A stretch of DNA of 55,542 nt from assembly GCA_947177635.1 (NCBI GenBank), contig CAMWVQ010000009.1, forward strand, positions 1-55,542, given 5' to 3'. Below are positions 1 to 55,542 of the stretch, piece by piece. Each line of letters opens with the position of its first letter. Position 1 is the first letter of the stretch. The position numbers and the translations under genes were made by a program. The notes below the pieces were generated by a model. The model did not search any database. It was not told where the DNA came from and was given only the letters and a program-made list of their open reading frames with translations. Source of the DNA: an uncultured Porphyromonadaceae bacterium. GTDB taxonomy: Bacteria > Bacteroidota > Bacteroidia > Bacteroidales > Muribaculaceae.

Positions 1-95
1 AGTAAGTCAAGAGGATATTCCGACCTTAGTTCGTCGATGGCTTTTGCCCATTGAGCCGTCTGCGGGCTTCCTGTTCCTCGACTAAGGCCTTCACT
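1..95 (-). CDS. IS3-type transposase OrfB, N-terminal fragment (reached by -1 frameshift)
   Basis: After the A7 run at 95-101 the -1 frame is open to the window edge. It reads SEGLSRGTGSPQTAQW and then AKAIDELRSEYPLDLL. The second part resembles the start of IS150-type OrfB proteins (family knowledge), where a conserved basic/hydrophobic stretch precedes the DDE integrase domain. OrfA stops at 26-28 in the zero frame, so slippage at the A7 run would fuse OrfA to OrfB as in other IS3 elements. The catalytic domain is outside the window. Confidence 0.65.
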
Positions 96-541
96 TTTTT
101 TAGCAGCGCGTTCTCAGCTCTCAGGCGCAGGTTCTCTGCCTGAAGTTTCTCAAGTTCGGTCTGTGGTTCTCTTTTCTTTGGTCTTGCCATATCTTTGGGT
201 GGTCGTCCTCGTCGTTTGTTATTGAGTGAGATGCCTTGCCGCGCTGCTCTGACCCACTTCAGTATGGTGGAGCGGTTCAGATCATAACGGAGGCAAAGTT
301 CCTGCAAAGGTACGCTGTTGACCGTAAATTCTTCTACAATTTTTAATTTTTCTGCTGTGGTGTAATGATATGACCGTGTCCCTCGCAGACCATCCTCTCC
401 GTACTTCTGATAGCGAAGCATCCATTGCCGGACGGTATTCTTGTCTAAATCCAGGACTCTACATACGCTTTTTATCGGTTCCCCGGATATTATACGACTG
501 ATTACATTCAGTCTTTCTTCAAAATTGTGGCGTCTATACAT
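26..541 (-). CDS. IS3/IS150-type transposase OrfA (helix-turn-helix protein)
   Basis: Encodes a 171-residue DNA-binding protein, close to the length of IS150 InsJ. It carries two helix-turn-helix units: the first has the motif IKSVCRVLDLDKNTVRQWM, and the second lies around LQELCLRYDLNRSTILKWV. A basic GRPPK stretch follows, then a heptad-rich segment (LEKLQAENLRLRAENALLKK) that would dimerise OrfA and OrfAB. In IS3 elements OrfA binds the terminal repeats and controls transposition. I chose the ATG at 541; a TTG at 553 in the same frame lies inside the terminal palindrome. The run of seven A (minus strand, 95-101) near the end of the gene is the expected -1 slippage site. Confidence 0.85.
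   Translation of the reverse strand: MYRRHNFEERLNVISRIISGEPIKSVCRVLDLDKNTVRQWMLRYQKYGEDGLRGTRSYHYTTAEKLKIVEEFTVNSVPLQELCLRYDLNRSTILKWVRAARQGISLNNKRRGRPPKDMARPKKREPQTELEKLQAENLRLRAENALLKKVKALVEEQEARRRLNGQKPSTN
95..101 (-). other. Programmed -1 frameshift site (A7 slippery run)
   Basis: On the minus strand the sequence is CTA AAA AAA GTG in the OrfA frame. Seven consecutive A followed by G match the A6G/A7 slippery sequences of IS3 elements. The -1 frame beyond it encodes an OrfB-like start, which supports the assignment. Confidence 0.65.
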
Positions 542-543
542 AA

Positions 544-581
544 TGCACCCCAAAAGTTTTGTGTCTAACTTTTGGGGTGCA
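544..581. repeat. IS terminal repeat forming a perfect 15-bp palindrome
   Basis: TGCACCCCAAAAGTT (544-558) and its exact complement AACTTTTGGGGTGCA (567-581) are separated by eight bases. The outer arm is the terminal repeat. The inner inverted copy ends two bases before the OrfA start codon (539-541). In an RNA reading through from groEL this would fold into a stable hairpin directly upstream of the OrfA start. Confidence 0.8.
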
Positions 582-637
582 GTTCGCTGATTCGCGGGAC
601 TTTTATATTTTACGGGTTTATTCCGGAGGGATGGGAT

Positions 638-2320
<1,683 letters not shown>

Positions 2321-2327
2321 TCAGGAA

Positions 2328-2600
2328 TTATTCAAACACGCCGAGGACATCGGCCTGACGCATAATGAGGTATTTTTCGCCGTCAAGTTCGATTTCAGTG
2401 CCGGCATATTTGCCATACAGCACCTTGTCACCTTCCTTGAGAATCATTTCTTCATCTTTGGAGCCTTTGCCGGCGGCGATTACTGTGCCCTTGAGGGGTT
2501 TTTCCTTGGCGGAATCGGGGATGATGATGCCTGAGAGGGTGGTTTCTTCGGCCGGGGTGGGCTGAATCAGCACGCGGTCGGCCAGCGGTTTGAGTTTCAT
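2328..2600 (-). CDS. groS: Co-chaperonin GroES (10 kDa)
   Basis: Encodes 90 residues, typical for GroES. The heptameric lid caps GroEL and is recognised here by the N-terminal KPLADRVLIQP strand, the mobile loop around EETTLSGIIIPD (roughly residues 17-28) that contacts GroEL, and the GDKVLYGKYAGTEIE region. It is the first gene of the groES-groEL operon. No CIRCE element is present upstream. A cluster of TGCCA pentamers at 2702-2769 may be the regulatory region. Confidence 0.98.
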   Translation of the reverse strand: MKLKPLADRVLIQPTPAEETTLSGIIIPDSAKEKPLKGTVIAAGKGSKDEEMILKEGDKVLYGKYAGTEIELDGEKYLIMRQADVLGVFE

Positions 2601-2701
2601 GATTGAATTATTGTTGTTTTAGATTTTTATTGTCTTGGGTAAGGGAAGAGTGTCACTTCTGACGAGCTCTGCTCCCCGATTTATGATATATGCGAAAACT
2701 G

Positions 2702-2769
2702 TGCCAAACTTGAGGATACTGCCATATAGGTCGGTCAGGACTGCCATATGCCATCCTGCAAATCTGCCA
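2702..2769 (-). promoter_or_regulatory. Candidate groES-groEL control region: five TGCCA pentamers
   Basis: Five TGCCA pentamers occur on the plus strand (2702, 2720, 2742, 2749 and 2765 as first bases), which read TGGCA towards groES. Two lie within a repeated decamer ACTGCCATAT (2718-2727 and 2740-2749) spaced 22 bp, two helical turns. CAAACTTG at 2704-2711 (CAAGTTTG towards groES) is one base from the TAnnTTTG box and could be the promoter, which would put the repeats at about -20 to -70. No CIRCE-type sequence was found. The regulatory role is inference. Apart from this and the hairpin at 2812-2857, the 290-bp gap shows nothing else. Confidence 0.35.
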
Positions 2770-2811
2770 ATTTAACATTTCTGTCAGTCTTAATGTTCAT
2801 TATTCAACGGC

Positions 2812-2857
2812 AATCCCCTGACATTTTCCCTCGGGTGGGGACTTATGTCAGGGGATT
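2812..2857 (-). terminator. Hairpin terminator downstream of the DPP5-like gene
   Basis: AATCCCCTGACAT (2812-2824) pairs with ATGTCAGGGGATT (2845-2857), a perfect 13-bp stem with a 20-base loop, about 40 bp beyond the peptidase stop codon. No U-run follows on the minus strand, so it may act as an mRNA end-stabilising hairpin instead. Confidence 0.55.
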
Positions 2858-2893
2858 CCTTGATACATTAATATGTCAATATGTCATTGTGGC

Positions 2894-5005
2894 TTATGCC
2901 TCGGGCTGAGCCTCTTCGGCGGCGGTGGGTTTCAGCCAGCGGTCGAGCCAGCGGAAGAAGACGCGCTGCCACATGATGGCGTTCTGGGGCTTCAGAATCC
3001 AGTGGTTCTCATCGGGGAAGATGAGCATCTCGGCGGGAACACCGCGCAGACGGGCGGCGTTGAAGGCCATTTCTCCCTGTGAGGAGAGGATGCGGAAGTC
3101 ATATTCTCCGTGGGTTACGAGGATGGGGGTGTCCCAGTTGTCGACAAACTTGTGGGGGGAGTTGGCGAAGGTGCGCTGGGCTACGGGGTTGTTCTTGTCC
3201 CAGAAGGCGCCGCCCATATCCCAGTTGGCAAACCACATCTCTTCGGTTTCGAGATACTGGGCTTCCATGTTGAAGATGCCTGCATGGGCGATGAATGCCG
3301 CGAAGCGGCCCTGGTGGATTCCGGCGAGCATATATACTGAGAATCCGCCGTAGCTTGCGCCGACTGCGCCGATATGCGCGCCGTCAACATAAGGCTGCTG
3401 CTTCATATAGTCGACCGCCGAGAGGTAGTCCTGCATGTTCTGGCCGGGATAGTCGCCTGAAATCTGGGCGTTCCATTCGGTGCCGAAGCCGGGGAGACCG
3501 CGACGGTTGGGGGCAATCACGATATACCCCTTCGAGGCCATCAGCATAAGGTTCCAGCGGTAGCTCCAGAACTGGCTGACTGCCTGCTGGGGGCCGCCCT
3601 GGCAATAAAGGATGGCGGGATATTTCTTGGTCTTGTCGAACTTGGGAGGATAAATCACCCATGTTGTCATCTCCTTGCCGTCGGTGGTGGGTACCATCAC
3701 CTTCTCCATCTTGGGAGCCTCAATCTGGCTGAGGATGTCTTTGTTGACCTCGGTAATCGGGGTGGCCACGTTGTCGGTCACCGAGAAAATCTCGTTGGGG
3801 TAGAGGTATGAATGACGCATCGTGATGAGGGTCTTGCCGTCAACGGGAGCGAGGGCGGCGTAGTCGCAGATGTCCTGCATGCCGGTCACGAAGTCTACCT
3901 TGTGGCTTTCCACATCTATGGAGAAGATGGGGGTGACACCCTGGTATGCTGCGATGAAATAGAGCTTCTTGCCGTCGGGATACCAGGCAATCTGGTCGGC
4001 GGTGTAATCCCAGTCGGCAGTGAGGTCGGTCTTCTCGCCGGTTGCCATATCCATCACGAAGATACGGTTCTTGTCGCTCTCGTAACCGTCGTGTTCCATG
4101 GAAAGCCAGGCGAGCTTGGTGCCGTCGGGGGAGAACGCCGGGTTTGTGTCGTAACCCATCATACCTTCAGTCAGGTTGCGGGTCTCGCCGGATTCCAGAT
4201 TGTAGCAGTAGAGGTCGGAATTTGTGGAGAGGGCATACTCCATACCCTCCTTCTTGCGGCTCACGTAAACCAGCTCGCGGGAATCGGGCGACCAGGCGAA
4301 CGACTCGACTCCGCCGAAGGGCTTCATGGGAGACTCGAAACGCTCACCCTCCATGATATCCTTGATGTTGGTCAGGCGGTAGTTGTCGAAATCGGCGATG
4401 AAGGGGTGGGGGATTTCGGTGACCCACTCATCCCAATGCTTGTACATCATATCGTCGATCAGGCGTCCGGTGGCTTTTGTCAGGTCGGGATAAACATCCT
4501 GGGCTGTGCGGTTGTATTTCACCGTCGACACAATCACCACCTTCTTGCCGTCGGGTGAGACCTTGAAGCCTCCGACGCCATTCTCAAGCCGGCTTACGAC
4601 ATGACGGTTGGTGCCGTCGGCGTTCATCACCCAGAGCTGGGGCTTGCCGTCGTGGGCGGCCACGAAGGCTATCTTGCGGCCGTTGTCGATCCACACGGCT
4701 TCGGCCTCGGACATCGCGGTCTTTGTCAGACGCTTGACATCGGAGCCGTCGAGGTTCATGGTGTATAACTCGTTGTTGCTCTTGTTCAGCTCTACGCTTT
4801 CATAACTAACGCCGTAGAGGACTTTCTTTCCGTCCGGCGACACCTGAGGGTTTGACACACGCCCCAGAGCCTCCAGGGCATCGATGTCGAAGATGCCGGT
4901 GGCCGACGCGAAGTCGGGCTTCTCAATCATTTCTTCCTGTTGTCCGCAGCTTGTGGCGATGGCCATCAGCGAGGCGGCGGCGACGGGCAGAAGGGATTTG
5001 TTCAT
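2894..5005 (-). CDS. S9 family dipeptidyl-peptidase, DPP5-like lipoprotein
   Basis: Encodes 703 residues: a lipoprotein-type signal peptide (MNKSLLPVAAASLMAIATSC, lipobox Cys20), a beta-propeller of WD40/PD40-like repeats (SPDGKK motifs, about residues 35-400), and a C-terminal alpha/beta hydrolase domain. The catalytic triad is readable: Ser551 in GASYGGFS, Asp636 in GEYDFR and His668 in DENHW. All three are offset by +9 from the Ser542/Asp627/His659 triad I recall for Porphyromonas gingivalis DPP5, which strongly suggests that family. DPP5 releases dipeptides with Ala or hydrophobic residues at the second position and works in periplasmic peptide utilisation. Transcribed from its own promoter, divergent from valS. 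The exact subfamily is likely but not proven. Confidence 0.92.
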   Translation of the reverse strand: MNKSLLPVAAASLMAIATSCGQQEEMIEKPDFASATGIFDIDALEALGRVSNPQVSPDGKKVLYGVSYESVELNKSNNELYTMNLDGSDVKRLTKTAMSEAEAVWIDNGRKIAFVAAHDGKPQLWVMNADGTNRHVVSRLENGVGGFKVSPDGKKVVIVSTVKYNRTAQDVYPDLTKATGRLIDDMMYKHWDEWVTEIPHPFIADFDNYRLTNIKDIMEGERFESPMKPFGGVESFAWSPDSRELVYVSRKKEGMEYALSTNSDLYCYNLESGETRNLTEGMMGYDTNPAFSPDGTKLAWLSMEHDGYESDKNRIFVMDMATGEKTDLTADWDYTADQIAWYPDGKKLYFIAAYQGVTPIFSIDVESHKVDFVTGMQDICDYAALAPVDGKTLITMRHSYLYPNEIFSVTDNVATPITEVNKDILSQIEAPKMEKVMVPTTDGKEMTTWVIYPPKFDKTKKYPAILYCQGGPQQAVSQFWSYRWNLMLMASKGYIVIAPNRRGLPGFGTEWNAQISGDYPGQNMQDYLSAVDYMKQQPYVDGAHIGAVGASYGGFSVYMLAGIHQGRFAAFIAHAGIFNMEAQYLETEEMWFANWDMGGAFWDKNNPVAQRTFANSPHKFVDNWDTPILVTHGEYDFRILSSQGEMAFNAARLRGVPAEMLIFPDENHWILKPQNAIMWQRVFFRWLDRWLKPTAAEEAQPEA

Positions 5006-5035
5006 GGTGATATGCAGTTAAAATTTGGTGACTGG

Positions 5036-5065
5036 AATCAACCCCGGAGCAGGCCGGGGTGATTC
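5036..5065 (-). promoter_or_regulatory. 5'-end mRNA hairpin of the DPP5-like gene
   Basis: ACCCCGG (5041-5047) pairs with CCGGGGT (5054-5060) around a six-base loop. The stem extends through AATCA/TGATT on the flanks with one bulged A. With the promoter box at 5073-5080 the hairpin would start within a few bases of the mRNA 5' end. No U-run follows, so a 5' stabiliser or leader structure is more likely than an attenuator. Confidence 0.45.
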
Positions 5066-5072
5066 TTCACGG

Positions 5073-5080
5073 CAAAGTTA
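5073..5080 (-). promoter_or_regulatory. TAnnTTTG promoter box for the DPP5-like gene
   Basis: The plus strand reads CAAAGTTA, that is TAACTTTG towards the peptidase gene, matching the Bacteroidetes -7 consensus. It leaves a leader of about 65 nt. Confidence 0.65.
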
Positions 5081-5102
5081 ACGAAATTTCGGTGATTTTT
5101 TG

Positions 5103-5110
5103 TAATTTTG
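5103..5110 (+). promoter_or_regulatory. TAnnTTTG promoter box for valS
   Basis: TAATTTTG lies only 8 bp before the first plausible valS ATG (5119) and 17 bp before the second (5128), so the transcript would be nearly leaderless. It is 22 bp from the divergent peptidase promoter box. Confidence 0.7.
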
Positions 5111-5118
5111 CGGGCAAA

Positions 5119-7854
5119 ATGAACTTTATGAAAGAATTAGCATCCAAATACAACCCCGCAGAGGTTGAAGACAAGTGGTATGCCTACTGGATGGAGCATA
5201 AGCTGTTCAGCTCCAAGCCTGACGCAAGGGAACCCTACACAATTGTCATCCCTCCGCCAAATGTCACCGGCGTGCTCCATATGGGGCATATGCTCAATGA
5301 GACCATCCAGGACATCCTCATCCGCCGTGCGCGCATGCAGGGGAAGAATGCCTGCTGGGTGCCCGGCACCGACCACGCCTCGATCGCGACAGAGACCAAG
5401 GTCATCGCCAAGCTCGCCGCCCAGGGCATCAAGAAGACCGACCTCACCCGTGAGGAGTTCCTTGAGCACGCCTGGGACTGGACCCGTCATCACGGGGGAA
5501 TCATCCTGCAGCAGCTCCGCAAGCTCGGTGCTTCATGTGACTGGGACCGCACAGCCTTCACAATGGACCCCATCCGTTCGGAGGCAGTCACCAAGGTTTT
5601 CTGTGACCTCTATGAGAAAGGGCTCATCTACCGTGGACTCCGCATGGTCAACTGGGATCCTGTCAACCGCACCGCCATCTCTGACGACGAGGTGTATTTC
5701 GTGCAGGAGCAGTCGAAACTCTACTACCTCCGCTATTACCTTGCGGAAGGGGAGACCTCTGATGCCGTAAGCCAGGAAGGTGGCAATGTCGTACACGTTG
5801 ACAAAGATGGCCGCAAGTATGCCGTGGTCGCTACTACCCGCCCCGAGACCATCATGGGAGACACCGCCATGTGTATCAATCCCAAAGACCCCAAGAACGA
5901 ATGGCTCAAGGGTAAAAAGGTTGTCGTGCCTCTGGTCGGCCGCGTGATACCGGTAATCGAAGACCGCTATGTGGAGGTTGATTTCGGTACAGGATGCCTG
6001 AAGGTCACCCCGGCCCATGACAAGAACGACTATATGCTCGGCAAGACCCACAACCTCCCCTCAATCGACATCTTCAACGAGGATGCGACCCTCTCCGAGG
6101 AGGCAGGACTTTATGTCGGTATGGACCGTTTCGAAGTCCGTGAGAAGATTGCCGAAGACCTCGAGAAAGCGGGCCTGATGGAGAAGGTTGAGGATTATGT
6201 CAACAATGTGGGCTTCTCGGAGCGTACGAAGGTGGCCATCGAGCCGCGTCTGTCACTCCAGTGGTTCGTGAATATGAAGCACTTCGCCGACATCTCCCTC
6301 TCGCCGGTTATGGATGACATCATCAAGTTCGTCCCTGAGAAATACAAGTCGACATACCGCGTATGGCTTGAGAATATCCAGGACTGGTGTATCAGCCGCC
6401 AGCTCTGGTGGGGCCACCGTATCCCGGCTTACTATTATGCCGATCCCGCGAACCCCGGCAAGGAGACTTTCGTTGTCGCCGAGTCGCTTGACAAGGCTCT
6501 GGAGAAAGTTCACGCAATCACCGGCTGTAAGGACATCTGCGCCTCAGACCTCATCCAGGACGCCGACGCCCTCGATACCTGGTTCTCCTCCTGGCTCTGG
6601 CCCATCACCCTCTTCGACGGCATCAACAACCCCGGCAACGAGGAGATAAGTTACTATTATCCGACCGCCACGCTGGTCACCGGCCCGGACATCATCTTCT
6701 TCTGGGTGGCCCGTATGATTATGGCCGGATATGAATATACCGGCAAGGAGCCGTTCAAGAATGTCTACTTCACAGGCATTGTCCGCGACAGCCTCGGGCG
6801 CAAGATGAGCAAGTCGCTCGGCAACTCACCCGACCCGCTGGAACTCATCGCCAACTTCGGTGCCGACGGTGTGCGTCTCGGTCTGATGCTCTCCGCCCCC
6901 GCCGGAAACGACATCCTCTTTGACGAGAAACTTTGCGAGACAGGACGAAACTTCTCCAACAAGCTGTGGAACGTGTTCAGGCTCATTGCCGGATGGCGTC
7001 CGGAGTCTGCCGAGACAGCCTCTGCCACAGAAATCACGGTGGCAGACAAGGCCGCAATCGACTGGTTCGCGTCTCGCCTGTCGGCAGCCGTGGCCGAAGT
7101 CAACGACCTTATGGAGAAATTCCGCATCTCGGAGGCGGCCAACCTCCTCTACCGTCTCATCCGCGACGACTTCTCTTCATCTTACCTCGAAATGGTGAAG
7201 CCGTCATTCGGAACCCCGGTGAACAGTGAGGTATATGCCCGCACCGTTGGTTTCTTCGATTCCCTCCTGCGCCTGCTCCATCCGTTTATGCCTTTCATCA
7301 CCGAGGAGATATGGCAGAACCTTGAAGAGCGTCGTCACGGAGAGTCCCTGATGGTTCAGATGATGCCCGAGGTAGCCGAGTCTGACGAGTCGTTGCTCAA
7401 AGAGATGGATTTCGCCCTTGAACTGCTGACTGCAATCCGCGGTGTCCGTGCGTCGAAGAACCTTCCTCAGCGTGACCAGCTCCAGCTTCTTGTCATCAAC
7501 CGCCGCTCCGGACTTTCGGCCGGTGTCGAGGCACTTGTGATGAAGCTCGCCAACCTCTCTGAGATTGTTGCGGATGCCGCAAAGCCTGAAGGTCCGGCCG
7601 CCGGGTTAATCGTCGACACAACCGAGTTTGCCATCCCCCTTGCCGCCAACATCGATGTCGAGGCCGAGCGCGCCAAGGTGGAGAAGGAAATCGCATACCA
7701 CAGCGACTTCCTCCGCAAAATCGAGGCCAAGCTCGCCAATGAGCGTTTCGTCTCGAAGGCTCCCGCAGCTGTGATTGAGGCCGAACGGCGCAAACAGGCC
7801 GACACCATCGCCCGTCTGGATGCACTCCGCGCATCTCTGGCGTCGCTTGGATGA
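5119..7854 (+). CDS. valS: Valyl-tRNA synthetase
   Basis: Encodes 911 residues from ATG 5119. Charges tRNA-Val with valine in the cytoplasm. Class I landmarks: the HIGH-type motif HMGH at residues 54-57 (in [13 protein letters not shown]), the CP1 editing domain with [14 protein letters not shown] near residues 235-250, the catalytic loop [11 protein letters not shown] near residue 570, the anticodon-binding helical domain, and a C-terminal coiled-coil arm ([19 protein letters not shown]). An in-frame start at 5059 exists, but it lies upstream of the promoter box at 5103-5110 and would not be transcribed from it; ATG 5119 or 5128 is therefore preferred. It stands alone and ends in a strong bidirectional terminator. 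Confidence 0.98.
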
Positions 7855-7867
7855 GACTGACAGTCTG

Positions 7868-7920
7868 AAAAAAATAAATTCCCCGGCTCGGAAGTCCCGA
7901 GCCGGGGAATTTATTTTTTT
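7868..7920. terminator. Bidirectional terminator between valS and the OmpA-like gene
   Basis: CCCCGGCTCGG (7881-7891) pairs with CCGAGCCGGGG (7897-7907), flanked by A-rich sequence on the left and ATTTATTTTTTT on the right. The A/T flanks pair as well, giving a U-run on each strand. It serves two convergent genes. Confidence 0.92.
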
Positions 7921-7932
7921 CAGGATGCTATA

Positions 7933-8628
7933 TTACTTGAGGGTACCGTTCTCAGCCTGCTGTATCATCTGCTGGTTTGCGGTGATGTAGATTTCCACAC
8001 GACGGTTCTGGGCACGTCCGGCTGCGGTGTCGTTGGAGGCCACGTAGTCGGCCATGGGGATACCCTGGTAGGTCAGACGGGTGGGGGAGATGCCGCTGTC
8101 TACGAGGAAGCGGTCTACCGCCAGGGCACGACCGTCAGCCACACGGGTGTTTACCTCAAGTGAGCCGGTATTGTCGGTGAAGCCGAAAATCTGCACGTTG
8201 GTCTCGGCGTTCTGCTTGAGCGAAGCGGCGAACTGGGCGAGTTCGGTCTGCGCGCTTGCGCTGAGGGTTGTGCCGTTGGTGGGGAAGAGGATTCCGCCGG
8301 GGAATGTCACCTTGATGGCTGCGAGACCGTTCTGGTCGTCGACGCGCTCAACCTGGGCGTTCTGGAGCTGCTCTTCGAGCTGCTTGGCCTGTTTGTCCAT
8401 ACGGTTGCCGATAAGGGCTCCTGCTCCGGCACCAACGGCTGAGCCGATCGCAGCACCGATACCTGCGCCTTTGCCGCCGCCGATGAGGGCTCCGAGGCCT
8501 GCGCCGAGCGCGCCGCCGCCACCGCCGCCGATGAGGGCGCCCTTGCCGGTATTGGTCATTGAATTACATCCGGTAAGCAGCATCCCTGCCGCAACGATAC
8601 CGAGGCATAAAGTCTTTAACGCTTTCAT
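7933..8628 (-). CDS. OmpA-family lipoprotein with glycine-zipper domain
   Basis: Encodes 231 residues. The signal peptide ends in the lipobox LLTGC (Cys21). Residues about 27-75 form a glycine-zipper segment (repeats of GGG, GAGLG, GKGAGIGAAIG) predicted to insert in or lie along a membrane. A short helical linker follows (KQAKQLEEQLQNA). Residues about 110-225 form an OmpA C-terminal domain that binds peptidoglycan, with FGFTDNTGS and the GRAQNRRVEIYI motif carrying the conserved Asp and Arg. Likely role: anchoring the outer membrane to the cell wall. Similar to YiaD/Pal-like proteins. Promoter box at 8759-8766 gives a leader of about 130 nt. Confidence 0.9.
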   Translation of the reverse strand: MKALKTLCLGIVAAGMLLTGCNSMTNTGKGALIGGGGGGALGAGLGALIGGGKGAGIGAAIGSAVGAGAGALIGNRMDKQAKQLEEQLQNAQVERVDDQNGLAAIKVTFPGGILFPTNGTTLSASAQTELAQFAASLKQNAETNVQIFGFTDNTGSLEVNTRVADGRALAVDRFLVDSGISPTRLTYQGIPMADYVASNDTAAGRAQNRRVEIYITANQQMIQQAENGTLK

Positions 8629-8758
8629 ACTTAGATAAATATTTAGTTGATGTTAGTCCTGGAAAAATAGCCGTAGCATATTTTTGCGCTACGCGTTGAC
8701 AATATGTTTTCGTTACTATTGGAAACAATCAAACCTCGTCGATTGTCGGGAATCGGTG

Positions 8759-8766
8759 CAAAGTTA
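8759..8766 (-). promoter_or_regulatory. TAnnTTTG promoter box for the OmpA-like gene
   Basis: CAAAGTTA on the plus strand (TAACTTTG towards the gene). The leader between it and the start codon contains a small inverted repeat, CGTAGC/GCTACG around 8680-8701, of unknown role. Confidence 0.6.
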
Positions 8767-8829
8767 ACGAAATTTATATAAAATTCATCATTCATTTTTA
8801 TAAAATTTGGAAAAGCAGGCAGAGTTGAC

Positions 8830-8837
8830 TAACTTTG
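8830..8837 (+). promoter_or_regulatory. TAnnTTTG promoter box for the DUF5606 gene
   Basis: TAACTTTG lies 41 bp before the start codon at 8879, divergent from the OmpA-like promoter. Together the two boxes account for the 250-bp gap. Confidence 0.7.
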
Positions 8838-8878
8838 CACCCGAATTGTTATATACATAACAAACAAGATTAACCACC

Positions 8879-9331
8879 ATGCTTAAGAAAATTCTTTCGA
8901 TTTCCGGTAAGCCCGGACTCTACCGCCTTGTCAGCCAGGGCCGCAATATGCTCATCGTCGAGAACATCGCCACCGGACGCCGTCAGCCCGCCTATGCTTC
9001 CGACAAGGTTGTTTCCCTGGGTGATATCGCTATCTACACCACCGAGTCAGACACCCCCCTTGCAGATGTCCTTGAGAAGGTAAAGGAGGCGACCGGCGGA
9101 AAAGAGGTCGATGTGAAGGCTCTTGGCGACGACGCCAAGGTGCGTGAATATTTCAAGACAATCCTCCCTGACTATGATGAGGATCGCGTCTACACCACCG
9201 ACATCCGCAAGCTTTTCTCATGGTACAATCAGCTTGTGGCCGCCGGAGTGACAGAATTCAAGGAGAATGAGATTGCCGAGGATGAAGCCGCAGAGGCTGC
9301 CGAGGCAGCAGACGAGGCCGCCAAAGCCTGA
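8879..9331 (+). CDS. DUF5606 domain protein with acidic Ala/Glu tail
   Basis: Encodes 150 residues. The N-terminal half (MLKKILSISGKPGLYRLVSQGRN, then NMLIVENIATGRR and a region ending IAIYTTESDTPL) matches DUF5606, a small Bacteroidetes family of unknown function. A helical segment with LPDYDEDRVYTTDIRKLFSWYNQLV follows. The last 25 residues are almost only Ala, Glu and Asp, probably disordered. No signal peptide or membrane segment, so cytoplasmic. Monocistronic between its own promoter and a strong terminator. The family assignment is from memory of the motif; function is unknown. Confidence 0.85.
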   Translation: MLKKILSISGKPGLYRLVSQGRNMLIVENIATGRRQPAYASDKVVSLGDIAIYTTESDTPLADVLEKVKEATGGKEVDVKALGDDAKVREYFKTILPDYDEDRVYTTDIRKLFSWYNQLVAAGVTEFKENEIAEDEAAEAAEAADEAAKA

Positions 9332-9381
9332 GATTCGTTCTCCTGAGCCGGAGATTCGGCATAATCACGATAACACATAAA

Positions 9382-9431
9382 CGGGCAATGGAGTCAAGCC
9401 GGCTGAAAAGCCGACGGGACTCCATTGCCCG
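9382..9431. terminator. Bidirectional terminator between DUF5606 and TolC-like genes
   Basis: CGGGCAATGGAGTC (9382-9395) pairs with GACTCCATTGCCCG (9418-9431). An inner GCCGGCT/AGCCGAC pairing occupies the loop. A T-rich stretch follows on the plus strand, and the hairpin lies between convergent genes. Confidence 0.85.
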
Positions 9432-9447
9432 GATTTGTTTTGTGAGG

Positions 9448-10755
9448 TCACAGTCGGTTTGTCTCGTAGAAACGGAGGATGCGGTAACGCAGAAGGTATT
9501 CGAAGCGGGATGATATACGGGAAATCTCTACACGGAAGAGGTTGTTCTTCGCCTGCTCGAAGTCGGTCGGTGTGGCGCGGCCGAGTGAGAATCTCTCGCG
9601 TGTGGCCTCAAATGACAGCCTGGTTTTCTCGAGGGTCTCTTCGGAGGTCAGATATTTGTCGCGTGCACCGGCCGCCTGGGTGTAGGCGAGCTGTATGGCT
9701 TTGTAAAGCTCGCTTTCGCGGCGGTCAAGCTCAAGCAACGCCGATGTCTCCTGCAGTTTCGCGCGACGCACATTGTTGCGGGTCGAGAAGGCGTCGAAGA
9801 TGGGGATGGAGAGGCGGAACCCGAGGTAAGTCGAGAAGTTGTTGCGCATCTGGGTGCCGAACGGCTGGTTGTCAAATCCGGCAACAGTGTAATAGCTCGA
9901 CCCCACGGATGCGTCGAATGACAGGCGCGGCATATACCCGCTACGCGCGTATGAGATGCGGTCTTGCGCGGTGACGATTCCCTGCCGGGCCGACAATATG
10001 GAGTGGTTGTGCTCCATCGCGCGGCTGTAGACAATATCGGGGCCGGGGATTTCGGGGGTGTCATCCTCAAGAGGGGTGATGTCGAAGCCGTCTGCCACGG
10101 GAAGCTGCAGGAGGTTGGCGAGGTTCACGAGAGCCACGCGCACATCGTTCTCGGCTGTTATCACCTGGAGGCGGTCTTGTGCCTGCTGCGCTTCGGCGTC
10201 ATACAGATACGCCTCGGCCACCTTCCCCTCGTTTACGAGGGCCTGCTGGCGTTCGACCTCATAGGTGGAGTATGCCAGCTGCGACTTCGCGCTTTTTGTC
10301 ACCTCCTTGTTGTAAAGCACCTGGAGGTATTGGGCGATTATATTGAGGGTAAGGTCATCCTTGGCGGCCTCGAACTCCATGAGGTATTGCTGCATCGAGG
10401 ATTTGGCCATCTTGAGCTGCCTGACATCTGAAAGCCCCTGGAAGAGGGGGAGCGACATGTTGATGCCCCATTGTAAATTGCTTGTGTTGCGGTCGGCATA
10501 GGTGTTGTCGGATGTCAGACCGCGCCCGAAATTGAAGCCCTCCGTGGCACTGGCTGAAAGGGTCGGGAGAAACGCATCCTTTGCGGAGGTCACATCGAGT
10601 TCAGACTCATCTATCCGGAGGCGTGAATTCTTTACTGTCAGATTGTTTTCCAGGGCGTAGTCGACACACCGCTGCAATGACCAAGGCTCGTCGGCGGCCG
10701 CGTCGGCGCATATCCCGATTATGGTCAGGAGTGATATAATGGTTTTTCTCATCAC
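9448..10755 (-). CDS. TolC-family outer-membrane efflux channel
   Basis: Encodes 435 residues. A signal peptide (MMRKTIISLLTIIGICADAAA) is followed by two repeats of the OEP family, long alpha-helical hairpins with beta-barrel strands: first repeat about residues 25-215 (SLQRCVDYALENNLTVKNS), second about 235-430. It would form the trimeric outer-membrane duct of the tripartite exporter encoded upstream. Last gene of the operon: the adaptor gene ends 44 bp before it. The substrate cannot be told from the sequence. Confidence 0.93.
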   Translation of the reverse strand: MMRKTIISLLTIIGICADAAADEPWSLQRCVDYALENNLTVKNSRLRIDESELDVTSAKDAFLPTLSASATEGFNFGRGLTSDNTYADRNTSNLQWGINMSLPLFQGLSDVRQLKMAKSSMQQYLMEFEAAKDDLTLNIIAQYLQVLYNKEVTKSAKSQLAYSTYEVERQQALVNEGKVAEAYLYDAEAQQAQDRLQVITAENDVRVALVNLANLLQLPVADGFDITPLEDDTPEIPGPDIVYSRAMEHNHSILSARQGIVTAQDRISYARSGYMPRLSFDASVGSSYYTVAGFDNQPFGTQMRNNFSTYLGFRLSIPIFDAFSTRNNVRRAKLQETSALLELDRRESELYKAIQLAYTQAAGARDKYLTSEETLEKTRLSFEATRERFSLGRATPTDFEQAKNNLFRVEISRISSRFEYLLRYRILRFYETNRL

Positions 10756-10799
10756 TTGTTCTATTGTTGAATGAAAATCAGGGAAGGGGCTGTCACGGG

Positions 10800-11915
10800 T
10801 TACTCTTTCTTGTCATCGGCTTTGTTGCCACGCAGGCGGGAGTCGGCTGTGATTGAATCGGGTCCGCGCAGCTCCACATCTATACCGTTTGAGAGTCCGG
10901 TCTGCACGGCCACTTTCTCAAACACCTGATGCTTGTCGTCTCCGCCGTTCAGAACGTAGACGAAAACAGAGTCGTTGGCGTATTCGAGCAGCCGTTCGGG
11001 GATGGAAAGCACATCCTCGGCCTTCTCAAGAATCACAGTGGCGTTGGCGCTGTATCCCGCACGGAGTTTGGCCGTCTGGGGAGTGCTCAGGGCCGCTTTC
11101 ACCTCGAAGGTGTTGGTGCCATTGTCATCTGTGGCCATAGGGGCGATTTTCTCGATTACCGCAGGATAATCCGAGCCTTGGATGGCACCCACTGAGATAC
11201 GCACATTCATCCCTTCGCTGAGCAGGTCGACCTCGGTCTCATCGATTTTTCCCTTGAAAATCAGGTCTGTCATGTCGGCGATTTTGGCGATGGTGGTGCC
11301 GTCGTTGAACGTGTTGGACTGGATGACCGAGCTGCCGACTTTCACGGGCACTTCAAGCACGATGCCTGTAACCGTGGCGCGGACGAGGGTGTTTGACCCC
11401 TGGGTGTCAAAGGCCGAAACGCCGTCGCGCACGATGCGCAGCTGGTCGTTGGCCTGGTCGAGTTCCTGTTTGGCGCGTTCATATGCGGCCAGGTCAGCCT
11501 CTAATTTCTCGCGGCTCTCATATTTCTTGTCATAAAGCGTCTTGGTACGCTCATATGTCTGTCGTGCCTCCTCAAGCGATATCTTGGCGACGCGTATGCG
11601 GTTTTCCGCCGAAGAAAGCTGTGTGGCTTCGGGGATCACCTTGATTTTCGCGATGATGTCGCCGTTGTTGACGTGGTCGCCCGGTTCGACAAGAATCTCA
11701 CTGATTATGCCGGATATCTGTGGCTTGATTTCGATTTCGTCGCGGGGTTCGACGTTTCCGGTGAGCACGGTTGTCCGCTCGATGGTCGAGGTTGTCGGTG
11801 ACACAAGCTCGTAAGTGGTCTCGCGACCCTTTGAGTTGATGAAAAGATAGACGAATGTGCCGATGAAAATGGCGGCTATCACTGTCCACATCAGGATTCT
11901 GAAAAACTTTTTCAT
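10800..11915 (-). CDS. HlyD/MacA-type periplasmic adaptor
   Basis: Encodes 371 residues from ATG 11915. A single N-terminal membrane helix (FFRILMWTVIAAIFIGTFVYLF) precedes a biotinyl-lipoyl-like half domain (IKPQISGIISEILVEPGDHV), a long coiled-coil hairpin with ENRIRVAKISLEEARQTYER, the second lipoyl half, and beta-barrel and membrane-proximal domains. It bridges the inner-membrane permeases and the TolC-like channel. A TTG start at 11951, abutting the upstream stop, would add 12 residues, but the ATG directly before the membrane helix is more typical. Confidence 0.92.
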   Translation of the reverse strand: MKKFFRILMWTVIAAIFIGTFVYLFINSKGRETTYELVSPTTSTIERTTVLTGNVEPRDEIEIKPQISGIISEILVEPGDHVNNGDIIAKIKVIPEATQLSSAENRIRVAKISLEEARQTYERTKTLYDKKYESREKLEADLAAYERAKQELDQANDQLRIVRDGVSAFDTQGSNTLVRATVTGIVLEVPVKVGSSVIQSNTFNDGTTIAKIADMTDLIFKGKIDETEVDLLSEGMNVRISVGAIQGSDYPAVIEKIAPMATDDNGTNTFEVKAALSTPQTAKLRAGYSANATVILEKAEDVLSIPERLLEYANDSVFVYVLNGGDDKHQVFEKVAVQTGLSNGIDVELRGPDSITADSRLRGNKADDKKE

Positions 11916-11951
11916 AAGTTCAGGATTGTATGCTGCTGTTTTTGATTTCAA

Positions 11952-13202
11952 TCATTTGTCGTTAAGGGCCTCGATAGGCTTGATGCGCATTGCCTTGATG
12001 GCAGGAATCAGCCCGGCGAGGGTGCCGAGGAGGATGAACACACCGATTATCACGAACGCCTGCCAGAGTGTCATCTGGAAACGGGGTGTGGATGTCTCGT
12101 TGGCGGTCAGCGCGGCCGAGATGCCGAGTACCAGGCAAGCCAGCGAGATTCCCGCCATACCGGCTATGGCCGTAAGAGTGACCCCCTCTGAGAGAATCTG
12201 CACTGTGACATCGGCCGGCTTCGCCCCGATGGCGCGCCTGATGCCGAACTCCTGGGTGCGCTCTTTCACTATCACCCACATTATGTTGCCGATGCCGATG
12301 ATTCCGGCAATCAGGGTTGAAAGACCGATGAAGAGGGCAAGGAAAGATACCCCCATGAAAAGGATGTCGACCTTGGAGAATTCCGCCGAGATGTCGAGAT
12401 ACCACAGGGCGTTGGTGTCGTCAGGGGCAATCTGATGGCGGGAATAAAGCACACGCCTGATTTTCGGTTCAAGCTGTGAGAAATCAGCCGAGTTGTCGCC
12501 GACCATCATTATCACATCGACCTTGTCGCCACGGTTGAACCCCTTCTGAAAGGTCGATACCGGGATAATGACGACATTGTCTATGCGGTCGTTCATCTGT
12601 ATCTCGCTTGTCTGGTAGGCTATCCCGACTATCGTGTAGGCTATGCCGTTGACGAGGATTGTCTTCCCGACAGGGGCCGATTCTCCGGGGAACAGTTCGT
12701 TGGCCACCTTCTTCCCGACTACGGCGACTTTGCGCTGTTTGCTGACATCCGCCTCATTTATGAACCTGCCGCTTTCGATTTCGGGAAGCATCACGTCGGT
12801 GAATCCCTCCTCGACACCCCAGACCTGCCCAGAGAAACTGTGGCGTCCGTTGCGGAAGCTGATGTTGCCTTCTGCCGACTGAGAGGTGACGGTCTTCATC
12901 TCCGGCAGCAAGACCCGCAGACGTTCGATGTCGGTGTGGTCTGCTTGCCAGCGGCGTCCTTTCGCGTGGCCCATATAAGGGATGGTGGTGTTGTTCGGGA
13001 AAATAATCGCGCTGTTGGTGGCGAAACCCTCGAAGTTTCTTCTCAGCAGGTCTTCGGCTCCTCTTGCCCCGCCCATCAGGCAGGCGAGCATGAACACACC
13101 CCAGAATATACCGAAGGCGGTCAGGAAGGTGCGCGTCTTGTTGCGGGCGAGTGTGGAGCCGATTTCCTTCCAGTTCTCTATGTCGAAAAATTGTATCTTC
13201 AC
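11952..13202 (-). CDS. MacB-like ABC transporter permease (second)
   Basis: Encodes 416 residues. Topology is that of MacB/FtsX-type permeases: one N-terminal membrane helix (TRTFLTAFGIFWGVFMLACL), a large periplasmic MacB-PCD domain (about 45-280), then three C-terminal helices separated by the cytoplasmic coupling motif KERTQEFGIRRAIGAKP. It lacks its own ATPase domain and would pair with the ATPase at 14450-15136. It is paralogous to the next permease, so the two probably form a heterodimer. Mechanotransmission rather than direct membrane transport is the known mode of this class. Confidence 0.93.
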   Translation of the reverse strand: MKIQFFDIENWKEIGSTLARNKTRTFLTAFGIFWGVFMLACLMGGARGAEDLLRRNFEGFATNSAIIFPNNTTIPYMGHAKGRRWQADHTDIERLRVLLPEMKTVTSQSAEGNISFRNGRHSFSGQVWGVEEGFTDVMLPEIESGRFINEADVSKQRKVAVVGKKVANELFPGESAPVGKTILVNGIAYTIVGIAYQTSEIQMNDRIDNVVIIPVSTFQKGFNRGDKVDVIMMVGDNSADFSQLEPKIRRVLYSRHQIAPDDTNALWYLDISAEFSKVDILFMGVSFLALFIGLSTLIAGIIGIGNIMWVIVKERTQEFGIRRAIGAKPADVTVQILSEGVTLTAIAGMAGISLACLVLGISAALTANETSTPRFQMTLWQAFVIIGVFILLGTLAGLIPAIKAMRIKPIEALNDK

Positions 13203-13224
13203 TGTTGGGTCGATTATAGGATTG

Positions 13225-14442
13225 TCATTCGTCGCGGAGAGCTTCGACAGGTTTGACTTTAAGGGCTTTCAAGGCAGGGAAGAGTCCGGCGAGCGCGCCG
13301 GCGACAATCAGCACCACCGTCACCTGCGTTGCGATTCCGAGGTCGACATGGGCGTAGGCGAACATCTCGCTGCCGATTCCGGCGGCCAGCACTTCTGTCA
13401 GGGCGGTTCCCAACACGATGCCGATATATCCGAAGAGAGTGGTTATCGCTATCGACTCGGCAAGTATCTGGGTCAGAATCTTGACCGGTTTGGCTCCGAT
13501 TGCGCGCCGGATGCCGATTTCGTGGGTGCGCTCCTTGACAGACACGAACATGATGTTGCTGATACCGATTACGCCGCTAAGGAGTGTCAGCAGACCGAGC
13601 ACCCAGACTCCTATGTTCAGGATACCCATGGCTCCCTGCACGGTAAGTGCCTGTGAGACGGCGTTCCATATCCATACGCCTGATTCATCCTCCGGGTCGA
13701 AATCGTGGGTCGAGGCGAGGGTGTGGCGTATATCCTTCTCGATGTTGTCGGCCTGTTCGATTTCAGTCACACCTTTGAGCAGGAGTATTATCTGGTCAAG
13801 GTTGTCGTTGTCGGAGGAGAACACGCGTGCGGTGGAGTAAGGGATGTAGATGGTGCGCCAGCGGGCGTCATATACCCCGATGACGAGAAACGAGAGCCCG
13901 GCGCATTCCACCCGTTGTCCTACGGCCTTTTTGCCGTCGGGAGGGAATAGCTGTTCGGCGTATTGCTTTGGTAGCACCATCACTTTGGCTTTCTTGTCGA
14001 GGTCGGCCTGTGAGATGAAGCGGCCATCGAGCATGTCGAGCTTGTTTAGCTCGCAGGCCGAAGGGAACACTCCGGTGAACCCCGCCTGCACATATGTGGT
14101 GTTGGTCGAGACCCCCGACTGGGTGCCGTTCAGCTCAGAGGTGACCTCCTTCACCACCTCGCGCTGCTCGTTGCCAAGGGTGTTGATGTCATCATTCTTG
14201 AGGTTGATGCTCCTCCCTTCCCGATAACCGTGGTAAGGCTTGGTGGTAACGCCGCCCCATACTGAAATCTTCTGGGTGTCGCTGTTCATCATGTTCTCCC
14301 TGAACGAGCGGGTTATGCCGTTGGCCACGCTGACCAGGGTGATGAGCATGAATATGCCCCATGCCACAGACAGCCCGGTCAGGGCAGTGCGCAGCTTGTT
14401 GTGGCGCATCGTCTGGAGTATTTCGTTCGCTAAGTCTAACAC
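13225..14442 (-). CDS. MacB-like ABC transporter permease (first)
   Basis: Encodes 405 residues with the same plan as its downstream paralogue: helix near residues 18-40 (LRTALTGLSVAWGIFMLITLVS), a periplasmic domain to about residue 275, and three C-terminal helices around VKERTHEIGIRRAIGAKPVK. It starts 7 bp after the ATPase stop codon, indicating coupling, and is followed after 22 bp by the second permease. Confidence 0.93.
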   Translation of the reverse strand: MLDLANEILQTMRHNKLRTALTGLSVAWGIFMLITLVSVANGITRSFRENMMNSDTQKISVWGGVTTKPYHGYREGRSINLKNDDINTLGNEQREVVKEVTSELNGTQSGVSTNTTYVQAGFTGVFPSACELNKLDMLDGRFISQADLDKKAKVMVLPKQYAEQLFPPDGKKAVGQRVECAGLSFLVIGVYDARWRTIYIPYSTARVFSSDNDNLDQIILLLKGVTEIEQADNIEKDIRHTLASTHDFDPEDESGVWIWNAVSQALTVQGAMGILNIGVWVLGLLTLLSGVIGISNIMFVSVKERTHEIGIRRAIGAKPVKILTQILAESIAITTLFGYIGIVLGTALTEVLAAGIGSEMFAYAHVDLGIATQVTVVLIVAGALAGLFPALKALKVKPVEALRDE

Positions 14443-14449
14443 GGCGGGG

Positions 14450-15136
14450 TCAATTGTCGGTTTTGATGGATTCGTCAGGAATTATCAGGCCGTCAGAGAT
14501 GCGTATCACTCGGTCACACTGGCGGCCTACCCCCGGATCATGGGTGACAATCACGATGGTTTTCCCCTCCTGACGGTTTAGCTGGCGGAAAAGGGCCATC
14601 ACATCGCGCGATGTCGAGGAGTCGAGCGCCCCGGTCGGTTCGTCGGCGAGAATTATCGAAGGGTTGGTAATCATTGCCCTCGCGATGGCGACGCGCTGCT
14701 TCTGGCCGCCCGACAGCTCTCCGGGGAGATGATGGGCACGGTCGGCGAGTCCCATCTTCTCAAGCTGCTCCATGGCCAGCATGTTTCGTTTGCGGCGCGA
14801 TACCCCCTGGTAGAAGAGGGGGAGGGCCACATTCTCCACAGCGTTCTTGTAGTTGATGAGGTTGAACGACTGGAAGACAAAGCCGATCATGCGGTTGCGG
14901 TATTCTGCTCCCTTGTTCTCCGACAGGTCTTTGATGAGAGTCCCGTCGAGGAGGTATTCCCCCGAGTCATAGTTGTCAAGTATGCCGAGTATGTTGAGGA
15001 GGGTCGATTTCCCCGAGCCTGAGGCTCCCATGATGGAGACCAGCTCGCCACGTTCGACATGCAGGTTGATGCCTTTGAGGACATGGAGCGGCACTGCTCC
15101 GGGATATGTCTTGTTGATTTCAGTAAGTCTAATCAT
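14450..15136 (-). CDS. ABC transporter ATPase, MacB/LolD type
   Basis: Encodes 228 residues, a single nucleotide-binding domain. Visible motifs: Walker A GASGSGKST (37-45), Q-loop in FVFQSFN, signature LSGGQKQRVAIARAM, Walker B ILADEPTGALD and the switch His in VTHD. First gene of a five-gene operon with two permeases, an adaptor and a TolC-like channel, so it powers a MacAB-TolC-like exporter, perhaps for a peptide, antibiotic or lipid. I see no TAnnTTTG box on the minus strand upstream; its promoter remains unidentified. Confidence 0.95.
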   Translation of the reverse strand: MIRLTEINKTYPGAVPLHVLKGINLHVERGELVSIMGASGSGKSTLLNILGILDNYDSGEYLLDGTLIKDLSENKGAEYRNRMIGFVFQSFNLINYKNAVENVALPLFYQGVSRRKRNMLAMEQLEKMGLADRAHHLPGELSGGQKQRVAIARAMITNPSIILADEPTGALDSSTSRDVMALFRQLNRQEGKTIVIVTHDPGVGRQCDRVIRISDGLIIPDESIKTDN

Positions 15137-15270
15137 AATGGATGATGTGGCTCCCCTTCCTGGGGGCGTTCATTGGGTTTGACGTCAAAAAAAGCGGATA
15201 GGTTGCATCATCATTGAAAAAAATAAGAAAAAAATCACCCCTCCCTATTGCATATTCAAACGAATTGCCT

Positions 15271-15278
15271 TAATTTTG
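15271..15278 (+). promoter_or_regulatory. TAnnTTTG promoter box without a conventional downstream gene
   Basis: TAATTTTG with a TTG at 15248-15250 at the -33 distance. It points away from the efflux operon and into a region with no ordinary gene on the plus strand before the terminator at 15569-15619. Confidence 0.65.
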
Positions 15279-15288
15279 CGTTATAAAA

Positions 15289-15399
15289 ATGAACGCCGGA
15301 GGTTGGAGAACCTCGTTTCGAGGCGATATTGACTTGATTATGTTTAAAATGATGATATTTGCCACACCAAAGTTGATTGGGAAACTCATCAAATTTTAA
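15289..15399 (+). CDS. Possible 36-residue basic hydrophobic peptide
   Basis: An ATG 11 bp after the promoter box opens 36 codons: MNAGGWRTSFRGDIDLIM, then FKMMIFATPKLIGKLIKF. The C-terminal half is hydrophobic with evenly placed lysines (net charge about +4), as in small membrane-active peptides. There is no Shine-Dalgarno sequence and the first codons overlap the hairpin region. It may be a real leader or membrane peptide, or chance within a non-coding RNA. Confidence 0.25.
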   Translation: MNAGGWRTSFRGDIDLIMFKMMIFATPKLIGKLIKF

Positions 15400-15568
15400 T
15401 GAAATGCCGAGACAACCTCGCTTTCCAATGGCGGGCCCCATCCTCCTTCCGGGGAGGACGCAGCCAATCCTTCGGGATTCCCTGCCAGGCGGATTACAAA
15501 GGACTGCGAGAACTCAAAACCTGTCTTTCGGAGTTTCATCGCATCCTTTGATGTGGCATCCTATAACG

Positions 15569-15619
15569 GGACGACCCCAGCCGGATTATTGCCGGATGAG
15601 GTCGTCCTCGTTTGTTTTT
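15569..15619 (+). terminator. Rho-independent terminator of the small transcript
   Basis: GGACGACC (15569-15576) pairs with GGTCGTCC (15600-15607), with CCGG/CCGG pairing in the loop, followed by TCG and TTTGTTTTTG. The T-run is only on the plus strand, so it terminates rightward transcription and does not serve the minus-strand gene at 15654. Confidence 0.8.
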
Positions 15620-15653
15620 GTCAGTTTTCCCCGTTGAAAGGGGGGTGAGGTGG

Positions 15654-16616
15654 TCAGAAGCTGGCTGTTATCGAGAAGCCGACAGCGGGGGATGAGGTCA
15701 CACCGGGGGATGGTATCAGCAGCGGTTGTGACTGGATGCATCCCGGGCCTATGGTGCGGCAGTCGGATGGATGGCTCAGCAGACCGACAATCTCATTGAC
15801 CGGGTCAAGGAAAAAGGCACAGATGTGGCCTATAACTTTCGATCCGAGCAGGTAATAGTCGCGGTCGACAATAAGCCTTTTCAGGCGGTAGAAACCTTCC
15901 CCCATAAGGCTTCCCACGACAGGGGTGATTACGAGGTCTTGGTATGACGGGCGTTCCATACAGGCTTCGATGCCGAATTCCCACCCTATTGTCGAGATGC
16001 ACGCGCTGTAAAGGAATGATTGCCAGAAATTGAAACCGCAGGTGCGGGCTGCCATGAAATACGCGGCCCCGGCATATGGATGTAGGACATAGTTGAATAC
16101 GAACTTGTCGTGGTCCCATTCGGGGCCTTTCTTGAAGATGTTCTGATACCAGCGTTTCCAGAAAGGATCCTGGCGTAATTCCGCGCGGTTCCAGGAGGTC
16201 GCGTCTTCAGGCAGGCATTCAAGGACGAATAGGGTGCCGACGAAAGCTCCGGCATATACGGCGGTGTTGATCCACAGGCCGTGCCACCATGGGTCGGAAT
16301 ACGTCCAGGATGCCGGGCGGCCGTATATGGTCTGCGGGCGGCCTGTTATGGTGAACAGAGTGTCAAGTCCCATCGGATTGCCGTTCAGTGCCGGCGGTTC
16401 GGGAGGAGTGAAATCCTCATCAGGGTATTCCTCCTCCACCTTTATTCCGGTCGTGGTGGACTTCACGATAAGCTCATCTTTGGTGACAACCCTCAGCGTG
16501 TCGACATCCTGGGCGACAGCCGGAAGGGCCAGGGCGGTAAGCGCGATTCCCGTCAGCAATATCAGGAGGGCGAACTTCAGCTTGAGCTTCAGATGTAGTT
16601 TCGGATTGAGTTTCAT
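15654..16616 (-). CDS. DUF3943 family outer-membrane-associated protein
   Basis: Encodes 320 residues. A signal peptide with a basic start and hydrophobic core ending ALPAVAQ precedes a mature part with a Pro-rich linker (about 60-80). A domain follows with WWHGLWINTAVYAGAF, WDHDKFVFNYVLHPYAGAAYFMAAR and EFGIEACMERPSYQDLVITPVVGSLMGEG, which fits DUF3943, a family of unknown function in Bacteroidetes and Proteobacteria with membrane-embedded or barrel-like character. Monocistronic, convergent with the small transcript and divergent from the LolC/E-like gene. The family name is from motif memory. Confidence 0.8.
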   Translation of the reverse strand: MKLNPKLHLKLKLKFALLILLTGIALTALALPAVAQDVDTLRVVTKDELIVKSTTTGIKVEEEYPDEDFTPPEPPALNGNPMGLDTLFTITGRPQTIYGRPASWTYSDPWWHGLWINTAVYAGAFVGTLFVLECLPEDATSWNRAELRQDPFWKRWYQNIFKKGPEWDHDKFVFNYVLHPYAGAAYFMAARTCGFNFWQSFLYSACISTIGWEFGIEACMERPSYQDLVITPVVGSLMGEGFYRLKRLIVDRDYYLLGSKVIGHICAFFLDPVNEIVGLLSHPSDCRTIGPGCIQSQPLLIPSPGVTSSPAVGFSITASF

Positions 16617-16763
16617 TATCCCTTGAATTTAAAGAATGAAAGAAAGACACATAGTTGAACGTATGATATGCCCGTAGCCCCGGGCGAGTCATTTACCATA
16701 CAACGCTCCGGAGGGTAGGTAAGGTTTAGGTGTATGGAGGTTCGGCGGATGATTTTTTTTTGT

Positions 16764-16771
16764 TAACTTTG
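16764..16771 (+). promoter_or_regulatory. TAnnTTTG promoter box for the LolC/E-like gene
   Basis: TAACTTTG lies 4 bp before an in-frame GTG (16776) and 16 bp before the ATG at 16788. The position argues for the ATG as start, with a very short leader. Confidence 0.65.
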
Positions 16772-16787
16772 CCGGGTGAAGACAGAA

Positions 16788-18011
16788 ATGTTCATATCGA
16801 GAAGGCTGCGCCTCGCGCCCGCTGACGGGACGCGCAAGTCTCCTGCCGTGGGAATCGCGGTCGGGGGAGTCGCCCTCGCCGTCATGGTGCTTATGATTTC
16901 CATATCGGTTGTGGTCGGTTTCCAGGATGCGATACGAGACAAGGTGTCAGGGTTCGAAGCTGCGCTGACCATAGGGCCGCTCGGCAGGTATGTCGAGGGG
17001 GAGTCGGAGAGGGTGGATTTCCTGCCGCCGATGCGTGAGGCAGTCAAGGAGGCCGTCCCCACGGGGCATGCGGCCCTGGCGATAAGGCAGCCGGTGGTAT
17101 TGAAGACAAACGACAATTTCGCAGGTGTGGTGCTTTATGGTTATGGCGAAGGCCACGATTCCTCATTCGAGGAGGGAAACCTGCTGGAAGGGACAACCGG
17201 GAAGAACCCTACGGATATAGTGATTTCGTCACTAACAGCCGGAAAGCTATCCCTGTCGGTTGGCGACAAGGTCGACGGCTGCTTCTTCATTGATGGCGCA
17301 TTGAAACTGAGACGCCTGACGGTCTGCGGCATATATTCAAGCAGTTTCGGGGATTATGACAGGCTTACGGCTTATGGCGATTTCGGGATGCTTGGCAAGC
17401 TCCGCAGGCTCGGAGAGAATGAGGCCGACGCTGTCGAGATACGTGGAGTCGCCTACGGTGATATAGAGGCTGCGTCCGCTCGACTGCAGGAGGAGTTGGC
17501 TAAACGTTACCGTTCCGGTGAACTGACCTCGGGGGTGAATGTGACCACCGTCTTCGACACCGGGGCCATGTATTTCAACTGGCTTGCCCTGCTCGACGCA
17601 AATGTCGTGGTTATCCTGGTCATAATGAGCCTGGTCAGCGGTTTCACACTCATCAGCTGTGTCTTCATCCTTATTTTGCAGAGGGTAGGAATGATAGGTG
17701 TGCTGAAATCGCTCGGGGCTACTGACGCCCAGATACGCCGGGTGTTTATGTTGCTCGGCGGCAGGGTCATAGGCTTCGGGTTGCTGATAGGGAACGCAGT
17801 CGGATTGCTTCTGCTGTTCCTCCAGAAAACCTTTCATATCGTGCCGCTTGATCCGGAGGCGTATTTCCTTTCGTATGTCCCGGTTGAAATCAGCATATGG
17901 CAGGTGTTGGCGTTGAATGCCGGGGCTGTATTGCTGGGTGGCCTGCTGATGTTGCTCCCGGCGTCGCTCGTGTCGCGTATTTCCCCCGCCAGGACGATGA
18001 GGTATGAGTGA
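16788..18011 (+). CDS. ABC permease of the LolC/LolE (FtsX) family
   Basis: Encodes 407 residues from ATG 16788. N-terminal motif FISRRLR precedes a first membrane helix (VGGVALAVMVLMISISVVVGF), a large periplasmic domain (about 50-260) and three C-terminal helices with the cytoplasmic turn ILQRVGMIGVLKSLGATDAQIRRVF. The arrangement matches LolC/E, which release lipoproteins from the inner membrane with the ATPase LolD. No ATPase gene is adjacent, so the partner must be encoded elsewhere. A GTG start at 16776 would fall at the predicted transcription start and is less likely. The family also contains other lipid or peptide exporters. Confidence 0.85.
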   Translation: MFISRRLRLAPADGTRKSPAVGIAVGGVALAVMVLMISISVVVGFQDAIRDKVSGFEAALTIGPLGRYVEGESERVDFLPPMREAVKEAVPTGHAALAIRQPVVLKTNDNFAGVVLYGYGEGHDSSFEEGNLLEGTTGKNPTDIVISSLTAGKLSLSVGDKVDGCFFIDGALKLRRLTVCGIYSSSFGDYDRLTAYGDFGMLGKLRRLGENEADAVEIRGVAYGDIEAASARLQEELAKRYRSGELTSGVNVTTVFDTGAMYFNWLALLDANVVVILVIMSLVSGFTLISCVFILILQRVGMIGVLKSLGATDAQIRRVFMLLGGRVIGFGLLIGNAVGLLLLFLQKTFHIVPLDPEAYFLSYVPVEISIWQVLALNAGAVLLGGLLMLLPASLVSRISPARTMRYE

Positions 18012-18028
18012 CCGGCGGCCGTGGAGTC

Positions 18029-18047
18029 GCTGTCTGACAGCTTTTTT
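18029..18047 (+). terminator. Short terminator after the LolC/E-like gene
   Basis: The near-palindrome GCTGTCTGACAGC (18029-18041) is followed immediately by six T. The stem is short, so efficiency may be low. Confidence 0.5.
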
Positions 18048-18163
18048 AACCGTTGTAAAGAATATTTCCATCTCTGTTCTTACTTTTTGGCCTGATTTTT
18101 GTTATTTAAGCATAAACCATCATTGAACCGTTGCTTTTTTCGGCAGCGTTTCAATATTTTTGC

Positions 18164-18171
18164 TAACTTTG
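18164..18171 (+). promoter_or_regulatory. TAnnTTTG promoter box for rsfS-ftsH
   Basis: TAACTTTG lies 24 bp before the rsfS start codon, with TTG in CCGTTGC at about the -33 distance. Confidence 0.75.
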
Positions 18172-18195
18172 CACGTCAAACTTTTCAACTATTAG

Positions 18196-18582
18196 ATGAC
18201 TAAGACAACAACCGCCACCAAAGAAAACAACATAACCCAGCTCCGTCCTATCATCATAGAGGGAATCCAGGAGCGGAAAGGCCGCTCGATAGCGGTCGTT
18301 GATTTGTCTGAAATCGAATCGGCTCCGGTTTCGGAGTTCATCATCTGCCAGGGTAATTCCACCCAGCAGGTGGCCGCTATTGCTGATTCGGTCAGAGACT
18401 ATCTGCTTGACAATTATGGTATAAAGCCTTATAATTATGACGGCTACCGCAATGCCCAGTGGATTGTCATCGACTATGGCGACACCCTCGTCCATGTCTT
18501 CACCCGCGAGACCCGCCAGCTCTACAACCTCGAGGAGCTTTGGGCCGACGCACCCATAACAGAAATTCCCGACCTCGACTGA
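18196..18582 (+). CDS. rsfS: Ribosomal silencing factor RsfS
   Basis: Encodes 128 residues of the RsfS/Iojap family. It binds ribosomal protein uL14 and blocks joining of the subunits, lowering translation in starvation. Landmarks: IIEGIQERKGRSIAVVDLSEI, the FIICQGNSTQQVAAIADSV strand-helix, the NAQWIVIDYGDTLVHVF strand and a C-terminal LEELWADAP helix. It is followed 5 bp later by ftsH, a pairing common in Bacteroidetes, and both are read from the promoter at 18164. Confidence 0.96.
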   Translation: MTKTTTATKENNITQLRPIIIEGIQERKGRSIAVVDLSEIESAPVSEFIICQGNSTQQVAAIADSVRDYLLDNYGIKPYNYDGYRNAQWIVIDYGDTLVHVFTRETRQLYNLEELWADAPITEIPDLD

Positions 18583-18587
18583 TCGAT

Positions 18588-20741
18588 ATGGCATCACCCA
18601 CACCACAAGGGGGCAGCCAGAAGAAAAAGCCCCAGATAAAGTTCAGCATGTACTGGATGTATGCTGTCATCCTGCTGTTCCTTTTCGCGATGTTCTACCT
18701 CGACGACAATTCGGTGTCGAAAGAGGTGAACTACTCTGCTTTTGAGAATTACATCACAGATTCGATAAACGCCCGTAACCACGGAATCACGAAGATTACG
18801 GTGGATAAGAAGAAGGGCGTGGCTGAGGCGCAGCTTTCCGACTCGCTGGCCAGGCAGGTGTTCCACCAAAGCCAGTACAAGGATGGCGTCGACGCCAGCA
18901 TCTGGGCCACTCTCCCCTCCAATGATGAATTCGCCCGGTCGATGGCTGTGTGGAAACAGTATGGAATATATACCGGCCCGGTCGTCTATGAGGAAGGCTC
19001 TGACATCACCTCTTTCCTTTGGACATTCGGCCCGATTCTGCTCCTGATAGGATTCTGGTTCTTCATAATGAAGCGTATGAACTCTCGTGACGGGGGAGGC
19101 CCCGGCGGCGTGTTCAATGTAGGGAAGTCAAAGGCTCAGATGTTTGACAAGGATGGCCCCGTGAAGGTCACTTTCAATGATGTCGCCGGATTGTCGGAAG
19201 CCAAGACCGAGATTGAGGAGATTGTCGAGTTCCTGAAGAATCCCCAGCGCTACACCAACCTCGGAGGCAAAATTCCCAAGGGAGCCCTTCTTGTAGGCCC
19301 TCCCGGAACCGGTAAGACCTTGCTCGCCAAGGCTGTGGCCGGAGAGGCCAATGTGCCGTTCTTCTCGATGTCCGGTTCCGACTTTGTCGAGATGTTTGTC
19401 GGTGTCGGCGCGTCGCGAGTCCGTGACCTCTTCCAGAAAGCCAAGGAGAAAGCCCCCTGTATCGTGTTCATCGATGAAATCGACGCCGTGGGGCGTGCCC
19501 GAGGCAAGAATCCCAACATGGGAGCCAACGATGAGCGTGAGAACACCCTCAACCAGCTTCTGACCGAGATGGACGGCTTCGGCACAAACAGCGGAGTCAT
19601 CATACTTGCGGCCACCAACCGAGCCGACATTCTTGACAAGGCCCTTCTGCGAGCCGGGCGCTTCGACCGTCAGATTTATGTCGAGTTGCCCGAGCTGAAC
19701 GACCGTGTGGCCATATTCAACGTCCACCTCAAGGGGATAAAGACCGACTCGACGGTCGACGTCGACCTGCTCGCCCGCCAGACTCCCGGATTCTCGGGAG
19801 CCGACATCGCGAATGTCTGCAACGAGGCCGCCCTTATCGCGGCGAGACACAACAAGGAGGTTGTTCAGCGTGAGGATTTCATCGCGGCTGTAGACCGCAT
19901 CATCGGCGGTCTGGAGAAGCGTTCAAAAATCACGACCGAGGAGGAGAAGCGTTCCATCGCCTGTCACGAGGCCGGCCATGCCACAGTTTCCTGGAACCTC
20001 CGCTACGCCAACCCTCTTATAAAGGTCACCATCGTGCCTCGCGGAAAGGCCCTCGGAGCGGCTTGGTATCTCCCTGAGGAACGTCAGATTACCCCCACCC
20101 AGGCTCTGCTTGACGAGATGTGTGCGACCCTCGCAGGCCGCGCCGCCGAAGAGCTCTTCCTCGGCCACATTTCGACCGGGGCGGCCAACGACCTGGAGCG
20201 TGTCACCAAGCAGGCATACGCCATGGTGGTATATTATGGTATGTCGAAGAATCTTCCCAACCTCTCATATTACGATTCAACGGGGCAGGCCTACGGTTTC
20301 TCGAAGCCTTACAGCGACCAGCGCGCCAAGGAAATCGACGAGGAGGTGTCGCGTATCATCAACGAGCAGTATGAGCGCGCCAAGCAGATACTCCGCGAGC
20401 AGGCCGCCGGCCACAACAAGCTGGCCGAGGTGCTGTTCACCCGCGAGGTGATATTCACCGAGGATGTCGAGAAAATCTTCGGCAAACGTAAGTGGGCGTC
20501 ACGCACAGATGAGATTCTTGCCGCGCAGCAGGCCGCCGAAAAGGCCCGTATGGCCGAGAAGCAGGAGGCTGAATCCGCCTCAGCTGACACCGATGGCGGT
20601 AGCGCCGTGGAGGATGTGGAGGCCACGGATGTCTCATCCGCTGAAGTGAAACCTGCGGCGGGTGAGGACTCCGCGCAGACCTCTTCCGATGAAAAGCCTG
20701 TCACTCCTCCGGACGACATACCTCCGATTCCGAAGAAATGA
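18588..20741 (+). CDS. ftsH: ATP-dependent zinc metalloprotease FtsH
   Basis: Encodes 717 residues from ATG 18588; upstream in-frame codons overlap rsfS and are not used. Two membrane helices (about 21-38 and 143-161) flank a periplasmic FtsH-ext domain. AAA+ module: Walker A GPPGTGKT (237-244), Walker [11 protein letters not shown] (291-300), second region of homology around [18 protein letters not shown]. The zinc protease site HEAGH is at 460-464. It degrades misfolded membrane proteins and short-lived cytoplasmic regulators. The last 70 or so residues are a low-complexity acidic tail rich in Ala, Glu, Ser and Pro, ending [12 protein letters not shown] terminator follows. Confidence 0.98.
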
Positions 20742-20762
20742 CCACACCATCCGGTGTTTGAT

Positions 20763-20809
20763 AAATCAGAGACCCGACGCGGAATTGCCGTGGCGGGTCT
20801 CTGATTTTT
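20763..20809 (+). terminator. Terminator after ftsH
   Basis: AAATCAGAGACCCG (20763-20776) pairs perfectly with CGGGTCTCTGATTT (20794-20807), followed by further T. It separates ftsH from the next unit. Confidence 0.92.
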
Positions 20810-20835
20810 GATTTGGTGCAATGATGGAAAATAGC

Positions 20836-20843
20836 TAACTTTG
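20836..20843 (+). promoter_or_regulatory. TAnnTTTG promoter box for the small membrane protein and dxs
   Basis: TAACTTTG directly after the ftsH terminator and 36 bp before the ATG at 20880. It probably drives the whole small protein-dxs-trkA-trkH unit. Confidence 0.7.
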
Positions 20844-20865
20844 CAAGACAAAGTGAACGAAATAG

Positions 20866-20873
20866 AAAGGAGA
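20866..20873 (+). promoter_or_regulatory. Strong Shine-Dalgarno sequence
   Basis: AAAGGAGA sits six bases before the ATG at 20880. Clear Shine-Dalgarno motifs are rare in this window, so this one fixes the start of the small membrane protein. Confidence 0.65.
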
Positions 20874-20879
20874 ACAAAG

Positions 20880-21074
20880 ATGAAAATGTCAGTGGTCCTC
20901 AGGTTTCTGGTGATAGGGCTGATATGGGCCGGGGCGTGTGGAGTCCTTCTGGCCCGTATGATAGCCGAAGGGACTGCCATCAATCTGATGACACTATTCC
21001 CGATCATCGCCTCAGGCATAATCGTATTTGTCCCTCTCTACAAGAAATATATCAGGAATGACAAGCAGCGATAA
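20880..21074 (+). CDS. Small two-helix membrane protein, function unknown
   Basis: Encodes 64 residues: [16 protein letters not shown] starts a first hydrophobic helix (to about residue 24), and a second helix spans about 34-52 ([18 protein letters not shown]), followed by a basic end ([11 protein letters not shown]). The positive C-terminus suggests it stays in the cytoplasm. A TTG at 20841 in frame lies inside the promoter box and is not the start. The last 17 bp overlap the dxs start, implying translational coupling. I do not recognise the family. Confidence 0.75.
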
Positions 21075-23031
21075 ACCAGTCGACAGCAACTCTTGCCCGA
21101 TACTGAGCCGGATTGATTCCCCCGCCGACATGCGCAAACTCCCGGTGGAGGCTCTGCCGGGCCTTTGCGGCGACATCCGCCGTTTCCTAATTGATTCCCT
21201 CTCATCCAATCCCGGCCATTTCGCATCGAGCATGGGTGCCGTCGAGCTTACGGTCGCCCTGCATTATGTGTTCGACACCCCTTATGACCGCATTGTCTGG
21301 GATGTGGGGCATCAGGCTTACGGCCATAAGCTGCTGACCGGCCGTCGCGACCGATTCTCAACCAACCGTTGCCTGAACGGTCTCAGCGGATTCCCCAATC
21401 CGGATGAGAGCGAGTATGACACTTTTATGGCGGGACACGCCTCAAATTCCATCTCGGCCGCCCTCGGAATGGCTGTCGCAACGGAGCTGAATACCGACCA
21501 TCCGGCGCGTAAGGTGGTGGCGGTAATCGGAGATGCCTCCATCTCGGGAGGATTGGCCTTTGAAGGGCTCAACAATGCAGCCAACACCCCCAACAACCTT
21601 CTGATCATACTCAACGACAATGATATGTCGATTGATGCCAATGTCGGGGCGTTGCACAGCTATCTCGCCCAGGTGACTACCTCGCGCCGTTACAACAACA
21701 TGCGCTACAAGCTTTACAAGCTCTTGAAAAGGATGCACCTGGTATCAGAGAAGCGCAAAGGGTCGATACTCCGTTTCAATAATTCCCTTAAAGCCTTGCT
21801 GACCCACGAGCAGAATATCTTCGAGGGGCTCAATATCCGCTATTTCGGGCCGGTAGACGGTCACGACGTGGCCGGGCTTATAAAGACGCTCGACGACATA
21901 AAAGATATGACCGGGCCCAAAATTCTGCATGTCAAGACTGTGAAGGGTAAGGGATATGCCCCGGCCGAACAGAATCCTGCGGTCTGGCACGCCCCCGGTA
22001 AGTTCAATCCGCAGACAGGGGAACGAGCCGAGGATAAGGCTGCCGTCGCTTCTCCGGACACCTCAAAACCTGTGAAGCCGCGCAAGTTCCAGGATGTGTT
22101 CGGCCACACGCTGCTCCAGCTCGCACGCGAAAACAAATCAATAATCGGTATCACCGCGGCCATGCCGTCCGGCACCTCGATAAACATCATGCAGAGGGAG
22201 ATGCCCCGCAGGGTGTTTGATGTCGGAATTTCGGAGGGGCATGCCGTGACTTTCGCCGGGGGACTCGCCAAGGAGGGGCTACGTCCGTTCGTGGCCATAT
22301 ACTCTTCGTTTCTCCAGCGCTCGTATGACCAGATAATCCACGATGTGGCGATACAGCGTTTGCCTGTGACATTCTGCATTGACCGTGCGGGGTTGGTAGG
22401 TGAGGACGGGGTGACACACCACGGTCTGTTTGACATCGCATATCTGCGTCCCGTTCCCTCGCTTGTGATAGCCTCTCCGCGAGACGGCGACACACTGCGC
22501 GACCTCCTGCTGACTGCGTCGACCTTTGATGGCCCGATGGCCATCAGGTATCCGCGTGGTGGAGGGGAGACTCCGGAGACAGGCCGTGTGGCGCGCCGTC
22601 TTGAAGTAGGACGTGGTGAAAAGCTCGCCGACGGTGATGATGTGACATTCATCTCGACAGGTCCCATCGCGTCGGAAGTGGCCAAGGCCATATCCATGCT
22701 GGATGAAGCCGGCATCTCTGCCGCCCATTACGACATGACATTCATCAAGCCCATAGACCGCGAGCTTCTGACGGAAGCAGCCGGCAAGGGGGCCGCGATA
22801 GTGACGGTAGAGGATGGTACCACAATAGGTGGGCTTGGCTCGGCTGTGGAGGAATTCCTCCAGGAGGAAGGCTACCACGACATCCCGGTCAGGAAAATCG
22901 GTGTGCCTGACAGGTTCGTGGCCCAGGGCACTGTCTCTGAGCTTCGGAAACTGTGTGGAATGGATGCGGCCTCGATGGCGGCGGTCGCCGCATCTCTCGT
23001 GCCTGCAAACAGAATTGGTGTCCAGGGATGA
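21058..23031 (+). CDS. dxs: 1-deoxy-D-xylulose-5-phosphate synthase
   Basis: Encodes 657 residues from ATG 21058. Condenses pyruvate and glyceraldehyde-3-phosphate with thiamine diphosphate, the first step of the MEP isoprenoid pathway. Landmarks: [21 protein letters not shown] near the N-terminus with the conserved His, [12 protein letters not shown], the TPP/Mg motif [17 protein letters not shown], the central transketolase-like pyrimidine-binding domain (about 340-500, with [15 protein letters not shown]) and the C-terminal transketolase domain. The start overlaps the small membrane gene and its stop overlaps trkA by ATGA. Confidence 0.97.
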
Positions 23032-24371
23032 AAATCGTCATCGCCGGAGCCGGAGAAGTGGGCTCACACCTGGCCAAACTCTTGTCTCGCGAAGAGCAGG
23101 ACATCATCGTGCTCGACCGCGACAAGGAGAAGCTGAACCGTCTTGACAGCAATTACAACCTTATGACTGTCGGCGGTTCGCCGACATCTTTCAATGACCA
23201 GCGCCGCGCGGGTGTGGGGAGCGACTGCGACCTCTTCATCGCCGTCACCCCCTATGAGAACACCAACCTGATAGCCTGCGGGATCGCCAAGCATCTCGGC
23301 GCGAAGAAAACCGTTGGACGCATAGACAATTATGAATATCTCAGTCCTCAGAACCGGGGATTCTTCTCTGCTGTCGGTGTCGACCATCTGATCTATCCCG
23401 AATATCTCGCCGCCCAGGAGATATGCCAGGCCCTGCGCCGCCCCTGGGCAAGAAACTGGTTCGAGCTCCATGACGGGGAGCTGATTCTTGTCGGCGTCAG
23501 GGTCAACGAGAATGCCGAACTTGTCGGGATGCGGTTGCGTGACTTGACTTTCTCGCAGCACAATTACCATGTGTCGGCCATCAAGCGCCGCCACGAGACC
23601 ATCATCCCCAGGGGTGATGACGCAATCAAGGCCGGAGACATAATATATTTCACCACAACCCGCGAATATGTCGACGAGATACGCGACATATGTGGAAAGA
23701 AGGATTTCAAGGTAAGGAATGTGATGATAATGGGTGGGGGGCGTATTGCCGTGAGGCTCGCCCACCTCGCCTCCGAGAAGTTCGACCTGACCATAATGGA
23801 GGATGACATGGCGCTATGCCGCCAGTTGCCTGAAAAATGTTCGGGCTGCAAGGTGAAAATAATCCACGGCGACGCCCGCAACAATGACATACTCCGCGAG
23901 GAGGGTATCTCCAATATGGATGCGTTTGTGGCCCTGACTGAATTTTCCGAGACAAACATCCTGGCGTGCCTTACGGCGAAGGAGTTCGGGGTCGACAAGA
24001 CTGTGGCCGAGGTTGAGAACATCCAGTTCATCTCCGAGGCCGAGGGGTTGAATATCGGCACGGTAATCAACAAGAAACTTCTCGCTTCAAGCAAGATTTT
24101 CCAGTTGCTGCTCGATGCCGACGAGTCGAGTTCGAAGTTCATGGCCTTGGCTGACGCTGAGGTGGCTGAGCTTGAGGCCCGACCCGGCTCCAAGATAACC
24201 CGTGGGCCTGTGATGGAGCTTAAGCTGTCGCGCGAGATGACCCTTGCCGGGCTGATACGTGACGGGAAGGGGATGCTCGTGACAGGCCGCACCGTCATCC
24301 AGCCGGGCGACCATGTGCTGGTCTTCTGTCTTTCCGGCTCCATCCATAAGATTGAGAAACTGTTTGGCTGA
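23028..24371 (+). CDS. trkA: Trk potassium uptake system, NAD-binding subunit TrkA
   Basis: Encodes 447 residues with two RCK modules in tandem. The first Rossmann fold begins [19 protein letters not shown], the second near residue 228 with [17 protein letters not shown]. Each is followed by a TrkA-C domain. The peripheral membrane ring gates the channel TrkH in response to nucleotides. The ATG overlaps the dxs stop codon (ATGA), and trkH starts 13 bp after its end, so K+ uptake is coupled to dxs expression. Confidence 0.95.
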
Positions 24372-24384
24372 CATGTGACGAACG

Positions 24385-25857
24385 ATGGCACGGAAAGAGG
24401 CGATAGTAAACTGGAAAATGCTCCTGAGGGTGGTCGGATGGCTGCTGCTGATAGAGGGGGCGTTTATGTCGTTGCCATTGGCCATGACGCTTGTCTACCG
24501 TGAGGACTCGATGCCGTTTCTCTGCGCGATGGCTGTGACGTTGGTTTGTGGACTGCTGGCCACGGCTTGTGTCAGGCCGACCCGTTTCGACATGGGGAAA
24601 CGTGAAGGTTTTTTGCTTACGGCACTTGTATGGGTGGTTTTCTCCCTTTTCGGGATGATTCCGTTCATGATGTGTGATTCTCCTCTGAATTTTTCTGACG
24701 CTTTCTTTGAGGCGATGTCGGGTTTCACCACCACGGGAGCGACCACGATGCTTGACACAGAGGTGATAGGCCATGGAATCCATCTGTGGCGTTCGCTGAT
24801 GCAGTGGATAGGGGGGATGGGAATCATCCTCTTCACCCTGGCTGTGTTGCCGATGCTCAACTCTTCGGGCGGTATGCAGATGTTCAACGCCGAGGTGACA
24901 GGCATCACCCACGAGAAGCTCCGGCCGAGGGTGAGCGCGACGGCCAAGAGACTCTGGCTGGTCTACCTGCTGCTTACCATACTGCTCGGTGTGCTTTACT
25001 GGCTTGGCCCGATGGATGCTTTTGACAGCCTCTGCCATTCCCTCTCCACGATGTCGACCGGCGGATTCTCCACAAAGGCTGAGTCGCTGCAGGCGTGGGA
25101 TTCCCTTTATGTCAAGGTCGTGACCACAGTCTTCATGTTTGTGGGCGGTGTGAATTTCGCGTTGATTTTCAGGGCTTCTACCGGACAGTTCAAGGCGGTC
25201 TGGAGCAACGAGGTTTTCAAACTGTATGTTTGGGTGATTGTGGTGATGTTCGTGATATTCGATGTAGCCCTTTTCATCAATCCGGATGTGCCCAACACGG
25301 TCGGTTCGCTGACCATAGACCCTCTTTTCCAGATAGTATCGACATTGTCGTCGACCGGCTACACCGTGGAGGATTTCGACGGCTGGGGCTCGTTCCTCCT
25401 CGGGGCGGTGATAATAATGATGTTCGTCGGGGCATGCGCGGGGTCGACTGCCGGAGGCGCGAAGCTCGACAGGGTGGTGTTGCTGTGGAAAAACTCACGC
25501 AACGAGCTTTACCGGTGTATCTATCCAAACCATATCCTGTCTGTGGATGTCAACAGGAGCGCGGCTCCTCCTGAAATCATCAACAAAGTGATGGTGTTCC
25601 TGAGCCTGTATATCGGAATCATCATTCTCGGGGGCGCACTGCTGACGGTCTGCGGCGCATCGCTTGGCGACGCTTATTTCTCCGCCTTTGCCTGCGTCAG
25701 CAATTCCGGCCTTGACGCAGCCATCTCACAAAACGGAGGGGCTTATGCCCAGATTTCAGATGCGGGGAAATGGGTGCTGTCGTTCCTGATGCTCACCGGC
25801 CGACTGGAGATATTCACGGTGCTTGTGATTCTCACCCCCCGCTTCTGGCATAAATGA
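24385..25857 (+). CDS. trkH: Trk/Ktr potassium channel subunit TrkH
   Basis: Encodes 490 residues of the SKT (superfamily of K+ transporters) fold. Four M1-P-M2 repeats can be seen by their selectivity-loop glycines: TTTGATT near residue 114, STGGFST near 221, SSTGYT near 316 and SNSGLD near 432. Inner-membrane K+ uptake with TrkA. Last gene of the unit; convergent with rlmH, with 24 bp between them. Confidence 0.95.
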   Translation: MARKEAIVNWKMLLRVVGWLLLIEGAFMSLPLAMTLVYREDSMPFLCAMAVTLVCGLLATACVRPTRFDMGKREGFLLTALVWVVFSLFGMIPFMMCDSPLNFSDAFFEAMSGFTTTGATTMLDTEVIGHGIHLWRSLMQWIGGMGIILFTLAVLPMLNSSGGMQMFNAEVTGITHEKLRPRVSATAKRLWLVYLLLTILLGVLYWLGPMDAFDSLCHSLSTMSTGGFSTKAESLQAWDSLYVKVVTTVFMFVGGVNFALIFRASTGQFKAVWSNEVFKLYVWVIVVMFVIFDVALFINPDVPNTVGSLTIDPLFQIVSTLSSTGYTVEDFDGWGSFLLGAVIIMMFVGACAGSTAGGAKLDRVVLLWKNSRNELYRCIYPNHILSVDVNRSAAPPEIINKVMVFLSLYIGIIILGGALLTVCGASLGDAYFSAFACVSNSGLDAAISQNGGAYAQISDAGKWVLSFLMLTGRLEIFTVLVILTPRFWHK

Positions 25858-25881
25858 CATCGGGCGTTTGCGCCGCGTTCG

Positions 25882-26355
25882 TCAGTCGTGGTGGTACGGC
25901 TCGTTGCGCAAAATGGTCATCGCGCGGTAAATCTGCTCGGTGAAGAAGAGCCTGACCATTTCGTGGGGAAATGTCATTTTCGACAGGGAGAGTTTCTCGT
26001 TGGCGCGGGAGTAGACGGCGGGTGAGAATCCATATGGGCCGCCGACCACGAACCATAGCTGCCGGGGGACAGTCAGGGTCTTCTTCTCGACATAAGATGA
26101 GAATTCACGGGATGTCATCTCACGTCCGCGTTCGTCGAGCAGCACCACGGTGTCGCCCGGCTGGATGCGGCTCAGCATCATTTCCCCCTCAGCCTCTTTC
26201 TGCTTCTCCTCGGTGAGTTTCCGGGATGTCTTGACGTCGGGCAGCTCGAGGATGTCGAACGGAATGTAGCGGTTGGTGCGGCGGGTGTATTCCTCTATCC
26301 CGGCCCGAAGATTGGCCGAGCCGGTTTTGCCTACGACCATCAGGGTTATTTTCAT
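25882..26355 (-). CDS. rlmH: 23S rRNA m3-pseudouridine-1915 methyltransferase RlmH
   Basis: Encodes 157 residues, the normal SPOUT-methyltransferase size. Landmarks: KITLMVVGKTGSANLRAGIEEYTRR, LLDERGREMTSREFS, the SAM-binding knot VVGGPYGF and the C-terminal RLFFTEQIYRAMTILRNEPYHH. It methylates pseudouridine 1915 in helix 69 of the large subunit. Divergent from nadC. Confidence 0.97.
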   Translation of the reverse strand: MKITLMVVGKTGSANLRAGIEEYTRRTNRYIPFDILELPDVKTSRKLTEEKQKEAEGEMMLSRIQPGDTVVLLDERGREMTSREFSSYVEKKTLTVPRQLWFVVGGPYGFSPAVYSRANEKLSLSKMTFPHEMVRLFFTEQIYRAMTILRNEPYHHD

Positions 26356-26384
26356 GATTGTTTGTTAAGTTGGTGTTTAATTAG

Positions 26385-26392
26385 TAATTTTG
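26385..26392 (+). promoter_or_regulatory. TAnnTTTG promoter box for nadC
   Basis: TAATTTTG lies 26 bp before the nadC start codon and 29 bp from the divergent rlmH start. Confidence 0.7.
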
Positions 26393-26418
26393 CATTGGAA
26401 AAAATTACCGTATAACTT

Positions 26419-27264
26419 ATGAAAACTCGCGAAGAACTTATAGACGACCTGCTTACCCTCGCTTTCGCGGAGGATGTGGGCGACGGAGACGCCACGACCC
26501 TTTCAACCATACCTGCCGATGAGCAGGGAGTCCAGCATCTCCTTGTGAAGGAGGAGGGAATCCTGGCCGGGGTCGAGATAGCCCGTAAGGTTTTCGACAA
26601 ATTCGATTCCTCACTGAAGATGACCGTCTATATCAATGACGGCGCGCATGTGAAACCCGGCGACATCGCTTTCAAGGTGGAAGGCAGTGTCAGGTCGTTG
26701 CTTCAGACCGAGCGCCTTATGTTGAACATCATGCAGCGTATGAGCGGCATCGCCACCCAGACCGCCCGCTATCAGGAGCGTCTTGAGGGGCTGAAGGCGA
26801 AGGTGATTGACACCCGCAAGACAACTCCCGGACTCCGTGTCCTCGAGAAGGAGGCGGTGAAAATCGGCGGCGGCGGCAACCACCGGATGGGGTTGTATGA
26901 CATGATACTCATCAAGGACAACCATGTCGATTTCGCCGGCGGAATCCCCCAGGCGGTAAAAGCCGCCAAGGAGTGGATGAAGGCCAACGGCAAGGACATC
27001 AAAATCGAGGTCGAGACCCGCAACACCGGGGAAATCGAACAGGCTCTTGAGGCCGGAGTGGACCGTATAATGCTTGACAATTTCACCCCTGAGCGTACTG
27101 CCGAGGCTGTAAAGCTCATCAACGGCCGCACAGAGGTTGAATCATCGGGCGGCATCACACTTGACACCCTGCGCGCCTATGGCGAGGCCGGAGTGGATTT
27201 CATCTCAGTCGGGGCGCTGACCCATTCGGTGAAAGGTCTCGACATGTCGTTCAAAGCCTGCTGA
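26419..27264 (+). CDS. nadC: Nicotinate-nucleotide pyrophosphorylase (quinolinate phosphoribosyltransferase)
   Basis: Encodes 281 residues. Converts quinolinate and PRPP to nicotinate mononucleotide in de novo NAD synthesis. Landmarks: FAEDVGDGDATTLST near the N-terminus, TERLMLNIMQRMSGIATQT, the active-site stretch DTRKTTPGLRVLEKEAVKIGG, HRMGLYDMILIKDNH, and ESSGGITLDTLRAYGEAGVDFISVGALTH at the barrel end. Its last 14 bp overlap the convergent HAD gene. Confidence 0.97.
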   Translation: MKTREELIDDLLTLAFAEDVGDGDATTLSTIPADEQGVQHLLVKEEGILAGVEIARKVFDKFDSSLKMTVYINDGAHVKPGDIAFKVEGSVRSLLQTERLMLNIMQRMSGIATQTARYQERLEGLKAKVIDTRKTTPGLRVLEKEAVKIGGGGNHRMGLYDMILIKDNHVDFAGGIPQAVKAAKEWMKANGKDIKIEVETRNTGEIEQALEAGVDRIMLDNFTPERTAEAVKLINGRTEVESSGGITLDTLRAYGEAGVDFISVGALTHSVKGLDMSFKAC

Positions 27265-27880
27265 TATCGCCGGCAAGTTCGGCAAGCGAATTCACAATCC
27301 TGTCGGCCTTCCCCTCAAGGGAGGCCGCCGGGTTTGTGGTCGCAAGTGCTACTACCCGGCTTCCGGCCCGGCGGCCTGCCTCCAGCCCCTGGAACGAGTC
27401 TTCAAACACGATGCAGTCGCTCGCGTCGCAACCGACCTTGCGCGCTCCTGTCAGGTAGGGTTCAGGGTCGGGTTTCGATTTGGTGACATCCGCGGCGGTT
27501 ACAATGGCGTCGAAATGCTCCTTGAAACCAGGATGTTGCCTGAAGAGGAAGTCCATCTTCTTGTTGTCGCTGCTTGTTACAATCACGGTTTTCATACCGG
27601 CCTCGCGGAGGGCGTCGACAAATTCCAGGGCCCCGGGGAAAACCGGATACACTATCTCGTTTTCGAACTCGTGGAGCAGGCGGTCGATGTCGGCCCTCAC
27701 CTCAGGCTCGGGGAAATATGTGGTGAGTATGTCGTTAAGGGTGGTCCCCTTGATGTCGTGTGCGAAAGTCGGGGAGGGGAGATGGTGTGACTTGCCGACT
27801 TTCTCCCAGAAGCCGGTGTAAAGCGTCTCGCTGTCGATGAGCACGCCGTCGAGGTCAAACAAAGCTGCTTTGTATCTCAT
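27251..27880 (-). CDS. HAD-superfamily phosphatase, beta-phosphoglucomutase-like
   Basis: Encodes 209 residues. HAD motifs: nucleophile DLDGVLIDSE (residues 9-18), motif II VTSSDNKK, motif III Lys in TKSKPDPEPY, motif IV IVFEDSFQGLEAG. The helical cap lies between residues about 15 and 85, as in subfamily IA phosphatases and beta-phosphoglucomutases. The substrate cannot be assigned. The 3' end overlaps nadC by 14 bp in opposite orientation; its own promoter box is at 27911-27918. Confidence 0.9.
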   Translation of the reverse strand: MRYKAALFDLDGVLIDSETLYTGFWEKVGKSHHLPSPTFAHDIKGTTLNDILTTYFPEPEVRADIDRLLHEFENEIVYPVFPGALEFVDALREAGMKTVIVTSSDNKKMDFLFRQHPGFKEHFDAIVTAADVTKSKPDPEPYLTGARKVGCDASDCIVFEDSFQGLEAGRRAGSRVVALATTNPAASLEGKADRIVNSLAELAGDISRL

Positions 27881-27910
27881 TGAAATTCTATCTGATTTTC
27901 GTTACGGGTG

Positions 27911-27918
27911 CAAAGTTA
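27911..27918 (-). promoter_or_regulatory. TAnnTTTG promoter box for the HAD gene
   Basis: The plus strand reads CAAAGTTA (TAACTTTG towards the gene), 31 bp upstream of its start codon. Confidence 0.65.
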
Positions 27919-28030
27919 GCAACATTCCTCCGAATAAGTCAAAACCCGGTTAAACTTTTCCATCGCCGGATGTGGCATTCTTTTTTGCGGAGGAGGAGAA
28001 TTTTTACTTAAACAGGATTGTTATATTTAA

Positions 28031-29449
28031 GTGAGTCAAGATACACAAAAAGATATTTCAGCCAGAAACCCGATGTCACTCGGGACGCTCCCCATCGGGA
28101 AGCTGCTGATGGAGTACTCGGTGCCGGCCATCATCGCGTCGGTGGCGATGTCGTTATACAACATAATCGACAGTATTTTCATCGGCCGAGGCGTTGGCCC
28201 GATGGCTATCGCCGGGCTTGCCATCACCTTCCCGTTGATGAACCTCGTGGTGGCGTTCTGTACGCTCATCGCTGTGGGTGGAGCTACCATCAGCTCGATA
28301 TTCCTCGGGCAGAAGAATCTGTCGCGTGCGACAGATGTTATAAACAATGTGCTGGTTCTGTGCCTCATTCATTCAGTGGTGTTCGGAGGGCTTTGCCTGC
28401 TGTTTCTCGATGATATTCTTACCCTTTTCGGCGCGACGGCGGAAACCATCCCGTATGCCCGGGAGTTTATGAGGGTTATACTTTTCGGCACCCCTATAAC
28501 ATATGTGTTCATCGGTCTCAACAATCTTATGAGAGCAACCGGTTATCCAAAGAAGGCGATGATTTCGGCATTGCTCTCGGTGGGTGTCAACATAATACTG
28601 TGTCCGCTTTTCATATATGTGTTTGACTGGGGTATCGCCGGGGCGGCCTTCGCCTCTGTGTGCGGACAGTTCACGGCGTTTGTCTGGGTGACGGTGCATT
28701 TCTGTTCGAAAAGCAGTTTCGTGCATTTCAAGCGATCCAACCGGTGGTTCACCCCATCGATTATCAAGAGGATATACTCTATCGGGTTGTCTCCGTTCCT
28801 GATGAATGTCACCGCCTGCGTGGTGGTGGTGTTCCTCAACAAGGCACTTCTGGATTATGGAGGTGCCGACGGCAATTTCGCGGTAGGGGCTTACGGCATA
28901 CTGAACCGCACGACTATGTTTTTCGTCATGGTAGTTTTCGGTGTGACCCAGGGAATGCAGCCGATTCTCGGATTCAATTACGGCGCGAACCAGTGGGACA
29001 GGGTGCAGAAGACCCTCCGGAAGGGTATCTGCATCGGAGTAGGAATCACCATAATCGGTTGCCTGGTGACGGAGTGCTTCCCTGACACCATCAGCCGGAT
29101 GTTCACCACTGATGCCCGGCTCATAGAGATTGCCAACAACGGATTCAGGATATATTTCATGTTCTATCCGGTTGTCGGATGCCAGATTGTGATTCAGAAC
29201 TATTTCCAGTCGATAGGGAAACCGGCGATATCGATATTCCTGTCGTTGACGCGTCAGCTGATTTTCCTTTTGCCGTTCCTCTGGGTGTTCCCGAAAATCT
29301 GGGGCATCAAGGGTGTGTGGGCCTCAATGTGTGGTTCTGATCTGCTGGCCTTCATAGTGGCGGTTATAACTCTGCTGGTTGTCGTTCACCGTCATAAGAG
29401 GGAGATGGCATCCCGTCAGGTCAGTCCTGATTCAATATCATCAAAGTAA
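28031..29449 (+). CDS. MATE-family efflux transporter
   Basis: Encodes 472 residues with about 12 membrane helices in two MatE halves (roughly 25-235 and 250-455). Motifs typical of the family: GKLLMEYSVPAIIASVAMSLYNIIDSIFIGRGVG and GVTQGMQPILGFNYGANQWDR. Na+- or H+-coupled export of organic cations or drugs is the known role; the substrate is unknown. The start is GTG 28031; ATG 28073 would leave only eight residues before the conserved IGKLL. It is followed 4 bp later by an FAD dehydrogenase gene, so the two are co-transcribed. Confidence 0.92.
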   Translation: MSQDTQKDISARNPMSLGTLPIGKLLMEYSVPAIIASVAMSLYNIIDSIFIGRGVGPMAIAGLAITFPLMNLVVAFCTLIAVGGATISSIFLGQKNLSRATDVINNVLVLCLIHSVVFGGLCLLFLDDILTLFGATAETIPYAREFMRVILFGTPITYVFIGLNNLMRATGYPKKAMISALLSVGVNIILCPLFIYVFDWGIAGAAFASVCGQFTAFVWVTVHFCSKSSFVHFKRSNRWFTPSIIKRIYSIGLSPFLMNVTACVVVVFLNKALLDYGGADGNFAVGAYGILNRTTMFFVMVVFGVTQGMQPILGFNYGANQWDRVQKTLRKGICIGVGITIIGCLVTECFPDTISRMFTTDARLIEIANNGFRIYFMFYPVVGCQIVIQNYFQSIGKPAISIFLSLTRQLIFLLPFLWVFPKIWGIKGVWASMCGSDLLAFIVAVITLLVVVHRHKREMASRQVSPDSISSK

Positions 29450-29453
29450 AACA

Positions 29454-31022
29454 ATGTCAAAGACAACAGTTCAGGTAAGGGTTGAACCCGAAACCGCATA
29501 TACCCATTTACGTCTGCTGGCTGATATCTCAACCCGTATGGGGGTTGACATCAACCGCATAAAAGAACTCCGGATAGTCAAAAGGTCGATTGACGCGCGT
29601 CAAAGACGAGTGATGGTCAACCTTACGGTCGATGTGTTCATCGATCGCGGGCCTTCGCCGGAGGATTCCTTGCTGTCACCGGTGGAATATCGTGAACTGC
29701 CCGCCGATGCCCCTGCCGCCATTGTGGTCGGAGCCGGCCCTGCGGGACTTTTTGCGGCTCTGAGGCTGATAGAGGAGGGGGTGAGGCCGATACTCCTCGA
29801 ACGTGGAAAACAGGTGGATGAGAGGAGCAAGGACATGGCCCGTCTGTCGCGGGAGAATGTTGTCGACACAGACTCCAACTATTGTTTCGGTGAGGGTGGA
29901 GCCGGGGCTTATTCCGATGGCAAGCTTTACACCCGCAGCAAGAAACGGGGGCCTGTAGAGAAAATCCTCAACATCCTGGTTCAGCATGGGGCGAAAGAGG
30001 AGATTCTTGTCGACGCTCATCCGCATATCGGCACAGACCGTCTGCCGCAGGTCATCAAGGCCATAAGGGAAACTATAATCCGTTGTGGCGGGGAGGTCAG
30101 GTTCCAGACCAGGGTGGAGCGGCTTGTCGTGGATAACGGAGAGGTGAAAGGTGTGGTTACAGCTGCCGGTGAGGAATTCAACGGGCCTGTCATACTTGCC
30201 ACCGGACATTCGGCACGCGACATCTACCGCCGCCTTGACCGAGATGGAATCAAAATCGAACCGAAGGGTATCGCCGTCGGGGTCAGGGTCGAGCATCCGC
30301 AGGAACTGATAGACCGCATACAGTATCACAGCCCGAAGGGGAGGGGCAAATACCTTCCTCCGGCGGAGTATTCGATGCTCACCAGGGTAGGCGGACGCGG
30401 TGTGTATTCATTCTGCATGTGTCCCGGCGGTTTCATCATACCTGCCGCGACAGCGCCCGGACAGCTTGTGGTCAACGGAATGTCTCCGGCATCGCGTGGC
30501 ACAAAGTGGGCCAACTCCGGCATGGTTGTCGAAGTGTTGCCTGAAGACCTTGCCGAATATGACGGGTACGGCAACCTTAAAGTGATGAAGTTCCAGGAGG
30601 ATATAGAGGCACGGTTCTCGGCAGATGCCGGGGGCACACAGAATGCTCCTGCCCAGCGACTGACAGACTTCGTCGAGGGGCGTGGCTCCAAATCGTTGCC
30701 TTCCACCTCATATGCCCCGGGGATACATCCGGCGCGCCTTGACCAGCTGTTGCCCGATTTCGTTGCAAGCCGCCTGCGTGAGGGATTCCGGGAGTTCGGC
30801 AAAAAATCGAGAGGCTACCTCACCGGTGAGGCCGCCGTGATAGGAGCGGAGACCCGCACCTCATCTCCAGTGAGGATTCCAAGAGACCCCGAGAGCCTGG
30901 TTCACGTCGAGATAGACGGCCTGTATCCATGCGGAGAAGGTGCCGGATATGCCGGAGGGATTGTTTCCGCAGCCATCGACGGAGACCGCTGTGCGGAAGC
31001 ACTCGCCGACAGGGTGAAATGA
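29454..31022 (+). CDS. FAD-dependent dehydrogenase (COG2509-like)
   Basis: Encodes 522 residues from ATG 29454. After an N-terminal alpha/beta extension (to about residue 75) it has the FAD-binding motif AIVVGAGPAGLFAALRLIEEGV (about 84-105) and the family stretch NYCFGEGGAGAYSDGKLYTRSKK. Further on are GHSARDIYRRLDRDGI, CMCPGGFIIPAAT, and the C-terminal VEIDGLYPCGEGAGYAGGIVSAAIDG that closes the FAD site. These are the hallmarks of a widespread uncharacterised flavoprotein family. Cytoplasmic, substrate unknown. Directly follows the MATE gene. Confidence 0.9.
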   Translation: MSKTTVQVRVEPETAYTHLRLLADISTRMGVDINRIKELRIVKRSIDARQRRVMVNLTVDVFIDRGPSPEDSLLSPVEYRELPADAPAAIVVGAGPAGLFAALRLIEEGVRPILLERGKQVDERSKDMARLSRENVVDTDSNYCFGEGGAGAYSDGKLYTRSKKRGPVEKILNILVQHGAKEEILVDAHPHIGTDRLPQVIKAIRETIIRCGGEVRFQTRVERLVVDNGEVKGVVTAAGEEFNGPVILATGHSARDIYRRLDRDGIKIEPKGIAVGVRVEHPQELIDRIQYHSPKGRGKYLPPAEYSMLTRVGGRGVYSFCMCPGGFIIPAATAPGQLVVNGMSPASRGTKWANSGMVVEVLPEDLAEYDGYGNLKVMKFQEDIEARFSADAGGTQNAPAQRLTDFVEGRGSKSLPSTSYAPGIHPARLDQLLPDFVASRLREGFREFGKKSRGYLTGEAAVIGAETRTSSPVRIPRDPESLVHVEIDGLYPCGEGAGYAGGIVSAAIDGDRCAEALADRVK

Positions 31023-31038
31023 CAAATCCCAAAAGGAT

Positions 31039-31467
31039 TCAGACTTCCGGAATGCTCTCTGTGTAAAGATCCCAGGAGGGGTCTTCCTCTGCCTCGAATT
31101 CGAGCGGAAGAAGCGGCAGTCCGGCGAGGGCCTCGTTGATTTTTTTATTGAAGATGCCGAGGCTGAGGGTCTGGAAGACCCACTCGCGGCGGTCGTCGCC
31201 GGTGGATATTTCTGTGAGAACCGCCACCGGGTCTTTCCTGAACACGTCGGCAAGGAGGTCTGTGGCCTGTTCCATAAGCTCAGATGTGGGGAGGTCCGGC
31301 ATGCCGTCGGCCCCTCCCTGATATGGCCAGGCTATGGTCATCCGGTATATGAAGCGTGGATTTTCACGGAATTTATCGATGTCGGTTCTGACAGTGACGA
31401 TAATCGTCCGGCCGTTCTCTGTGCTTTCTGCGGGATATGTCAGCCATTGTCCCTGGAGTTCTGTCAT
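31039..31467 (-). CDS. DUF695 domain protein
   Basis: Encodes 142 residues, cytoplasmic. Motifs WLTYPAESTENGRTIIVTVRTD, YRMTIAWPYQG and a C-terminal AGLPLLPLEFEAEEDPSWDLY fit DUF695, a family of unknown function often found alone. Convergent with the FAD dehydrogenase gene, divergent from the TPR gene, with its own promoter box at 31524-31531. Confidence 0.8.
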   Translation of the reverse strand: MTELQGQWLTYPAESTENGRTIIVTVRTDIDKFRENPRFIYRMTIAWPYQGGADGMPDLPTSELMEQATDLLADVFRKDPVAVLTEISTGDDRREWVFQTLSLGIFNKKINEALAGLPLLPLEFEAEEDPSWDLYTESIPEV

Positions 31468-31523
31468 ATTCGGTCTTTGTCTTTATAGCCGGCGTTGACA
31501 TGCCGGTGAGATTTATTTCCCTG

Positions 31524-31531
31524 CAAATATA
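31524..31531 (-). promoter_or_regulatory. TAnnTTTG promoter box for the DUF695 gene
   Basis: CAAATATA on the plus strand (TATATTTG towards the gene), 57 bp from the start codon. Confidence 0.55.
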
Positions 31532-31552
31532 AGGAATATTGGCGGGATTTCG

Positions 31553-31560
31553 TAAATTTG
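31553..31560 (+). promoter_or_regulatory. TAnnTTTG promoter box for the TPR gene
   Basis: TAAATTTG, 34 bp before the start codon at 31595 and 21 bp from the divergent DUF695 box. Confidence 0.65.
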
Positions 31561-31594
31561 TGGATGGAAAAAGGGGGAGTGTCTCCCGTTGCTT

Positions 31595-33670
31595 ATGAAA
31601 CAAAAACTCAGACTGTATATATTGTCGGTTGTCATTGCCGTTGCGGGAGTGGTTCCCGCGGTGGCCCAAATCAATGCCGAGCAGATTGTCAAGGTGGGGC
31701 AGAACGCGCTCTATTTTGATGACTATGTCTTGTCGATACAATATTTCAACCGTGCCATCGCGGCGAAGCCTTATCTCGCCCAGCCTTATTTCCTGAGAGC
31801 CATCGCGAAACTGAACCTGGAGGATTACCGAGGGGCTGAGGCCGACGCCTCGATGGCGATCGAGAAGAATCCTTTCATCCCCGAGGCTTATGAGGTCAGG
31901 GGTGTGGCCCGTCAGAATATGGGGCAATACCAAGGAGCCGTGGAGGATTATGACCATGCGTCAGAACTGTTGCCCAACAACCGGAACCTGATGTTCAACA
32001 AGGCTTTGGCGTTGCAGCAGCTGGGGCAGACCGACAGTGCGATGGTCGTGTTTGATGAGATAGTCGGGACGCATCCTGGATATGCCAACGCTTATGTGGC
32101 CCGCGGACGTCTGAAGGCGGAGAGGGCCGACACTGTCGGCGCGATGGCCGACCTTGACCGCGCGCTGGAGATATCGGCCAAACTCGCTTACGCTTATGTG
32201 ATAAGGGCGTCGCTTGAGATGGCTTCGCCTCAGGGGTATGAGAAGGCTGAGCAGGATATATCGGAAGCCATCCGCCTGGAGCCTAAGGAGGGTGGGCTGT
32301 ATGTCAACCGTGCTTTCCTAAGATACAACCGTGACGATTATTTCGGCGCGATGGCTGACTATGACTATGCCATACAGCTTGACCCGCTCAATGCAGCGGC
32401 GATATACAACCGAGGATTGCTGAGGATGGAAAGCCGTGACAATGACCGCGCCATAGCTGATTTCTCGCGTGTGCTTGAACTTGATCCGGAGGATTACCGG
32501 GCGTTGTACAACCGGGCGTTGCTTTACAGTGACACCCGAAACTATGGGGCAGCCCTTGAGGATGTCAACAGGCTGATTGAACGTTTTCCGGAATTGCCGG
32601 AGGCGTTGTATATGCGTTCTGACATTTACCGCAGCCAGGGTCGTATGGGGCAGGCCGAGGCCGATTACAAGCGTGCCCTCGCGATGGCTAAGGCGTTGCC
32701 CCCGGAGGGTATCGCCGCGGACGGTCAGGCCGGAGGGGCTACATCCAACGGTGGCGCTTCTGCCGGAAACCAGGGGCAGCCTTCCTCAGGGGAGGAGTTG
32801 TCTGCGGAGTCGGTGGCACGGAGGTTCACGGCTCTACGCACTATGGACAGCGATGTCGACCTGCAGCAGGATTTCGTGAACCAGGGAATCAGAGGGAAGG
32901 TGCAGGACCGCGACCGCCGCATCTCGCTTGAACCGATGTTCGCCCTTGGCTATTACTCGTCGTCGACAAACACAGCCACAGATGCGCGCAGTTATATCAG
33001 GGAGGTTGATGAACTTAACGCCACGCGAATGTTGCCGTTCCTTGTGATGGTTGGCAACCGAGGGCTGACCCCTTCCGATGAGCAGCTTCTTGAAAGGCAT
33101 TTCCAGTCGGTGGAGAATTATAACCACTACATCGCCACCAACGAGCCGAGGGCTATCGATTTCTTCGGCCGTGCGATGGATTATGTTACCTTGAGGAATT
33201 ATCCGGCTGCGATTGCCGACCTCGACCGGGCTATCGCGCTGACTCCTGACTTCGCGCTGGCGTATTTCATGCGCGGTGTGGCCCGCCATGATATGGTGAT
33301 GTCGGCCGGAGGATACCAGCATGGGGAGGGCTCCATTGGAAAAACGGGAGGAATGGCCCAGTCTCCTGATATTAAGATGGAGCTCAGGAATGTGATTTCC
33401 GATCTTGACAGAGCTTCGGAACTTTCCCCGCGTCTCGCGTTCGCCCACTATGACAAGGCTAACGCGCTTGTGGAACTTGGCGACCTGACTTCCGCTATCG
33501 CGGCATATCGGAAGGCTCTGGAACTGAAGCCTGATTTCGGGGAAGCTTATTATAACATCGCGTATGTTTATTTCCAGTTGGGCAACCGCACTGAGGGTGC
33601 GGCCAATCTCTCCAAGGCGGGAGAACTGGGAATTGTGCCGTCATACAATCTGCTCAAGCGAATGCACTGA
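31595..33670 (+). CDS. Large secreted tetratricopeptide-repeat protein
   Basis: Encodes 691 residues. A signal peptide (MKQKLRLYILSVVIAVAGVV, then PAVAQ) precedes tandem 34-residue TPR units from about residue 40 to 375, many of the form YNRGLLRMESRDNDRAIADFSRVLELDPEDY. After a low-complexity Gly/Ser-rich linker (about 378-400) comes a divergent segment, and further TPR units fill about 520-680. It probably acts as a periplasmic or outer-membrane protein-interaction scaffold. A TTG at 31589 is in frame, but the ATG directly before the basic signal start is preferred. Monocistronic, ending in a strong terminator. Confidence 0.9.
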   Translation: MKQKLRLYILSVVIAVAGVVPAVAQINAEQIVKVGQNALYFDDYVLSIQYFNRAIAAKPYLAQPYFLRAIAKLNLEDYRGAEADASMAIEKNPFIPEAYEVRGVARQNMGQYQGAVEDYDHASELLPNNRNLMFNKALALQQLGQTDSAMVVFDEIVGTHPGYANAYVARGRLKAERADTVGAMADLDRALEISAKLAYAYVIRASLEMASPQGYEKAEQDISEAIRLEPKEGGLYVNRAFLRYNRDDYFGAMADYDYAIQLDPLNAAAIYNRGLLRMESRDNDRAIADFSRVLELDPEDYRALYNRALLYSDTRNYGAALEDVNRLIERFPELPEALYMRSDIYRSQGRMGQAEADYKRALAMAKALPPEGIAADGQAGGATSNGGASAGNQGQPSSGEELSAESVARRFTALRTMDSDVDLQQDFVNQGIRGKVQDRDRRISLEPMFALGYYSSSTNTATDARSYIREVDELNATRMLPFLVMVGNRGLTPSDEQLLERHFQSVENYNHYIATNEPRAIDFFGRAMDYVTLRNYPAAIADLDRAIALTPDFALAYFMRGVARHDMVMSAGGYQHGEGSIGKTGGMAQSPDIKMELRNVISDLDRASELSPRLAFAHYDKANALVELGDLTSAIAAYRKALELKPDFGEAYYNIAYVYFQLGNRTEGAANLSKAGELGIVPSYNLLKRMH

Positions 33671-33688
33671 TTTGTTGACGGTATGTGT

Positions 33689-33740
33689 AAAAACGGCCTC
33701 CGCCCCATCTGAAAGTTCAGATGGGGCGGAGGCCGTTTTA
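33689..33740. terminator. Bidirectional terminator between the TPR gene and the polysaccharide locus
   Basis: AAAACGGCCTCCGCCCCATC and its complement form a nearly perfect long hairpin (left arm 33690-33713, right arm from 33717), with A-runs before and TTTTA after. It terminates the TPR transcript and, from the other side, the polysaccharide operon. Confidence 0.92.
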
Positions 33741-33756
33741 CGTTCGCAGGGTTGGT

Positions 33757-34395
33757 TTATGACTGGTTTGTGGGGGATGCTGCGTTGTGGCGGTACTGGG
33801 TGGCGACTTTTGAGAAGGGGGTGTTGTCAGGGCTGAGGCCAGCCTTGACTCCCCGCTGATATAGGGCCTGGAGGGTGCGGTTGTAGAACGCGCGTGTCGA
33901 TGGCTTCAATCCTTCGTCTGACATTGCGTTGTTGAATCCCGACAGGGTGTCTGAGGTAATGTTTGAAATCAGGATGTTTCCTGCTCCTACAGATTTGAGA
34001 TATTTGTCAAACCTGGCGACAGCGGCATTGTATTTGTTGATTCGGGAGGGGGTCAAGCCGGATTTATTATCCTCTTTTATGATGCGTCGGGCAAATTCGA
34101 TGAAGGATTCATCAGAACTTTCAAAGGTGCGGTTGCGCTCAAGTTGTTCCACAGCCCCGTTCAGAGTAGCGACCACGGCAGCTACTCTGTCGCGGAAATC
34201 AAGGGCTTCCCGATCCTCCGCCTTGTGGTCGATTCCGCCGGATTCTGTGTCGAATCCATTGGCAAGTAGCTGGTGCCAGGCCTTGTCGCTCATACCCGGG
34301 GCATCGAAAGTCCATGTCAGCAGGTTTTCACCTTCTCCTACCGTGATTCGGGCTTGACGCCGTGGAGAGTCAGAAAGTGTTATACGGGTCGGCAT
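33757..34395 (-). CDS. Tyrosine-recombinase core-binding-domain protein lacking a catalytic domain
   Basis: Encodes 212 residues from ATG 34395. Residues about 95-195 (SFIEFARRIIKEDNKSGLTP, a helix around YNAAVARFDKYLKS, and LKPSTRAFYNRTLQALYQRGVKAG) resemble the SAM-like core-binding domain of Bacteroidetes phage/transposon integrases. The C-terminal catalytic domain (the R-H-R-Y residues) is absent: the frame ends at 33757, followed by the operon terminator and no remnant. The N-terminal 90 residues have no clear match. It starts 10 bp after a glycosyltransferase stop, so it is the last gene of the polysaccharide operon. It may be a decayed integrase or a repurposed DNA-binding protein. Confidence 0.7.
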   Translation of the reverse strand: MPTRITLSDSPRRQARITVGEGENLLTWTFDAPGMSDKAWHQLLANGFDTESGGIDHKAEDREALDFRDRVAAVVATLNGAVEQLERNRTFESSDESFIEFARRIIKEDNKSGLTPSRINKYNAAVARFDKYLKSVGAGNILISNITSDTLSGFNNAMSDEGLKPSTRAFYNRTLQALYQRGVKAGLSPDNTPFSKVATQYRHNAASPTNQS

Positions 34396-34405
34396 AGAGG
34401 GCGTG

Positions 34406-35218
34406 TTACGAGAAATTGGCCCGGCAGACTTCGAAAATCTTGTAAAGGTATCGCGACGACTCAAGCAGGAAATTGGAATTCACCCGGTTTTTCTTGTAGG
34501 CGCGCATATGTTCGGCGTAGATCCGTTTATGGGAGGAGAAGCCGGAGGATGAGGCACCTCCGGTGCGCATCGTCACGAAGTCCATCGGGATGTATCTGAT
34601 GTTGATACGGTGGATGTAGATTAAGCGCAGAAGTTGCTCGAAGTCTGCGGCTATCTTGAAAGATATGTCGAAAAGACCGAACTTCCGGTATATTTCGCGT
34701 CGGCAATAAAAAGAGGGATGTGCGGGCATGAAGCCCATCCTCATTTTCTCACGGGAGAATCCTTTGGAGGAATAATACCTGACGCATTTGTCGAGACGGT
34801 TTGGGCTGACGTAGTGGATGTCACCATAAACAGCATCAAGCTTGCTGTTTTCAGAGGCGTCGGCCGAGTGTCGGCTGTCAAACTCTGCGGCTACCCTCTC
34901 CATAACGGTCGGGGAAGTGAAGAAGTCATCGGAATTTAGAAGTCCGACCACATCTCCCGATGCGAGTCCGATGCCCTTGTTCATCGCGTCATAGATACCC
35001 TTGTCGGGCTCCGAAATCCATTTCAGCTCCAGGCCACGCGATTGGTACAGGTCGGCATATTTCCTGACGATGTCCATAGTTCCGTCAGTGCTTCCTCCGT
35101 CTACCACGATATGCTCGATGGCCCCGTAAGTCTGACCGACCACGCTGCGAAGCGTGTCCTCAAGGGTCGCGGCGGAGTTCCAACACGCAGTCACAATAGA
35201 AATTTTCAACGTATTCAT
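34406..35218 (-). CDS. Glycosyltransferase family 2
   Basis: Encodes 270 residues from ATG 35218. GT-A fold: KISIVTACWNSAATLEDTLRS at the N-terminus, the nucleotide-sugar motif HIVVDGGSTDGT and the metal-binding LLNSDDFF. The acceptor region contains AHPSFYCRREIYRKFGLFD, similar to WcaA/WcaE-like enzymes that add sugars to a lipid-linked repeat unit. No membrane helix. A TTG at 35224 is also in frame. Confidence 0.9.
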   Translation of the reverse strand: MNTLKISIVTACWNSAATLEDTLRSVVGQTYGAIEHIVVDGGSTDGTMDIVRKYADLYQSRGLELKWISEPDKGIYDAMNKGIGLASGDVVGLLNSDDFFTSPTVMERVAAEFDSRHSADASENSKLDAVYGDIHYVSPNRLDKCVRYYSSKGFSREKMRMGFMPAHPSFYCRREIYRKFGLFDISFKIAADFEQLLRLIYIHRINIRYIPMDFVTMRTGGASSSGFSSHKRIYAEHMRAYKKNRVNSNFLLESSRYLYKIFEVCRANFS

Positions 35219-35242
35219 TGTCAATGAAGGTGGATAATGGTG

Positions 35243-36148
35243 TCAGAAACCTATATTGTATTCTTCGTGAAGAATCTGTTTTATCTTCTGCGGGTCGCCG
35301 CCGCTCTTGCGCTTTATTTCCAGCACTTTGGCATCGACCAATGTGCGGTACCACCAACCCTGGATGAATGTGAACAGAAATCCTTCCTTCCCTTCGAGGA
35401 AAGCGCCCTTGAGGATGTAGCGGTAGAGGAAATAAGCCGTTGAACGCCAGAAAAGCGGCTGACGCGCGTATTTGTGCTTCTTGTTGCGCTTCTCTATGGC
35501 CTGCCTGGAAATCTCCTTGGAGTCATCGCTTTGGGCGGCGCCGGTAATACCGTATTCGATGTCAAGCAAGTCGGCCGCCTCCCTGACGGCATAATTCACA
35601 TGCTTGTGGCAGAACCACGACAGGTTGTTGAGATTATGGTCGCAGAAGTCATTCTGGAACTCGACGATGTCTCCGCGGGTCAATTGTATATGCTCATCCA
35701 TCAGCCGCTGTTCACATCTGCCATGGCCATACCTGAAGATGCGCATCAGTTTGACCGGATAGATTCCCCGTTTCATCCACTTCCCCATGAACATATGCCG
35801 GCGGTTGAGCACCACCCCCGACACATTCTCTCCAAGCAACGGCAGCTTCTGCCTGATTTCCTCCACCAGCTCCGGCATCAGATACTCATCGGCATCAAGG
35901 CGCAACACCCACTGAGTGGTTATTGTGATATTGTCAATAGCCCAGTTGAATTGTGATGCTTGATTGCCAGGCCATTTGTTTTTAATAACTGTAACGGTCG
36001 GATAGGCAGATGCAATCTCCTCTGTCTTGTCAGTAGAAAAACTGTCAATGACATATATCTCCTTGGCAATAGGCAACACATTCTCGATGCACCTCTTGAT
36101 GTGAAGTTCCTCATCTTTCGTCAAAATAACGACTGTCAAATCAAGCAT
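35243..36148 (-). CDS. Glycosyltransferase family 2, WaaE/KdtX-like
   Basis: Encodes 301 residues. LTVVILTKDEELHIKRCIENV, VIDSFSTDKTEEIA and the metal-binding LRLDADEYL are typical of the subgroup that includes WaaE/KdtX lipopolysaccharide core transferases. The C-terminal half is rich in aromatic and basic residues and probably sits on the membrane (RSTAYFLYRYILKGAFLEGKEG). Could act on lipid A core or on the polysaccharide made by this locus. Confidence 0.9.
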   Translation of the reverse strand: MLDLTVVILTKDEELHIKRCIENVLPIAKEIYVIDSFSTDKTEEIASAYPTVTVIKNKWPGNQASQFNWAIDNITITTQWVLRLDADEYLMPELVEEIRQKLPLLGENVSGVVLNRRHMFMGKWMKRGIYPVKLMRIFRYGHGRCEQRLMDEHIQLTRGDIVEFQNDFCDHNLNNLSWFCHKHVNYAVREAADLLDIEYGITGAAQSDDSKEISRQAIEKRNKKHKYARQPLFWRSTAYFLYRYILKGAFLEGKEGFLFTFIQGWWYRTLVDAKVLEIKRKSGGDPQKIKQILHEEYNIGF

Positions 36149-36200
36149 ATAAAATAATGGTTGGAAATTGTCATATGTGACAATTGGTAAGAAGAATCAT

Positions 36201-36755
36201 TTAGTGGATAATACGTTTTTTTATGAATCCTGCAGGATTGCCTCCTACGACTGTCCATTCATCTACATCTTTAAATACAGCTGAGCATGCTCCTACCACA
36301 GCTCCTTCTCCAATTTTAACTCCCATCCCGATAAATGCGCGTGTGCCAATCCAGGCATCACGTTTTATCTCTATAGGAGCGGTAATGAGTTTATGATCAG
36401 CATCACTTATATCGTGGGATGCTGTACAAAGCATTGCTCCTTGACTTACCGTAACATGCTCACCCAGCACAATGGGAGCTACGTTATAGCAATCCACTTC
36501 TGAAGCCAGGCAGCTGTATGGATGCATTGTGAGATTTGGGGGATAATATACTTTGGCTGAGCTGTATACAACGGCATTGGATGCGATTTTGGCTCCGAAT
36601 ATCCGCAAAAGGATCCGTTTCCATCCATTTCCTATTGAGCGGGGCAACCATCTGGCTCCGATTGACCAGGTGAAGTTCCACATCATTCTTATAACCTGAT
36701 GCTTAAGGCCTAAATGATTAACGTAGGGTCGTAGTCTGGATTCTGATTCAGTCAT
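36201..36755 (-). CDS. Hexapeptide-repeat O-acetyltransferase (WcaF/WbbJ-like)
   Basis: Encodes 184 residues. The left-handed beta-helix is shown by hexapeptide repeats (IASNAVVYSSAKV, VTVSQGAMLCTASHDI with the catalytic His, WIGTRAFIGMGVKIGEGAVVGACSAVF). It would O-acetylate a sugar of the repeat unit from acetyl-CoA. Size and the ending VVGGNPAGFIKKRII are typical. It starts 5 bp from the neighbouring polymerase gene. Confidence 0.92.
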   Translation of the reverse strand: MTESESRLRPYVNHLGLKHQVIRMMWNFTWSIGARWLPRSIGNGWKRILLRIFGAKIASNAVVYSSAKVYYPPNLTMHPYSCLASEVDCYNVAPIVLGEHVTVSQGAMLCTASHDISDADHKLITAPIEIKRDAWIGTRAFIGMGVKIGEGAVVGACSAVFKDVDEWTVVGGNPAGFIKKRIIH

Positions 36756-36759
36756 CGGT

Positions 36760-37980
36760 TTATTGCGCGGATTTATTGAACGGTATCGAGCAGCTCAACC
36801 AAAATAAGGGGAACATTATTGCACCGGCAAACATCAGCCATCCTTCAGCGATACCGTTGACAAGGAAGAATGTCAGGAGGGATATGACCAATATTGCCAG
36901 TTGTGAGTGTCTTATGCGGTATATCTTTGTTGTTATGGTATAGATGAACCAACAGAACAGGACAGCGCCGATGATGCCGCCATAGCTTAGCAGCGACAAC
37001 CAGGAGGAGCCGGGTTCGAGATAGGTGAGTTTCCCGGGCTCGTTTTTCCAGGATGGCCTGGGGAATTCGTTTGCATAGCCAATCCCTGATAGAGGAGAGG
37101 AGGATATCTCCTGACATCTGGTTGTCCAGATTTCCTGACGTGAATATATCAGGGAGTTATGATTGTTGCCAATGGAATTTTTATGGATTATTACTTGGAA
37201 GGCCATAGGAGACAGTGCGAATAGTGACAGTATGGCGACAACTGCCATAATTTTTGAGCGAGTATGTGACAGGCGTTTTTTCAGGCTCTCCCTCATAAGA
37301 ATGAGTTCAATTGTTATGGCGGCAATCATAGCGGCTGTTGCAATGCGCGAGCCTGCCGCAACGCATGTGGTGACACTTATAAAGGAAGCCACAGTCCAGT
37401 ATGCGGCGTATTTGGGGTTAGTGGCAGTCAGTGATTTGTATAGGGATATGACTGATATCAATCCGGCTATTGGAGACAATGTCATACCTTTATCAAAAAC
37501 TCCTTTGAATCCGTAATAAAAGAATGTGGTGTCTGACATCTCTCGACCGGTGGCTATACAATAAATCCATATGACGAAGGATATGCCCACCATTGTAGCC
37601 AAGAGCCAGAAAGCAGTCTTGCCAATCCACACTTTTGCCAATCGCAGCCAATGGGAAGTCAGTAGAGGGGAGAATGTGAGCATACCGATAGTGAACGCGG
37701 TGAAGCGTGACGTGCGAAGTCGTAATTCCGGTTCTGGGTGTATTACCAGTGTGAGCCCATAATAAACGACCAGGCTCAAGAGAGGGATGCAGACTGTGGT
37801 CCGTTTTTCAACACACGCAACCAATACCATCATAGACAAGATGGAAATGACTGGCAACGGTATGTCAATAAGATATGAACACCTCACACAGATGGCTGCG
37901 GAGGTAATTATTGAAAGCGTCTGTATCAGCTTTCGTCGTATATGCCGTATGGCGTACAATGCCATTTCAGGCTGAGGCAT
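36760..37980 (-). CDS. O-antigen polymerase/ligase-like membrane protein (Wzy-like)
   Basis: Encodes 406 residues with about 10-12 hydrophobic helices and one larger periplasmic loop near residues 260-320. That loop has SLIYSRQEIWTTRCQEI, SSPLSGIGYANEF and EPGSSWLSLLSYGGIIGA, the pattern of the O-antigen ligase/polymerase (Wzy/WaaL) family. It would polymerise repeat units or transfer the chain. The start overlaps the end of the flippase gene by 14 bp; ATG 37962 is an alternative. A second Wzy-like gene lies at 41711-43108. Confidence 0.85.
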   Translation of the reverse strand: MPQPEMALYAIRHIRRKLIQTLSIITSAAICVRCSYLIDIPLPVISILSMMVLVACVEKRTTVCIPLLSLVVYYGLTLVIHPEPELRLRTSRFTAFTIGMLTFSPLLTSHWLRLAKVWIGKTAFWLLATMVGISFVIWIYCIATGREMSDTTFFYYGFKGVFDKGMTLSPIAGLISVISLYKSLTATNPKYAAYWTVASFISVTTCVAAGSRIATAAMIAAITIELILMRESLKKRLSHTRSKIMAVVAILSLFALSPMAFQVIIHKNSIGNNHNSLIYSRQEIWTTRCQEISSSPLSGIGYANEFPRPSWKNEPGKLTYLEPGSSWLSLLSYGGIIGAVLFCWFIYTITTKIYRIRHSQLAILVISLLTFFLVNGIAEGWLMFAGAIMFPLFWLSCSIPFNKSAQ

Positions 37981-39433
37981 CGCGCAGTGAGTGTCGTGAC
38001 TTGAACAGATTGAACACAGAAACGCAAACGCGTGTCTGGAAAATCATAGATAGGCCGCCGTATGTCAACAAGCCAATGGTGATTCCCAACACTACCTGTA
38101 TCCATTCGCCTACTGCTACAAGCTGAACCGAGAAAACAGCCGTGGCCATCAGCGTGGCCATTATCAATGTCGGCAGTATCAGGCGGCATTGTTTCAGGAG
38201 ACCAAGGTTTATACGCCGCCCCGCCATACTGGCATTTATAACAAAGCTCAGTGCGGCACTTGCCAACAGGCCTATGCAGACAGCTGACAGTCCGAATGGT
38301 ATCGTGACAGCAAGCAAAGAAAGTCCTATCACGATGTTGACAATTTGGAGTTTAAGGTAAAGTCCCCCTTTGCCATAGATTTCCAGAATCATAAAATTTA
38401 TGGAGTTCAACGGGAAAAAGAGGAAATACAGACAAAGGATTCTCAAAAGCCTTGCGGTGTAGAGCCATTGATGACCAATGAGAGCGGTTGTCAGAGGAAG
38501 CGCCAATGCGGCTATCCCCATCATAAGAGGGGCTATGAAAAACAGTGACAGCCTGATATATTCTGAAACCATACCGCATAATTTATGCGGGTCGTTCTGG
38601 TAGCCGCAGAACATCGGGAAGGCAGCCCGGTTGACGATGCGCGTCAGATTCTCGGATGATATGCTGCCGAGCTGACGCGCATTTGTGTAACATCCCAGGG
38701 CATATGCCGAGAAGACTTTGCCTATGGCGAGGATATAAAAACTGTTGTAAAGGCTCTCGACGACTTTGCTAATGAGCAGTCTGCTCCCGAAGCCATACAA
38801 TCGTCGGAATGCGTATGTCGAAAACAGCAACATGGGACGCCATTCCGTGACCAACCATAGGGTAACAGCGGTGGAAATCTGGTTGGTTAGTTGTAGGCAC
38901 ACTATCGCCCATGCTCCATATCCGTTGTATGCCATATATATACCCACAAATCCAGATGACAATGCTCCTACGAAAGTGGATTTAGCCTGGGTCTTGAAAT
39001 CGAGGCGGGATGTCAATACAGCCCGGTGGACGACCAAAGAGGATTGTATGGGAATGCACAGGGCCATGACCCGAAGCAATCCTGTGAGCCTCGGCTCGTC
39101 ATAAAACAGAGCCACATAGGGGGCTGTGACATACAGCAACAAGTAAAGAATAGCACCGCCTGCGATGTTGACGTAAAAAGAGGTTGACAGGTCGGCCTCG
39201 TCGCGGTCAAGCTTGCGTATGATGGCTTGTGATAAACCTCCCTCGGCGATGAGTTGCGAAATGACGATAAAAAAAGCCAGCATACCCACCAGTCCATAGT
39301 CTGTAGGGGAGAGAACCCTTGCCATAAACACGAAGGCAATGAACTGCATTCCCTGAACAGCAAATCGCTCGAACGCGCTCCAGGAAATACCGGCCTTAAG
39401 CGTTTTGTAATTGTCCTGTGGTTTGTCTGTCAT
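37967..39433 (-). CDS. Wzx-like polysaccharide flippase (first)
   Basis: Encodes 488 residues from ATG 39433, with about 12-14 membrane helices of the polysaccharide-transporter (PST) branch of the MOP superfamily: LKAGISWSAFERFAVQGMQF at the N-terminus and FRRLYGFGSRLLISKVVESL in the middle. It flips lipid-linked repeat units across the inner membrane. Its ATG overlaps the preceding stop codon as ATGA, and a longer in-frame start at 39478 would lie inside the neighbouring gene. Similar in length and plan to the second flippase at 52896. Confidence 0.92.
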   Translation of the reverse strand: MTDKPQDNYKTLKAGISWSAFERFAVQGMQFIAFVFMARVLSPTDYGLVGMLAFFIVISQLIAEGGLSQAIIRKLDRDEADLSTSFYVNIAGGAILYLLLYVTAPYVALFYDEPRLTGLLRVMALCIPIQSSLVVHRAVLTSRLDFKTQAKSTFVGALSSGFVGIYMAYNGYGAWAIVCLQLTNQISTAVTLWLVTEWRPMLLFSTYAFRRLYGFGSRLLISKVVESLYNSFYILAIGKVFSAYALGCYTNARQLGSISSENLTRIVNRAAFPMFCGYQNDPHKLCGMVSEYIRLSLFFIAPLMMGIAALALPLTTALIGHQWLYTARLLRILCLYFLFFPLNSINFMILEIYGKGGLYLKLQIVNIVIGLSLLAVTIPFGLSAVCIGLLASAALSFVINASMAGRRINLGLLKQCRLILPTLIMATLMATAVFSVQLVAVGEWIQVVLGITIGLLTYGGLSMIFQTRVCVSVFNLFKSRHSLRDASA

Positions 39434-40569
39434 AACAGGTGGAGGAAGTCCGGCGTTTCTCCTCCTTTCAGAATCCAACTATAAAGCATTTCCATTTTTT
39501 CACCAAGCGATGCTACTGAGTAGCGCTGTGAAATCAGTTTGCGCCCATTTGTTCCCATATCATTCAGTGACTTTTCACCGATGTGATAGCTTTCCAATAT
39601 AGTCTTGTTTATTTCTTCCTGGGAATTCTCAATCCACCATCCGCACTTGTTTTCAGGTAGTTCCTGCCAAGGCATTCCTTTGGATGCGATTACAGGCACA
39701 CCGCGTACAAGAGCTTCGGTCACGATATTACCGAAGTTCTCGAAATCACTGGGTACCGCAAGCACAGACAAGGACTTGATTGCGTCGTCTTTTTCTTTGC
39801 CCGACAGGAAACCTGTCATCTCGACGTTTGTGAGTCCCAGACGAGTGATTTCGGACTTCAGAAATTCCGTATATCCGGCATCTCCACCTCCTATGATTCT
39901 CAGTCTGGCATTGGATGGAAGCTGCTCTTTAAGGTCATACATAGCACGTATAAGACGCTCAACCCTTTTGCGGGGATGCAGACGTCCAAGGTAGCCTACT
40001 GTGAATATGGGTTTGTCGGGAATCGGAATGTCAATGACTCCGGTTGTCTCTATAGGATTGGGAATTACAGCTACAGGTGTTTTGAACCCCAGATTCCGGA
40101 AATGCTCCATTTCTTCCTCACATGTACATTGCACTGCGGCTGCATTCTTGAGTATATCGCGTTGGTATAATGCCAAAGACAGTCGTTTGATTAACGCATT
40201 GTGGGCAAGCGCCTCAGGATAGAGCATTCCACGTAGAGTCACCACATAGGGTTTTCCTATGTTTTTGGCATAAGAGGAAACAGTACGGCCGTGCAGCATC
40301 CATATGCCTTGAATATGATACAGGTCAATGCCCTTGATGTCACATAGCAATTGTTTTAATCCGGGCACGTATGCGAGAGTCCCAAATTTTGAGTGGCGGC
40401 TGTATATCGGGTTTGCGTCATTGTCAATCAGACGGTCTCCGTCAGGTAATGGTGCTGTAATTGCAGTTACATTGTGACCCCGGTCTCTGAGACCTTTTAT
40501 AGTCAGCCAGGTGCTTAATGCCGGTCCTCCGGCCCACACATCAAGCGCGCCGGAATGAAGAATGTTCAT
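39430..40569 (-). CDS. Glycosyltransferase family 4
   Basis: Encodes 379 residues from ATG 40569. The GT-B fold is evident from NILHSGALDVWAGGPALSTW and the acceptor-side FVVTLRGMLYPEAL-like stretch (actual reading PYVVTLRGMLYPEAL). The C-terminal donor domain has VGYLGRLHPRKRVERLIRAM and PSDFENFGNIVTEALVRGVPVIAS (E-x7-E motif). Retaining transferase using a nucleotide sugar. ATGA overlaps on both sides couple it to the neighbouring transferase and flippase. Confidence 0.93.
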   Translation of the reverse strand: MNILHSGALDVWAGGPALSTWLTIKGLRDRGHNVTAITAPLPDGDRLIDNDANPIYSRHSKFGTLAYVPGLKQLLCDIKGIDLYHIQGIWMLHGRTVSSYAKNIGKPYVVTLRGMLYPEALAHNALIKRLSLALYQRDILKNAAAVQCTCEEEMEHFRNLGFKTPVAVIPNPIETTGVIDIPIPDKPIFTVGYLGRLHPRKRVERLIRAMYDLKEQLPSNARLRIIGGGDAGYTEFLKSEITRLGLTNVEMTGFLSGKEKDDAIKSLSVLAVPSDFENFGNIVTEALVRGVPVIASKGMPWQELPENKCGWWIENSQEEINKTILESYHIGEKSLNDMGTNGRKLISQRYSVASLGEKMEMLYSWILKGGETPDFLHLL

Positions 40570-41714
40570 CTTTGACAAAGTGGGTGTTTCTTCAGGATTT
40601 CTGATATGTGTTTGTGGAGTATGACAGCTTGCCGGTCACAGCTAATGGCGTTCTTGTATTCAAGATTGTTCTGCTTCGCTGCGGCAAGATATTCTGGATT
40701 CTTCAGAAGAGGGATTAGACATTCGGCCAAAGCGTTTGAATCGCCTGACGGGAAAATCGCACCGCCATTGGAGTCCTTTATAAGAGATGCCGCTCCGAGG
40801 CCATCACTGATGACTACGGCTTGTCCTCGTTGTATGGCTTCATTTATCCGTATGCCCCAAGGTTCCACCCGTCCTGGAGCGACGAGGATATCAATCTGAG
40901 GGATGAGCTTGCCGTATTCGGCAGCCGTCAGTACCCCTTCAAATCTGACAAGGTTAGAGAGTCCTTGTCTTTGAGTCATTGTTTTCAGCCTGGTCTCCAT
41001 TTGTCCTTTCCCTGTTATATGGCATATGAAATTATCAATGCCCTGATCTGAGAGTTTCTTGAAGGCTTTTATCAGGACATCCACGCCTTTATAATGCTCG
41101 AGCAGTCCGGGACAAAGCAGATGAATCAGCCCATCCGCTGATTTGACATAATGAACCTCTTTCCCTTCATCAGTGAAGTATCCGTAGGGATATATGTCGT
41201 CAGGCTTGAATCCTAATCTTTGGAATTGTTTGAAATCGCGTTGCGAGTTTCCGGAGAGACACATTACTCCGAGGCTTTTGGACGCGATTGAGCGAGTATG
41301 ACGGGGTAGGAGCAAGCGGATGTAAGCGTTTTTGGCGAGTTTTCGCATTCCATTTTCAAGGTTGAAATACGCTTCAGACATATTGCAGAATGCCACATTA
41401 TTTGAAATGGCATAATGTATGAGCTCTTTCATTCTTGCCGGATGCGTGATGCCGTTGAATATATGAAGCCTGTCAGGATATTTGTCAATCAGTGATTTGC
41501 TCGTTGTGGCCCAATCCTCGTCTGAGATGATGATATGATTGGGAAACAGTTTGCCTTTATCCGCCCATCCCATTGCCTTTCTTGAGGCACTTAGGCAGCC
41601 TGTCACAACAATACTTTCCTGATCACACGTCTCACAATAAGATTTTAGGACATTGATCATGCCGGCACAAGGAATGTTCCACCAAAAAACGGTCTTTTTA
41701 GATAGTGGTCTCAT
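40566..41714 (-). CDS. Glycosyltransferase family 4
   Basis: Encodes 382 residues. The donor domain shows LLCPGLLEHYKGVDVLIKAF, CHITGKGQMETRLK, DILVAPGRVEPWGIRINEAI and the retaining-GT4 Glu pair. The N-terminal domain is divergent (FWWNIPCAGMINVL). Coupled by ATGA overlaps to the polymerase gene before it and the transferase gene after it. Confidence 0.92.
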   Translation of the reverse strand: MRPLSKKTVFWWNIPCAGMINVLKSYCETCDQESIVVTGCLSASRKAMGWADKGKLFPNHIIISDEDWATTSKSLIDKYPDRLHIFNGITHPARMKELIHYAISNNVAFCNMSEAYFNLENGMRKLAKNAYIRLLLPRHTRSIASKSLGVMCLSGNSQRDFKQFQRLGFKPDDIYPYGYFTDEGKEVHYVKSADGLIHLLCPGLLEHYKGVDVLIKAFKKLSDQGIDNFICHITGKGQMETRLKTMTQRQGLSNLVRFEGVLTAAEYGKLIPQIDILVAPGRVEPWGIRINEAIQRGQAVVISDGLGAASLIKDSNGGAIFPSGDSNALAECLIPLLKNPEYLAAAKQNNLEYKNAISCDRQAVILHKHISEILKKHPLCQR

Positions 41715-43108
41715 ATTAATACTGGCCGCTTCAAATTTTTATCAGAAAAATCGTAAAGCCCATAGAGCGCGGGCATAACATATATGAGAGGACTTACAAC
41801 AGATCCAAACATCATCGAACCGATAACAGACGATAGTGCCGCTACTCCAAAAGCGAGTCCATATGGTTGTCTTTTCTTGTATGAACGAGTAGTTACCTTT
41901 ACCACAATCGTAATCAGTATCACATACAAGGCTACGCCGAGCACTCCGAAGTCACAGAGAGTAATCACGAGGCCTGATTGCATAGGTATTAGGGCGTTGC
42001 CGATTGTCTGACCTGGAATATGAAACGTGTATTGCGCGGTACCGTAACCCAAAATACGGGACTCGGGATCGGGATCCCCTATAAGATGGTCGAGCACGAT
42101 TCGTTCCTGGCGGTCATCTTCCATTTCCTCTTGTGCGCGTCCAAACGAACGCTCATACAACAAATCCATGAAACCTGAGTTTTCTGTCTGCTCTTGCCCG
42201 GGGATTGTATCTATCTTTTGCCATTCAGACCATAGGCTAATGGCCAACACGGCCACAATTCCAATAGGCAACAACTTACCCACCAAATTTTTCAGAGGGA
42301 GGAACCATAAGATGAGTGGCACTGCTATGGCGAATGTAATCAATGCCGCAGAAGAGAAAGTCTGTATCAGCACAAAGATTCCAGCACATAATGCCCCAAG
42401 ATGGTATTTAGGATTGTTGTACCGGTATATCTTCTGGCTGAACATCACAAGGGATGCGAGAAGATATGGCAATACAAGAAAGGCCAGATTCTTAGGTTCT
42501 CCGCCCACGCCATATATTCGTTGTATAGCCATACCTCCTGAATGAAACGCAGCTTCGGCGTTTACGGTACCATCCTGACGGAGAATGGGCATAAACTCAA
42601 TGCCGGCTTTGAGACATAAGAAATGTATAAGGCCAAAACCTATGGCAACTTCAACAGCAAGGCAATATTTGGGATAAAGTTTTGCGACAAATCCTTTTGG
42701 CAACAATGCTCCAAAGAATAACAATGAAGTTGTAGTGAGGTATGTGTAGTTGGTATTGATTATTCGTGAAATTTTACTGATATGGCGTGCATATTCCTGA
42801 GGGGTGATGAATGCCAGTAAATCGCCTGCCAAAAGAGCTATAAACAATAGCGTGACAAATGGCTTTACGGCATTATTGACAGGTGTTTTCCTTACAGAAC
42901 CACTAAGGAACAGTATACTGATAACCATTCCAAGAGCTATCACTTTTGTAGGGAACCATATGGTGAAAGTGAATTGATAACATACCGCAAATGTCATTCC
43001 CCAGAAATATAATACCAGAAGGTTGAAAAATTTTCGGTTTATGACGAAGTATACGGTCAATATCAAAAATATATAGAACCCAATTTTTTGAAGAAGAAAC
43101 CAAATCAT
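41711..43108 (-). CDS. Wzy-like polysaccharide polymerase (second)
   Basis: Encodes 465 residues from ATG 43108, with about 11 membrane helices and a polar loop around residues 310-370 (QERIVLDHLIGDPDPESRILGYGTAQ) ahead of the last helices. No close motif to known ligases beyond topology, as is normal for Wzy. An upstream in-frame extension to 43348 runs inside the preceding glycosyltransferase gene and lacks hydrophobic character, so it is not used. Its presence together with the gene at 36760 gives two polymerase candidates in one locus. Confidence 0.82.
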   Translation of the reverse strand: MIWFLLQKIGFYIFLILTVYFVINRKFFNLLVLYFWGMTFAVCYQFTFTIWFPTKVIALGMVISILFLSGSVRKTPVNNAVKPFVTLLFIALLAGDLLAFITPQEYARHISKISRIINTNYTYLTTTSLLFFGALLPKGFVAKLYPKYCLAVEVAIGFGLIHFLCLKAGIEFMPILRQDGTVNAEAAFHSGGMAIQRIYGVGGEPKNLAFLVLPYLLASLVMFSQKIYRYNNPKYHLGALCAGIFVLIQTFSSAALITFAIAVPLILWFLPLKNLVGKLLPIGIVAVLAISLWSEWQKIDTIPGQEQTENSGFMDLLYERSFGRAQEEMEDDRQERIVLDHLIGDPDPESRILGYGTAQYTFHIPGQTIGNALIPMQSGLVITLCDFGVLGVALYVILITIVVKVTTRSYKKRQPYGLAFGVAALSSVIGSMMFGSVVSPLIYVMPALYGLYDFSDKNLKRPVLI

Positions 43109-43134
43109 ACAATTCGAGATGTCTTTGGGTAGGC

Positions 43135-44256
43135 TTAATGTTGGGATATCAGTTCGCGTATCAGTGATATATATTTTTTTGCTGCGTTCTGATATGTGAA
43201 ATTTGAAGCATAATCCATCAGCACCTCCTTTTGAGATGGAAGCACGTCTAATTGAAGTATGGCTTTCGTCATATCCTCGGTGTCGGTTGGTGAGAACAAA
43301 ATTGCATATCCATTTGCAATTTCGGGGAGAGAAGTCACATTCGAGCATGCAACGTTGATTCCTTGAGAGAATGCTTCTATTACCGGAAGCCCAAAACCTT
43401 CATATAATGAAGGAAATATCAGGCCTCGGCTATTGGCCACTATGTTACGAAGAATGTCGTCATCTTGGAATGGAATATTATGAATGCCGTTGTGAAACTC
43501 AGTTTTGATATCTGACATATATTCCTCTACCCCTCCAATAAGTAGCAAGTCCGGCAAATCATTACGCAAACTTTGAGCTTTGCGGTAAGCTGTGATGAGC
43601 CGCGCAATGTTTTTTCGCCTCGAAATCAATCCCCACCATACAAAATATGGGCGTTCGGGAATCAAATTGCGGATAGATAAATCAATCTCCTCTGTTTTTT
43701 TCGTGCGTAACCACGCGGGATTAATGCCATTATGGACTACTTTAACAGGAGTTGTAAGGTCTGGGAAAAAATGCGAAATATCATTTTTAGTAAATCCAGA
43801 GATAGCTATGACAGTTGACAATTTAGGTAATTGACGACGCAGGCTATATCGAGTCCAATATTTGAAGAATGTAGAATACTTTCCCGTGCTAAGTCCCTTT
43901 AATGTAGATAGGTCAGCGAGAGAGCATATTTGTGGACCATTGAAATTTGATAGGAATTCAATATGCCCGGGATTAACGAATATGTCGACGTCATCATCAA
44001 GTTTTACATAATTCAAGCCTAACATCTGTTTTAAAACAACAACCTTATGCTTATTATGATAGAATCTTACGCTTACATTTGGCAGGCTGTTGATTTCATT
44101 GTAAAAATCGTTAAGCTGAGAGGGGAAAGGCCGTCTGCTGTAATATAACTGGAATTTTATCTCCGGATTATCCTTGATTAGTTCAAGAGTCATTCCTCTT
44201 ACGGGGAAGCCACTTGTGAAAGACGCGAAACAATTTGCAGAAATTGCAATTTTCAT
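43135..44256 (-). CDS. Glycosyltransferase family 4
   Basis: Encodes 373 residues from ATG 44256. The donor domain has YFVWWGLISRRKNIARLITAY and FPSLYEGFGLPVIEAFSQGINVACSN (E-x7-E), as in mannosyl- and rhamnosyltransferases of the WbaZ/MtfB type. The N-terminal half is an AT-rich divergent acceptor domain. An in-frame extension upstream to 44367 lacks conserved features. Confidence 0.92.
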   Translation of the reverse strand: MKIAISANCFASFTSGFPVRGMTLELIKDNPEIKFQLYYSRRPFPSQLNDFYNEINSLPNVSVRFYHNKHKVVVLKQMLGLNYVKLDDDVDIFVNPGHIEFLSNFNGPQICSLADLSTLKGLSTGKYSTFFKYWTRYSLRRQLPKLSTVIAISGFTKNDISHFFPDLTTPVKVVHNGINPAWLRTKKTEEIDLSIRNLIPERPYFVWWGLISRRKNIARLITAYRKAQSLRNDLPDLLLIGGVEEYMSDIKTEFHNGIHNIPFQDDDILRNIVANSRGLIFPSLYEGFGLPVIEAFSQGINVACSNVTSLPEIANGYAILFSPTDTEDMTKAILQLDVLPSQKEVLMDYASNFTYQNAAKKYISLIRELISQH

Positions 44257-44415
44257 AGATGTATTTATGTTATAAAGTGTTGGCTTTTGAAAGTGAAACC
44301 GCGAGAGTTGACAGCGAAAATTATATGATAATATACGTCGTAGTGGATAATATGGCAGAAATTTCAATTATAATATGCTAATTGTAAGTGCCAATAAATG
44401 TTTGATGAACGCTTT

Positions 44416-45378
44416 TTAGTACGAGGTGTGCTTGCGCTGAATGATATGTTGCGATATTTTCTTTGAGACAAACAGGTCGATGAAAAGATATGCTTTCAAG
44501 TATGGATAGAGATATGGAAAAGCCTTGAAGTATGATTTGCGCATTTGTCTCCGTAATATCTTGTCGCTGTAATACTGGTTTTCTGGATGGAACATGAATG
44601 TTGACCACAACAACAAAATTCTGAAAGCGGCTTGAGAATGTAAATTCCGAGTTGTTTGCGGATGGTCTGTCATATAATTTCTAATATATGATATGGTGTT
44701 GGCAATTGCGTCAAAACGTTCAGTTTTGATAGCTCTTGTGACAGACTTTGGATTTTCCCTATAACCATATAAGGGAAATCCCAAATATTTTACATTTAGA
44801 GGGACACACATTGACAATTCAAAATTAAACATCGTGTCTTCTCCGATTTTTAAGCCATTACACATTAGCACTGTGTTATTGGCGACTAAGTCCCTGCGGT
44901 ACATATTACCACACACTGACGATAGCAATCTACCGACAAGAATCATTCCGGGAATCTCATTGGGCAAATACCGCTTCGTATGTGTGTGCTGAGGACAGGA
45001 TTCTGCCGAGTATGCCTCTGATTCCGGAAAAGACTTTATGCCAAATGATATTATGTCAGTTGTGGTATCGACATTGTTCAGCAGTGTGCTAATTGTTACA
45101 GGCGATAATACGTCATCCGCATCCAAAAAAGTAATCCACTCTCCTTTTGCGAGCTTTACCCCAGCCATCCGAGAGAATGCCACTCCCGAATTTTTTTGGA
45201 CAATCAGCCTTATTCTTGAATCATTCAGATAGCTTTGTGCTATTTTTGCCGAAGAGTCAGTAGAACCATCATCTATTATGATAAGTTCCCAATCTCCGCA
45301 AGACTGCGACTTAACACTGTCGATACATTCCTTAAGGAACTTCTCCCCATTGTAAACCGGCACGACAATGGAAACCAT
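44416..45378 (-). CDS. Glycosyltransferase family 2
   Basis: Encodes 320 residues. N-terminal VSIVVPVYNGEKFLKECIDS, then IIIDDGSTDSSAKIA and the metal-binding FLDADDVLSP, standard GT-A motifs. The C-terminal 100 residues are aromatic and basic, likely membrane-proximal. It belongs to the low-GC stretch of the locus. The 160-bp gap after it holds nothing I recognise. Confidence 0.92.
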   Translation of the reverse strand: MVSIVVPVYNGEKFLKECIDSVKSQSCGDWELIIIDDGSTDSSAKIAQSYLNDSRIRLIVQKNSGVAFSRMAGVKLAKGEWITFLDADDVLSPVTISTLLNNVDTTTDIISFGIKSFPESEAYSAESCPQHTHTKRYLPNEIPGMILVGRLLSSVCGNMYRRDLVANNTVLMCNGLKIGEDTMFNFELSMCVPLNVKYLGFPLYGYRENPKSVTRAIKTERFDAIANTISYIRNYMTDHPQTTRNLHSQAAFRILLLWSTFMFHPENQYYSDKILRRQMRKSYFKAFPYLYPYLKAYLFIDLFVSKKISQHIIQRKHTSY

Positions 45379-45393
45379 AATATTTGTAGTCTG

Positions 45394-46146
45394 TTATTTA
45401 AGATTTAGAAAATGCAACAATCTCCAGACAAGAACTTTCACGGTAATCTGCTTTGGATCGGTCATTGTCTTTGCGTCAACTTTCTTGTCACGCCAGCCTC
45501 CTGAGACGCGATGTATTCCGTATACTTTATTGATGGACTTGTACAATGGCCTGCAAAAATAATAAGAAGGATATACGTTGACTCCATTGGTCAATGTCTG
45601 TTGTCTATCCTTTTTTGACTCACGCCAATCAAGCCCATATTTTAGAGCTTTTTCAGCTTGCATCTGTGAAATCATTGTCTGATCCATTATTGGCTTCCCA
45701 TCTTCCCCGTGGCCGATAATGAAATGCCGATTGTTGTAGTAGTCGAGGCATTCTTTGATGAAAGAGTGTCCTTTGACAGCTCCCATAAAATGGGAAGTCA
45801 AATATACATGTCCATCTTTGTCAACCCAGCTTTCTTTCCCGATAAAACAATCATCGTTAAGGAAACGGTCAATGTTTTGGAATAACTCGACATCGGTGTC
45901 AAACCAGATGCCTCCATACTTGTTGATGGCGAACAGGCGGGTGTAATCAGCGGCAAAGGCCCATTTCCGCATCTGGATTGCCTCTCTGACAAAATCGGAA
46001 TCAATTTCCTGTGTGAGACGGTCCATATCCCACAACACGAAATCGTAGTCTGGCAATAGCTTTTTCCAGGTTGATATGTATGCTTCAACATCAGAGGGGA
46101 ATGGCTCTCCGCTGAACCAACTGTAATGTATGCGTTTTGGAATCAT
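45394..46146 (-). CDS. Glycosyltransferase family 32 (capsular polysaccharide type)
   Basis: Encodes 250 residues. MIPKRIHYSWFSGEPFP at the N-terminus, KKLLPDYDFVLWD, and the DXD motif in AINKYGGIWFDTDVELF define GT32 (OCH1-like/capsule synthesis). Substrate not predictable. Its ATG overlaps the upstream stop by one base (TAATG). Confidence 0.93.
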   Translation of the reverse strand: MIPKRIHYSWFSGEPFPSDVEAYISTWKKLLPDYDFVLWDMDRLTQEIDSDFVREAIQMRKWAFAADYTRLFAINKYGGIWFDTDVELFQNIDRFLNDDCFIGKESWVDKDGHVYLTSHFMGAVKGHSFIKECLDYYNNRHFIIGHGEDGKPIMDQTMISQMQAEKALKYGLDWRESKKDRQQTLTNGVNVYPSYYFCRPLYKSINKVYGIHRVSGGWRDKKVDAKTMTDPKQITVKVLVWRLLHFLNLK

Positions 46147-47120
46147 TATGAATATATCTTTTGATAAATGTTATTATAAGCCCATCGGCCAAACCTCCAA
46201 CCGAATATTTTTGCAGCCAAGACCATAAGTTTCTGCGGGGAGCGAGGACTCTTGTACAAATAGGGTGTCGGCAGGCTTGCTGTAATGCTTTTGAATTTGT
46301 CTGAGGGGAAATGAAGACATCTGAGAGATTCGAATGCCAGATTTGCACTTATTTGCTTTAATGCTTCGGAATGATAATCCTTATCAAGATTAGTGTAATC
46401 CCACTCAAAGACTTTTATGAGCTGATCAATATATTCTGGTTTAATGGTGGTTGTATATCCTCCGGAATTAATACGATAGTGATACAACGCTTCTGGAATA
46501 CAACATACTTTCAATGGGCGTATAGATAATATCTTCTGTAAGATCAACTGATCCTCCCCCATATTTATACCTGGCTCATAGCATATATTGTGAGAGGCAA
46601 ACAAGGAACGACGAATCAATTTGTTCCATGAATGGTAATATGAGGAACGCATTATTTCATTTCGAGTAAGCTCGATATCTGTCAGGTCTTTGAACTTGCG
46701 AATACATTCCTTTGAATCCCCGTTGGGATATTCCGCGATATAGCCGAATATTACGATGTCAGTATTCTCTGTCTTGGCTTTTGTATAGGCTTTTTCATAT
46801 GTAGACTTGTCCACCCAGTCATCACTGTCACAAACGATGATGTATTCTCCGGTGGCATTTTCAAGCCCGGTCTGTCTGGCTTTCCAAAGTCCTCCGTTGC
46901 GTTGGTGTATTACCTTTATACGCCTGTCTCTTGATGCCCAAGAATCACAGATTTTATCTGAGCCGTCGGTGCTGCCGTCATTAACAACTACAATCTCGAT
47001 ATCTTGTAATGTTTGTGCTACAAGGCTTGACAAGCATCGGTCTAGATATTGGGCTGTGTTGTAGACAGGGACAGTGACAGAGACCTTAGCTGGATTATTC
47101 ATATGCAACTTCATCATCAT
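46146..47120 (-). CDS. Glycosyltransferase family 2
   Basis: Encodes 324 residues if the first ATG (47120) is used. ATG 47102, beginning MNNPAKVSVTVPVYN, is at least as likely because a short frame ending at 47095 overlaps it. Motifs: VVVNDGSTDGSDKICD and VCDSDDWVDKSTYEKA with the metal-binding Asp pair, then a C-terminal MGEDQLILQKIL-like segment common in capsule GT2 enzymes. Confidence 0.92.
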   Translation of the reverse strand: MMMKLHMNNPAKVSVTVPVYNTAQYLDRCLSSLVAQTLQDIEIVVVNDGSTDGSDKICDSWASRDRRIKVIHQRNGGLWKARQTGLENATGEYIIVCDSDDWVDKSTYEKAYTKAKTENTDIVIFGYIAEYPNGDSKECIRKFKDLTDIELTRNEIMRSSYYHSWNKLIRRSLFASHNICYEPGINMGEDQLILQKILSIRPLKVCCIPEALYHYRINSGGYTTTIKPEYIDQLIKVFEWDYTNLDKDYHSEALKQISANLAFESLRCLHFPSDKFKSITASLPTPYLYKSPRSPQKLMVLAAKIFGWRFGRWAYNNIYQKIYS

Positions 47121-47262
47121 TAAAATCGCGAGAAATCCCTGTTTTTGTTAAATGATTGTCTGCGAGTAAAGAAAACTTGTGAACGCGTGTATAGTCTTTT
47201 GCTATGTGCAATACTGAACCTAAGATGAAGGAATCTTCCCCCTTGTTTCCGATTGGAGTCAA
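47095..47262 (-). pseudogene. Short open frame, possible gene remnant
   Basis: From a TTG at 47262 this frame reads 55 residues, MTPIGNKGEDSFILGSV, then LHIAKDYTRVHKFSLLADN and HLTKTGISRDFNDDEVAYE, and stops at 47095 overlapping the glycosyltransferase start at 47102. The frame stays open further back into the end of the preceding gene. Composition looks protein-like, the length is within what chance allows in AT-rich DNA, and I do not recognise it. It may be the C-terminus left from a deleted gene, or an unannotated small protein. Confidence 0.3.
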
Positions 47263-47276
47263 TGAGTCAGTTTTCT

Positions 47277-48218
47277 TTAAGACAGAAAAAGACGTTTCAT
47301 TATGCTCTTAGGAATTCTAAGCAGTTCTTTTGAGCAACGTACTGGGGCGAACCAATATATGCGTGATAGGAAAAACAGGTTCTCGCGAAAATTATCAGTA
47401 ATTTGGCTTAATAAGGGGATGAAATCCGGTACGAATTTGTCTCTGTCCGCATTTTTGAAATCTTCGCCAAAATAGTTGGATATGGCTATGCGATTTTTTA
47501 GGTGTTTATACGGATGTTTATATATGTAGGTCGTGGCACCGCTGGATAGACGTCTGTAACCACACACGATATCCCCGAGGCAATATGTTTTGCCTATTGA
47601 TGAGGCGGCCATATATAATGTCAAATCTCCGAAAACGGGCCGTTTTATTTTGCTGAGTTGTTTGTAGCAGGGAGAATCTAACACCTCTTTGCGATATACC
47701 ACAGTGGGAGTAGGTACATAAAAATGTCTGTATGATTCTAAAGCAGTATATTCACGCCTTTCTAACGGGAATGTGTCTTCAGACAATCCAGTGTCATAAT
47801 GCAATTTTGCATTTGCGAACACCAAAGAGTATTCCGGGTGTGCTTCAAGGAAGTCGACCTGTTTTTGGAGCTTGAGGGGATCAGTCCAGTAGTCGTCGCC
47901 CTCGCATAGGGCGATGTATTTGGCACCGGTGTTTATGACGGCTTCTCGCATTATGCGGTCGATGGTCCCATCTCGTTTGCTGTACAGGTTTTCGGTTTCG
48001 TAGATGGGCTTGATGATATGTGGATATTTGGTCGCGTATTCTCTTATGATAGCTGCCGTATTGTCTGTTGAAGCGTCATCATGTACCACAGCCACGAAAG
48101 GGAAATCCGTTTTCTGCATCACGAAGCCTTCCAAAGCGTCACGGATATACGCTTCATGATTGTAAGCCATACATTTAATCGCGACAACAGGAACGGCTTT
48201 TTTTTGAGGATTCTCCAT
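47277..48218 (-). CDS. Glycosyltransferase family 2
   Basis: Encodes 313 residues. VVAIKCMAYNHEAYIRDALEG, VVHDDASTDNTAAII and the metal-binding ALCEGDDYWTDPLKLQKQVDFL with HPEYSLVFAN define a GT2 subgroup common in Bacteroidales capsule loci. No membrane helix. Followed by a 155-bp stretch with a short open frame. Confidence 0.93.
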   Translation of the reverse strand: MENPQKKAVPVVAIKCMAYNHEAYIRDALEGFVMQKTDFPFVAVVHDDASTDNTAAIIREYATKYPHIIKPIYETENLYSKRDGTIDRIMREAVINTGAKYIALCEGDDYWTDPLKLQKQVDFLEAHPEYSLVFANAKLHYDTGLSEDTFPLERREYTALESYRHFYVPTPTVVYRKEVLDSPCYKQLSKIKRPVFGDLTLYMAASSIGKTYCLGDIVCGYRRLSSGATTYIYKHPYKHLKNRIAISNYFGEDFKNADRDKFVPDFIPLLSQITDNFRENLFFLSRIYWFAPVRCSKELLRIPKSIMKRLFLS

Positions 48219-48245
48219 ATAAGATGTTAGTTATGTTTTTTTAGG

Positions 48246-49538
48246 TTAGAAACGGTAATCTTGAAGAACCTCTATCTGATCCACGTCGAAAACTGGAATA
48301 TGACACTCGTTGGCGACTTCCTGACGTTCTTTGAACATATTATCTATGAAAATGCTGCCGGCAGCACCCTTTTGCTTGATGACCTTCGCTTTACTGTCTG
48401 TCGGAGATATGTGTAATATTTCAGAAAACAGACCTTGTGAAATGTGCAGTTTGTCAAGAGTTTGAAGTATGTTGTCAGCATGTTTTGTTAACAAAAAGAC
48501 CTTCTTGGATTGGTTCGCACATTGGTAAATGTATCTCATTACAGACAGGTTGATTTTTCCTCTCAGTGTGACTGTGTCATCGAAGTCCAGATACACTTTG
48601 TCGTACTTGTAATTTATCTGATAGCAGTTGACAAGCCCTCTGTCGAGCGTGACATTGTAAGGATTTGGAAGAATTTCTGTCTCATATCCAAGAGCTGCAT
48701 AAACGGTTAACAAGGGAAGATTCACTCCCTGTGCACGGCTCAGGCACATTGTGCCGGCACAACGTGCGGAGATTTCCATCAATCTAAGATTGTTGTTTTT
48801 GTCCTCCTTAAGCTGGAAATACCAGAGTCCTGTGAATTTAAGCCGGGAATTTATCTCCTCTGCAATTGAATCAATGATAGGATTGGAGCCTATTACACTT
48901 CCTCGGTCTGTTACTCCAGCGCGCAATCGTTCTCTCGTCCTGGCCGACACGAATCGTAGTTTCCCGTTCTTGTCAGTAAAACAGTCAACCGTGAATTCAC
49001 GTCCAGGTAAGTATTCGGTAATCAGGAAATCCTGGGCGTCAATTAACTCCAGTTGTTTTATGTCCGTGATGGTCTGCGCGCCCTTTGCTCCTTGACCTTC
49101 GTCCGGTTTTGCGAACAACGGAAAAAAAGGTGACTCATTGCCGTGGTATCGTTTAGGCACAAAATCTTTGTCTGCGAACAATTCCCAAGTCTTGATTTTG
49201 CTTCTCGTGATTTCAGCTGTATAAATGTCAGGCACAGTAAGACGACAATGAATATTCCCGGCCATTCCAGTCAAATGTTTCACAACAGTGTCATGTGTCG
49301 GAAATATCAGATCGATATTGTTCTGATCGATATATTCATTCAGTTTATTCAGGAAATCGTTGTCAGATATTGAGGGCATATCCGAGTAATATCTCTCAAA
49401 GACGAATTTGCCGTGCCTTTCAGTTGAGGATACTCCAAACACTTCAATATTGACGCAAGTCGCTAATGCGGCATGAATTTCCGCGGCATTATTCCCTTCT
49501 GCGGGGAAAACCATTACCCGTATTTTTCCGTTTTGCAT
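48246..49538 (-). CDS. ATP-grasp ligase fused to a HAD-like domain
   Basis: Encodes 430 residues. Residues about 110-300 form an ATP-grasp domain: PLFAKPDEGQGAKG (ATP Lys and glycine loop), FLITEYLPGREFTVDCF, and the Mg-binding RLMEISARCAGT (Glu255, Arg259). Residues about 314-430 form a small HAD-type domain with all four motifs: nucleophile DFDDT (Asp318/Asp320/Thr322), Thr351 in LLTKH, Lys in DSKAKVIKQ (382-389), and FIDN (Asp399). The first half makes acyl-phosphate-dependent C-N bonds in known relatives, while the second half would be a phosphatase. It ends a four-gene block of aminotransferase-fold and ATP-grasp genes; 6 bp separate it from the previous gene. Substrates unknown. Confidence 0.85.
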   Translation of the reverse strand: MQNGKIRVMVFPAEGNNAAEIHAALATCVNIEVFGVSSTERHGKFVFERYYSDMPSISDNDFLNKLNEYIDQNNIDLIFPTHDTVVKHLTGMAGNIHCRLTVPDIYTAEITRSKIKTWELFADKDFVPKRYHGNESPFFPLFAKPDEGQGAKGAQTITDIKQLELIDAQDFLITEYLPGREFTVDCFTDKNGKLRFVSARTRERLRAGVTDRGSVIGSNPIIDSIAEEINSRLKFTGLWYFQLKEDKNNNLRLMEISARCAGTMCLSRAQGVNLPLLTVYAALGYETEILPNPYNVTLDRGLVNCYQINYKYDKVYLDFDDTVTLRGKINLSVMRYIYQCANQSKKVFLLTKHADNILQTLDKLHISQGLFSEILHISPTDSKAKVIKQKGAAGSIFIDNMFKERQEVANECHIPVFDVDQIEVLQDYRF

Positions 49539-49544
49539 AGTTCT

Positions 49545-50507
49545 TTAGTTTACTTGATATTGCCTGACGAGTCGCGCTATTCGTTTCATCTCTGCGATGC
49601 CATAACGCTGATCTATCGGGAGAGGCAATATGGAGTTTGCCAGTTGGTATGCCGATGAACTCTGAGTATTGTCTTCAAGCACGTTCGGCCAATACGTGGC
49701 CACATAAATAGATTCTGATATCAACGTCTGCCTCAGACCGGCATATGAGGTTCGGAATGGATATACCATCGGACATTCAAGTGTATCCATCCGCGGAATT
49801 GATAACTCATTTAAATCACCTAATTCCGTATGCAATATCTTGAAGTTTTGACGGCGAATATACCTGAGTTTTTCCCAATCGATCGACTTCAACAATCGTT
49901 CTGTCAATACCGACATTTTTTTTATCGGTTCACCTCCTAATGCTGTGCTGTTTTCTCTGAAATCCTTATATCCTTCTGACGGCCCCAGGTCGATTCGTTT
50001 TAACAAATGATTCATTCTGTTCCAGGATTGACCAGTAGGGGCATCAATTGGCATTGGCGGAATCACAATCCCTCCGTCAGCAACTCCGACAAATTTCCGT
50101 GGGCTGTAAAAGACTTGGGAATTGTTAGAAGGTGTATTGAAAAATGCTTGGGAGTTGTCCACAATAAGATGTCCTTGGTAATGTAAGGAAAGACAATCCA
50201 CATACTGGTCTTTGATACCAAAATAATTGGTGTACAGTAAATATTGCTTTTCAGACAGATGAGGAAGATAGGTTAATTCCAAATCGTCATTGACATCATA
50301 GAATGTGTATGGCGTGTTTGTCCTTTCAAATGGTTCAAACACGGTCTCGCAAGTGAATCGAGGGACAAGCACTTCGGCTGCTTTGGGAAGAGACGCCAAT
50401 ATGACTTCCAGGGCATTCCGGCCGGAATTCACTAATAAGCCATCTGAATGTGGGAATGTGCCTGCCGATGATAGCTCCAGCTCAAAGTAACCTCCGATTG
50501 CTGTCAT
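49545..50507 (-). CDS. DegT-like PLP aminotransferase-fold protein, divergent
   Basis: Encodes 320 residues, shorter than usual for DegT enzymes (about 360-400). PLP signature residues are present: Asp117 in LIVDNSQAFF and the Schiff-base Lys138 in YSPRKFVGVADGG. An N-terminal LLVNSGRNALEVILASL matches the PLP phosphate-binding segment. The acceptor part is divergent, so the sugar or acid substrate is unclear. Start and stop are coupled to the ATP-grasp gene by an ATGA overlap. Confidence 0.8.
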   Translation of the reverse strand: MTAIGGYFELELSSAGTFPHSDGLLVNSGRNALEVILASLPKAAEVLVPRFTCETVFEPFERTNTPYTFYDVNDDLELTYLPHLSEKQYLLYTNYFGIKDQYVDCLSLHYQGHLIVDNSQAFFNTPSNNSQVFYSPRKFVGVADGGIVIPPMPIDAPTGQSWNRMNHLLKRIDLGPSEGYKDFRENSTALGGEPIKKMSVLTERLLKSIDWEKLRYIRRQNFKILHTELGDLNELSIPRMDTLECPMVYPFRTSYAGLRQTLISESIYVATYWPNVLEDNTQSSSAYQLANSILPLPIDQRYGIAEMKRIARLVRQYQVN

Positions 50508-51748
50508 ATGACCATCGAGCGAATATGGTTGCTTATGTTGTCAGCCATAGAAAACATTTTGTTTTCATCATCGAAACGAAGGAACACAATCCCGATGGCT
50601 TTGCCTGCCCCGTCGAAACGCTCAATGTTGTCACCGGCTTTTTTGTACAAGACCTCGCGGTAGACATGCTGCTTTATATCATCGGAATACCAGGCTCCAT
50701 TGAAAATGCCGTCCTGGTCTGAATGGAGGACGGATGTCATATAGCACGCGGAAGGTTCGGTAGGGTTGAGTCTAGGATCATTTCCCATCGCCGCAAGCAC
50801 ATTCGCGCGTGGAAGGTCCACACCATAAGCATCCGAGAGCTGAATAGGAATCATGTTGCCACCGGCCCGTGGGCCGAGTTCTAGGAAATGCACATTATCC
50901 TCCTTGTCGAGGATTATCTCAATGTTCAATTCTCCGAAACGGATACCAAGCGCGTCAATGAGCTTTTGAAGTTCCAAGTGGACGATTTTTGTTTGCCGTT
51001 CATTCAGTCCGGATGGCTTTTTTTCCCCTATAGGGATTAGACTGCGGCCGTTGTCGCCGCGGGTGCAGGACATTTCTCCGTAAAGTATTATCTTGCCGTC
51101 CCATACGAAGATGTCCCCACCGATGACTTCTGGGAATCCGAACTCGATGAATTCCTCCACAATCAGTATCTTGTTGCGTGAGTATTGGTTTGCGTGTGAA
51201 ATCGCTTCCGCCAATCCGTCAACGCTGTAAAGTTTGGTGACACCTTTGGAACCGGATGAATCCGTCGGCTTCAGGATGATAGGGAATGAGAATGTGGAGA
51301 TGTCGGTTTTCAATACGTCAATGTCCACATCCGGACTGAAGGTATTGTTTCTGGGGCACGCAAATCCGTTCTCTTTCAGAAATTGGCGGAAACGGTGTTT
51401 GACACCAAGTATTTCCACAGAAGAGACAGGATTGGTTGGTAACCCGAGCCGTTCTGCCACGATGGCGGCTGGGAGAGCCGCAGGATCAGACGCATATGCG
51501 AGTATGCCGCCGACTTTCTCAGACGAAGCCACTTTGTAGACAGCCTCTACATCCGTGGTCGAAATAGGATAGAACTTGTCTGCGATATGCTGACCCGGAT
51601 TGTCTGGAAGATAATCACAGACAACCGTGTAATACCCGGCATCTTTCGCGGCCTGTATCGCTACCATCTGCTGGGCTGACCCTCCCAGCATCAGGATTTT
51701 TTGGGGGGTAATCCCGTTGGATTCTTTGTGAAAGAGGTTGTCTGACAT
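50504..51748 (-). CDS. ATP-grasp carboxylate-amine ligase-like protein
   Basis: Encodes 414 residues. N-terminal Rossmann-like domain (KILMLGGSAQQMVAIQAAKDAG), then an ATP-grasp domain: FPIILKPTDSSGSKGVT (Lys160), KILIVEEFIEF, and the Mg site HFLELGPRAGGN (Glu290, Arg294). It resembles carbamoyl-phosphate-synthase-type/BtrJ-like ligases that join an amine to a carboxylate through an acyl phosphate. Three bp downstream of the DegT aminotransferase gene, ATGA overlap with the next gene. Confidence 0.88.
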   Translation of the reverse strand: MSDNLFHKESNGITPQKILMLGGSAQQMVAIQAAKDAGYYTVVCDYLPDNPGQHIADKFYPISTTDVEAVYKVASSEKVGGILAYASDPAALPAAIVAERLGLPTNPVSSVEILGVKHRFRQFLKENGFACPRNNTFSPDVDIDVLKTDISTFSFPIILKPTDSSGSKGVTKLYSVDGLAEAISHANQYSRNKILIVEEFIEFGFPEVIGGDIFVWDGKIILYGEMSCTRGDNGRSLIPIGEKKPSGLNERQTKIVHLELQKLIDALGIRFGELNIEIILDKEDNVHFLELGPRAGGNMIPIQLSDAYGVDLPRANVLAAMGNDPRLNPTEPSACYMTSVLHSDQDGIFNGAWYSDDIKQHVYREVLYKKAGDNIERFDGAGKAIGIVFLRFDDENKMFSMADNISNHIRSMVI

Positions 51749-51751
51749 AAG

Positions 51752-52858
51752 TTATTTGTTTTTAACCAGATCAATCACCTTGAGTATGTCCTCCTGAGAC
51801 AGGGCGTGGTGCATAGGGAGGCATATCACGGAGTCGGCCATCTTATGCGCCTGTGGCAGATTTTCCTTGGCAGCCGAGGGTAGGCTCCTGTATGTGGAGA
51901 ACTCCGAGATGAGTGGGTAGAAGTAGCGGCGGCCGAGGACTCCGGCTTCCTTCATCTTGAAATACAGCTCGTCACGGGTCATCCCGTACTTATCCGCGTC
52001 GATGAAGAGGGGGAAGTAGGAGTAGTTGTGGCGCACTCCGGGCATGTCGTCGAAGAAGCTCAGGCCCGGCACACCCCGCAGGGCCTCGCGGTAGGCCACG
52101 GCCACCTTGCGGCGCGCGGCTATCGCGTCGTCGACCTGGCGCAGGTTCAGCAGGCCGTAGGCGGCGCGCATCTCGTCGACCTTCGAGTTGATGCCCGGGG
52201 CCACGACCTCGGTCTCCCCGGCGAATCCGAAGTTCTTGAGGTAGTCGATGCGCTGCTTGGTCTTGGCGTCGTGCATCACGAGCGCGCCCCCCTCGATGGT
52301 GTTGTAGACCTTCGTGGCGTGGAACGACAGCGTCGACATGTCGCCGGCCTCCAGTATGCTCCTGCCGTCGACCTCCACGCCGAACGCGTGCGCCGCGTCA
52401 TAGATGACCTTCAGCCCGTACTTGTCGGCGATGGCCTGTATGGCCTCCGTGTCGCAGGGCTTGCCGTAGACGTGCACCGGCATTATGGCGGTGGTCTTGG
52501 GGGTTATGGCCGCCTCTATGCGGGCGGGGTCGAGGTTTCCGGTGGCGGGGTCGATGTCGACGAACACCGGCTTTATGCCGTTCCACCACAGCGAGTGGGT
52601 GGTGGCCACGAAGCTGTAAGGGGTCGTTATCACCTCTCCGGTGATCCTCAGCGCCTGCAAGGCTGTGATCAGGGGCAGCGTGCCGTTCGTGAACAGGCTC
52701 ACATACGGGACCTTCAGGTATTCGGCCAGGGCGGCCTCGAGCCTCTTGTGGAAGGAGCCGTTGTTGGTTATCCACTTGCTGTCCCAAATCTCCTTGAGCA
52801 GCGCGTGGAACTCCTCAAGGTCAGGAAGCAGCGGAGATGTCACAGTGATGTTCTCCAT
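51752..52858 (-). CDS. DegT/DnrJ/EryC1/StrS-family sugar aminotransferase
   Basis: Encodes 368 residues, standard length. PLP residues: Asp154 in VIYDAAHAFG and Lys183 in SFHATKVYNTIEGG. Converts a 4-keto (or 3-keto) nucleotide sugar to the amino sugar, most likely a dTDP- or UDP-linked 4-amino-4,6-dideoxyhexose, judging from relatives that carry the FHATK motif (VioA/FdtB type, inference). Base composition is far higher in GC than neighbouring genes (46 of 60 bases G or C at 52081-52140), pointing to a different origin. Confidence 0.9.
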   Translation of the reverse strand: MENITVTSPLLPDLEEFHALLKEIWDSKWITNNGSFHKRLEAALAEYLKVPYVSLFTNGTLPLITALQALRITGEVITTPYSFVATTHSLWWNGIKPVFVDIDPATGNLDPARIEAAITPKTTAIMPVHVYGKPCDTEAIQAIADKYGLKVIYDAAHAFGVEVDGRSILEAGDMSTLSFHATKVYNTIEGGALVMHDAKTKQRIDYLKNFGFAGETEVVAPGINSKVDEMRAAYGLLNLRQVDDAIAARRKVAVAYREALRGVPGLSFFDDMPGVRHNYSYFPLFIDADKYGMTRDELYFKMKEAGVLGRRYFYPLISEFSTYRSLPSAAKENLPQAHKMADSVICLPMHHALSQEDILKVIDLVKNK

Positions 52859-52895
52859 AATCTGGAATGGTGTCCGGGCAAACGCCCGTGGTGTT

Positions 52896-54326
52896 TTATT
52901 TTCTGATGTTCCTTATTTCTTCGATTTCCGGGAAGCGGAATATCCAGGCCCCCCCGAGGTAGACGACCGCCCCGACGGCGGTGGAGCAGGCGAGCGACAA
53001 TGCGCCGTTGCCCAAGGCGTTGGCCGTCAGTCTTGCAGCTACGAACATCGCTCCTGCCAGCAGCAGTGTCGGAAGCAGGTCGCGCAACTGCGCGATGATG
53101 CTCATCCCGAGGAACTTCCCGTTGTAATGGGTATTCCACACCAGCGACAGCAAGGAGCTGCAGACGCTACCCCAGCACATCGCCTCCAGCCCCATGGGGA
53201 TGGTGACGCAGAGTATGGCGACGCCCTGTATCTTCTTTATGACCTCCAGCCTGAGAAACAGGTCGCTGCGCCCCTTGACAATGAGGTAGTTGAGGTTTAT
53301 GGCGTGGATGGGATACCACATCATAGAGAAGACAATGATTGACAGCAGAGATGCCGCGTATATCCATCGAACTGTGTAAAGCACGTTGATTAAGGGATAT
53401 GCCAACGCTCCTAATCCGAGGCAAAGAGGGAATATAACGAACGCCGCAAGCCTTATAGTGCGGCGGTAGCCGTGCTTTAGAGCCTCATTGTCGTCTTGTA
53501 ACTTGCATAGAGTGGGATAGGTCACAGATTGTAGGATGCCAGTGGGAGTTGTGGCTGTCAGCTGTGTAAGACTGGACGCCCGGTTATAAAATGCGAGATC
53601 GGCGGATTTGTAAACTTTACCGATTGTTATTGCGTATATGTTGCTATATATGGTGTCTAATAATCTTGACCCGAGTATTTTTGATCCGAAACCGAAAAAC
53701 TCCCGAAAACTTTCTTTTGAGAACACGAAAGATGGACGCCATTTTACTTTGAACCATACAATCATAGATGTGATTGTGGTAGATGCGAGACTCTGCAGTA
53801 CGAGCGCCCAGACTTTGAAATCAAGATACGCAAACACAATGCCTATGCTTCCAGAAATAATGGCCCCACAAAGATTAAATTTTGTCAGCGCCTTGAAATT
53901 CATCTCTGCGTTGAGCAATGTGCGATGTACCCCAACCAGTGAGCCAATTACGAGCCTAATTGACGTGACTCTAAGAATAGGTGTTAATTCTGCCATCCCA
54001 TAAAAATCTGCCACTAATGGTGCACATATAAATAGAATGCAGTAACAGATGATTGCAACTATGATGTTGAACCAATACACGGTACTGCAGTCCTCTTGTG
54101 TGCGGTCATTTTTACGGATTAGTGCAGTTGAGAATCCGGAGTCTATAAAAACTTCAGCAATGGCGGTAAACACAACAAGCATCGCAATCATACCGAATTG
54201 GTCTGGCATAATAAGTCTTGCGAGGATAATTGAGACCACCAAGGTAATGACTTGGTTGGCTCCTTGCTCAGCTATGCGCCATAATACACCGTTGACCGCT
54301 TTGCGCTTTAAAGATTGTTCTGCCAT
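52896..54326 (-). CDS. Wzx-like polysaccharide flippase (second)
   Basis: Encodes 476 residues with about 12-14 membrane helices of the MOP/PST family. N-terminal motif KRKAVNGVLWRIAEQGANQVITL; central FREFFGFGSKILGSRLLDTIYSNIYAITIGKVY, near identical in plan to the first flippase. The 5' part is AT-rich (23 of 60 G or C at 53821-53880) while the 3' part is GC-rich (41 of 60 at 52921-52980), so the gene looks mosaic. A promoter-like box at 54364-54371 lies upstream. Confidence 0.92.
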   Translation of the reverse strand: MAEQSLKRKAVNGVLWRIAEQGANQVITLVVSIILARLIMPDQFGMIAMLVVFTAIAEVFIDSGFSTALIRKNDRTQEDCSTVYWFNIIVAIICYCILFICAPLVADFYGMAELTPILRVTSIRLVIGSLVGVHRTLLNAEMNFKALTKFNLCGAIISGSIGIVFAYLDFKVWALVLQSLASTTITSMIVWFKVKWRPSFVFSKESFREFFGFGSKILGSRLLDTIYSNIYAITIGKVYKSADLAFYNRASSLTQLTATTPTGILQSVTYPTLCKLQDDNEALKHGYRRTIRLAAFVIFPLCLGLGALAYPLINVLYTVRWIYAASLLSIIVFSMMWYPIHAINLNYLIVKGRSDLFLRLEVIKKIQGVAILCVTIPMGLEAMCWGSVCSSLLSLVWNTHYNGKFLGMSIIAQLRDLLPTLLLAGAMFVAARLTANALGNGALSLACSTAVGAVVYLGGAWIFRFPEIEEIRNIRK

Positions 54327-54363
54327 CAGTCTGTTTGGAAGGAAAACTGTTATCTATTAAGGG

Positions 54364-54371
54364 CAAATCTA
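54364..54371 (-). promoter_or_regulatory. Candidate internal promoter box in the polysaccharide locus
   Basis: CAAATCTA on the plus strand reads TAGATTTG towards the flippase gene, 38 bp before its start. No clear -33 TTTG is present. A promoter here would uncouple the downstream genes from the upstream transferase. Confidence 0.35.
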
Positions 54372-54487
54372 AATATTGTAGTTCTGGAAATTAGTTTTGA
54401 CACAAGTATGCAGAATCCGGGAATTGGGGGTAGACGTTCTATAGAAAAGAATAATGATGAATCAGCTTTACAGATAAGTAACCTCAA

Positions 54488-55480
54488 CTAACTTTTCCAA
54501 GGGTGTACGAAGTATAGTTTTAATATGAATTCTAAATGGAATATGAACAATAGAGGGAGTATCCTTGCGGATAAATGGTTAGGTCGGTAGAGAGAGAGGA
54601 ATTGCCATCGGTGTTGCCTGACGGCGTTACCGATGGCTTGGATTTCGTGCGCGTTTTTGTTTTTTATTGCCAACAGAATTTGATTAAGACCTAATATGGT
54701 GTATAGCCGACGTGTATATTTGCGGTCGGTGATATTGTATTTGCCAATCAGGTTGCTTGTCAATAGGAGCAGTGTGTTGGCTGCCTGTATGAGTTTTTCA
54801 GCCGGATGGTTCCGCTTGCTTAAGGATGTTGTTGCTGGAAGATGGATATATTGATATGAGGCATCAGATGTCAATATGATTGATTTGCATTTGGAGAGGT
54901 ATTCCAAAACAAATATATGATCTTCATGATAGGATAAAGCTTGATTGAATCGAAGTTTGGCCGCATTGATATTGGAGCGACGAAATAACTTAGCAACCGG
55001 GAAGCCATTCTCGATTATGCGAAAATTCACAATGTTGTTTGTTCCCGGGTTCTCCAAATTTATAATTTGTCCTTCCGAATATGAGAATGCAGTAGTGGCT
55101 CGGTTTTCAGCCGGATACCTATGGGTCACGTCTGCATAGACTGCGTCATGATTCCCAATTAAGGAAATCATAGAAGACAGGTATGTCGGTTCTACATAGT
55201 CATCACCGTCAATGAATGATACATATTTCCCTTTTGCGTTGTCTAATCCTTTGTTTCGCGCCGCACTGACCCCCTTGTTTTGTTGATGAATGACAGATAT
55301 TCTTGTATGCTTGTGTGCATATTCGTCACAAATTTTCCCGGATAAGTCGGGGCTGCCGTCATCAACAAGGATAAGTTCCCAGTTAGTGAAATCTTGATTG
55401 AGGACAGACTCGATAGTCTTTCCAATGACTGATTCCACATTATATACAGGAATTATTATGGAAATCTCAGGCACGGTCAT
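54488..55480 (-). CDS. Glycosyltransferase family 2
   Basis: Encodes 330 residues. N-terminal PEISIIIPVYNVESVIGKTIESV, LILVDDGSPDLSGKICDEYA, and the metal-binding SFIDGDDYVEP, followed by a capsule-type C-terminus with SYHEDHIFVLEYL. Its ATG overlaps by ATGA the stop codon of a frame that continues past the right edge, so it is probably not the first gene of the operon. Confidence 0.92.
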   Translation of the reverse strand: MTVPEISIIIPVYNVESVIGKTIESVLNQDFTNWELILVDDGSPDLSGKICDEYAHKHTRISVIHQQNKGVSAARNKGLDNAKGKYVSFIDGDDYVEPTYLSSMISLIGNHDAVYADVTHRYPAENRATTAFSYSEGQIINLENPGTNNIVNFRIIENGFPVAKLFRRSNINAAKLRFNQALSYHEDHIFVLEYLSKCKSIILTSDASYQYIHLPATTSLSKRNHPAEKLIQAANTLLLLTSNLIGKYNITDRKYTRRLYTILGLNQILLAIKNKNAHEIQAIGNAVRQHRWQFLSLYRPNHLSARILPLLFIFHLEFILKLYFVHPWKS

Positions 55481-55542
55481 TTATCCGGTGAGAGGGAGGA
55501 GGTGGGGAGGGAGAGGGTGATGGTGAGGAGGGAGGCCAGGGG
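55477..55542 (-). CDS. C-terminal end of an upstream gene (partial)
   Basis: Reading leftward from the window edge, a frame without stops encodes PLASLLTITLSLPTSSLSPDK and ends with a TGA that overlaps the ATG of the next gene as ATGA, the junction type used repeatedly in this locus. Only 21 residues are visible and the sequence is unusually pyrimidine-rich, so it may instead be a leader. Confidence 0.4.
   Translation of the reverse strand, partial: PLASLLTITLSLPTSSLSPDK

What the first reader, a model, noticed from the sequence alone, without database searches (positions are those of the whole stretch)
48246..52858. Four-gene module of two PLP aminotransferase-fold and two ATP-grasp proteins inside a capsule locus
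In transcription order: DegT-type aminotransferase, ATP-grasp ligase, short DegT-like PLP protein, ATP-grasp-HAD fusion. The spacings are 3 bp, a 4-bp ATGA overlap and 6 bp, so the four proteins should be made together. Seen directly: all PLP and ATP-grasp key residues are intact. Known: aminotransferases put amino groups on nucleotide sugars, and ATP-grasp ligases form amide bonds through acyl phosphates. Inference: the module makes an amino sugar and attaches a carboxylate such as an amino acid to it, or builds an amino-acid derivative that decorates the polysaccharide. I know no named pathway with exactly this gene set.
Basis: partly seen in the sequence, partly recalled or inferred. Interest (0 to 1): 0.75.

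Follow-up and report, generated by a model that had tools for sequence, protein, structure and literature searches.

The report
Capsule module attaching amino acids
These four neighbouring genes look like a kit that makes an amino sugar for the bacterial coat and hangs an amino acid on it; one of them belongs to an unnamed enzyme family that may flip that amino acid into its mirror image, a step for which I found no described enzyme.

Summary
The four ORFs are real, on the minus strand, with the spacings stated. AT1 (51752-52858) is 55.6% identical to E. coli O7 VioA, the enzyme for dTDP-Qui4N. AG1 is an ATP-grasp ligase. The short PLP protein (PLP2) matches no Pfam, NCBIfam or PHROGs family, but is a distant DegT relative that keeps the PLP lysine and aspartate in 42 of 42 stand-alone relatives. 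The fourth is an ATP-grasp/HAD-like fusion.

In 39 of 41 PLP2 loci an ATP-grasp, WbqC or FemAB gene lies within three genes; these unrelated enzymes replace one another. Fresh genomes: 5 of 5 close PLP2 genes, 0 of 2 distant ones. E. coli O-antigen loci give a small natural experiment: acetyl, VioA without WbqC or PLP2; N-acetylglycyl, plus WbqC; D-alanyl (O123), plus WbqC and PLP2; D-alanyl on legionaminic acid (O161), FemAB and a distant PLP2.

Best reading: AT1 makes the amino sugar, AG1 joins an amino acid to it, PLP2 makes that residue D, the fusion caps it. The first two steps are well supported; PLP2 as D-former is correlative (about 0.5); the cap is a guess. Nothing was tested biochemically.

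The parts
51752..52858 (-). AT1: VioA-like DegT sugar 4-aminotransferase (predicted product dTDP-4-amino-4,6-dideoxyglucose)
   Evidence: Pfam DegT 4.5e-99; 55.6% identity to E. coli O7 VioA, 52-53% to the aminotransferases of O121 and O123; RmlA and RmlB in the same genome on contig C39
50504..51748 (-). AG1: ATP-grasp carboxylate-amine ligase, predicted to join an amino acid to the sugar amine
   Evidence: ATP-grasp_4 over cut-off; phmmer to 4dim 3.6e-22 and to L-amino acid ligase BL00235 2.2e-11; place taken by WbqC or FemAB in other PLP2 loci
49545..50507 (-). PLP2: unnamed short DegT-superfamily protein with K138 and D117 at the PLP positions; proposed former of the D-aminoacyl residue
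   Evidence: no Pfam, NCBIfam, PHROGs or PDB sequence match for this protein; hhalign to AT1 family 98.3%; homologues in E. coli O123 and, distantly, O161
48246..49538 (-). AGHAD: ATP-grasp (ATPgrasp_Ter type) fused to a HAD-like domain; proposed second acylation (cap) with dephosphorylation
   Evidence: ATPgrasp_Ter 5.8e-22; HAD-type motif residues identical in 4 of 4 members: window, L004, L006, L077
47277..48218 (-). GT2 glycosyltransferase directly after the module; its counterpart follows AGHAD in L004
   Evidence: Glycos_transf_2 5.7e-13; 40% identity over 300 columns to L004:10305-11300
52896..54326 (-). Wzx-type flippase upstream of AT1
   Evidence: Polysacc_synt_3 1.7e-92

Best explanation
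The module makes an N-aminoacylated 4-amino-6-deoxyhexose for the capsule. (1) AT1 puts an amino group on C4 of dTDP-4-keto-6-deoxyglucose, giving dTDP-Qui4N (about 0.85). (2) AG1 activates an amino acid with ATP, probably as an acyl phosphate, and joins it by an amide bond to the sugar amine (about 0.7). (3) PLP2, a shrunken relative of sugar aminotransferases, takes the free alpha-amine of the attached residue as an external aldimine and leaves it in the D configuration, so that the sugar carries a D-aminoacyl group such as D-alanyl (about 0.5). (4) AGHAD caps that alpha-amine with a further acyl group, perhaps a phosphorylated acid that its HAD half then dephosphorylates; in some other loci a GNAT acetyltransferase is found instead (about 0.35). 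(5) The neighbouring GT2 and Wzx use the sugar. Gene content, residues and neighbourhoods are shown; every catalytic step is inferred.
For: AT1 is 55.6% identical to VioA of E. coli O7 and RmlA/RmlB are in the genome. PLP2 keeps both PLP residues in 42 of 42. In 39 of 41 PLP2 loci an amide-former lies within three genes: 14 ATP-grasp, 16 WbqC, 7 FemAB, 2 mixed (the Cupriavidus WbqC). On the PLP2 tree the amide-former type changes 8 times by parsimony, and well-supported branches alone force several changes, so PLP2 stays while the ligase is swapped. Fresh sample of 360 genomes: 5 of 5 new close PLP2 genes have WbqC directly upstream. The ligase does not need PLP2: 19 of the 28 best-scoring WbqC genes have none in about 1.5 kb of flank. 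E. coli: O7 (vioA, vioB) and O116 (published acetyl) regions lack WbqC and PLP2; O121 (N-acetylglycyl) has WbqC, no PLP2; O123 (N-3-hydroxybutyryl-D-alanyl) has WbqC and PLP2; O161 (D-alanyl on Leg) has FemAB and a distant PLP2; the Leg-type regions of O108 and NT1F31 have neither (structures from passages; for O7, O108 and NT1F31 I saw gene annotation only). FemAB enzymes use aminoacyl-tRNA (recalled), which carries L residues, so a D-alanyl product in O161 asks for a later inversion. One ATP-grasp partner (L071) has an L-amino acid ligase C-terminal domain over cut-off.
Against: The D-amino-acid link rests on two positive E. coli serotypes and a handful of negatives. The O161 protein is a distant relative: 88.8 bits against the first profile, close to L171 and L172 (77.0 and 71.4 bits), which have none of the three amide-formers within three genes. 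L132 has PLP2 with no ligase nearby; L067's contig ends in PLP2. The FemAB calls for L078 and L133 are below Pfam's cut-offs, and those of L026 and L069 were not checked by Pfam (one search took 6 of 8). The neighbour labels come from profiles built on sequences of these same loci. In the fresh test L168, L169 and L170 are alike operons, so the five are about three lineages; L170's WbqC is partly masked and its PLP2 is split over two frames. Free D-alanine is available in these bacteria (recalled), so an inverting enzyme is not strictly needed. No second catalytic base was identified, and no structure could be predicted. AG1 itself shows no LAL_C2 domain at E up to 0.01.
Confidence: 0.5

Rival explanations
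1. PLP2 makes the free D-amino acid (as a racemase or D-aminotransferase), and the ligase then attaches it; nothing happens on the sugar.
For: Same genes, same D-product; PLP enzymes of other folds are known to make free D-amino acids (recalled). AG1 also matches the D-Ala-D-Ala ligase profile over its cut-off (26.6 bits, cut-off 24).
Against: D-Ala is already made by the cell (recalled). PLP2 is most like nucleotide-sugar aminotransferases. In O161, L025 and L070 the partner matches FemAB or its acetyltransferase-like domain over cut-off, and FemAB needs aminoacyl-tRNA (recalled).
Confidence: 0.2
2. PLP2 is an aminotransferase that makes an amino donor such as an amino alcohol phosphate; AGHAD joins it to a carboxyl group and its HAD half removes the phosphate, as Cj1438C and Cj1435 do in the Campylobacter jejuni HS:2 capsule.
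For: In HS:2 an ATP-grasp domain joins serinol-P or ethanolamine-P to GlcA and a HAD phosphatase acts next (PMC11800379, passages); AGHAD combines the same two activities by motif.
Against: PLP2 occurs without AGHAD in 37 of 41 loci (an aghad-labelled gene in L027 is four genes off and was not counted). 29 of the 41 loci have a DegT-type amine-maker within the five listed genes on each side, which points to an amine acceptor. The C. jejuni ligase is TupA-like; AGHAD is ATPgrasp_Ter-like. Uronic-acid genes were not searched for.
Confidence: 0.12
3. PLP2 is a second sugar aminotransferase, and the module makes a diamino sugar with two N-acyl groups.
For: DegT homology and both PLP residues.
Against: PLP2 relatives sit in NeuB/LegC-type loci, in VioA-type loci and in loci with a deacetylase-like gene, which use different sugars. 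For E. coli O123 none of the other sugars listed in PMC10609480 seems to need a second aminotransferase (inference).
Confidence: 0.1
4. PLP2 is a non-catalytic partner that binds the aminoacyl-sugar for the ligase or the glycosyltransferase.
For: In L006 a second PLP2 copy is fused to a GT2 and has arginine at the PLP lysine.
Against: Lysine and aspartate are kept in 42 of 42 stand-alone relatives.
Confidence: 0.08

Closest known systems
E. coli O123/O186 O-antigen locus (Qui4N with N-[(S)-3-hydroxybutyryl]-D-alanyl)
   Same: VioA-like aminotransferase, amide-former and PLP2 in the same order
   Different: amide-former is WbqC, not ATP-grasp; GNAT and MaoC genes instead of AGHAD; PLP2 35% identical and annotated only as hypothetical protein
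E. coli O121 / S. dysenteriae 7 O-antigen locus (Qui4N with N-acetylglycyl)
   Same: VioA-like aminotransferase plus an amide-former
   Different: WbqC instead of ATP-grasp; no PLP2 in the fetched region
E. coli O161 O-antigen locus (legionaminic acid with D-alanyl)
   Same: amine-maker, amide-former candidate and a distant PLP2 relative
   Different: LegC and FemAB-type genes; two genes lie between FemAB and PLP2, and PLP2 scores only 88.8 bits against the profile
Campylobacter jejuni HS:2 serinol/ethanolamine amide (Cj1438C, Cj1435)
   Same: ATP-grasp amide formation followed by HAD dephosphorylation
   Different: amide on a uronic acid, TupA-like ligase fused to a GT2, HAD separate
L-amino acid ligases (BL00235, BacD)
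   Same: ATP-grasp enzymes joining amino acids; AG1 matches BL00235 at 2.2e-11 and BacD at 4.5e-6
   Different: they make free dipeptides (recalled); AG1 lies in a capsule operon and lacks a detected LAL_C2 domain

Membership tests
VioA / dTDP-Qui4N aminotransferase (AT1) | DegT family over Pfam cut-off | tested here: met
   332.5 bits, cut-off 19.8
VioA / dTDP-Qui4N aminotransferase (AT1) | high identity to a named VioA | tested here: met
   55.6% over 367 aa to E. coli O7 VioA as annotated in IAI39
VioA / dTDP-Qui4N aminotransferase (AT1) | activity on dTDP-4-keto-6-deoxyglucose | not testable with these tools
   RmlA and RmlB are in the genome; no assay
DesI (TIGR04427) | score over the equivalog cut-off | tested here: not met
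   311.3 of 650 bits; not filed as DesI
DegT aminotransferases (PLP2) | Pfam PF01041 over cut-off | tested here: not met
   no Pfam match for window PLP2, nor for O123, O161 or L021 PLP2; a distant relative, L027:8176-9252, does match (28 bits, cut-off 19.8)
DegT aminotransferases (PLP2) | superfamily homology with PLP lysine and aspartate | tested here: met
   hhalign 98.3%, E 2.1e-14; D117 and K138 in 42 of 42
DegT aminotransferases (PLP2) | transaminase activity | not testable with these tools
   no assay
L-amino acid ligases (AG1) | ATP-grasp domain | tested here: met
   ATP-grasp_4 28.1 bits, cut-off 27
L-amino acid ligases (AG1) | LAL C-terminal domain | tested here: inconclusive
   not seen in AG1 at E up to 0.01; over cut-off in L071's ligase; under cut-off in 5 and not seen in 5 of 10 other ATP-grasp neighbours
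ATPgrasp_Ter with HAD (AGHAD) | ATPgrasp_Ter over cut-off | tested here: met
   78.3 bits, cut-off 29.1
ATPgrasp_Ter with HAD (AGHAD) | HAD domain | tested here: inconclusive
   motif residues identical in 4 of 4 (motif definitions recalled), no Pfam HAD match
ATPgrasp_Ter with HAD (AGHAD) | tellurite (Ter) operon context | tested here: not met
   no Ter-type Pfam match, apart from the ATPgrasp_Ter model itself, among the 20 proteins scanned between 33.7 and 55.5 kb, the four included; the rest of the genome was not looked at
N-aminoacyl-Qui4N O-antigen pathway | VioA-like gene next to an amide-former | tested here: met
N-aminoacyl-Qui4N O-antigen pathway | aminoacyl amino sugar in the polysaccharide | not testable with these tools
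   no structure is at hand for this organism
C. jejuni HS:2 serinol amide pathway | TupA-like ATP-grasp amidoligase | tested here: not met
   no TupA match for AG1 or AGHAD in Pfam at E up to 0.01

The most novel reading that the evidence does not exclude
PLP2 is the first of an unnamed family of PLP enzymes that invert an amino acid after it has been joined to a nucleotide-activated (or lipid-linked) amino sugar: a sugar-linked aminoacyl epimerase derived from sugar aminotransferases, working behind any of three unrelated amide-formers (ATP-grasp, WbqC, FemAB) and responsible for D-amino acids on O-antigen and capsule amino sugars. It would also make WbqC, so far uncharacterised, an amide-forming enzyme.
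Probability: 0.33. Interest if true: 0.85.

Novelty: new variant of a known kind. Interest (0 to 1): 0.62.

Why it matters
D-amino acids amide-linked to amino sugars have been reported in O-antigens (E. coli O123 and O161, Providencia, Pseudoalteromonas; passages), but I found no enzyme described for setting that configuration, nor an assigned function for WbqC, which one paper calls functionally uncharacterized (PMC5532660, passage; paper searches in a partial, open-licence library). If PLP2 does it, gene content alone would predict D- versus L- or glycyl decoration in capsules and O-antigens, an exposed feature, and one enzyme would serve three different ligases. It gives a sharp test with a handful of purified proteins.

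Tried and rejected
Rejected: WbqC as a relative of pantoate ligase (PanC), which would have explained its exchange with ATP-grasp: hhalign probability 0.3%, E 0.23. WbqC has no PDB sequence match either as a single sequence (E up to 1) or as a profile (E up to 10), so its chemistry stays inferred from context. Rejected: the four genes as one inherited unit (exact order in 1 of the 40 other loci). Set aside: a glycyl-to-seryl role for PLP2, an idea written in note 2 before the O123 structure was read as D-alanyl.

Led nowhere: the Proteus O-antigen paper (no relevant term); the A. baumannii K-locus paper (passages: the D-alanine there is an amide of a uronic acid); PMC8987622 (passages); five papers that name WbqC (passages), none of which gives it a tested function in the passages seen; the other seven of the twelve papers with that string look unrelated by title and were not opened. 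I did not locate an E. coli O114 (L-seryl) locus, so the best L-control is missing. Whole-genome search of the E. coli records was not possible, so absence of PLP2 in O121, O7 and the others is shown for the fetched O-antigen regions only; every PLP2-profile hit in the seven regions is the VioA-type gene itself.

Rows dropped or not looked at: of the 36 matching genomes, 20 entered the 41-locus table, G346 was dropped (stops inside), and the 15 weaker ones (best E above 1e-20) were not used; two of these, G220 (in fragments, L106) and G436 (distant, L111), turned up next to WbqC. Of the 10 new matches, three (G1061, G1242, G991, about 130 residues aligned) were set aside without looking at their neighbours. 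One of the two near-identical Cupriavidus records was used.
Full report
Observation. The four ORFs lie on the minus strand exactly where stated, with gaps of 3 bp, a 4-bp overlap and 6 bp. They sit in a polysaccharide locus with a flippase upstream (52896-54326) and glycosyltransferases downstream. A pattern scan finds one terminator-like site on the coding strand in the stretch, inside AG1, within a total near the shuffled expectation (8 found, mean 5.2, sd 2.5). AT1 is a DegT aminotransferase; AG1 and AGHAD are ATP-grasp proteins; PLP2 matches no family in Pfam or NCBIfam and no PDB sequence. A profile of 14 PLP2 relatives finds QdtB, a sugar aminotransferase, at 5.9e-4, and an alignment of 42 relatives matches the AT1 family over 294 columns at 98.3% probability, with D117 and K138 on AT1's aspartate and lysine; both are kept in 42 of 42, R30 in 41, C53 in 38. 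The 42 are different genes at 98% clustering; with one gene per locus the counts are 40, 40, 39 and 37 of 40. AGHAD keeps HAD-type motif residues in 4 of 4 members, but Pfam gives no HAD match.

What AT1 does. AT1 is 55.6% identical to VioA of E. coli O7 and 52-53% to the aminotransferases of O121 and O123. The genome encodes RmlB and RmlA over the curated cut-offs, on another contig, C39 (RmlB with its two pieces in one frame). So dTDP-Qui4N is the likely product. The window's contig ends at 55542, so the rest of the locus is not seen.

PLP2 relatives and their neighbours. One scan of genome contigs gave 6 relatives, in Bacteroidota, Pseudomonadota and Spirochaetota. In genome samples, the own genome included each time, 11 of 198 relatives (E up to 1e-3), 36 of 393 of the order (E up to 1e-3, many weak) and 5 of 395 of the phylum (E up to 1e-15) had a match. 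I compared 41 loci (window, L002-L007, L018-L027, L059-L072, L074, L076-L079, L131-L135), with labels from profiles built on sequences of these loci. An ATP-grasp, WbqC or FemAB gene lies within three genes of PLP2 in 39 of 41: ATP-grasp alone 14, WbqC alone 16, FemAB alone 7, WbqC with ATP-grasp 1, WbqC with FemAB 1. The Cupriavidus WbqC (L077) was hidden by ORF picking and comes. L007's ATP-grasp is in two pieces. Of the eight FemAB-labelled genes six were checked by Pfam: four match FemAB or Acetyltransf_6 over cut-off (L079, L025, L070, L135), two (L078, L133) only below it. The exceptions are L132 (a gene that reads like a radical SAM protein upstream) and L067 (the contig ends in PLP2). 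AT1-AG1-PLP2 is contiguous in the window and five other loci; AT1-WbqC-PLP2 in at least nine. In four loci (L007, L024, L068, L069) no DegT-labelled gene is near but a PIG-L-like deacetylase gene is (named by eye), which would also expose a sugar amine (inference). L006, L021, L023, L027, L070, L072, L132 and L134 show neither label within the five listed genes on each side; L021 and L134 begin near a contig end, L006 has an AT1-type gene further off, and L023 has a DegT-like neighbour.

Ligase swapping. On a tree of 40 PLP2 sequences (the truncated L067 left out; the two mixed loci labelled WbqC) the amide-former type needs 8 changes by parsimony, against a shuffled mean of 18.1; starred branches alone force at least 4 changes for WbqC, 4 for ATP-grasp and 2 for FemAB. 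It is inherited for a while and then replaced. The dependence is one-sided: of the 28 best-scoring WbqC genes (E at most 4.3e-75, among 59 genomes with a match) 22 have an AT1-type gene in the fetched flank, and 19 have no PLP2 within about 1.5 kb. PLP2 therefore looks like a step added to an existing aminoacylation.

Fresh test. I wrote the question down after the search and before looking at any neighbourhood, and then looked at the new hits among 360 genomes of the class of Pseudothauera. Five close PLP2 genes were found besides the known one, all with WbqC directly upstream (5 of 5); L168-L170 are alike operons, and in L170 WbqC is partly masked and PLP2 lies in two frames. Two distant ones (L171, L172) have none of the three amide-formers within three genes (0 of 2). 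The association holds for the close family and is not shown for its outer fringe.

Mechanism. The common thread is: an amine is made on a sugar, an amide-former attaches an amino acid, and PLP2 is present when the residue is D. A FemAB enzyme draws on aminoacyl-tRNA (recalled), so in O161 the D configuration should arise after transfer. An ATP-grasp partner in L071 carries an L-amino acid ligase domain over cut-off, and five of ten other ATP-grasp neighbours show it below cut-off (L004, L018, L020, L059, L065). PLP2's kinship to enzymes that bind a nucleotide sugar's amine as an aldimine makes action on the sugar-linked residue plausible. The rivals (free D-amino acid supply, an amino-alcohol route as in C. 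jejuni, a second sugar amination, a binding protein) are listed with tests.

AGHAD. It is within three listed genes of PLP2 in four loci (window, L004, L006, L077), none of which has a GNAT-labelled gene among the five genes on either side. GNAT-labelled genes are near PLP2 in L002, L003, L018, L021, L025, L062, L074, L134 and L135 (the label's profile was built from eight of these nine), and in O121 and O123 an annotated GNAT fits the published N-cap. That AGHAD does the capping here with a phosphorylated donor is a guess, built on the C. jejuni precedent in which a HAD enzyme removes the phosphate after ATP-grasp amide formation (PMC11800379, passages).

Novelty. N-aminoacylated Qui4N is known chemistry, so the module is a new variant of a known kind. 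PLP2 as a family is unnamed in the libraries searched (the two NCBIfam rows are stray matches far under cut-off). I found no paper that assigns it or WbqC a function (searches; WbqC passages), in a library that lacks most subscription journals; the original O123 and O161 papers were not read.

Noticed in passing
window 51752-52858 versus 48246-51748: AT1 has 61% G+C while PLP2 and AGHAD have 43% (AG1 49%), and AT1 is 73-82% identical to its counterparts in L003, L004, L018 and L020 where PLP2 is only 41-47%: AT1 looks separately exchanged between loci.
   Followed up: partly
L006:11013-13097 (Pseudothauera): A GT2 glycosyltransferase is fused to a second PLP2-type domain with arginine at the PLP lysine, in the same gene group as an intact PLP2 and AGHAD; it may read the modified sugar.
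   Followed up: partly
L083:98-1096 (E. coli O161): The annotated 263-aa hypothetical protein starts too late: the frame is open for 332 codons and the extra N-terminus holds the family's glycine and NSGR motifs.
   Followed up: yes
L132:5146-7191: PLP2 next to a gene that reads like a radical SAM protein, with no amide-former nearby: a possible different use of PLP2.
   Followed up: no
L091, L095, L096, L103: VioA-type gene and WbqC with a gene resembling acyl-activating (AMP-binding) enzymes downstream instead of PLP2, perhaps another acyl source (by eye only).
   Followed up: no
window 37967-39478 and 52896-54326: Two Wzx-type flippase genes in one stretch, which may mean two fused or overlapping polysaccharide loci.
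   Followed up: no
window 41711-43348: A 545-aa ORF inside the polysaccharide locus without any Pfam match at E up to 0.01.
   Followed up: no
L068, L069, L024, L007: PLP2 with a PIG-L-like deacetylase and a sugar-phosphate transferase-like gene rather than a DegT amine-maker, pointing to a HexNAc-derived acceptor (names by eye).
   Followed up: partly
Dickeya zeae WH1, between fliA and fliC (paper PMC9650423): A passage reports a WbqC family protein, a DegT aminotransferase and two hypothetical proteins in a flagellar island: the same kind of module may decorate flagellin.
   Followed up: no
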